Source: a virus. Taken from it: a DNA stretch of 28,723 nt. The stretch covers positions 2,052 through 30,774 of IMG/VR virus record IMGVR_UViG_3300010233_000171; one strand, 5' to 3'. The notes under the pieces are model-generated. The model saw only the letters and a list, made by a program, of their open reading frames with translations. It was not told where the DNA came from and searched no databases. The translations under genes were made by a program, and so were the position numbers. Shown here one piece after another: positions 1 to 28,723 of this stretch; position 1 is the stretch's first letter, and the number at the start of each line of letters is the position of its first letter.

Positions 1-1
1 G

Positions 2-172
2 GATCAGGACAAGATGGAAATTGTGGCTATCGACTACGCGTCTGCTGTTGCAAAAACGCATGAGGCATGGAAGCGCAACGGATTCCGACCCACATCGCTA
101 ACCGCTAATGGCTACATGTGGTATCGCATCGACGCGGACGGAAATATTACGGATAGGAACAATCATCAGTAG
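2..172 (+). CDS. Hypothetical protein, 3' part (truncated by window edge)
   Basis: An open frame runs in from the left edge and ends at a TAG at 170-172, giving 56 residues. The visible product is mixed alpha/beta in character with an aromatic C-terminal part (GYMWYRIDADGNIT). An internal ATG at 14 has an AGGA four bases before it, so a 52-residue protein starting there is possible, but a gene that begins left of the window is more likely. I do not recognise the family. A GC-rich hairpin follows the stop closely, which suggests this is the end of a transcription unit. Confidence 0.5.
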   Translation, partial: DQDKMEIVAIDYASAVAKTHEAWKRNGFRPTSLTANGYMWYRIDADGNITDRNNHQ

Positions 173-181
173 ACCCCCGCG

Positions 182-199
182 GAAAGGCTGCGGCCTTTC
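182..199 (+). terminator. Hairpin after the first gene, possible terminator
   Basis: A perfect 7-bp stem GAAAGGC / GCCTTTC encloses a TGCG loop ten bases after the TAG of the preceding gene. No clear T-run follows (TGAAGGTGTTT), so it is a weak or factor-assisted terminator at best, or an mRNA-stabilising hairpin. Confidence 0.4.
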
Positions 200-218
200 T
201 GAAGGTGTTTAACCCGAG

Positions 219-233
219 CCAGCCGGAAGCTGG
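219..233 (+). other. Second small hairpin in the leader of the 258-659 gene
   Basis: CCAGC / GCTGG form a 5-bp stem around CGGAA. It ends about a dozen bases before the AAAAGGAG ribosome binding site (242-249). It may be part of the 5' leader of the next gene; its role is unknown. Confidence 0.25.
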
Positions 234-257
234 TAGCGAACAAAAGGAGCGGCAAAC

Positions 258-659
258 ATGACGACGAAACGTGAAATAGAAGAACGCAGGCACATGATGA
301 ACGCGCTCGAATCAATCGGTATCACGTACGAGCATCGAGACGCATTGCGCCGTATCAGTATGCAATTGCATTCGTGGTTCGAGCGTGAATGTGGCACGGA
401 TAACGGCTGTATCGAGCGCGACGAAACGACGAACAAAACCTACTGGCTTAGCTCGCACAGCATGAAGCGTTACCCAATCCGCGATATGGAAACCGGAGCA
501 AAGAATCGCCTGAATGCGATCATGGCGCAATATCCGGCACTCACGCCCTACATCCAAGGCGATTGCCGTGGAGCTGCGCTCTACATCCTGCGCCCTGGTG
601 ACGTGCCGGAAGGATGTAATGCCGAGAGTTACTACAATCGCGGAATTTGCGTTTACTAA
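258..659 (+). CDS. Conserved phage protein of unknown function (133 aa)
   Basis: The ATG is preceded by AAAAGGAG (242-249) at normal spacing, which fixes the start. The 133-residue product is soluble, with a charged helical N-terminus (residues 1-40). A C-terminal half contains YPALTPYIQGDCRG and ALYILRPGDVPEGC, a pattern I associate with a widespread conserved hypothetical protein in the early regions of proteobacterial phages. Five cysteines lie at about 45, 51, 103, 121 and 131; they do not form a clear zinc ribbon. It heads the plus-strand cluster that continues to 2423. No function can be named. Confidence 0.85.
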   Translation: MTTKREIEERRHMMNALESIGITYEHRDALRRISMQLHSWFERECGTDNGCIERDETTNKTYWLSSHSMKRYPIRDMETGAKNRLNAIMAQYPALTPYIQGDCRGAALYILRPGDVPEGCNAESYYNRGICVY

Positions 660-666
660 GAACACC

Positions 667-765
667 ATGCGTCGCCTGCTGATCCTGCTGCTCGAATGGC
701 TAGGCGATAGGGCGCAGGATGTAGTCGGGCGGATTGATCGAATCTTAACCAAGATGGGAGAATGA
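667..765 (+). CDS. Small hypothetical peptide (32 aa)
   Basis: ATG 667 opens eight bases after the previous stop and runs to the TGA at 763-765, one base before the next ATG. The peptide begins MRRLLILLLEWLGDRAQDV, a short hydrophobic leucine-rich segment followed by an amphipathic helix, so it may associate with the membrane. The ribosome binding site is poor, so expression would depend on coupling with the upstream gene. The tight fit between neighbours is the main support; the length is too short for recognition. Confidence 0.45.
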   Translation: MRRLLILLLEWLGDRAQDVVGRIDRILTKMGE

Positions 766-766
766 A

Positions 767-973
767 ATGAACCCAACCGAACGCTCCAACATCACCGACG
801 CCGAACTGATCCGGCTGAAGTCGGTCAATGCGGAGCTTGTCGCTGCTTTGAAAAAAGCCGCAATGCACCTGAGAACTGCTTTACGGGGGATTGATAACGA
901 TCACCCCATGTATAGATATTTCACTGAGGCGGAAGCGGAAGCGCGTGAAGCAATCGCTCGCGCCAAGGAGTGA
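767..973 (+). CDS. Small helical phage protein (68 aa)
   Basis: GGGAG lies six bases before ATG 767. The product is strongly helical, probably a coiled coil, with the pattern NAELVAALKKAAMHLRTALR followed by an acidic EAEAEAREAIARAKE tail. The same plan (E-L-x-A-A-L-x, a loop, then an A-R-x-A-I-x-K-x end) recurs in the 5573-5824 protein, so the two may belong to one loose family of small early phage proteins. The stop overlaps the ribosome binding site region of the exported protein gene that follows. Function is unknown. Confidence 0.75.
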   Translation: MNPTERSNITDAELIRLKSVNAELVAALKKAAMHLRTALRGIDNDHPMYRYFTEAEAEAREAIARAKE

Positions 974-975
974 AC

Positions 976-1887
976 ATGCGCCGCGCCCTCCTAGCCGCCG
1001 CCCTCTGCTTGGCTTTCCCTGCTCACGCATGGCAGGAAAGCGTAATCCTTGAGCATGACGGTATCCAGATCACGGCGAGGCAGGATCACGCCTACGTCAT
1101 AACCTCGCTCGTCAAAGGTGGATGGGAATATGTAAATACCTTCGCGGTCGGGGCTGATATTCAATTCGCATGGGCGCATCATAACTCTGAGTGCTGGAAT
1201 CCGACTGAAGGGGGTAACGTATGGGATGCTGACGGCACAAGCAGTCGCCCTATCGAATCCTGGACCGGCAAGGATGGCCGCACCTACTGGCACTCAGGCA
1301 ACGGTGGCAGAGAGCATCACGATACGCGCAGGATTAGGAATTCGCTATTGACCGCCACAGACGCGGCTTATTGGCTTATGCCAGGTCAGCCATACGCCAA
1401 TGGACCATGCTTGACCGGGCCTGCCTCAATGCGCGAGGGGAACCTGATCTACAAGGAAGTGACGATTGAGGATCAGACGATCGTGCGCTTCGATAGCATG
1501 TTTGTCCTGCCTCGCGTGGCCATTCCGCCCGTTGAGTTCGAGTTCCCTACGGCATACATGCCGCCTGAAATGAGCGTATTCCGCACGTACGATGTACCCC
1601 GGGGAGTCCTATCCACGCCATTATACACCTCGGGCGATTACGTTCGCTACACGCCGGACCCGGTGATCGCCTGCACGCCTGACGGACTGCATTGCCTGGG
1701 GCAGTGGTCGCCTATGCCTGGAACCTTGTATGGGCGATACTACATCGCAGGCTTGACCGCCAAGACGAACTGCCAGAGCTACCAATTCGAGCCGCTACCG
1801 GCAGGCAATTACGAGTTCCGATGTTATGTCGTGGTCGGGACTCTAATCGAAGTAACCGCAGCAATCACTCAACTTAAAGGACAATGA
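976..1887 (+). CDS. Exported cysteine-containing protein of unknown function (303 aa)
   Basis: ATG 976 is chosen over the GTG at 970 because AAGGAG (965-970) lies five bases before it. The N-terminus is a clear Sec signal peptide: RR, a hydrophobic core LLAAALCLAF, then PAHA before W, so cleavage after AHA is predicted. The mature part (about 283 residues) is rich in Trp, Tyr and Gly. It has six cysteines (in SECWNP, GPCLTG, IACTPDGLHCLGQ, TNCQSY and FRCYV), consistent with disulphide bonding in the periplasm. No catalytic signature or lipobox is visible. An exported protein among early genes is unusual and fits a moron that alters the host envelope or excludes other phages; this is inference. 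A diverged copy of its last 22 codons lies downstream at 2054-2119. Confidence 0.85.
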   Translation: MRRALLAAALCLAFPAHAWQESVILEHDGIQITARQDHAYVITSLVKGGWEYVNTFAVGADIQFAWAHHNSECWNPTEGGNVWDADGTSSRPIESWTGKDGRTYWHSGNGGREHHDTRRIRNSLLTATDAAYWLMPGQPYANGPCLTGPASMREGNLIYKEVTIEDQTIVRFDSMFVLPRVAIPPVEFEFPTAYMPPEMSVFRTYDVPRGVLSTPLYTSGDYVRYTPDPVIACTPDGLHCLGQWSPMPGTLYGRYYIAGLTAKTNCQSYQFEPLPAGNYEFRCYVVVGTLIEVTAAITQLKGQ

Positions 1888-1888
1888 A

Positions 1889-2053
1889 ATGAACGGAGAA
1901 GAAGCGATCAAGAGATTGGTCGAGTGCCAAAATAATGGAGATACTGAATTAGCTCACAGCAGCGCCGACGATGTGTTATGCGAATTGCTGCAAACGCTCG
2001 GTTATAGCGATGTCGTGGAAGCGTGGGGTAAGGTAGACAAATGGTATGCCTAA
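1889..2053 (+). CDS. Small hypothetical protein (54 aa)
   Basis: ATG 1889 starts one base after the TGA of the exported protein gene, with AAAGGA (1876-1881) as ribosome binding site. The product, MNGEEAIKRLVEC then two further predicted helices ending VEAWGKVDKWYA, is a small acidic helical protein that I cannot assign. The gene is bracketed by the real 3' end of the upstream gene (1819-1887) and a diverged copy of that end (2054-2119). That copy continues in the same frame directly after this gene's TAA. This suggests the gene arrived by recombination between related gene tails. Confidence 0.7.
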   Translation: MNGEEAIKRLVECQNNGDTELAHSSADDVLCELLQTLGYSDVVEAWGKVDKWYA

Positions 2054-2119
2054 CGCTACATCGCAGTCGGGACATTGGGTGAAGTGACCCAAGCCATATC
2101 AAAACTTGCGGGCAAATGA
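2054..2119 (+). pseudogene. Relic of a second exported-protein gene (3' end only)
   Basis: Read in the frame that follows the TAA at 2051-2053, this stretch encodes RYIAVGTLGEVTQAISKLAG, K and a TGA stop. It aligns with the C-terminus of the 976-1887 protein (R-C-Y-V-V-V-G-T-L-I-E-V-T-A-A-I-T-Q-L-K-G-Q), with 13 of 21 aligned residues identical and one residue gapped. Many differences are synonymous (TAT/TAC, ACT/ACA, CTA/TTG, GTA/GTG, GGA/GGC), so the copy diverged under protein-level selection before losing the rest of its gene. It has no start of its own and looks like a recombination scar. Its TGA overlaps the next gene's ATG. Confidence 0.65.
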
Positions 2120-2310
2120 TGCGATTCAAGGAATTGGTATTGCGTGAGTTCCCGTCAGCCTATTTCGACCGGCCAACGAGAGAAATTCGCATTTACACTG
2201 AGGGCATATGCCTTGGCAGGGGCAATCTTAACTACAAGGACTTGGAGCAAAGCGCGTGGAAAGACGCATACAAGTATATCCGGCGATCAGGATATTGCGA
2301 CGCACCATGA
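2116..2310 (+). CDS. Small hypothetical protein (64 aa)
   Basis: ATG 2116 overlaps the TGA that ends the relic upstream (ATGA); a second ATG at 2119 is an alternative start. The protein has an N-terminal helix (MRFKELVLREFPSAY), a short strand pair (EIRIYTEGICLG) and a C-terminal helix (SAWKDAYKYI), a compact alpha/beta arrangement seen in many small phage early proteins. It ends with an ATGA overlap with the next membrane peptide, so translation is probably coupled. I do not recognise a named family. Confidence 0.75.
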   Translation: MMRFKELVLREFPSAYFDRPTREIRIYTEGICLGRGNLNYKDLEQSAWKDAYKYIRRSGYCDAP

Positions 2311-2423
2311 AACTAAACGATAAAACAACGGCAATTTTGTCAGGTATCGCCATCTGGATAATGCTAATGCTATCCGTCTGTGTTGGGATTGTGGTAGCTC
2401 TTTGGATCAAATACGCGATTTAG
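2307..2423 (+). CDS. Single-pass membrane peptide (38 aa)
   Basis: ATG 2307 overlaps the preceding TGA as ATGA. After a short polar head (MKLNDKTT) the rest is one long hydrophobic segment (from AILSGIAIWIMLML to VVALWIKYAI), so this is an inner-membrane peptide. It is the last gene of the left plus-strand cluster, and the next gene is convergent on the minus strand. The role is unknown; similar small peptides are common in phage early regions. Confidence 0.65.
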   Translation: MKLNDKTTAILSGIAIWIMLMLSVCVGIVVALWIKYAI

Positions 2424-2460
2424 CCCATTTTGCGGCCAATGAACTCGGACACGGAGTTTC

Positions 2461-2479
2461 CCGTAGCGTGCGGCTACGG
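2461..2479. terminator. Hairpin between convergent genes, possible bidirectional terminator
   Basis: CCGTAGC / GCTACGG form a perfect 7-bp stem with a GTGCG loop inside the 118-base gap between the plus-strand cluster (ends 2423) and the minus-strand block (ends 2542). The position fits a shared terminator. Neither side has a T-run, so intrinsic termination is not certain. Nothing else is seen in the gap. Confidence 0.4.
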
Positions 2480-2541
2480 CGATCCTGAGCGATTTGGGGG
2501 CATTTTGAGGCTGGTTTGTCAGAACAGGTCGCTGGCTGTTG

Positions 2542-3021
2542 TCAAGCGGGAACGTCAACGTATTCCCGCTTCGGGGTGTATGGAAATACGACAGCCACGC
2601 GGCTTTTTCCGTTTGTGTAGCAGCCACCATTAGGCTCTCGGAAAATTCGACCTTCTATATCGTAGGCTTCGCCGTTTTCCTTAAAGACATGGGAACAACG
2701 GTTATTCTGAAATACTCCGTCTCCGACTTCGTTCCATTCTTCGTCAACGCCGGTTAGCGGGCCTATGGGCTCAAATAATGCCAGCGCCTTGAACACATTT
2801 GCACAATATGGAGCACTTGACCCGGAGTGGCCTTGGAGAGAAAAGACCACTAATAGCTCATTCAGGTTGTCTTGTATCCAGCGATTCGGCCCATCCTTTT
2901 CTTGTGGATCGTATCCTTGTGCTTTCAGTTCTCGTCTAGCATGAGAAAAATAGTTGCTGTGAGAATGCCGAATCAAAATATGCAACAGGTAAAGTGTGAA
3001 TTTCTCAATCAGTCTAATCAT
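2542..3021 (-). CDS. Conserved phage protein of unknown function (159 aa)
   Basis: ATG 3021 is preferred to the TTG at 3024 because AGGAG (complement of 3029-3033) lies seven bases upstream. The N-terminus is helical. The central and C-terminal parts carry LLVVFSLQGHSGSSAP, ALFEPIGPLTG, RCSHVFKENGEAYDI and FREPNGGCYTNGKS, a pattern I recognise as a widespread conserved phage protein without known function. It is the last gene of the minus-strand block and has its own good ribosome binding site after a 52-base gap, so it may be expressed somewhat separately. The upstream sequence CTTAGGAGAAA recurs before two late genes (starts at 22741 and 22966). Confidence 0.85.
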   Translation of the reverse strand: MIRLIEKFTLYLLHILIRHSHSNYFSHARRELKAQGYDPQEKDGPNRWIQDNLNELLVVFSLQGHSGSSAPYCANVFKALALFEPIGPLTGVDEEWNEVGDGVFQNNRCSHVFKENGEAYDIEGRIFREPNGGCYTNGKSRVAVVFPYTPKREYVDVPA

Positions 3022-3073
3022 CAATTTTCTCCTAAGTTTGTTTAAACCCCCTTCGCCCGCGTGTTAAGCCAGA

Positions 3074-3322
3074 TCAGAATGGGATGTGGTCCACAGACTC
3101 ATCGCATTTGTAGCGATGTCCGCAATCAGGGCACTTGTGCGGGAAGAGTCTGCGCGGATGAAATTTCCAACAAAACGACTTGAACCTTGCATACCTCGTG
3201 TCTCCCACCAAATCGCTATACTCAATGTATTGCCCGCATCGCATACAAGTCACAGCGTCAGGCGGCGTAGGGTCCTGCGGATGAATCTCGCATCCGAACC
3301 ACCAGCATCTAAGGTTAGGCAT
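3074..3322 (-). CDS. Small zinc-binding protein (82 aa)
   Basis: Eight cysteines are arranged as C6-x4-C11, C26-M-R-C29 and C64-P-D-C67 with C73, plus C51. The CxxC pairs CMRCG and CPDCGHRYKC strongly suggest one or two structural zinc sites. The N-terminal WWFGCEIHP and the YSDLVGDTRY segment are typical of a small conserved phage protein of unknown function. The start ATG follows a weak AGGGCG and lies eight bases after the stop of the upstream gene, so translation is probably coupled. It may bind nucleic acid or act as a protein adaptor; nothing catalytic is visible. Confidence 0.8.
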   Translation of the reverse strand: MPNLRCWWFGCEIHPQDPTPPDAVTCMRCGQYIEYSDLVGDTRYARFKSFCWKFHPRRLFPHKCPDCGHRYKCDESVDHIPF

Positions 3323-3330
3323 ACTTCGCC

Positions 3331-3558
3331 CTATCCAGCATTGAAACTAGCGAGGATGACACCGGATTTGGTGCCTGCTACTGCTTCCCCGATTAGCTCT
3401 GCCTTGACCCATTTCGGAGAATTGCACCAGCTTTCGCTGTTCCAATTCCTACGAGGATGGATAGTTTTAGCTGCTGCCTCTGTTTCAGCAGCAACAACCG
3501 CTGAATCGTAGGTATCATATCCATCCACCACGTCTTGACTAATTCGCCAGAGTTTCAT
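3331..3558 (-). CDS. Conserved small phage protein (75 aa)
   Basis: The product begins MKLWRISQDVVDGYDTYDSA and contains AAETEAAAKTIHP and a C-terminal GVILASFNAG. This is the pattern of a widespread small phage protein of unknown function that usually starts at MKL. I therefore choose ATG 3558, which has AAAGG six bases upstream, over the in-frame ATG at 3579 that would add seven residues. It overlaps the end of the winged-helix gene by 20 bases. The fold reads as alternating strands and one helix; no catalytic residues stand out. Confidence 0.8.
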   Translation of the reverse strand: MKLWRISQDVVDGYDTYDSAVVAAETEAAAKTIHPRRNWNSESWCNSPKWVKAELIGEAVAGTKSGVILASFNAG

Positions 3559-3937
3559 ACCTAGCCTTTGCCAATTCATTTGCCTTCAGGATTTCCCTTG
3601 CGATGGAGTGCCGAAATGTCGGCGGCGTCTTTCCGTTAGGATTTCTCCACTTGCCCGTTGGCCTGTCCGTCAGCACGTATGCTTGACCGTTGCCAATACG
3701 CGGCTTTCGGATAATCCCCGAGCGCACCATGCAGGATACGGCGTTGGATATGCTTCCGGAGCGTATCTCAGGATGCGCCAAGCGTATCTGCTGCTGCGTG
3801 GCAGAGCCGTGCTGCTCGAAATAGGCAAGGACGACTTCGCGTATTCCGGTGTGACCGTTGTTGCTGGAATTTGGAGACTCGGTATATTTGCGGGTGCGGG
3901 CGGCACCATTGATGCGGCCTTGCTCGTGGCTGGTCAT
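3539..3937 (-). CDS. Winged helix-turn-helix DNA-binding protein (132 aa)
   Basis: ATG 3937 overlaps the stop of the upstream Lar-like gene as ATGA; a longer in-frame reading exists but its extra N-terminus lies over that gene and has no start signal. Residues 31-90 read as a winged helix: helix 1 IREVVLAYFEQHG, helix 2 TQQQIRLAHPE, recognition helix SGSISNAVSCMVRSG, then a wing IIRKPRIGNGQAYVLT. The N-terminal 30 residues are polar and probably disordered; the C-terminal part (106-132) is basic and helical. A role as a transcription regulator of early phage genes is likely. Partners and target sites are unknown. Confidence 0.8.
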   Translation of the reverse strand: MTSHEQGRINGAARTRKYTESPNSSNNGHTGIREVVLAYFEQHGSATQQQIRLAHPEIRSGSISNAVSCMVRSGIIRKPRIGNGQAYVLTDRPTGKWRNPNGKTPPTFRHSIAREILKANELAKARYETLAN

Positions 3938-4227
3938 GGCATTACTCTGAAATGTGGCTTGCACCCGCACTGATGGCGCACAACGCGAAACTTTCCGTTG
4001 GCTGTAGCAACACCAGGTTTCAGAGTAACGCAAACATGATCTAGTGCCCCGTGCTCTGGAAACCTTGTATTCCATGCTTCTATTGCTGCGTTAATCGACA
4101 TGCGAATTATGAGCGCGTCACATGATGAACATTCCGCGCAAACTGTTTTTCCTTGTTTCAAAATGGCGTGAGCGTTGCAAAATGGGCATGGAAGCAAACG
4201 ATAGCCCGTAAGTATTTTCGTGCTCAT
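3934..4227 (-). CDS. Lar-like restriction-alleviation family zinc protein (97 aa)
   Basis: The N-terminal half carries the Lar-type layout: LLPCPFCNAHAIL with C14 and C17, then C33-S-S-C36, then INAAIEAWNTR (45-55). Rac prophage Lar of E. coli, the family's named member, relieves type I restriction, but many phage homologues are untested. Residues 56-97 form an extra segment with three more cysteines (VCVTLK, HQCGCK) not needed for the basic domain. The gene sits between a nuclease and a winged-helix regulator with ATGA overlaps on both sides, so the three are translated together. Family assignment is from the zinc pattern; the anti-restriction role is inference. Confidence 0.75.
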   Translation of the reverse strand: MSTKILTGYRLLPCPFCNAHAILKQGKTVCAECSSCDALIIRMSINAAIEAWNTRFPEHGALDHVCVTLKPGVATANGKFRVVRHQCGCKPHFRVMP

Positions 4228-4694
4228 GACATTAGCGCCAATTGGATTTTGCTCACAGCATGTCCGCTCGTGACCATTTCGGTTGTGAATCTCAATAGAC
4301 GCCAGCCTGCAAGCGACAAAGAATTGTATTTGAACATATCATCCGCGAAGCCTTGCCCCCGCTGGTGTCTGCCTTGCGTCCATTGGCCTCCTTCAATTTC
4401 CACGGCAAACTTTTCCTTGCACCACGCGAAGTCAACTTTCCAGCGCCTAGTGGGATGAAACTTGTATTCCCGCACCCAACCGGTTATGCCTGCTAACTTC
4501 AGTTGGAACGCAAGCATTTCCTCGCCTTTGCTTGGCTGCTTTATTCGCTTCGGCGCATTGACTGCTATGTTGTGCGCCATCTCGCCTTCCATGTTCCGGC
4601 GCAGATAGCCTCCAGGTTTCCATGCTTTCGCCAGCGCGTTTTTCGTCTGGAGGATGCGGTATTGATCTTCGGTTAGCACGCGAGGTTTGCTCAC
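4224..4694 (-). CDS. PD-(D/E)XK-like endonuclease, DUF559/Vsr-like (156 aa)
   Basis: Start GTG 4694 is supported by GGAGG a few bases upstream and a GTGA overlap with the preceding gene's stop. Residues 55-140 show a Vsr/DUF559-type nuclease core: SKGEEMLAFQLKLAGI with E58/E59, then WKVDFAW with D88, AVEIEGGQW with E99 and E101, and GWRLLRFTTEMV as the last strand. The N-terminal 50 residues are basic and may bind DNA. Phage proteins of this kind could act in DNA repair, recombination intermediates or host DNA attack. Metal-dependent cleavage is inferred from the D88/E101 pair; a lysine after the acidic pair is not obvious, so the active site is tentative. Confidence 0.75.
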   Translation of the reverse strand: MSKPRVLTEDQYRILQTKNALAKAWKPGGYLRRNMEGEMAHNIAVNAPKRIKQPSKGEEMLAFQLKLAGITGWVREYKFHPTRRWKVDFAWCKEKFAVEIEGGQWTQGRHQRGQGFADDMFKYNSLSLAGWRLLRFTTEMVTSGHAVSKIQLALMS

Positions 4695-4867
4695 AGCCAG
4701 CCTCCAGCGCGAAGTGCTGCCACCATCGCTTTGTAATCAGACCATCGCACAGGATCACCCATATACATTTTCGCAGCAGCCTCTATCACGGCAACCATCT
4801 GCCGGTAGCGCAGCATGGCTTGAGGTTTCCCGGCGCACGCTTGGCGCAACGCTTCGTCGGGGGTCAT
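4691..4867 (-). CDS. Small hypothetical protein (58 aa)
   Basis: ATG 4867 is preceded by GGAAAG, and the TGA at 4691-4693 overlaps the GTG start of the nuclease gene. The product starts MTPDEALRQACAGKPQAMLR and continues with helical, alanine-rich segments (VAVIEAAAKMYMGD, YKAMVAALRAGGWL). It is a small all-helical protein with no recognised family. The frame stays open upstream to 4915, so a longer form with an unusual start is possible. It fills the otherwise empty space between two well-supported genes. Confidence 0.65.
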   Translation of the reverse strand: MTPDEALRQACAGKPQAMLRYRQMVAVIEAAAKMYMGDPVRWSDYKAMVAALRAGGWL

Positions 4868-4886
4868 TTGGACTTTCCGTTGCGCT

Positions 4887-5312
4887 TCATGCCGCGCCTC
4901 GTGTGCGACGAAAACTCATGATATCTTCCCTCTGCTTCCAGTAATCAACACGCTGTTGCTCGGTTTTCTGAATGGCAGCTCGCTTATCGTATTTTGGTTT
5001 CGGCGTTGGCTTAGTCTTTGCGACTGGTTTACCATGAGATGCCATCACGTGAGCAAAGGTTATCGGCTTCCAGATACCAATGATGACCATGCCCTCGTCG
5101 TATTTAGGATCAAAGTCAGGCTCGGCATAGAAGGCAAATTTTGTTTCCGCGTGCTCGCAACGGCCTTGCTCAACCATTCTTGCCTTGTAGGTCGGCAGAC
5201 AATCGGTGCAGTGCTGAGAGTGCAGGTCTTTCCTGGCTGTCGTGGTGCGCCATAAGTGATAATCCGTCCACGATGAAAAACATGGTGGAAATGTTTGGTC
5301 TGCATTGTCCAT
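4887..5312 (-). CDS. Conserved phage protein with putative zinc site (141 aa)
   Basis: The N-terminal half reads as a small zinc-binding module: SSWTDYHLWRTTT, then HC35-T-D-C38, ARMVEQGRC52-E-H54. This resembles a family of phage proteins with the CxDC...Y-x-x-R-M-x-x-x-G-R-C-x-H layout. The C-terminal third (from about residue 94) is rich in Lys, Pro and Arg and ends in a basic helix, a plausible nucleic-acid contact. No ribosome binding site is evident before ATG 5312, nine bases after the HTH gene's stop, so reinitiation is likely. Function is unknown. Confidence 0.75.
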   Translation of the reverse strand: MDNADQTFPPCFSSWTDYHLWRTTTARKDLHSQHCTDCLPTYKARMVEQGRCEHAETKFAFYAEPDFDPKYDEGMVIIGIWKPITFAHVMASHGKPVAKTKPTPKPKYDKRAAIQKTEQQRVDYWKQREDIMSFRRTRGAA

Positions 5313-5321
5313 AATGAAGCG

Positions 5322-5483
5322 TCAGTCATGCTTGGCTTTCGTGCCGTTGATTATCTGCTGAACGCGTTGAGGCGTAATATCATACTTTTTTGCAATCTGC
5401 GTAAATGTCCACTTTTTATCACGCAAACTCATCATTTGCCGTTTCCGATCAGAGAACATCTTTACTAATTTCTCATAGTCCAT
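5322..5483 (-). CDS. Small helix-turn-helix protein (53 aa), candidate switch regulator
   Basis: I choose ATG 5483 over ATG 5525 because a promoter (TTGACA / AACAAT) predicts transcription starting near 5509, between the two, and because the extra 14 codons lie in a 13-bp tandem repeat. Residues 25-46, WTFTQIAKKYDITPQRVQQI plus IN, form a classical HTH that resembles sigma region 4 or resolvase-type motifs; the preceding helix (KLVKMFSDRKRQMMSLR) is basic. There is no clear ribosome binding site, so expression may be low or from a short leader. It is the first gene of the minus-strand block and faces the tandem repeat, so autoregulation or control of the divergent operon is a reasonable inference. 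Confidence 0.75.
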   Translation of the reverse strand: MDYEKLVKMFSDRKRQMMSLRDKKWTFTQIAKKYDITPQRVQQIINGTKAKHD

Positions 5484-5493
5484 ATTTATTTGC

Positions 5494-5519
5494 ACAAGGG
5501 GTATTGACAAGGGGTATTG
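5494..5519. repeat. Perfect 13-bp tandem repeat, candidate operator
   Basis: ACAAGGGGTATTG occurs twice head to tail (5494-5506 and 5507-5519). The junction of the copies creates the TTGACA that acts as the rightward -35 box, and the second copy covers part of the leftward -10 box. Such placement is expected for a two-site operator that controls both promoters. It is too short and too few in number to be a replication iteron array. Confidence 0.7.
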
Positions 5520-5533
5520 TTTCATGTTACAGT
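5504..5533 (+). promoter_or_regulatory. Rightward promoter for the 5573 gene cluster
   Basis: TTGACA (5504-5509), an 18-base spacer and TACAGT (5528-5533, four of six consensus) lie about 40 bases before ATG 5573, which has GGAG at 5563-5566. The -35 is formed at the junction of the 13-bp tandem repeat. The core overlaps the leftward promoter at 5516-5533. Confidence 0.5.
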
Positions 5534-5544
5534 TCGTTTGTCAA
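5516..5544 (-). promoter_or_regulatory. Leftward promoter for the minus-strand block
   Basis: On the minus strand TTGACA (complement of 5539-5544) is a perfect -35. It is followed after exactly 17 bases by AACAAT (complement of 5516-5521; four of six match the -10 consensus). Transcription would start near 5509, about 26 bases before ATG 5483 of the HTH gene. It overlaps the rightward promoter, so simultaneous use is unlikely. Confidence 0.6.
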
Positions 5545-5572
5545 TAGGCGCTAAATCACCACGGAGCCTCAC

Positions 5573-5824
5573 ATGCCAGATAATCTCACTACCGAAGCAA
5601 AGCGCCGGATCATCGCGTGCCTGGATGCATTTGATGGAATCGAGACAAGAACCATCGAGAATCTTCCTGCTACGGATTTGGTCATGGAATGCAGACGATT
5701 GCGTGAGCAGCGAGACGAGTTGCTGGCTGCTTTGGAACATTGTTTGCGCGAGCATGGCGGATTCACTATTAGGGGAGAAACCGAGCGAATTGCTCGTGCC
5801 GCAATAGAGAAATGCAAGCCATGA
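5573..5824 (+). CDS. Small helical phage protein (83 aa)
   Basis: First gene of the rightward cluster; GGAG lies six bases before the ATG. The product has a helical middle, CRRLREQRDELLAALEHCLR, then a glycine loop (EHGGFTIRGE) and a last helix RIARAAIEKC. The LLAAL / ARAAI arrangement matches the 767-973 protein and many small phage early proteins. The N-terminal 35 residues (KRRIIACLDAFDGIETRTI) look like a separate helical segment. The stop overlaps the next ATG (ATGA). Function is unknown. Confidence 0.8.
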   Translation: MPDNLTTEAKRRIIACLDAFDGIETRTIENLPATDLVMECRRLREQRDELLAALEHCLREHGGFTIRGETERIARAAIEKCKP

Positions 5825-5946
5825 TTACTCCCCTTGACGCACTTTCTCAGCTAACGCGCCGGGAGCATATCCGGGTGCGGAACTGGCGCATACTCAGCGC
5901 AATCTCAATGCTACTTGGCGGTCTAATCGGATACTTTATTCGCTAG
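5821..5946 (+). CDS. Small membrane peptide (41 aa)
   Basis: ATG 5821 overlaps the previous TGA. The first half is polar and basic (LTRREHIRVRNWR), and the second half is a single hydrophobic segment ILSAISMLLGGLIGYFIR. This predicts a peptide anchored by its C-terminus in the inner membrane. The TAG lies within the ribosome binding site of the next gene. No family is recognised. Confidence 0.65.
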   Translation: MITPLDALSQLTRREHIRVRNWRILSAISMLLGGLIGYFIR

Positions 5947-5954
5947 GAGAAATG

Positions 5955-6143
5955 ATGCGACAAACCCGAGCAATCAACTGCACCGGACGCCCTGACTGGC
6001 AATACGTCAGGAGCGGCAACACCAATATCGCGCTGACCATGAAAAGATGGCTCAAAGACTACTGCGCCTCATGGGATGCGGCACACTTGGAAAACGCGGA
6101 ACGCAAGCGAATCAACAACGTCAGGACGATCAGGAGCAAATGA
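5955..6143 (+). CDS. Small hypothetical protein (62 aa)
   Basis: AGGAG (5945-5949) lies five bases before ATG 5955 and only two before ATG 5952, so 5955 is chosen. The product is basic, with GRPDWQYVRSGNTNIALTMK, WLKDYCASWDAAHLE and a C-terminal KRINNVRTIRSK. It looks like a small globular alpha protein that could contact nucleic acid, but there is no motif to prove this. The TGA shares its last base with the preferred start of the next gene. Confidence 0.65.
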   Translation: MRQTRAINCTGRPDWQYVRSGNTNIALTMKRWLKDYCASWDAAHLENAERKRINNVRTIRSK

Positions 6144-6361
6144 TGAGCGAATGGCAACCAATTGAGACTTTTCCCATTCATACGTTTGATAAGGAAACTT
6201 GGTATAAGGACGGTCACAGTTATTTATTCTGGACAGGACACGTAGTAATTGGCGCATATGGTTATACACAGAAAGGAAAAGGGCGCTTCCGCAGTTGGTA
6301 CGGAAATATTTTACCTAGCTACTGGATGCCGCTACCTGAATCACCAAAGGACAAGCCATGA
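6143..6361 (+). CDS. DUF551-like small protein (72 aa)
   Basis: ATG 6143, six bases after AGGAG (6132-6136), is preferred to ATG 6140. The protein starts MSEWQPIETFPIHTFD and ends WYGNILPSYWMPLPESP. This is the characteristic frame of DUF551: an N-terminal W-Q-P-I-E-T and a C-terminal W-M-P-L-P-E, separated by a beta-rich core (YLFWTGHVVIGAYGY). DUF551 proteins are common in phages of proteobacteria and have no established function. The stop overlaps the ATG of the next gene. Confidence 0.8.
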   Translation: MSEWQPIETFPIHTFDKETWYKDGHSYLFWTGHVVIGAYGYTQKGKGRFRSWYGNILPSYWMPLPESPKDKP

Positions 6362-6528
6362 GCCAGCTAGCAGAAATAATCGAGTTGCTGAAGTCCATGC
6401 GCGTAAAGCCAGCGCCCTACAACGCATACCCGCACGATTACAAGTCAGGATTCGACGCAGGGGCTGATGCTTTCTGCGAAGCCGCGATAGATCAGATTCA
6501 GGAATTGCAGGACAAACAGGAGAAATAA
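6358..6528 (+). CDS. Small hypothetical protein (56 aa)
   Basis: ATG 6358 overlaps the stop of the DUF551-like gene as ATGA, and its TAA overlaps the next ATG as TAATG. It has an N-terminal helix (LAEIIELLKSMR), a tyrosine/proline linker (APYNAYPHDYKSG) and a C-terminal helix (ADAFCEAAIDQIQELQDKQ). The layout, a short helix then G-F-D-A-G-A-D-A-F, is shared in part with the following 71-residue protein (SGQTIGWREGMLHAAELC). That hints at two related small proteins. Function is unknown. Confidence 0.7.
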   Translation: MSQLAEIIELLKSMRVKPAPYNAYPHDYKSGFDAGADAFCEAAIDQIQELQDKQEK

Positions 6529-6743
6529 TGGACGCAGATTATTTGACGAAGCAAATGGACAGCGCGAACAAGATCATGCTCGCCGGTCTGAAATCAGGTC
6601 AGACTATCGGCTGGCGCGAGGGGATGTTGCACGCGGCTGAACTATGCGACAAATACGGCAGATTACTTGTCGCAGACTTGATACGGCAAGAGGTCAAGGA
6701 TGACATTGCCGACGAAATGAAGGCGTTGAGGGGGACGGCGTGA
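6528..6743 (+). CDS. Small helical hypothetical protein (71 aa)
   Basis: Starts in a TAATG overlap and ends in a GTGA overlap with the exonuclease gene, so its translation is coupled to recombination functions. The product is helical and acidic at the C-terminus (VADLIRQEVKDDIADEMKAL). The centre, GQTIGWREGMLHAAELCDK, resembles small phage proteins in which a glycine-containing turn precedes an A-A-x-x-C helix. No specific function can be claimed. AGGAG before ATG 6528 gives a good ribosome binding site. Confidence 0.75.
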   Translation: MDADYLTKQMDSANKIMLAGLKSGQTIGWREGMLHAAELCDKYGRLLVADLIRQEVKDDIADEMKALRGTA

Positions 6744-7459
6744 TTACGATAAACAAGGAAATGATTCAAGGCTCTGAAGAATGGGCTGCTGCAAGATGCG
6801 GGCTGCTAACTGCTAGTGAAATGTCTTTAATTATCACTCCAACGCTCAAAGCAGCATCCAATGACAAGGAACGTTCGCACCTGTATGAACTTCTTGCCCA
6901 ACGAATTACGCGCTATGTTGAGCCGCGCTATGTGAGCGACGACATGCTGCGCGGATTGGATGATGAAATAGAGGCGCTTGATATTTACTCAAAGACCTAT
7001 GCGCCGGTTGAGAAAGTCGGATTTATCACTAACGATAAATGGGGATTTACCATAGGATATTCCCCTGATGCTCTAGTCGGTGACGAGGGCCAAGTTGAAT
7101 GCAAATCACGACGCGCAAAATACCAGATACGCACGATTGTTGATTACGTATCTGCCGGAACAATTGACCCTGACTTTGTGATTCAGGTGCAGACAGGTCT
7201 GCTGGTTAGCGAGAGGAAATGGGTCGATCTGGTTTCATACTGCGGCGGTTTGCCGATGGCTACCGTACGCGTTGGTCCAGACGAGAAAGTGCAGGCAGCT
7301 ATCATTGACGCTGCTACCAATTTTGAAAAACGATTGGATGCAGCAGCTACGAAATTTCAAACTGTGATGGCATCAAGGAATCGCCTTATTCCTACCGAAC
7401 GCAAGATCATTCAGGAGATGTATGATGGACATGACGCCGACTATAGTTCCCAAATCTGA
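6740..7459 (+). CDS. YqaJ-type (lambda exonuclease-like) viral recombinase (239 aa)
   Basis: The GTG start overlaps the preceding TGA. The N-terminal motif QGSEEWAAARCGLLTASEM is the hallmark of YqaJ/lambda-exonuclease proteins. A PD-(D/E)XK active site is visible: WGFTIGYSPDALV with D110, then VECK with E120 and K122; QVQTGLLVSERKW (149-161) forms the usual Q-containing helix. The enzyme would degrade double-stranded DNA ends to single strands for annealing during phage recombination or replication in the cytoplasm. Length is normal for the family. It is followed by the protein that usually accompanies such exonucleases in proteobacterial phages. No recognisable RecT or Erf annealase follows within the window. 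Confidence 0.9.
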   Translation: MITINKEMIQGSEEWAAARCGLLTASEMSLIITPTLKAASNDKERSHLYELLAQRITRYVEPRYVSDDMLRGLDDEIEALDIYSKTYAPVEKVGFITNDKWGFTIGYSPDALVGDEGQVECKSRRAKYQIRTIVDYVSAGTIDPDFVIQVQTGLLVSERKWVDLVSYCGGLPMATVRVGPDEKVQAAIIDAATNFEKRLDAAATKFQTVMASRNRLIPTERKIIQEMYDGHDADYSSQI

Positions 7460-8000
7460 CCAGAAAAATGCAGACGATTTATTGTCAGGCCCAATAACAA
7501 TAAAGATAACAAAAGTATCCATTCGCCCAGGAACAGAACAGCCAGTTTCTGTGTTCTTTGAAGGCGACGAAGGAAAGCCGTGGAAGCCATGCAAAAGCAT
7601 GGCTAGGGTTTTGGTATTTGCGTGGGGGCCAGACGCATCCAAATATGTAGGTCGTTCTCTGACGCTGTTTTGTGATCCAAAAGTCCGTTGGGCTGGCATG
7701 GAAGTCGGCGGGATTCGCATAAGCCACATGAGCGATATTGATTCATCTATCACGATGGCGCTGACGGTTACTAGGGCTAACAAAAAGCCATTCACCGTGC
7801 AGCCGCTGGTATCAGTCTCAGAACCAACCGCCGATCTGATTACCGACGAAACCGTGGTGGCAGATATCCAGACATGGGTGAAGCGCAAGAAATTTGATGT
7901 TGCTTATGACTTGGTTCGTTCAATCAGCGATGAAGTATTGCGACACGATACTAAAGCTAGGATTGATGCGGCTAAAGTTTATGTGGAGCAAAAGGCATGA
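7425..8000 (+). CDS. Conserved partner of the YqaJ exonuclease, possible ssDNA-handling protein (191 aa)
   Basis: AGGAG (7413-7417) favours ATG 7425, seven bases on, over ATG 7422. The gene overlaps the exonuclease end by 35 bases. The N-terminal 125 residues are beta-rich and conserved in appearance: GPITIKITKVSI, GKPWKPCKSMARVLVFAWG, YVGRSLTLFCDPKV and WAGMEVGGIRISHMS. I associate this pattern with a phage family found beside YqaJ genes; its beta layout would suit an OB-like single-strand binding fold. The C-terminal part is helical (TWVKRKKFDVAYDLVRSI). A role in recombination beside the exonuclease is inference from context. Confidence 0.8.
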   Translation: MDMTPTIVPKSDQKNADDLLSGPITIKITKVSIRPGTEQPVSVFFEGDEGKPWKPCKSMARVLVFAWGPDASKYVGRSLTLFCDPKVRWAGMEVGGIRISHMSDIDSSITMALTVTRANKKPFTVQPLVSVSEPTADLITDETVVADIQTWVKRKKFDVAYDLVRSISDEVLRHDTKARIDAAKVYVEQKA

Positions 8001-8806
8001 GCGAAACAAAGCTGGTGCCGGTTGAGCCGACGCAGAAAATGATTATGGATGGGCATGAAGCCTTGATACGCGCTCCAGCAACGCACCTTTTTATCAAGGA
8101 TATTTGGAAGGCAATGCTTGCCGCCGCCCCGCAGCCCGAGCAAGCGCCGGTCGCGGAGATGCCGCTGACTGAGGATGAGATAAATATCCTACACTGGGAG
8201 GAACGTGCTAATCCTGCGTTGTATCGTCAAGCCATCGCCGCGATCACCATGCGCGATCAACTGGCGCAGGCGATGCGCGAGCTGTCGCTGTCACGGCACG
8301 CACGAGATACCGCGATGCTTGGGTGGGAAAGTTCAAGACAGCACGCCGAAACCGCCGAGCGCGAACTGGCGCAGGCGCAGAGCGAGTTGAGAATAGAACA
8401 CGCCTGCAATATTAGCCAAGCAGGAAACAATCCATTCTGCGGCCATCCAAGCTACTTGACGCAAGCGAAGGATAGCATCGGAGCCGACTTGTTTTGCTGG
8501 CAATGTCGTGCCGAAGCTACCGAGCGCGAGCTTGCCGAGTGCAGGCGTCAACTTGATAATGCCATTGACACATTGGCTGCTGACAATTCCATGCGCGACG
8601 AACTCGCGGCCAAGCTCGCCCGGTTCGCTGAGGCTGAGAAGAAGCTTCCAGAGGAACCTCCTGGTTGGGAATTCAGGCTTACCCCTTGGACAGATATCAA
8701 CGAATGGATCAGATTATTGCGCGCCTACGCCATCGCTGCGACCGCGCGGGCGGACGCGCTGCAAGTAGAAAAGGATGCACTGATATACAAGTTGGCTGCG
8801 CCATGA
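7997..8806 (+). CDS. Coiled-coil protein with inserted zinc knuckle (269 aa)
   Basis: ATGA overlap with the previous gene. The N-terminus (LVPVEPTQKMIMDGHEALI then IWKAMLAAAPQPEQAP) is a common phage module of unknown function. From residue 80 the protein is coiled coil. Two similar segments, AETAERELAQAQSEL (117-131) and AEATERELAECRRQL (172-186), flank a short domain with C148-G-H150 and C167-W-Q-C170, which looks like a zinc knuckle inserted in the coil. The C-terminus is helical and alanine-rich. It is probably a scaffold or adaptor. Modular growth by internal duplication is visible. Confidence 0.75.
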   Translation: MSETKLVPVEPTQKMIMDGHEALIRAPATHLFIKDIWKAMLAAAPQPEQAPVAEMPLTEDEINILHWEERANPALYRQAIAAITMRDQLAQAMRELSLSRHARDTAMLGWESSRQHAETAERELAQAQSELRIEHACNISQAGNNPFCGHPSYLTQAKDSIGADLFCWQCRAEATERELAECRRQLDNAIDTLAADNSMRDELAAKLARFAEAEKKLPEEPPGWEFRLTPWTDINEWIRLLRAYAIAATARADALQVEKDALIYKLAAP

Positions 8807-8988
8807 CCCACTGCGCCACCGAGCTTGCCGGTGTCCTGTGGAAGCTGGACAGCCTGACGTTTTGGGTAATGCTATGGACAGTATTTGCTACGGTCTACAG
8901 CGTTGCGATCAGTTGCGCTTATATGTGGGTTGTGCGCCGGATTGAGAAACAGGAATCACTTTACGATACGGGAAGGCATAATGCGTAA
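8803..8988 (+). CDS. Small single-pass membrane protein (61 aa)
   Basis: ATG 8803 overlaps the preceding TGA (ATGA). A longer in-frame reading exists but its N-terminal part lies over the coiled-coil gene. After a polar head (MTHCATELAGVLWKLDS) there is a long hydrophobic segment (TFWVMLWTVFATVYSVAISC, then AYMWVV) followed by basic residues RRIEKQ, so one transmembrane helix with a cytoplasmic basic tail is predicted. The stop overlaps the next gene by eight bases. No family is recognised. Confidence 0.7.
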   Translation: MTHCATELAGVLWKLDSLTFWVMLWTVFATVYSVAISCAYMWVVRRIEKQESLYDTGRHNA

Positions 8989-9193
8989 TGGAGAAGCAAT
9001 CACTGCCGCAACTAAGTATCGTGCATTGCACCTATGGTATGCTGGACATAACAGGAACGAAATCCAGCATCGGTGTGCTATCTCCTACCCGACGCTAAAC
9101 AAAATTGTGAATGACTACGAGAAAAGAATAGAACTCACGGCTTCGGCAACACCGGCAGGATCGGCACAGGAATCGGAGCGCAAAGAATCTTGA
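8981..9193 (+). CDS. Helix-turn-helix protein (70 aa)
   Basis: ATG 8981 follows GGAAGG. Residues 11-46 contain a HTH: TKYRALHLWYAGHNRNEIQH, then RCAISYPTLNKIVNDYEK, with the turn at AGHN and a recognition helix in SYPTLNKIV. This type resembles resolvase or terminase-small-subunit-like HTH domains. The C-terminal 25 residues are polar and probably disordered. It ends the rightward cluster, and its last 59 bases overlap the convergent lipoprotein gene, so the two late ends are read in antisense. A role as a DNA-binding regulator, or less likely a small terminase-type packaging protein, is inference. Confidence 0.75.
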   Translation: MRNGEAITAATKYRALHLWYAGHNRNEIQHRCAISYPTLNKIVNDYEKRIELTASATPAGSAQESERKES

Positions 9194-9569
9194 CTGCCGG
9201 ACTTGGCCCTGTGAATTGTCCTATGGCTTCCTCTGCCATTTCCGCAGCTAGGATAGGCCCGACGCCTTGCAGTGATGCAGGGGCTTGCGGAAGATTGGCT
9301 TTGATGGAGTTCAGACATGCAGAAACCTGATTCTCAGCGGCAGTCAAAAGTGAGTCCTGAGCGCGGCGCATCGCGGCCCGAGCCGGGTAGCCGTGTGCCT
9401 CAGCGTATGCGGCAGCTGCAAGTAAGTCTTGATGCGTGGCAACTTCAATCGGCCTTGCTGCAATGTCGATTGGCTTGGCTGAAGGATGAGGTTGAGCTAG
9501 TTGCTGCTGCGTTGGCTGACTTGCACAAGCGGATAGAAGCATTGCAGCGGTGATGCTGATTAAGCGCAT
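9135..9569 (-). CDS. Outer-membrane lipoprotein of the lysis region, possible spanin-like protein (144 aa)
   Basis: MRLISITAAMLLSAC is a lipoprotein signal peptide with the lipobox LSAC and acylated C15; no Asp follows the Cys, so outer-membrane sorting is predicted. The mature part is alanine-rich and helical (residues 45-85), with two further cysteines, and ends in a proline-rich PIPVPILPVLPKP. AAGGAAAG precedes the ATG. It lies last in the lysis module, where Rz1-type outer spanins often occur, and Rz1 proteins are proline-rich. At 144 residues it is longer than a typical Rz1 and no clear inner spanin is adjacent, so the assignment is tentative. The 3' end overlaps the convergent HTH gene. 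Confidence 0.75.
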   Translation of the reverse strand: MRLISITAAMLLSACASQPTQQQLAQPHPSAKPIDIAARPIEVATHQDLLAAAAYAEAHGYPARAAMRRAQDSLLTAAENQVSACLNSIKANLPQAPASLQGVGPILAAEMAEEAIGQFTGPSPAVKILCAPIPVPILPVLPKP

Positions 9570-9712
9570 TTGACTTTCCTTTTGGTTTGTTTAGTGATAC
9601 GAGGCTTTTTGCAACCATATTTAGCGCAATCCCCGCAAGTCACGCACAATTCGCATTTAGGACAGCATTTGTGATTTGAGCCGTCCCCATACCTTTGGTG
9701 CATTGTTTTCAT
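9560..9712 (-). CDS. Small cysteine-rich basic protein (50 aa)
   Basis: The frame from ATG 9712 to the TAA at 9560-9562 encodes eight cysteines at residues 16, 17, 20, 23, 26, 29, 34 and 49, with KCCPKCELCVTCGDCAKYGC as the core and a basic C-terminus (KKPRITKQTKRKVKC). The CxxC spacing points to a compact metal-binding fold. The peptide has no signal sequence. Its end overlaps the start of the lipoprotein gene and supplies that gene's ribosome binding site. Such a protein in a lysis module is unusual, and no named family is recognised. Confidence 0.6.
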   Translation of the reverse strand: MKTMHQRYGDGSNHKCCPKCELCVTCGDCAKYGCKKPRITKQTKRKVKCA

Positions 9713-9727
9713 GTCACGCACATTAAC

Positions 9728-9823
9728 CTAAGATTTAAACCACGCGATAACAGTAGTCAAACACAGAGTAACATTGACCACGATCCAGAACCACAGCTTG
9801 TCTGTGGGTAGCTTCTTTTTCAT
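9728..9823 (-). CDS. Small membrane peptide of the lysis module (31 aa)
   Basis: ATG 9823 overlaps the TGA of the peptidoglycan hydrolase gene (ATGA). The peptide is MKKKLPTDK followed by one hydrophobic helix (LWFWIVVNVTLCLTTVIAWF) and ends in KS. A basic N-terminus and one membrane segment would fit a holin-associated or antiholin peptide, but length and lack of conservation data prevent a firm call. Its stop is 15 bases before the start of the Cys-rich gene. Confidence 0.55.
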   Translation of the reverse strand: MKKKLPTDKLWFWIVVNVTLCLTTVIAWFKS

Positions 9824-10257
9824 GCCAAAGCTCTATCCACTCCATCCTCGATCACATCTTTGTCGATCAACACCCGACCGTTCTCGTGTCTTATGATTGC
9901 GGTCACGAGTTTTTCCATCGTGTCCTGATTTGTAATATCAATCTCGTCATGGGCAGAAACGCCGACTTCTTTTGCCACAGCCTGAATATAGGCAATCGTG
10001 TTGTTCTCGCTTGACGGTGCCCACCGGCTGATGATCTCAGCAACCGTATCAATATCCTTCGGATTGCCTTCAGGATAGAGATGGCTGTAAGTCAGCAGAA
10101 TCTTAGCCAGAGCACGCACACCCCACACCATGCTGGTGAAGATGACGAAGCGTGAATCTCCTACCTGATCCGGCGACTGGCCTTTCCAGATCGTGTGTGG
10201 AACCCGTTCTATGTTGCCAGGATTGTTGTTGCGTTCGCCACGAGTAGGAATAATCAC
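9820..10257 (-). CDS. Peptidoglycan hydrolase, phage P5-like endolysin (145 aa)
   Basis: The GTG start at 10257 overlaps the holin-like gene's TGA. The N-terminus carries RGERNNNPGNIERV and TIWKGQSP (residues 6-29), and the middle has FTSMVWGVRALAKILLTY and SRWAPSSENNTIAYIQ (77-92). This is the signature of the phage lysozyme/transglycosylase family often labelled structural protein P5. Such proteins cleave the glycan backbone to release progeny or, in some phages, act from the virion. The invariant R-x-x-N-P-G-N-I and W-A-P-x-x-E-N-N-T blocks are intact. There is no signal peptide, so export through the neighbouring holin is expected. Confidence 0.88.
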   Translation of the reverse strand: MIIPTRGERNNNPGNIERVPHTIWKGQSPDQVGDSRFVIFTSMVWGVRALAKILLTYSHLYPEGNPKDIDTVAEIISRWAPSSENNTIAYIQAVAKEVGVSAHDEIDITNQDTMEKLVTAIIRHENGRVLIDKDVIEDGVDRALA

Positions 10258-10442
10258 TTATGGCCTACCCACAAATGAGGCAGGTATCCGCTGAATAGCG
10301 ACAATATGAATAGCACCACTGCGATGATGACTACCACGTTGAGAATCTGCTTGATGTTTGCATCCATAGGAATGAACCTATTGACGCAATAGAGAAGCAC
10401 GCCAATGACTATTAAAAGAATGATTAAACTGATTAAGTCCAT
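10254..10442 (-). CDS. Holin-like two-helix membrane protein, Thivi_2564-like (62 aa)
   Basis: GGAGG lies four bases before the ATG. The protein has two hydrophobic helices (LISLIILLIVIGVLLYCV, residues 3-20; LNVVVIIAVVLFILSLF, 34-50) joined by the loop FIPMDANIKQI. This layout, including V-N-x-x-I-P-M-D-x-x-I-K-x-I-L-N-V-V-V, matches the Thivi_2564-type small membrane proteins, which in phages sit next to endolysins and are taken as class II-like holins. It directly precedes the hydrolase gene with a GTGA overlap. The holin role is inferred from position and topology. Confidence 0.8.
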   Translation of the reverse strand: MDLISLIILLIVIGVLLYCVNRFIPMDANIKQILNVVVIIAVVLFILSLFSGYLPHLWVGHK

Positions 10443-10456
10443 AAATCCTCCAGTGG

Positions 10457-10672
10457 TTAGCCTAGTTTCTCAACTACTTTACACTTGCCCTGCAACCGTT
10501 TTTCAAAGTTGTCCCGCATATATCTCTCAGCCTCGTGCGTTGTAGGGAACCGCATTGCTCGCTCGTAAGCATGTTTGCGCGTCCAGACTTTAACCTTGCG
10601 CGTGAGCTTTTCTTCACGCTGCTCAACGAAACTGCCGCGAGCGGGATGGTGGAGTATGAAATAGACGCACAT
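10457..10672 (-). CDS. Small basic hypothetical protein (71 aa)
   Basis: TAATG overlap with the preceding gene, with AGGTG upstream. The product begins MCVYFILHHPARGSFVEQ and contains KVKVWTRKHAYERAMRFPTT and AERYMRDNFEKRLQ. It is a small alpha/beta basic protein in which the W-T-R-K-H-A and F-x-T-x-x-E-A-x-x-Y segments look like a short repeat-like domain. No function is recognised. Its position just upstream of the holin suggests a late product. Confidence 0.75.
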   Translation of the reverse strand: MCVYFILHHPARGSFVEQREEKLTRKVKVWTRKHAYERAMRFPTTHEAERYMRDNFEKRLQGKCKVVEKLG

Positions 10673-11208
10673 TATTCACACCTATCAGAAATCCGTTTTC
10701 GTAGCGAGCGCGGAATATCCATCTTTTGCGGGGTGATGCGAAGGTCATGCAGTGCCAGCATACAAATCAAATCCGCCATTTCCTCTGTATGCAAGCGAGT
10801 TGATTCCTTCACTACTGCGACAATCGCAGCGTCATTGTCAGCCCGTTGTTTTTCCGTCTCCAGTGCAGCGTCAACCTTGCCCTGAGTTACCCTATGTGCA
10901 GACAAAAACTCATTTCTGTAACTCTCCTGACTCACACGATCTACATACCACAGGAACGCGATTTCAGCGGCAATAGCAGCGATCAACAACGCGAGCAGGA
11001 ACGTCTTTGCATCTATGCCTTTCGCAACTAAGTGCTGTCCCGCAACAGTTAGATCAAGAGCGCCATCCCCATTGCGTTCAGCGGCAAGCGCGTCGTCCGT
11101 GGTATGCTGTTTGACAAAATCTTTGACGTGATTCGTCATAGCAGCCCAAATAGGTCCGATCCACGGTATCCCGTTTCGCACATGATCTGCTGCTTCACTT
11201 TCGTTCAT
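10672..11208 (-). CDS. Single-pass membrane protein with coiled coil (178 aa)
   Basis: The N-terminal 65 residues are soluble and polar. Residues 69-89 (TFLLALLIAAIAAEIAFLWY) form one transmembrane helix, followed by a coiled-coil stretch (about 105-140, KVDAALETEKQRADNDAAIV) and a basic C-terminal tail. A membrane helix followed by a periplasmic coiled coil is the general plan of inner spanins, but here the helix is central rather than N-terminal. The gene sits between the secreted protein and the holin. It could be a lysis or envelope protein; no family signature is seen. The start is ATG 11208 with only a weak GGACC upstream. Confidence 0.75.
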   Translation of the reverse strand: MNESEAADHVRNGIPWIGPIWAAMTNHVKDFVKQHTTDDALAAERNGDGALDLTVAGQHLVAKGIDAKTFLLALLIAAIAAEIAFLWYVDRVSQESYRNEFLSAHRVTQGKVDAALETEKQRADNDAAIVAVVKESTRLHTEEMADLICMLALHDLRITPQKMDIPRSLRKRISDRCE

Positions 11209-11222
11209 GGCTAGAGGTCCAT

Positions 11223-11843
11223 CTAGCAGCCGAATGGTCCTGGTTGGCAGGCTGAACGGGACTGTCCCTCAAGCTGGAAGTTTTTGGTTCCCTGTGGCCG
11301 AAGGTTGTAGTAATAAACCACGTCAGGCGATATCACGCAGGAAGTAGCACTTGCGCTGTAGCGTGTCTGAAGCTCTGGATTTATCTGGCCGCTGAGAGAT
11401 TGGCATGTAGTCTGCCCGCCTACAGGGGCAAAGCTATGCGGGCATGTGCTGATAACTACTTGCGCCCCGACAGCGATTCCTGATTCGTCCGATACCCTGA
11501 TAACGTATCCACCGGGGAATCCTACCAAATCAGCCGATACTGCCATGCTCCAGCTTGTGCTGGTTTCAACGGTCGATGGTGGAATGAGCCTGCCAGTTAC
11601 AAGCGGCGTGCTGCTATAGTTCGGAGCAGGAAACCCGGCGCATGGATTGGATGGCGGAGTTACTGGTGGCGTGCAGACGTTATTGACGCACGTATTAGGG
11701 TGCGAGCAGTTCGCTGGTCCGCATGTCGGAGGCTGCACCGTTCCGCAGGTTATTGTTACGCTTTGGCTTGGACATGTTAGGTTTACCGTTTGAGCCTGTG
11801 CCTGGAACGACATCAGGATAATCATTGCCAGTAGGAATCTCAT
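11223..11843 (-). CDS. Secreted cysteine-rich protein (206 aa)
   Basis: The signal peptide (MRFLLAMIILMSFQAQAQ, cut after AQA or near it) is clear. The mature N-terminus has seven cysteines in 45 residues (24, 33, 41, 46, 52, 57, 68) within CGPANCSHPNTCVNNVC, a pattern like small disulphide-rich modules, followed by a Pro-Thr linker. The C-terminal 130 residues are beta-rich with four or more cysteines (ISTCPHSF, TTCQSL, TSCVIS, SACQPGPFGC) and no catalytic motif. Periplasmic or extracellular action is expected. Its position after the tail fibre could mean an adhesion or envelope-modifying role. The start lies inside the 3' part of the upstream gene, in another frame. Confidence 0.8.
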   Translation of the reverse strand: MRFLLAMIILMSFQAQAQTVNLTCPSQSVTITCGTVQPPTCGPANCSHPNTCVNNVCTPPVTPPSNPCAGFPAPNYSSTPLVTGRLIPPSTVETSTSWSMAVSADLVGFPGGYVIRVSDESGIAVGAQVVISTCPHSFAPVGGQTTCQSLSGQINPELQTRYSASATSCVISPDVVYYYNLRPQGTKNFQLEGQSRSACQPGPFGC

Positions 11844-11985
11844 TTTTCAATTTCTCCATTTCGAGTTTTAGAGTTTGATTCTCGGACTGCGCCTTGAATA
11901 GCTCCCCTGCTGCCTGCGCTACCCTTCCTTGCAGATCGCAGATCGTTTTCAGGTACTGGCTGATGATGGCTTCGGATTCTGTCAT
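11695..11985 (-). CDS. Small coiled-coil protein overlapping the secreted protein gene (96 aa)
   Basis: ATG 11985 overlaps the tail fibre stop (ATGA). The N-terminal half is a convincing coiled coil: SEAIISQYLKTICDLQGRVA and SENQTLKLEMEKLKNEI. The C-terminal half (from about residue 49) is low-complexity and basic, and lies over the signal peptide and Cys-rich start of the secreted protein gene in a different frame for 149 bases. The N-terminal part is probably under selection while the tail is tolerated overprint. A tail-fibre-associated chaperone is one possibility from position only. Confidence 0.65.
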   Translation of the reverse strand: MTESEAIISQYLKTICDLQGRVAQAAGELFKAQSENQTLKLEMEKLKNEIPTGNDYPDVVPGTGSNGKPNMSKPKRNNNLRNGAASDMRTSELLAP

Positions 11986-13016
11986 ACCGAGTAGGATATC
12001 GTTGCGATCAATGTTGTATTGTTAGCGAAATTTGTATTATCTAATGCCGTTCCAACACCGGCATCAGTTACGTAGGTTAAATTTAGCACCTGACTGCCGG
12101 AAGTTACTGTACACGCTAGAGAACTGGTATGGGTCAAAGTAGTGCCATATATTGTTCCTGAAAATTGCTGAGCGCCAGCCGCAAATGGAAGTCCTGATAA
12201 CGTAGCAGCGCCGGTTTGCGCCCCCTTGCTTGTAAGAATTAACGAAGCCTGAAGGAATACCATCCTTCCTATTCTTGTATAGGTTCCCACCTGATTAGAA
12301 TATGTTATTCCTGTGCTGGAGCCACCGAATTGCAGGGCTGGCGTCCACGTTGTCTCCGTGTATGTTCCGAGTGTGGACCCTCCGAAATTGATGCTGGTTG
12401 CGTTTGCTACCCCGAGCGTCGGAGTAGTAAGAGTAGGAGATGCTATCGTTCCGGTGAATGTCACTACATCGGTTGCGGAAATCTTCATCGGGAACGTGCC
12501 AGCACCTACATTTACAACCGTGAAGAATCCACCTCCCAATGGGTGCGCGGTTGCCGTGCTGCTGACATTCCATTGAGATCCACCTGTAGCCGTAGCATTA
12601 AGCATCAGGCCGCTGCCAAGGGTCGCTGCATCAGTCACCAGAAGCAAACCGTTTGTTGTCGATCCACCCCATACACCAGTCCCTGTTATCGACATTTTTC
12701 CAGACAACGTAAGTCCAGTAGATGCAATATCGAGAACCTTGACACCTGCCACCGCAAAGCCATCGTGATTCGAGCCTATGCGATATAGCCCTGTCTGCGT
12801 ATCCGTACCAAGGTAAATCCCAGGCAGCGACACGGTTCCAGCAAAGAACGGTATTCCAGCAGTAGCTATCTGCGTGCCATCCTTCAGCATACAGGTGGAT
12901 AACCCTGTCGCTATGTCGGCAGTGAACGCATTGAATACGGAATCTGATATGACAGTGCCAGCGACTACTGGCTGGCCTGTGGTGTTGATTGAAAAGACGC
13001 CCGCGCTGAAACTCAT
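11982..13016 (-). CDS. Tail fibre / receptor-binding protein candidate (344 aa)
   Basis: The protein is beta-rich and dominated by Gly, Thr, Ser and Ala. The N-terminus (SDSVFNAFTADIATGLSTCM, then LKDGTQ) resembles the virion-attachment ends of podoviral fibres. The middle has repeated short strand motifs (ATLGSGLMLNATATGG, TIASPTLTTPTLGVANAT). The C-terminal third, YTETTWTPALQFGGSSTG then YTRIGRMVFLQASLILTSKG and LSGLPFAAG, is a pattern common to trimeric fibre and spike tips. ATGA overlaps on both sides place it in the late operon between the 623-residue internal protein and two small genes. It probably determines host range. Confidence 0.8.
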   Translation of the reverse strand: MSFSAGVFSINTTGQPVVAGTVISDSVFNAFTADIATGLSTCMLKDGTQIATAGIPFFAGTVSLPGIYLGTDTQTGLYRIGSNHDGFAVAGVKVLDIASTGLTLSGKMSITGTGVWGGSTTNGLLLVTDAATLGSGLMLNATATGGSQWNVSSTATAHPLGGGFFTVVNVGAGTFPMKISATDVVTFTGTIASPTLTTPTLGVANATSINFGGSTLGTYTETTWTPALQFGGSSTGITYSNQVGTYTRIGRMVFLQASLILTSKGAQTGAATLSGLPFAAGAQQFSGTIYGTTLTHTSSLACTVTSGSQVLNLTYVTDAGVGTALDNTNFANNTTLIATISYSV

Positions 13017-14884
13017 TGGTTTGCTCCCTGTTCTGCTGCATTCACAGTCCCGCCAAGCATCGGAACTCTAGCTTCCATCATGGCTTTCACCATCAAGGAT
13101 CGTGCTTGGGGTGACAATCCTTCCATTACACGCGCAAGTTCTTGCGGGTCTTGCATGGCGGAAGCAAGTTTATCCAGCGATTTGCCTTCCACCTTGCCTT
13201 CAAGTCTGTTGATTACTGCGCGCATCACGGAATAGTGAGGACTAAACATTCCAGCGGCAGGGACTTTAGGTGCTACCTGTCCGACTAATTCTCTTGCCCG
13301 TTCCATCCCTGCTTTGGAAAGGCGCTCATGTAAGTTTTTTCTTGCTAAGTCTGCTTCAACATCTTTTGCTACTGCAAAATTGGCAGGATTCAGAGCATCC
13401 TCAACATTCTGATAACGCGGCCCGCCTGCTTTTTGCACCGTGTTTGCTGAATCTCGCATAGCGTTCGCATACATTCCTGCGCGCTGATTCGATCCTTCAA
13501 GAATTGGTTGCAGACGACCCAGAAGTTCCTGCCCAATCTGCATTTGATTTACGTCACCACTCATGTTCCTGAATGTAGAGCGCGCTGTTCCGTATTCAGG
13601 AATATGCTTTTCTGCCCAATCCAAAAGATCGCTTCTGACATTCAGGATTGCATTTCTTTCAGCCTTTCCTATGGACTTCAATCCAGTCGGATCAATATAC
13701 GTGTCCATTGCCTTCTTCAGAAGGTCAACTCCACGCCCCGTTATGTCAGGAGGAATTGCAGGAGTGTTTGATACCACAGGATTTCCGGCTGCGTTCAATA
13801 CCCCGCTTGTTGTTTGCTGTGATTTCTGACCACCGAAGATGATGGGTTTGCCTTCTATTCGAGCGATATCCTCTGCTGTAGATAACGTGCCTTTTGGAAG
13901 TCGTTTGAGAATATCTGCAAGTTCGCTATCAACTTTCACAGTGGCCGTGTCTGCCGCAGCGTATAGCGGATCGGTTGCTGATTTCCTTGCTGCAATCGCC
14001 GCTTCGAGTTCTGGCTTGCCTTTGGCGAAATTGCTGATTGCATCAGCCCTAGCCTGATTCTGCGCTTGTGCGATACGCTCGAATTCAGTTCCGGCGCGTC
14101 CTTTGACCGCTTCCTGTAATCCAGAGAATTCAGCCCTACCAATAGGGGCAGCCGCTTCACCGGCAGTAACAGGACTACCTGGAACGATTTGCTGCGGATT
14201 TCTCAGAGCTTGGATAATTGCTGCTTTGTCAGGTCCAGCCGCCGCGTTCGCAGTGCGTCCTACTGCTCTATCTATCCCACCAGGAAGCCAAGGATCAACG
14301 ACGTTTCTTGCCATGCTACCGAGTTTTCCAACGCCTGAAATTGCTGATGGCAACGCAACACCTAATGCAGCACCGCCTGCGGTATTGGCAAGCCTGCTAT
14401 CGTTTTCGGCAGTCGGCTGAAGCGCACCCATCGCACCACCCAACGCGCCATATCCAGCAAGCGTATTGGCACCAGGAATCAGCATTGCAGGCGCACTTGC
14501 CGCGATTCCTCCTGTGATATTTCCAGCGAGGCCTGCGCCGGTATTCATCAGCGGCTTATCCTGCTGCCGAATCTGAGACATTTCTTCAGGACTCGGCCCC
14601 ATACCAATCATTTGGCCTGCACCACGGCCAATGTCTGTCATGGCCTTGCCTGCGCCAGCAGCAAACCGAGATACGCCTTGCGGCATTGTCATTCCGGTAT
14701 CCATGCCAAACGGACGGAATGGCAATCCACCTTCAGATGGGTCAATCGGCTGTTCTGGTTGCCGTGCTGGAGAAAACAGCAGTTTCGCCTGCGCTATTAT
14801 TTCTTCGTCACTAGCACCAGCAGGGCCGCGAATCTCTCGTATCGCTCCTGTCGGGTCTTTGACTTTGTAGAGTTGGTCAGCCAT
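13013..14884 (-). CDS. Large virion protein, probable DNA-ejection/internal protein (623 aa)
   Basis: GAGGT precedes ATG 14884. The first 40 residues, LYKVKDPTGAIREIRGPAGA then SDEEIIAQAKLLF, form a small domain common at the N-terminus of phage ejection proteins. Residues 115-160 are a Gly/Ala-rich hydrophobic stretch (GAGLAGNITGGIAASAPAML, GYGALGGAMGAL), suited to membrane insertion during DNA ejection. The rest is helical with many Ala, Gln and Lys residues. It follows two other low-complexity virion proteins and precedes the fibre, the usual place of podoviral internal proteins. No lytic domain is seen. The function is inferred from composition and position. Confidence 0.75.
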   Translation of the reverse strand: MADQLYKVKDPTGAIREIRGPAGASDEEIIAQAKLLFSPARQPEQPIDPSEGGLPFRPFGMDTGMTMPQGVSRFAAGAGKAMTDIGRGAGQMIGMGPSPEEMSQIRQQDKPLMNTGAGLAGNITGGIAASAPAMLIPGANTLAGYGALGGAMGALQPTAENDSRLANTAGGAALGVALPSAISGVGKLGSMARNVVDPWLPGGIDRAVGRTANAAAGPDKAAIIQALRNPQQIVPGSPVTAGEAAAPIGRAEFSGLQEAVKGRAGTEFERIAQAQNQARADAISNFAKGKPELEAAIAARKSATDPLYAAADTATVKVDSELADILKRLPKGTLSTAEDIARIEGKPIIFGGQKSQQTTSGVLNAAGNPVVSNTPAIPPDITGRGVDLLKKAMDTYIDPTGLKSIGKAERNAILNVRSDLLDWAEKHIPEYGTARSTFRNMSGDVNQMQIGQELLGRLQPILEGSNQRAGMYANAMRDSANTVQKAGGPRYQNVEDALNPANFAVAKDVEADLARKNLHERLSKAGMERARELVGQVAPKVPAAGMFSPHYSVMRAVINRLEGKVEGKSLDKLASAMQDPQELARVMEGLSPQARSLMVKAMMEARVPMLGGTVNAAEQGANQ

Positions 14885-14887
14885 TTG

Positions 14888-16231
14888 CTACCTCACGATT
14901 GACCAGCCGCCACCAGCACCCTGCGGTTGTTTTCCTCCACCTTCAAATGCACCTGGATTCAGGCGTTCATACTTAGACCATAAATCTTTGACTTTTTCCA
15001 ATGCCGCAACGCGACGATCCACAGGAAGCATGGAATTTCCAACCATACCAGCCATTTCTTTGTATAGCTGCGTATCCCTGTCAGATTGCGGGCCTTCCAT
15101 GCGAGGCATCTTGGCCGTTAATGCTCCGCCTATCGCTTTCAACTGCTGCGCCTCTATTGAGCCAGCAGGACTTGCGCCAATCATGCTTGCCGCGTAATCC
15201 ATTGCTGTTCCAACGCCGCTGCCGGTAGGTGGCTTTGCCTTGTTCGTGAGAAGATTTTCTGCTTCCTGAATCGTTGCTCCGATTCCCTGCATGTTGAATT
15301 GGCGTTTATTTTCGAGTTTCGCCGCATCGCCCAATTTCCCTGACACTCCGATTACTCCAGGAGCACCAAGCGTACCGCCTTTGTAAGTTCTTGCGTCAAC
15401 AACCAACTGCTGTTGCGGATTCGATGGGTCTTGGACGTTTGACGTTGTGACTGCCGGTGGAGAATATATGTGCGTTTGCGGTTCCCTTCCGACTGCCTGC
15501 TTTATATTTCCATTCTCATCTTTTTGCACCCATGCGCCGCCGAGTTGATATGGTTCGCTCCATGTTACTTTTTTATCTGACGCACTCTCAGTAAGATGAT
15601 TGATACGTGCAGTGATCTGTTCATAAGCAGGATCAGTCGGAAGCATATTCTTTGCCGCATTCTGCAATCGAATGATTTCAGGACTGTTATCCTGAACTGT
15701 TCTAGGAGCGCCATGAGCAACTTGAGTATTCCCAATCATCCTTGTCGCATCAGGAGCAAGAGTATAAGGCGCATTTTGTTTTAGATATTCTGCCCTTAAC
15801 AGTTGCCTGTTTTCTGGAAGTTTCAGTTGACTTATGGCGTCTGGATTTATCTGCCCTGCCATGATCGCAGCGCGTCCAGGTTGCGGTGGCCCCGCTACTC
15901 CTTCAGGCATTACCTCTGCTGGACGTTCAGGAACACCCTTCATTGCACCAATCATCGTAGCTGTATCCTGCTGCTGCGCCCCTGCGTAGTCGGAAGATAA
16001 TTGCTTTTGCGCTTCACCAGCCTTATATTCCTTATATCCGCCTACTGCTCCTTGCAATGCCTTGGCAAGCGCCTGCGTCCAACTCATCTTGCCGCCCATG
16101 CCTCCAAATTGGTATGTTTCTGGAGGCTGTGATGCTTGTTGAATCAGAAGATCGGCAAGTTTCCTCTGGCGTGCTATCTCAGCCGCCTGCATCCCATAAT
16201 CGGATGGGGCGGTTAAATTGACGTTAGGCAT
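14888..16231 (-). CDS. Virion protein, probable ejection/internal protein (447 aa)
   Basis: The N-terminus (MQAAEIARQRKLADLLIQQA, then SWTQALAKALQGAVGGYKEY) is helical and alanine/glutamine-rich. The middle has a beta-type segment (KVTWSEPYQLGGAWVQKDEN) and the C-terminus is again helical, ending in a glycine-rich GGGKQPQGAGGGWSIVR. This composition and its place between the Gln-rich 809-residue protein and the 623-residue protein fit the second of three internal or ejection proteins. It overlaps the preceding small gene by eight bases. No enzymatic motif is visible. Confidence 0.75.
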   Translation of the reverse strand: MPNVNLTAPSDYGMQAAEIARQRKLADLLIQQASQPPETYQFGGMGGKMSWTQALAKALQGAVGGYKEYKAGEAQKQLSSDYAGAQQQDTATMIGAMKGVPERPAEVMPEGVAGPPQPGRAAIMAGQINPDAISQLKLPENRQLLRAEYLKQNAPYTLAPDATRMIGNTQVAHGAPRTVQDNSPEIIRLQNAAKNMLPTDPAYEQITARINHLTESASDKKVTWSEPYQLGGAWVQKDENGNIKQAVGREPQTHIYSPPAVTTSNVQDPSNPQQQLVVDARTYKGGTLGAPGVIGVSGKLGDAAKLENKRQFNMQGIGATIQEAENLLTNKAKPPTGSGVGTAMDYAASMIGASPAGSIEAQQLKAIGGALTAKMPRMEGPQSDRDTQLYKEMAGMVGNSMLPVDRRVAALEKVKDLWSKYERLNPGAFEGGGKQPQGAGGGWSIVR

Positions 16232-16418
16232 TATTGCTTTCCTTTTCTTTCTGAGCTAGGCGCAACATTTCTTCCGCTCTTTCCTGATGTTTTGTCAGGT
16301 AGAAAATCAGTGCTTGTTCTATTCCTACGCATAACGCCTCAGACAGAATGTTTCCTCTGTTTTCCCTAAGAATGGTGTTTAAAATCTGTCCGCATGTTAG
16401 GGGAGATAAAGTATCCAT
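16224..16418 (-). CDS. Small helical hypothetical protein (64 aa)
   Basis: TTAATG overlap with the end of the 809-residue gene and an eight-base overlap with the next gene. The product is helical: a hydrophobic central segment (SEALCVGIEQALIFYLTKHQ) and a charged C-terminus (RAEEMLRLAQKEKESNN). It could be a small assembly factor or minor virion protein. No family is recognised. The tight packing between two virion genes supports that it is real. Confidence 0.7.
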   Translation of the reverse strand: MDTLSPLTCGQILNTILRENRGNILSEALCVGIEQALIFYLTKHQERAEEMLRLAQKEKESNNA

Positions 16419-18847
16419 TAAGCCGCTAATGCTGCGAGTCCAGCATAAGTACCGTATGCACCTAGACCAGCGCCAGCGAGACTTGCCAACCCACCAGTAA
16501 ACGAGTTCTGCGATGCCGTTTGAGCGTTCTGCTGGTTCATCGCCAACTGGCCTAGATTCGCAGGATTAAGATTCGCGTTCCCTCCATACTGCTGAAACTG
16601 CGGTACGTTCACCTGTGAGCCTGAACGATAGGCGTTTAGCTCATTCAGCGGCAATTCCCGAGCGGCCAAGTATTGCTGCATCTGCTGCTGTGCGGCCTGA
16701 TTGTTGAGGGCTGCGTTCTGCTGTCCCTGCCCGAATTGCTGCCCAAGCAATCCAGTCCAGTATTGCCCGAGGCCCATGTTCTGCTGATATTGCTGCTGCT
16801 GCGCTTGATTAGCGGCTTGCATATTTGCCATTGACTGCTGCGCTCCTTGTCCCTGCAAGCCAGCAAAAGTATTGGTAAGGCCGATATTCTGGTTGTATCC
16901 CTGCCCTTGCGCCGCCAGCCCCATGCCGAATTGCGCCTGCTGGTTCGTAAGCCCCTGCGTTACCGCATTGGCCTGCGCCTGCTGATAGGCGTCATTCTTG
17001 CCCTGATTGAATACCCGCATGGCGTTGTTGTAAGCCTCGCCCCCAGGGGCAAGCCCCTGATTGCGTAGCTGAGTTTCCTGCGCGGCCTGCGCCTGCTGCC
17101 ACTGCGGATCAAGCCGGGACTGTGCTGCCTGAAAAGCTGAATTTTCGGCGTGTTGCCGAGCCGCAGCATCCACGGTAGGAATCTGACCTATGGCCCCTAC
17201 GTTCGTGCCTTCAATACCGCCCAATGTCTTGGAGAATACGCCGCCCGCGTTCAGTGGGTTGAAGTCCCCTTGCGCCTGCCCAAAAGGAATACCGCTTGCA
17301 GGGCTGACGCCACCATAAGGATTAGGCTGCGCGGGCTGGCCTACGCCTTCTTGCGATCCAGGCCCTGAATTACCCGGTTGAGTATAGGCACCTGTCGGTT
17401 CTGTGCCGGTATAGACTCCAGGTGGAGCGTTAGGGTCGCTCATCTTTTGGCCGCCTCCAGCATCCATAGTCTGCTGAGGTGCAGCCATACCAACGCCGCC
17501 TCCAGGAATTGCTGCTTGCTGCTGTCCACCTCCAGGAAGCGCACCACCATAATACTGATTGAAATTGCCCCAACCTGACGTGTCGTTAGGATTACCGTTG
17601 CTAGGCACTCCGGTAGATGGAGCCTGACTCGTCATCATCTTAGGCTGCTGTACCGCGCCCTGATCCCCAAAATTTGGCCCTGTGTATAAGCCGCTTTGAG
17701 TTGGAGTTGCCGGTGCGGTAGGAGCGGCAGCAGGATTGTAGGGTGCGCCACTGTAAAACTGATTGAAGTCGCCCCACCCTGAGGGGCTTGGCCCTGGTGC
17801 TGCCGGTGATTGTGACATTTTGTCGGTAGGACTAGGCCCAGGATGCCACGGTGCAGGGTCTTGGATAATGCCATCCGGCCCGACTACTGGAGTTGGTGGC
17901 CTATAGCCGCCTTCGTCCATCGTGGCTCCAGGTGGCATTGCAGCAGGCCCGCCCACGCCATTTGTCGTCTGTCCAGGTGGCGCTAACGTGGTATTTCCAG
18001 CTTGTCTATTACCAGAATTAGGATCAAGTGGCGGGGCTGTGCCTGGGATTGGTGCGTATCCGGGCCTTCCACCTGTCTGACCTATGGGCTGAGTCCTGCT
18101 TGTTGGCGTAGTGCCTTGCCTGCCCGGTTGCTGCCCTGTGGGATAGCCTATTATTGGGGATTGAGGCGGAGGATATCCTGGGTCTGGCTGTCCTGTGCCT
18201 ACTGTAGTGCCACCAGTAGTTCCACCGCCGCCTGTGGTGCTACCTCCTGTTGGTTGTCCTGTGCCGCTACCTGTTTGTCCACCACCGCCGCCACCAGGAG
18301 GCGCATAACTTACCCCGCCGCCGCCCTGAGGTTGCACGTTTGGCGGATTGTATCCTGGCATCCCCATCCCGCCATACTGCCCTACGCTCTGCTGGTTGTA
18401 CCCCATCATAGGGCCGATGTTCCTTGCCGGTCCGTAGGGGGAGTAAATCCCGCCAGTCATGGAATTGGTTAGGTTGTTATAGACTCCGGCAGGATCGAGG
18501 TTGTCCCTCACGCCAGTCTGAATCTGCGCCATATTGTTCCAATTCGGCTGATTCTGCTGCATCTGGCCGACTTGCTGCATTTGATTGATGCCAAGCTGCC
18601 CAAGCTGGCTGCTCATTTGATTCTGATAATTGAGCAGTTGCTGCTGTTGAGGATTCAGCGTTTGATTGATCGTAGGTTGCCAATTCCCGCCACCCATATC
18701 ACGCCAACTAACCTGCTGCGAGCCATACGGATTGTTGATATTGGGATTGTTTATCATCCCCTGCGTGAGAGCGGTCTGCTGATTGGCCGCGCCTTGCGCT
18801 TGCGCCGTTGCCGTTGGGTCTGGTCCTGAACTGCCGCCAAAGCTCAT
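16418..18847 (-). CDS. Large Gln/Gly/Pro-rich virion protein (809 aa)
   Basis: Three regions are clear. Residues 1-160 are Gln/Asn-rich (NPQQQQLLNYQNQMSSQLGQ). Residues 160-520 are a disordered Pro/Gly/Thr insert with runs such as GGGGGGQTGSGTG; it contains two copies of SGWG(D/N)FNQ(F/Y)Y(S/G)GA at 356-368 and 424-436. Residues 520-809 are conserved in style: SAFQAAQSRLDPQWQQAQAA, then LRNQGLAPGGEAYNNAMRVF and NQGKNDAYQQA, the pattern of a family of phage DNA-transfer/tail proteins, followed by an Ala/Gly hydrophobic C-terminus (GGLASLAGAGLGAYGTYAGL). It probably is ejected with the DNA or sits in the tail. The long insert is the odd part compared with family members I know. Confidence 0.78.
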   Translation of the reverse strand: MSFGGSSGPDPTATAQAQGAANQQTALTQGMINNPNINNPYGSQQVSWRDMGGGNWQPTINQTLNPQQQQLLNYQNQMSSQLGQLGINQMQQVGQMQQNQPNWNNMAQIQTGVRDNLDPAGVYNNLTNSMTGGIYSPYGPARNIGPMMGYNQQSVGQYGGMGMPGYNPPNVQPQGGGGVSYAPPGGGGGGQTGSGTGQPTGGSTTGGGGTTGGTTVGTGQPDPGYPPPQSPIIGYPTGQQPGRQGTTPTSRTQPIGQTGGRPGYAPIPGTAPPLDPNSGNRQAGNTTLAPPGQTTNGVGGPAAMPPGATMDEGGYRPPTPVVGPDGIIQDPAPWHPGPSPTDKMSQSPAAPGPSPSGWGDFNQFYSGAPYNPAAAPTAPATPTQSGLYTGPNFGDQGAVQQPKMMTSQAPSTGVPSNGNPNDTSGWGNFNQYYGGALPGGGQQQAAIPGGGVGMAAPQQTMDAGGGQKMSDPNAPPGVYTGTEPTGAYTQPGNSGPGSQEGVGQPAQPNPYGGVSPASGIPFGQAQGDFNPLNAGGVFSKTLGGIEGTNVGAIGQIPTVDAAARQHAENSAFQAAQSRLDPQWQQAQAAQETQLRNQGLAPGGEAYNNAMRVFNQGKNDAYQQAQANAVTQGLTNQQAQFGMGLAAQGQGYNQNIGLTNTFAGLQGQGAQQSMANMQAANQAQQQQYQQNMGLGQYWTGLLGQQFGQGQQNAALNNQAAQQQMQQYLAARELPLNELNAYRSGSQVNVPQFQQYGGNANLNPANLGQLAMNQQNAQTASQNSFTGGLASLAGAGLGAYGTYAGLAALAA

Positions 18848-19293
18848 GTTAGCTCCTTCACTTCAAATATTTTCTGATACGTTATGGCGTATGAAGCGTA
18901 TCCATTAGCTTTTGAATACTTGCGCCATCCCGGACGACCAACGAATTCAATTCCAGCGCAGCCTACCGACTTGGCGAACTCGATGCCCAAATCCTCTACT
19001 CTGCATTCAAGCTCATCCATATGCTGAGGATCAATCACTACGTGTTGAGCGCAAAGCATTTTCATCTGAGGATAGTGCTTGATTTCTGTCGTGAAGAATC
19101 CATAAACATCGTTCGATTCTTTCTCGAAAACCACCCACAGATTGTATTGACCAAGCATTATCATCCGAACAATATCGTCTACTGCGCTGCGCCCATCAGT
19201 CAGTAAAGCGGCTTTCTCAAGATAGTCTCCAAGACCAGCCAAGGTGCGCGTCAGCATCCCATACGGAACCAGCGAAATATCTAGTTGGCTCAC
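18844..19293 (-). CDS. GNAT-like phage protein of the tail region (149 aa)
   Basis: The GTG at 19293 overlaps the TGA of the tail hub gene (GTGA); a longer upstream reading has no start signal. The core matches a GNAT-like family common in phage tail regions: LLTDGRSAVDDIVRMI, then LWVVFEKESNDVYGFFTTEI, a central strand CAQHVVIDPQ, ELECRVEDLGIEFAKSVGC and VGRPGWRKYSKANGYASY. The segment G-I-E-F-V-G-R-P-G-W-x-K-x-x-x-x-x-G-Y is diagnostic for this group. A canonical acetyl-CoA loop (Q/R-x-x-G-x-G/A) is not obvious, so it may be a structural or degenerate acetyltransferase. Confidence 0.8.
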   Translation of the reverse strand: MSQLDISLVPYGMLTRTLAGLGDYLEKAALLTDGRSAVDDIVRMIMLGQYNLWVVFEKESNDVYGFFTTEIKHYPQMKMLCAQHVVIDPQHMDELECRVEDLGIEFAKSVGCAGIEFVGRPGWRKYSKANGYASYAITYQKIFEVKELT

Positions 19294-20849
19294 AGCATAC
19301 CGCCCGGTATGTAGATGATATTGGACGCCATCCATTGCAGGCTCATGCCAAGGCAGTTTCCTGCCAAGTGCGGAGCACCCGCCTTGCCCATGCCGTAGGC
19401 TCCCTGCCACCGCGTTTGCAGAACAGTCCCACCTCCCCACAACGCCTGCCCCCAAAAGCCGGTAGCAGGATCAATGCTGTTCCAGATACCGCTTTGCGCG
19501 ATAGACGTAAATACAGAGGAAGTTGGTGAAGAAGTATCAAAGTCCAGATTTACTTTCCCGCCAAGCGACGGAGAACCATCGAGACTCAGCACGAATCCCA
19601 ACTGCGTGAATAACTTGTTGATCCCCGGAGAGCCGAAGTAGCTGAATGCCTGCAACCCATCAAATCCGATTATCCCGCCATCGTCAGACATATTCTGCCA
19701 AGCGCGGCCCACATAGCCATTAGCCCCGAAATACGGGTTATCCTGAAATAACTCCCAACATGAGGCATACCAGCCTGAAAACGAGCACCATGCCTGCGTG
19801 ATGGTATTCATCACGTACTGCACTGGCTGACTTCCTGCAATCGGAATGTTCACGATCAGCATGTTCTCTTTGGAGAATAACAACATGCTCCATCCGAAAT
19901 TACTGCCTGATGCGCTTATTGCCTGAGATATCGCCAACTGAATCGTGTTGGTGATGCTGACGCGAGGATCAAGGCGGCTGGATTGCAGCGCCGCAGACAT
20001 GGGCTGAATCCCATCCTGCGTAAGCAACATCAAATCGCCCTTGTATTTCACCGCGCAGCGCCTGCCAATAGGGGAACCTACCTGATAGATTCCGATGAGT
20101 GACCATGTGGAAGGACTTGCAGGATCAGCCCCGCTATAGACGATGATTTCACCGTTGGACGTTATGAATACCGTCATATCGTCCATGCCAAATCCAGCGT
20201 CCATCGTCCACGTTGCAATCGTCATCAGATACCCGCCTAATCTGGCGAATGACGATAGATCGAGCGTGGAAACTGCACCTCCGATCTGACCGGCTGGCAG
20301 GTAATAAGCCTTTAGGCTTCCTTTTGGACATAACCACACGCGGTTATGCGATAGCGTGATTCCGATTACGTCGCTGGTATTTACTCCCGTTACGTTATAC
20401 GGAGCGCCATCTCCATCGGCGTGCCACGATGTTCCGTCGAACACGATCATCTTGTCGGAACCGTTCACCGCTTGCAGGTAATTGCCGCCAGTCGTCGTGT
20501 TGTTGACGTATTGCCAGCGCGCATTTGTGAGGCTAGAGACTGCCGCAGCTCCTACCGCCCCTTGCGCTGTAATGTCGAAGATATCAGCACCCACGGCGCA
20601 GAATAGCTTGTCTGTTGTTCCACCAGAATACGCAAAGATTGTCTCAGCGGTTCCGGTGAATCCGGTTGCCCATTTGATGTAACCGTGCCTAAGTTCGCAG
20701 AACGTGTTGCGAGGGAAAAGGTTATTCAGAATGACAGCGTATTCCGGCCCCATATTGGCAATGGAATCCCGCGCATTCCATCCGGCTACAGGTGCCGGAA
20801 TGGACTTGGCGCGTGCCTGCGCCTGAACTCTAGGTCTGACTGCCAGCAT
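19290..20849 (-). CDS. Tail hub / packaged-DNA stabilisation protein, gp10-like (519 aa)
   Basis: The N-terminus SIPAPVAGWNARDSIANMGP, then AVILNNLFPRNTFCELRHGY and WATGFTGTAETIFAYSGGTT is typical of a large phage family resembling the P22 gp10 tail hub. The body is a repeated beta structure, consistent with a beta-propeller: KLFCAVGADIFDITAQGAVG, LTNARWQYVNN, AVNGSDKMIVFDGTSWHADG and VFITSNGEIIVYSGADP. It would close the portal and anchor fibres in a short-tailed virion. It overlaps the preceding small zinc gene by 20 bases. Length fits the family. Confidence 0.82.
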   Translation of the reverse strand: MLAVRPRVQAQARAKSIPAPVAGWNARDSIANMGPEYAVILNNLFPRNTFCELRHGYIKWATGFTGTAETIFAYSGGTTDKLFCAVGADIFDITAQGAVGAAAVSSLTNARWQYVNNTTTGGNYLQAVNGSDKMIVFDGTSWHADGDGAPYNVTGVNTSDVIGITLSHNRVWLCPKGSLKAYYLPAGQIGGAVSTLDLSSFARLGGYLMTIATWTMDAGFGMDDMTVFITSNGEIIVYSGADPASPSTWSLIGIYQVGSPIGRRCAVKYKGDLMLLTQDGIQPMSAALQSSRLDPRVSITNTIQLAISQAISASGSNFGWSMLLFSKENMLIVNIPIAGSQPVQYVMNTITQAWCSFSGWYASCWELFQDNPYFGANGYVGRAWQNMSDDGGIIGFDGLQAFSYFGSPGINKLFTQLGFVLSLDGSPSLGGKVNLDFDTSSPTSSVFTSIAQSGIWNSIDPATGFWGQALWGGGTVLQTRWQGAYGMGKAGAPHLAGNCLGMSLQWMASNIIYIPGGML

Positions 20850-21057
20850 AATCAGGATTCAAATGCATTGTAGGAGACTTGCTCATCGGTTTACCGCATG
20901 AACCACAGACGATTTGTTCTCCACCAACCGGATTTGAGCCATCAGGAAGCACAAAATAATCACCACGCCATGCTTCACTTATTTTCATTTCTCTATCCGA
21001 GAAGAAAGCAGGCTTGCCGCATTCCTCATGGATGTAGACGTATTTTTTGTTAATCAT
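20830..21057 (-). CDS. Small zinc-ribbon protein (75 aa)
   Basis: ATGA overlap with the upstream adaptor gene. H10-E-E-C13-G and C51-G-S-C54-G are two half-sites of a zinc ribbon, with the usual GKP after each (ECGKPAF, SCGKPMSK). Between them lies a basic/acidic helix and a beta turn (DYFVLPDGSN). Small ribbons of this kind are found between phage neck and tail genes and may be assembly factors or transcript-associated proteins. Its end overlaps the tail hub start by 20 bases. No function is established. Confidence 0.75.
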   Translation of the reverse strand: MINKKYVYIHEECGKPAFFSDREMKISEAWRGDYFVLPDGSNPVGGEQIVCGSCGKPMSKSPTMHLNPDYAGSQT

Positions 21058-21965
21058 AGTCCGTACCCAGAATCTGGAATGTTATTGAATCCAATCAACA
21101 CCGTAGATACCTTCGGCATTAGGCTCAATGTGGCTGCTCCTGCGTCGTTCGCCTTGGCGATATCGAGCCATGCAAGGAATTCGTTCTCGAACGAGTTCGG
21201 CAATCCCTTCGCCTGATAGTATTTGGACTTGAGGCCAAGCACCATCAGCCTGTCGTCAAATATGCAAGTATCCGTGTCTACTGTAAATGAGCCTTTGGCT
21301 ACGCCAAGCGTGCTTGCCGCCCATGCGTTGCTGACATACTCGAACCCGAGAACATCAGTTACGGTAGTCTGCGGGGGCCAAATCTGGAATGTGTTACCGA
21401 AAATACGATACCGAATGCGCGGCCCGGTAGCGATGTAACCGGATACTAGCCATTCCCACTGCTGCGCTGTCTCCGGCCCTAAAAGCACCCAATGCTTCGT
21501 CTTGTCCCAATGCGTGGAGTTGATCGGCCTGTCGTAATCCGCAGGCATCGGGTATTGCGTCTTGGCGAAATTGATTACTTCTGCGGTATTCGATGAACTT
21601 GCTGCTTGAGTCACAGTGACCTGTGAAGGACTATCAACGCTAACGATCTGGCAATTGGTATTAAGTCCTCCACCGACCGCCTGGAACGCCGTTGAAAGGC
21701 TGGCGGTATTCAACGCAATGGCAGTAATCGCCGCGCTGCCGGTAGTCGTCGTTCCTGTCGTGCTGAAATAGCTAGTTGTGAAAAGGTTTGTCTTGCAAAG
21801 CGCCTGCCAGTCCTTCTTTCGCAGCAGTTCGTATCCGACGCCGTTGATAAGCGAAAGCATCTGCACCACGTCCTGATTCGTGTTCCCGACCGCTACAGTT
21901 GGAACCGTTAGGCCGATTTCGCCCATCGCCTGCTGCATTAACTGCAAAACGGTCGTGGAGGACAT
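21054..21965 (-). CDS. Head-tail adaptor/neck protein, gp4-like (303 aa)
   Basis: AAGGTG precedes the ATG. The N-terminus LQLMQQAMGEIGLTVPTVAV, then VVQMLSLINGVGYELLRKKD and W is the conserved start of phage tail adaptor proteins (P22 gp4-like and related). The central part is Ser/Thr-rich beta structure with TVTQAASSSNTAEVI. A later block, KHWVLLGPETAQQWEWLVSG then RIRYRIFGNTFQIWPP, is typical of the same family. The last part (FDDRLMVLGLKSKYYQAKGL) is helical. It probably binds the portal from below and receives the tail hub encoded next. Confidence 0.82.
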   Translation of the reverse strand: MSSTTVLQLMQQAMGEIGLTVPTVAVGNTNQDVVQMLSLINGVGYELLRKKDWQALCKTNLFTTSYFSTTGTTTTGSAAITAIALNTASLSTAFQAVGGGLNTNCQIVSVDSPSQVTVTQAASSSNTAEVINFAKTQYPMPADYDRPINSTHWDKTKHWVLLGPETAQQWEWLVSGYIATGPRIRYRIFGNTFQIWPPQTTVTDVLGFEYVSNAWAASTLGVAKGSFTVDTDTCIFDDRLMVLGLKSKYYQAKGLPNSFENEFLAWLDIAKANDAGAATLSLMPKVSTVLIGFNNIPDSGYGL

Positions 21966-21967
21966 GG

Positions 21968-22741
21968 TTACACCTTATCGTCGTCTGACTTAGGACCAAT
22001 TTCGCTAACAGTCATTCCTGCGGTAAATAATGCCCTTCTGATGCTGTCATTCGTCGCAAAACCACCGGGCTTGCGGTTGAACTTTTCGACGTATTTAGCT
22101 AGAAGGTCAGGATTCAGAGGATCACGCGCTTTCTTAGTTTTCCTTGCTTTCGGTTCATTGATAGGCTGACCTTGACTAAGCGCCGCAATCTGCTTCTGCA
22201 TGTCGGCAATTATCTGATCGCGCTTGTACAATTCCGTAGCCATGTGCTCGATAGGCGCTGGACCCTTTGCTGCGTCCAGATAAGCCTTCGCCCTATCGCG
22301 CAGCACATGCGGATTAGCTCCAGCCACCATTCCGATTTCCTGAAGCTGCGCGTCTGAGGCACCGGCAAGGTTCTCAACCGTGAGGAACTTCATCGCCTTC
22401 AGTTCCTCTGCCTGAGACTTGGTAAGAATCGGCCAAGCAGTGATCGGAGTGCCGATCAGTTGCTTGTCATCGCCATGCGCGTTGTTGAACGCGGCCCATT
22501 GCAAAGGGAAACGACGCTTATGTTCCTCTCGCATCGGAGTGTCAATGATGTTTAGCGTGTTTCCTGCCGCCATGATTTCAGTGTAAATAACATCACGGAA
22601 GATCGGCCTTCCTTGTTTTGAACTCTCCCAATTGTCCTGCACAGCACGACTATAGAAGCGCACCGTCAGCGCAGCATCAGGATTTCTTGCCCCTACGAAT
22701 TCAGGGTTTGCATCGTCGCTTGCCAGCATTCCATTTGCCAT
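21968..22741 (-). CDS. Conserved phage head-neck region protein (257 aa)
   Basis: AGGAG lies seven bases before ATG 22741, within a 19-bp repeated sequence (22746-22764). The protein matches a conserved phage structural-region family: LTVRFYSRAVQDNWESSKQG, PIFRDVIYTEIMAAGNTLNI, then RRFPLQWAAFNN and TPITAWPILTKSQAEELKAM. Residues 118-156 (LTVENLAGASDAQLQEIGMV) read as a helix-hairpin-helix-like segment. The C-terminal 70 residues are basic (KARKTKKARDPLNPDLLAKY), with a final folded segment. The exact role is not established; the position between capsid and adaptor genes suggests assembly or completion of the head. Confidence 0.78.
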   Translation of the reverse strand: MANGMLASDDANPEFVGARNPDAALTVRFYSRAVQDNWESSKQGRPIFRDVIYTEIMAAGNTLNIIDTPMREEHKRRFPLQWAAFNNAHGDDKQLIGTPITAWPILTKSQAEELKAMKFLTVENLAGASDAQLQEIGMVAGANPHVLRDRAKAYLDAAKGPAPIEHMATELYKRDQIIADMQKQIAALSQGQPINEPKARKTKKARDPLNPDLLAKYVEKFNRKPGGFATNDSIRRALFTAGMTVSEIGPKSDDDKV

Positions 22742-22745
22742 TATG

Positions 22746-22764
22746 TTTCTCCTAAGTAATTAGG
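22746..22764. repeat. 19-bp direct repeat, copy A
   Basis: TTTCTCCTAAGTAATTAGG on the plus strand; read on the minus strand it carries AGGAG, the ribosome binding site of the 22741 gene, and overlaps the stop of the 22760-22966 gene. An identical copy lies at 22970-22988, and the pair encloses the 68-residue gene. Confidence 0.8.
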
Positions 22765-22966
22765 TTATTACCGTTAATTTCACTTTTATGATTTGTTCAC
22801 ATTCACCGTCAGAAAGAGATTTCCAATCTTCCATAATGTCCTTCTTTTTCCTGTGCAATACTGGAGTTCCAAGTGAATCGCATAACAACGTGTCGGTATC
22901 GAATTGGTACACTCCATAAAGTACGATTTTGTTGACATTGCGTTTTATTCTGGTTTTTGCATCCAT
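22760..22966 (-). CDS. Small hypothetical protein between direct repeats (68 aa)
   Basis: ATG 22966 has AGGAG a few bases upstream, inside repeat copy B. The protein is basic at the N-terminus (MDAKTRIKRNVNKIVLYGV) and includes FDTDTLLCDSLGTPVLHRKK, then KDIMEDWKSLSD and a C-terminal strand IIKVKLTVIT. It could be a small alpha/beta protein; no family is recognised. It lies wholly between two identical 19-bp sequences, so loss of the gene by recombination would leave a working ribosome binding site for the next gene. Confidence 0.7.
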   Translation of the reverse strand: MDAKTRIKRNVNKIVLYGVYQFDTDTLLCDSLGTPVLHRKKKDIMEDWKSLSDGECEQIIKVKLTVIT

Positions 22967-22969
22967 TGA

Positions 22970-22988
22970 TTTCTCCTAAGTAATTAGG
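22970..22988. repeat. 19-bp direct repeat, copy B
   Basis: Identical to 22746-22764. On the minus strand it spans the last codons and TAG of the 22976-23161 gene and the AGGAG of the 22966 gene. A looser relative (TTTCTCCTTGATTAATTTAGG, 25772-25792) precedes the 25767 gene. Confidence 0.8.
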
Positions 22989-23161
22989 GTTTGAGTTGAA
23001 ATTTTCTTCAAAAACGATTTCGATACATTGAGTACCACTGGCTTTCTGCGTGGAATTTGTATTGTGAGTTGAACGCAACGCGGTGCAAAATCGGGCGCTC
23101 GTTCGGCAGAAATTGAACCTTCACCGTTCTTGAATTTTAGATGCTCTATCGTGCTTCTCAC
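22976..23161 (-). CDS. Small hypothetical protein (61 aa)
   Basis: The GTG start overlaps the methyltransferase stop (GTGA). The product is basic and beta-rich: CVQLTIQIPRRKPVVLNVSK, then SFLKKISTQTLIT. The N-terminal KNGEGSISAERAPDFAP is polar. It reads as a small beta domain of unknown role. Its last codons lie in repeat copy B. Because it overlaps the methyltransferase gene it may be co-translated with the modification cassette. Confidence 0.65.
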   Translation of the reverse strand: MRSTIEHLKFKNGEGSISAERAPDFAPRCVQLTIQIPRRKPVVLNVSKSFLKKISTQTLIT

Positions 23162-23772
23162 GGTTTGAATCCTTCCATTCTCATGTCTCTCTCCGGGAAA
23201 TGATAACGCGCCTTTTCGTGCGTCACTTTGACGAATCCAGCGTGCAGCATCACTTCACTTAGCATCTGAGGGTTGTATCCCCACTTGTGAACCTGATCCA
23301 TTTTTTTGTATCTAGGATCGCCCCATATCGCATACCAACTGAAAGTCGGAGACATCATCTTTTTGCTTCCGATCTGAGTCAGAATGTAGGAAAACACCTT
23401 ATCCATAGAGGGGCATTCCAGAATCAGCTTTCCTCCGGGTTTCAGCACACGCAGCCATTCCTTCAACGTATCGTCCACCTCCCAAAACGGAATATGCTCG
23501 ATGAGGTGGATTGCGGCGATAACGTCGGCATGATTGTCAGGAAAACTTAAGTGGCAGGCGGTGGAGATAACGTCGGCGCGTGGATTTGCTGAATCAACAT
23601 TGATCCATCCGTGCCACCGAATTTCACCTGACCCGACATTGATGAGGACTGAGCCTTCTGGATAGTAGCCTTCCACGCAGACGCCTGTATTGACGGCGCA
23701 TACCATTGTCGGATATACGCTTGGGCCTGTGTTGTCCGGTGATTCGCTTCTTGCTGGTTCGCTATTGCCCAC
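23158..23772 (-). CDS. Class I SAM-dependent methyltransferase (204 aa)
   Basis: A GTG start at 23772 is preceded by GAGGGGGT and is preferred to ATG 23706, which has no ribosome binding site. Residues 43-50 (LINVGSGE) are the SAM-binding loop, D60 follows GWINVD, HLIEHI (89-94) is the post-II motif, and LRVLKPGGKLILECP (107-121) is the typical Methyltransf_11 strand and turn. The C-terminal part (from PRYKKMDQVHKWGYNPQMLS) may form the acceptor site. The acceptor could be sugar or protein; it cannot be read from sequence. The first 75 codons overlap the glycosyltransferase gene in another frame by 226 bases. Confidence 0.85.
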   Translation of the reverse strand: MGNSEPARSESPDNTGPSVYPTMVCAVNTGVCVEGYYPEGSVLINVGSGEIRWHGWINVDSANPRADVISTACHLSFPDNHADVIAAIHLIEHIPFWEVDDTLKEWLRVLKPGGKLILECPSMDKVFSYILTQIGSKKMMSPTFSWYAIWGDPRYKKMDQVHKWGYNPQMLSEVMLHAGFVKVTHEKARYHFPERDMRMEGFKP

Positions 23773-24446
23773 TCTACCCCCTCAACTAAGTTGCCTTTCC
23801 AGATTCCGGGAAATTCTTCTATTGATACGTGCGGTTCTGCCACCACAAAGCAGCCTCGCCTGATCGCTTCCACCGCCCGGTTGCACGACTTGTAAGGCGC
23901 AGTTTCAGGCAGCACCACAATGTCTGATATGCGCGTCGCTTCCAGAATGTTCTCTCTGGAATATTGAATGCAATTCTGAATGTTGGATACGATCCTGATT
24001 GGATGTTTCTCAATCTCGCGTATCACGCGCCCAAGAGTTTGTATGTTGGAACCGTGTCCGAACCATAGCAGATTGTCTCCGTTGCAGTGTGGTTCGAGTT
24101 CGTCAAACTCGTAGGGGTCCGGTACAACGATAGCGTCAACTCCGAAATCGGAGTGTAAGTAATCCCGAAACCACTTGGTAGGACACGTGACGCAGTGAGC
24201 AATTGACAATAGGTCACGATATTCAGGTCTGCCAAAGTGCGGATCGCAGAAATCGACAACAACGGTTCTGTTTTCATCTAGTGCCTTTCTAGCAAAGCTC
24301 ACGTCATGCGGCGCAGGCTTTGCGAAGATAAGAATATCGGCGTCTGGATTGTTAATCTCAACGCCCATTTCCTTAGCTGGAATCGCGCAGCGATAGCGAT
24401 ACGACGCCATCGTTGGGTTGCCGGAATGCAGGAAGGAAATGCTCAT
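23547..24446 (-). CDS. GT-B-like glycosyltransferase (299 aa)
   Basis: The C-terminal half has the layout of a group 1 glycosyltransferase: LLWFGHGSNIQTLGRVIREI (126-145), then ISDIVVLPETAPYKSCNRAV (173-192) and EAIRRGCFVVAEPHVSIEEF (193-212), i.e. the sugar-nucleotide site with a conserved acidic/asparagine cluster and the glycine turn. The N-terminal half (DADILIFAKPAPHDVSFARK) is a Rossmann-like domain. The last 35 or so residues look unconstrained and overlap the methyltransferase start. It would transfer a sugar to a virion or envelope acceptor. ATGA overlap couples it to the DUF115 gene. Confidence 0.82.
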   Translation of the reverse strand: MSISFLHSGNPTMASYRYRCAIPAKEMGVEINNPDADILIFAKPAPHDVSFARKALDENRTVVVDFCDPHFGRPEYRDLLSIAHCVTCPTKWFRDYLHSDFGVDAIVVPDPYEFDELEPHCNGDNLLWFGHGSNIQTLGRVIREIEKHPIRIVSNIQNCIQYSRENILEATRISDIVVLPETAPYKSCNRAVEAIRRGCFVVAEPHVSIEEFPGIWKGNLVEGVEWAIANQQEANHRTTQAQAYIRQWYAPSIQASAWKATIQKAQSSSMSGQVKFGGTDGSMLIQQIHAPTLSPPPAT

Positions 24447-25270
24447 GCCTTGTAACCCCTTTTCCTGCGCGCCTCGATGATCGCAGCAATCAATCCATCC
24501 CCCTTCGCCTCAACGTGCATATCCATGCCGCGGTATAACTCCTGAAACTCGGTTGCCTGCTGCGCCCATGCTCCATTGCACCAGAATCGCTTGCCATCAA
24601 CGATAATGTCGCCCTTCCATGCGTCACCAACCTTTTCCCCTGTAAACCGCTTGGTATCCCTATCAGGCGCAAGGCAGGAATCAAAGCCGTATAGGATCAG
24701 GTTGCGGAATCCCATTAGGTAGCAAAGATTCAAAGCGCGAAGTCCTGAAGTCGTGCCACCGCCAATCCCCATCTTTCCCTTCCAGAGTTCGCATTCAGGA
24801 TCAAGGTTCAGGTCATCCCAACCCAGCGGCTTTCCTGTCTCCTTAACACCTTTTCCGCCAACGCAGGCGTGCCAGACGACGATCTTTTTGCCTTGAAGCC
24901 GATCAAACAGCGTCGTATTGCAACGTGAAGCAAGAAAATAAACCGTGCGATCCGATACATATTTCAATTCCCGTTCGCGTGGTTCGCAGGATACGAATAG
25001 ATCAGGCTCCAGCCCGTTCTCTATCAGATAATCATGCGTTCCCTTGACAGCGCAAATCGGGCGTCCTTCCACACGTTCCTGTTTCAGTTCGTCCAGATGT
25101 TCGGGCAGGGAGTGCCCGCTCCCGGTAATCACCATGTTGCCATCGTGAAAACAGTGAGCGGGCTGAAACTCCGTGCATCCTCGCGCCAAGTTCGTGCGGA
25201 TGTTGTCCGCCAGCGATTCTTCCGTACCCGCCTTGACGATCTTGAGCGAGGAATGGTTAAGCTCGTGCAT
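24443..25270 (-). CDS. DUF115 / MptE-like protein (275 aa)
   Basis: MVITGSGHSLPEHLDELKQE (46-65) and ICAVKGTHDYLIENGLEPDL (72-91), then FVSCEPR, are the DUF115 (6-hydroxymethylpterin pyrophosphokinase MptE-like) pattern. A second block, GIGGGTTSGLRALNLCYLMG then NLILYGFDSCL, fits the rest of the domain. In bacteria DUF115 proteins act in surface glycan or flagellin modification (Maf-type). ATG 25270 overlaps the decoration protein stop (TAATG), and the next gene is a glycosyltransferase. A joint role in adding or handling a sugar is inferred from this order. Confidence 0.85.
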   Translation of the reverse strand: MHELNHSSLKIVKAGTEESLADNIRTNLARGCTEFQPAHCFHDGNMVITGSGHSLPEHLDELKQERVEGRPICAVKGTHDYLIENGLEPDLFVSCEPRERELKYVSDRTVYFLASRCNTTLFDRLQGKKIVVWHACVGGKGVKETGKPLGWDDLNLDPECELWKGKMGIGGGTTSGLRALNLCYLMGFRNLILYGFDSCLAPDRDTKRFTGEKVGDAWKGDIIVDGKRFWCNGAWAQQATEFQELYRGMDMHVEAKGDGLIAAIIEARRKRGYKA

Positions 25271-25767
25271 TAGTGCTGCATCCCGTAGCCGCCAATGAAT
25301 ACGCAGGGAATTGCGACGAGTGTTCCGGCAGTTGCGGTGCTGATTGTCGTCTGCAAGAAACAGCCAGCAAGATAACCAGCCGTAATCGTGGCGTCGTCCA
25401 GCACGCCAGCGGTTGAGGTCGTGAACAGAGGCACACTCTGCGCGCAGCTAGTGGCAAGTTCAACCATCGGTGAACCACCTGTTTGCACCCATCCGTAATT
25501 GCTGGTCGCAATCGAGACTTGTGCGAACCCTACGCGAACGCCTGCACCACCTGGAGCAGCAGCGGCATTGGTCGTCGTCAGAAGCATTGCAATGCCGTTC
25601 GCCCCGATCAGGCAAGCTCCGAATGTGGAAAGCGCCGAAGTGCTCGCCTTCACATACATCGCCTGCCCACCATCCGACAGATTAACCAGAGTGCCCAACG
25701 GGAACACAGCGGTAGTGTCAGTGCGCGTCAGATTAACGCCAATCAAACTAGAAACAACTGTTGCCAT
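25270..25767 (-). CDS. Head decoration-like virion protein (165 aa)
   Basis: Located directly after the major capsid gene. The sequence is Ala/Thr/Gly-rich beta structure: TAVFPLGTLVNLSDGGQAMY, then VRVGFAQVSIATSNYGWVQT and AGTLVAIPCVFIGGYG. Proteins with this composition beside the capsid gene are usually head decoration or stabilisation proteins. The AGGAG is within TTTCTCCTTGATTAA (read on the plus strand). No direct motif for trimeric decoration folds can be confirmed. Its stop overlaps the DUF115 start. Confidence 0.75.
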   Translation of the reverse strand: MATVVSSLIGVNLTRTDTTAVFPLGTLVNLSDGGQAMYVKASTSALSTFGACLIGANGIAMLLTTTNAAAAPGGAGVRVGFAQVSIATSNYGWVQTGGSPMVELATSCAQSVPLFTTSTAGVLDDATITAGYLAGCFLQTTISTATAGTLVAIPCVFIGGYGMQH

Positions 25768-25795
25768 GATATTTCTCCTTGATTAATTTAGGTTA

Positions 25796-26824
25796 TCACG
25801 CCTTAAGCACACCGCTGAACTGCGGGCCGCTAGAAGTGATGTTACCGGCCCAACCGATGAGTTTCACAATCGCGTCTTGATTGACGGATTGCCTCTCGCC
25901 ACCGATGGGAACAAAGTTGCGATCACGATGCGGACGGAAAAAGAAGTAATCCGTATTTATCGCCCACATATGCGCGGAAGTGGCACCGGAAGTCAGTTGC
26001 GTTGCACTTACCGCGCCGCTGATACCGCCTGCCATCACAACGCTGGATGCCATCCCGCCGCCGTAGAACTTGAGCGTTGGGAATCCAGCACCGGCAGTCG
26101 AATCGCCTTCGCTCGACACACGCTGAATCGCCTGCATCGAATTGACGTATAGCCCGTAGTAAGTCGCATCCGCCACCCACAGATCAGGCATGTCATTGCC
26201 GCGCACGCATTTCAACGCGAGCGCAGTCATGTAAGCCTGAATGTTGGCAGCAGAAACAGCCGCTCCGCCATCCGTCACGCCACGGAACAGTTGCGAACCC
26301 CAAAACGTCCATGAGGCACGCGGAATCCCGCCATACGTTCCAGTCGTCGGATCGTCAGGAATGGCAGCGGCAAGGCCAGTCAGGTTCTTTCCGCCGTTGC
26401 CGGTTCCATCCTGATATGCGTCGTAGTCGATGCGGTTCATCAACTGCGCTTCGGTCACTTTCACGCGGCCTTCCATTAGGTCGATTATCGCTTCCTTGCC
26501 GCTGTTTTGAAGCATTTCCAGGCCCGACATGGTGATAGCACCGGCATACTGCGTGATCGGAAAGCTCGCGGCGCTGAGCGGGCTGTTGACGCCAACGTTC
26601 AGCGGCTCATATCCGCTGTAGCTGTTGACGTTGATCGAGGAAGGATCGTTGTACATGATTTCCTCGATGATGACATTACCGCCACCGAAGGGCCGTACGT
26701 TACCCTTGGCCTTCAGCTTGCGGATTAGTGCGTTGTTGTTTTCTGTATTATCAGCCAATTTGCCAGAACGATTTTGAATCGTAGTGGCAATTATGTCTGT
26801 ATACGAACTGTTCGGAAAAGCCAT
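25796..26824 (-). CDS. Major capsid protein, HK97-type candidate (342 aa)
   Basis: AGGAG lies before ATG 26824. The N-terminal part (DIIATTIQNRSGKLADN, then NALIRKLKAKGNVRPFGGGN and VIIEEIMYND) and the centre (PLSAASFPITQYAGAITMSG, LEMLQNSGKEAIIDLMEGRV and EAQLMNRIDYDAYQDG) match a recognised phage major capsid family. The C-terminus (MWAINTDYFFFRPHRDRNF, then VKLIGWAGNITSSGPQFSG) is also typical. About 400 copies per head are expected for this size of capsid, but the copy number is not readable. It follows the scaffold gene, as in most tailed phages. No cleaved N-terminal delta domain is obvious, which fits a separate scaffold. Confidence 0.88.
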   Translation of the reverse strand: MAFPNSSYTDIIATTIQNRSGKLADNTENNNALIRKLKAKGNVRPFGGGNVIIEEIMYNDPSSINVNSYSGYEPLNVGVNSPLSAASFPITQYAGAITMSGLEMLQNSGKEAIIDLMEGRVKVTEAQLMNRIDYDAYQDGTGNGGKNLTGLAAAIPDDPTTGTYGGIPRASWTFWGSQLFRGVTDGGAAVSAANIQAYMTALALKCVRGNDMPDLWVADATYYGLYVNSMQAIQRVSSEGDSTAGAGFPTLKFYGGGMASSVVMAGGISGAVSATQLTSGATSAHMWAINTDYFFFRPHRDRNFVPIGGERQSVNQDAIVKLIGWAGNITSSGPQFSGVLKA

Positions 26825-26849
26825 GATTGGCTCCTATGTAGATTCATGA

Positions 26850-27848
26850 TTAAACCCTGCTCTCGACATCTGCGAATGCTGATGCAATGTCGTCGCGCAG
26901 ACTCTTGTTGTCCTTCGCTGTCACCACCGGGCCGCTAGGAGTAGCTGATTTGGTGGAAACTGCGTTGGAACGGGCGCGTGTGACTTGCGCTTTCGCCTGT
27001 CCTGCCGCTTCTGCCGCTTTGTGTCCTGCCTGTTGTTTTTGCATAGCATCCCAAATATCGGTGTGGCGTGGATGGCGAATCGCTGCTTCATAAGCGCCTG
27101 CATAGTCTTGGGCTAATCCTGATTGAAGGAGTCCAACCATTGTGTCCTTGACTGCTTCGTAGTGCGGGTACTTATCTTCGACTTCCGAGAGGAATTTGTT
27201 GAATTCCCCTTTGATTTCACGTTCTGTCAGCTTTTCCTCAAGTACACGGTTGATGTCAACCGGAGGCTGCTGAGGCTGCTGAAAAGGAATCTGCCCTGAG
27301 AGCACTTGGAAAAGCGCCTGCGGGTTGATCTTGTAATCGCTCAATAACTGAGCCGCTTTCATTACCTTTTGCTGATCTGTTCCAAGCGATAAAATCTCGT
27401 GTGCGGTGCCCATGCCCTGAAGCCATTGAGCGACAGGAACATTGAACCGTTGCAGGTTCGGCAGGAACGGGGCTATGGCGTTATTCAGTTCCCTCGCGTT
27501 TTCCGCTTCGGACTTGTAAGCAGATACGCCACTGGCGTATTCGCGTTCCCGCTGGTGGATGTATTCTGCAAGTTTTGGATCAAGGGTTTCCCATTGCGGA
27601 TCAAACTCTTTCTTCCAGCTTGAGGGGCGAGTTGGGCGGGGCGGCGCTGGAGTCGCGCTCGGAGAAACAAGGTTCGTCGGTTCATCTTTTTTGGCGAATT
27701 TCCCTGCGTCATCGCGCACCCTCTCTGCTGGCTTGGCTTCCGCTGGTTTCTTAGCAGGAACTTCCGGCGCTGTTTGCGCCTGTTCAATCTGCTCAAAACT
27801 CGCTGCTACATCTTCGCGGAGAGTAGTCTCCTGTTTCTCATCAGCCAC
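26850..27848 (-). CDS. Scaffolding protein candidate (332 aa)
   Basis: Charged and helical throughout, with an Ala/Pro/Lys-rich N-terminus (EVPAKKPAEAKPAERVRDDA), a conserved-looking middle (WKKEFDPQWETLDPKLAEYI, then HQREREYASGVSAYKSEAEN), and a long helical C-terminal half ending in a basic Lys/Arg-Ser region. Position directly before the major capsid gene is diagnostic. The N-terminus (LREDVAASFEQIE, 10-22) and C-terminus (LRDDIASAFADVE, 317-329) carry the same motif, a symmetry that could mean two capsid- or self-binding ends. ATG 27848 has only a weak upstream signal. Confidence 0.82.
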   Translation of the reverse strand: MADEKQETTLREDVAASFEQIEQAQTAPEVPAKKPAEAKPAERVRDDAGKFAKKDEPTNLVSPSATPAPPRPTRPSSWKKEFDPQWETLDPKLAEYIHQREREYASGVSAYKSEAENARELNNAIAPFLPNLQRFNVPVAQWLQGMGTAHEILSLGTDQQKVMKAAQLLSDYKINPQALFQVLSGQIPFQQPQQPPVDINRVLEEKLTEREIKGEFNKFLSEVEDKYPHYEAVKDTMVGLLQSGLAQDYAGAYEAAIRHPRHTDIWDAMQKQQAGHKAAEAAGQAKAQVTRARSNAVSTKSATPSGPVVTAKDNKSLRDDIASAFADVESRV

Positions 27849-27856
27849 AAAACCCC

Positions 27857-28030
27857 CTAGTCAGTAACCCGCCGTCCATCGGTAAAAGTAATTCCATCAG
27901 GCGTCTCGATGATCGCCTTGACGTTGTGCGTTCCATCCTGCAAATCGAAAGCATACAAATGTAGAATCTTGTAGCCGCACACTTCTGCGGCATCCTTCAA
28001 TGCTTTCTTAATCTTTTCGATATTTCCCAT
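27857..28030 (-). CDS. Small hypothetical protein (57 aa)
   Basis: From ATG 28030 to the TAG at 27857-27859 the frame encodes MGNIEKIKKALKDAAEVCGY, then KILHLYAFDLQDGTHNVKAI, IETPDGITFTDGRRVTD. This is a compact helix-plus-beta-sheet protein with plausible codon use, and it exactly fills the gap between the scaffold and the 28397 gene. The ATG lies two bases beyond the preceding gene's TAA. No function is recognised. Confidence 0.65.
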   Translation of the reverse strand: MGNIEKIKKALKDAAEVCGYKILHLYAFDLQDGTHNVKAIIETPDGITFTDGRRVTD

Positions 28031-28031
28031 A

Positions 28032-28397
28032 TTACGCAGACAAAATCCCGATCCACTTCGTTGTCGTGACTTTCTTGAGCAGCATGGAAGTTGCGGTAGC
28101 CAAGCTCACGCCTCCGTTCGTTGCCTGCTCATTGATCTTCGATCCGCTGTCAGGGTAGATTGTCAGCGCGTTAGCCCCACCGTTGTAGAGCCATACGTCA
28201 TCTGAAATTTCACCTGAAGGCAGGATTGCCCCAGTGCTTCCAGCTACGGTGCCAAATACGACAACCCCTGCGTTGATTGCCAAAGCCGTTGCCTGATTCG
28301 TTCCTGTCGCAGTCAGTCCTGATGCAACATCGCCGTTGATGGCTTTAGCGTTACCAGCCGAAAGTCCACCGCCCATGATCTTCTTTGCTAATGGCAT
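28032..28397 (-). CDS. Virion protein, probable head decoration-type (121 aa)
   Basis: Gly/Ala/Thr-rich beta protein: SAGNAKAINGDVASGLTATG, then NAGVVVFGTVAGSTGAILPS and GEISDDVWLYNGGANALTIY. The segment P-x-S-G-S-K-I-N-x-Q-A-T-N-G-G-V-S-L-A-T-A-T is a common ending in phage capsid-surface and fibre-tip domains. Its position before the scaffold gene and after the 97-residue conserved protein suggests a head-surface role. It is one of two such proteins; the other lies downstream of the capsid gene. The exact role is unknown. Confidence 0.72.
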   Translation of the reverse strand: MPLAKKIMGGGLSAGNAKAINGDVASGLTATGTNQATALAINAGVVVFGTVAGSTGAILPSGEISDDVWLYNGGANALTIYPDSGSKINEQATNGGVSLATATSMLLKKVTTTKWIGILSA

Positions 28398-28406
28398 GAT
28401 GCCTCC

Positions 28407-28700
28407 TTACTTGATGTGTTGATTCCAGGCCCGGATAATGTCATCCTTCAACCCAGGCGGGCTTTCCAGGGGTTTAGGCTTGCTCTTTAGAACTGAATCG
28501 TTACCGATTTCCACGCAGCCGTGATCGCGCAAGTGCTCTCGGTGCCTTGAGCGCGATGTAATCTCTCGTCCGTCGATCATTGAACGATAGGGCTTGATAT
28601 CAGGCATCACGAGGAAGTTTATGAGTTGAGGTTCCGGCGTGAAGTCGCTCGTCACCTCGAACAGTTCCCCGTCTTGCTGTTGTATATAGCGGCGTCTCAT
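28407..28700 (-). CDS. Conserved phage protein usually found after the portal gene (97 aa)
   Basis: GAGG lies seven bases before ATG 28700. The product begins MRRRYIQQQDGELFEVTSDF and contains MPDIKPYRSMIDGREITSRS, then RHREHLRDHGCVEIGND. This is a widespread conserved phage protein found in head gene clusters of proteobacterial phages, typically near portal genes, and has no established function. It is the first complete late gene in this window. In the remaining 23 bases on its upstream side a TGA in another frame could be the end of the preceding gene, but this cannot be resolved. Confidence 0.85.
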   Translation of the reverse strand: MRRRYIQQQDGELFEVTSDFTPEPQLINFLVMPDIKPYRSMIDGREITSRSRHREHLRDHGCVEIGNDSVLKSKPKPLESPPGLKDDIIRAWNQHIK

Positions 28701-28723
28701 ATTACAATCCTCACATTCCCCTA

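Follow-up and report, generated by a model that had tools for sequence, protein, structure and literature searches.

Gene organization of the head block

The sequence analysed, a window of 28,723 nt, represents most of a 30.8-kb record from an uncultured virus. Its right part is a block of head genes on the minus strand, within which the genes for a DUF115 protein, a glycosyltransferase (GT) and a methyltransferase (MT) form a trio. Along the direction of transcription the genes of this block are as follows, with the overlap between the last two genes of the trio given at the end.

28032-28397, minus strand: open reading frame of the virion block, first in the block along transcription
26850-27848, minus strand: scaffold-like protein, named 'scaffold' from its position
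25796-26824, minus strand: major head protein (PHROG 9953, 1e-89); border of the proposed exchanged module on the decoration-gene side
25270-25767, minus strand: decoration-type virion protein, long form (165 aa; PHROG 29386); candidate acceptor
24443-25270, minus strand: DUF115 protein (275 aa); open reading frame intact
23547-24446, minus strand: GT (299 aa); open reading frame intact
23158-23772, minus strand: MT (204 aa; GTG start); open reading frame intact
21968-22741, minus strand: conserved neck-region protein (PHROG 20268), named 'neck' from its position; border of the slot on the MT side
23547-23772, minus strand: coding overlap of the GT 3' end with the MT 5' end (226 nt, same strand)

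The initial annotation described three consecutive, overlapping genes located between a decoration-like gene and neck genes, and we found this arrangement to be correct: all three reading frames are open on the minus strand, with overlaps of 1, 4 and 226 nt, and they are flanked by the PHROG 29386 gene upstream and the PHROG 20268 gene on the other side. Specifically, the decoration stop codon and the DUF115 start codon share 1 nt (TAATG), the DUF115/GT junction is a 4-nt overlap (ATGA), and the GTG of MT is immediately preceded by the purine-rich GAGGGGGT. The GT/MT overlap measures 124-280 nt in most relatives possessing the trio, but only 4-28 nt in L094-L096, suggesting that the N-terminus of MT has apparently been extended over the 3' end of GT. 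The neck-region protein follows the slot in 71 of 80 relatives, and two small open reading frames between MT and the neck gene (61 and 68 aa; window 22760-23161, minus strand) lack counterparts among the 80 loci. Expression of the trio in a late operon, as had been proposed, would be consistent with the common strand and the overlapping genes, from which we deduce it, whereas promoter and terminator scans gave signals no better than those of shuffled sequence.

Predicted activities of the three proteins

The DUF115 protein matched PF01973 with 61 bits (cut-off, 34.6) and has conserved the GSG-S nucleotide loop and the YGxDS motif. A profile built from 22 DUF115 relatives matched the Maf protein of Magnetospirillum (5mu5, 3e-14) as well as archaeal MptE (3e-6). 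When the AF2 model (pLDDT 89.4) was compared with solved folds using VIA, Maf was the closest (Z 21.7 over 219 residues, rmsd 2.8), and the GT29/GT42 sialyltransferases gave Z values of about 9-10. Maf is described as a three-domain Ser/Thr O-glycosyltransferase of flagellin, the central pfam01973 domain of which resembles the sialyltransferase Cst-II (PMC11339370). The window protein has the DUF115/PF01973 catalytic-domain fold of this family but lacks the three-domain architecture; it is a single 275-aa domain, aligning to residues 244-503 only of 5mu5, and is therefore a Maf-like domain rather than a Maf protein. Judged by its model, it may be regarded as a candidate Maf-type glycosyltransferase.

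GT had no match above cut-off in Pfam, PHROG or NCBIfam, and the Pfam GT1 families were reached by only 3 of 16 GT members (E 0.0017). Its AF2 model (pLDDT 89), however, has a GT-B/GT4 fold with the two Rossmann domains, matching SenB/BshA with a Foldseek E of 4e-9 and many GT4 enzymes at VIA Z 20-24 (best, 23.8) over at least about 250 residues. The members share the signature MASYRYR... WFGH..N ... KS.NR..EA, and on the modelled fold we assign them to a so far unnamed GT4-like subfamily of the GT-B glycosyltransferases. The usual catalytic motif of GT4 enzymes is E-x7-E, accompanied by a phosphate-binding Arg/Lys. At the position of the first Glu the window protein has Y185; the second, E193, is kept in 13 of 16 relatives, and N189, R190, W128, G130 and N134 are invariant across the 16, suggesting that GT may be active but belongs to an unusual subfamily.

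MT matched Methyltransf_11 at 2e-10, and both glycines of its GSG motif I are invariant in the window protein and four relatives; by sequence it is assigned to the class I SAM-dependent methyltransferases of the Methyltransf_11 type. The families initially given for the three proteins were thus recovered (PF01973, a GT-B/GT4 model and Methyltransf_11), and structure prediction agreed for the DUF115 protein and GT. The DUF115 motifs and motif I of MT are retained; the first GT4 Glu is missing from GT.

Distribution of the cassette and co-divergence with the decoration protein

Relatives were reached through the capsid protein, for which 80 viral contigs encoding a related protein were fetched, and then through the GT alignment. 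A DUF115 gene occupies the same slot in 23 of the 80 contigs, and the same trio was found in four (tblastn). The GT alignment led to 18 other IMG/VR contigs, in every one of which MT directly follows GT in the same slot, a pairing that is more than chance; the order decoration-DUF115-GT-MT was present in all 14 contigs reaching far enough upstream. DUF115 was absent throughout 42 cassette-free records, several of which are short fragments. Searches of cultured phages with each protein of the trio revealed no match for DUF115 or GT and one weak match for MT, and searches of cultured phages with three other DUF115 types and the decoration protein revealed none carrying the cassette.

We found that the parts of the cassette are also joined in various ways. 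DUF115 is fused to GT in L089, L091 and L099, and to MT in about a dozen members of the L012-L073 group, while in L029 a single 768-aa protein combines GT8-like, DUF115 and MT parts. In L008 (8185-9654), a GT8-like domain matching phage P1 PmgQ and a phage XacN1 protein is fused to DUF115. A GT8-type gene has been added in many relatives with the trio, a zinc-binding NDP-sugar C-methyltransferase gene in L094 and L096, and in three near-identical contigs genes for a GT8 enzyme and a sugar C-methyltransferase both lie between DUF115 and GT. Since fusions link all three activities and relatives add GT8 or C-methyltransferase genes, the slot may represent a variable glycosylation island. A GT-MT fusion of 507 aa adjoining another methyltransferase and a GT8-like gene was found in a Uliginosibacterium gangwonense MAG contig (L105, 7986-9509), a bacterial locus from which the cassette could have come.

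The product of 25270-25767 matched PHROG 29386 ('virion structural protein') at 2.7e-6 and is homologous to Mx8p49, also annotated 'virion structural protein' (profile match, 9.9e-12). It is a small virion protein whose gene comes immediately after that of the major capsid protein, as is typical of decoration proteins, and a search for a solved structural relative found none; from these sequence features it is probably a capsid decoration protein. Pairwise divergences among 28 cassette-bearing phages showed that it varies together with DUF115 (r 0.91; partial r 0.91 controlling for the capsid protein; p<=0.001), the correlation with the adjacent capsid protein being only 0.25. The partial r was 0.79 within phages having the trio and 0.72 within those having DUF115-MT. 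Divergence of the capsid protein correlated with that of the scaffold (0.83) and neck (0.67) proteins, and all other virion proteins tested against DUF115, including the 28032-28397 product, gave 0.15-0.44. For pairs with capsid proteins at least 76% identical, r was 0.90 for decoration-DUF115 versus 0.18 for decoration-neck; for example, L002 and L008 share 86% identity in the capsid protein but 23% in the decoration protein and 27% in DUF115. The co-divergence of the decoration protein and DUF115 is what one would expect if an enzyme and its cognate substrate were exchanged together. Within the phages having the trio, GT sequences did not vary with DUF115 (partial r -0.11).

The long decoration form (about 158-196 aa) was present in all 33 cassette-bearing loci scored, whereas the short form, about 97 aa in most cases, was found in 41 loci, all cassette-free; eight long forms were also cassette-free. 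On the capsid tree this association was not significant, with few independent changes, and we therefore do not take it as statistical proof. Ser/Thr content, 22% in the window protein, was 18-26% in long forms with the cassette versus 12-17% in those without, but the short cassette-free forms are also rich (about 19-28%), so that Ser/Thr enrichment was rejected as proof of an acceptor. In L007 (5742-7342), three decoration paralogues, all rich in Ser/Thr, lie in tandem directly before DUF115.

Proposed glycosylation of the decoration protein

We propose, with a probability of roughly two in three, that the three genes form a phage cassette for protein glycosylation, acting on the decoration protein encoded directly upstream, and that decoration gene and cassette are exchanged together. 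The initial annotation had suggested that a methylated sugar is made or attached late in infection, on the capsid or decoration protein or on the host surface. The idea of a methylated sugar on the virion is supported, and the comparative data favour the 25270-25767 product specifically as the acceptor (r 0.91 with DUF115, versus 0.44 or less for other virion proteins). We infer the following pathway. In the cytoplasm, the DUF115 protein, as an enzyme of the Maf/sialyltransferase type, would take a sugar from the nucleotide-sugar pool of the host and attach it to Ser/Thr of freshly synthesized decoration protein; judging from Maf, this first transfer is probably its role. The donor could perhaps be a CMP-nonulosonic acid, a guess from the family, and would probably be host-derived, because 19 records, fragments among them, yielded no NeuB, CMP-transferase, nonulosonate (NulO) or dTDP-sugar isomerase gene. 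The GT4-type enzyme would then add a further sugar and MT would O-methylate the glycan, after which the glycan-coated decoration subunits would dress the capsid, where the coat may serve in shielding, adhesion or stability. Swapping of the decoration gene and cassette as one unit between related phages would result in variable surface glycans on the virion.

It is improbable, in our estimate, that another virion protein is glycosylated (the major capsid protein, the 28032-28397 product or tail parts) and that the tie to the decoration protein reflects physical linkage within the exchange unit. Adjacent genes travel together, so that linkage alone could produce co-divergence, and the decoration and DUF115 genes, overlapping by one base, would be expected to move together. 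The capsid gene, however, is nearly as tightly linked to the decoration gene, with a gap of 28 nt, yet shows no such co-divergence, and the correlations of the other virion proteins with DUF115 are low. Similarly unlikely is an action on the host surface, in which the cassette would alter structures such as LPS or capsule at a late stage of infection and keep released or competing phage from adsorbing. Conversion of surface glycans is a known strategy of phages, and relatives of GT and MT occur in glycan-type gene neighbourhoods of bacteria (L103 and L105), but no strongly hydrophobic, membrane-like segment was found in DUF115, GT or MT, no flippase or polyprenol enzyme was seen in the cassette, all viral relatives seen have the cassette among their virion genes, and its co-divergence is far stronger with the decoration protein than with other genes. 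That the DUF115 protein is instead an MptE-like pterin diphosphokinase of small-molecule metabolism, unrelated to GT and MT, is very improbable: the Pfam name and the second-best fold (MptE/HPPK, VIA Z 15.0) point that way, but Maf is clearly nearer, the metal-binding LDGD acidic stretch of MptE aligns to residues that are variable here (C-E-P-R in the window, by profile alignment to 8sd5), and DUF115 is fused to GT and to MT in relatives.

Glycosylation of the decoration protein may have its closest parallel in the Maf flagellin O-glycosyltransferases (PF01973; Magnetospirillum 5mu5, Clostridium), in which the central DUF115 domain has the same fold and the gene adjoins that of a repetitive, self-assembling surface protein, its proposed target in the cytoplasm. 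The phage protein differs in being viral, in lacking the N- and C-terminal domains, in having a capsid decoration protein as its proposed target and in having no NulO pathway nearby. At somewhat less than even odds, the system would be a viral counterpart of flagellin glycosylation, in which a Maf/sialyltransferase-type enzyme O-glycosylates the decoration protein, the glycan is built up by additional transferases and methyltransferases, and swapping of the decoration protein together with its enzymes as a cognate cassette gives serotype-like surface variation.

Virion glycosylation is already known in mycobacteriophages. In cluster O, glycosyltransferases and an O-methyltransferase are reported to modify capsid and tail-tube proteins, as summarized in PMC11600133, citing Freeman et al. 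2023. Such systems, in cluster O and others, resemble our proposal in combining phage glycosyltransferases and a methyltransferase acting on capsid or tail proteins, but the account of them in PMC11600133 mentions no DUF115/Maf component, whereas the window trio has one. The initial statement that this trio had no described function held for the open literature searched, although cluster O, in that account, provides a described case of virion glycosylation by phage glycosyltransferases and a methyltransferase. In the same literature, no paper was found that describes a virion as the target of a DUF115/Maf-type enzyme or the modular exchange of a decoration protein together with glycosylation genes, and nothing relevant on DUF115 or MptE-like proteins in phage came up. 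The jumbo phage XacN1 has glycosyltransferases, and glycoproteins have been detected in it (PMC5852040). PmgQ of P1, matching the N-terminal domain of L008 and annotated as 'putative morphogenetic function' or glycosyltransferase, is GT8-like, lies outside the window trio and is of another glycosyltransferase type than the GT4-like enzyme. The Myxococcus phages Mx8 and Mx9 have a head block in the same capsid-decoration-neck-tail-'amidase' order, but they have no cassette, and their long decoration protein is poor in Ser/Thr (12-15%).

Worked examples of phage virion glycosylation are few, and comparative genomics here names the enzymes and a likely acceptor in a widespread uncultured lineage. 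If true, the proposal describes a compact protein-glycosylation system of two to four genes and suggests that capsid sugar coats vary much like bacterial flagella. The lineage also offers natural contrasts, including relatives that lack the cassette and have short decoration proteins, cassettes that have been swapped and one phage with three decoration copies.

Elsewhere in the window, the plus-strand block contains a YqaJ-like recombinase gene (6740-7459, plus strand), and the open reading frame at 2542-3024 (minus strand) matched Pfam Tad3, an inhibitor of type I Thoeris defence, with an E of 1.9e-35, suggesting that it is likely an anti-defence gene.
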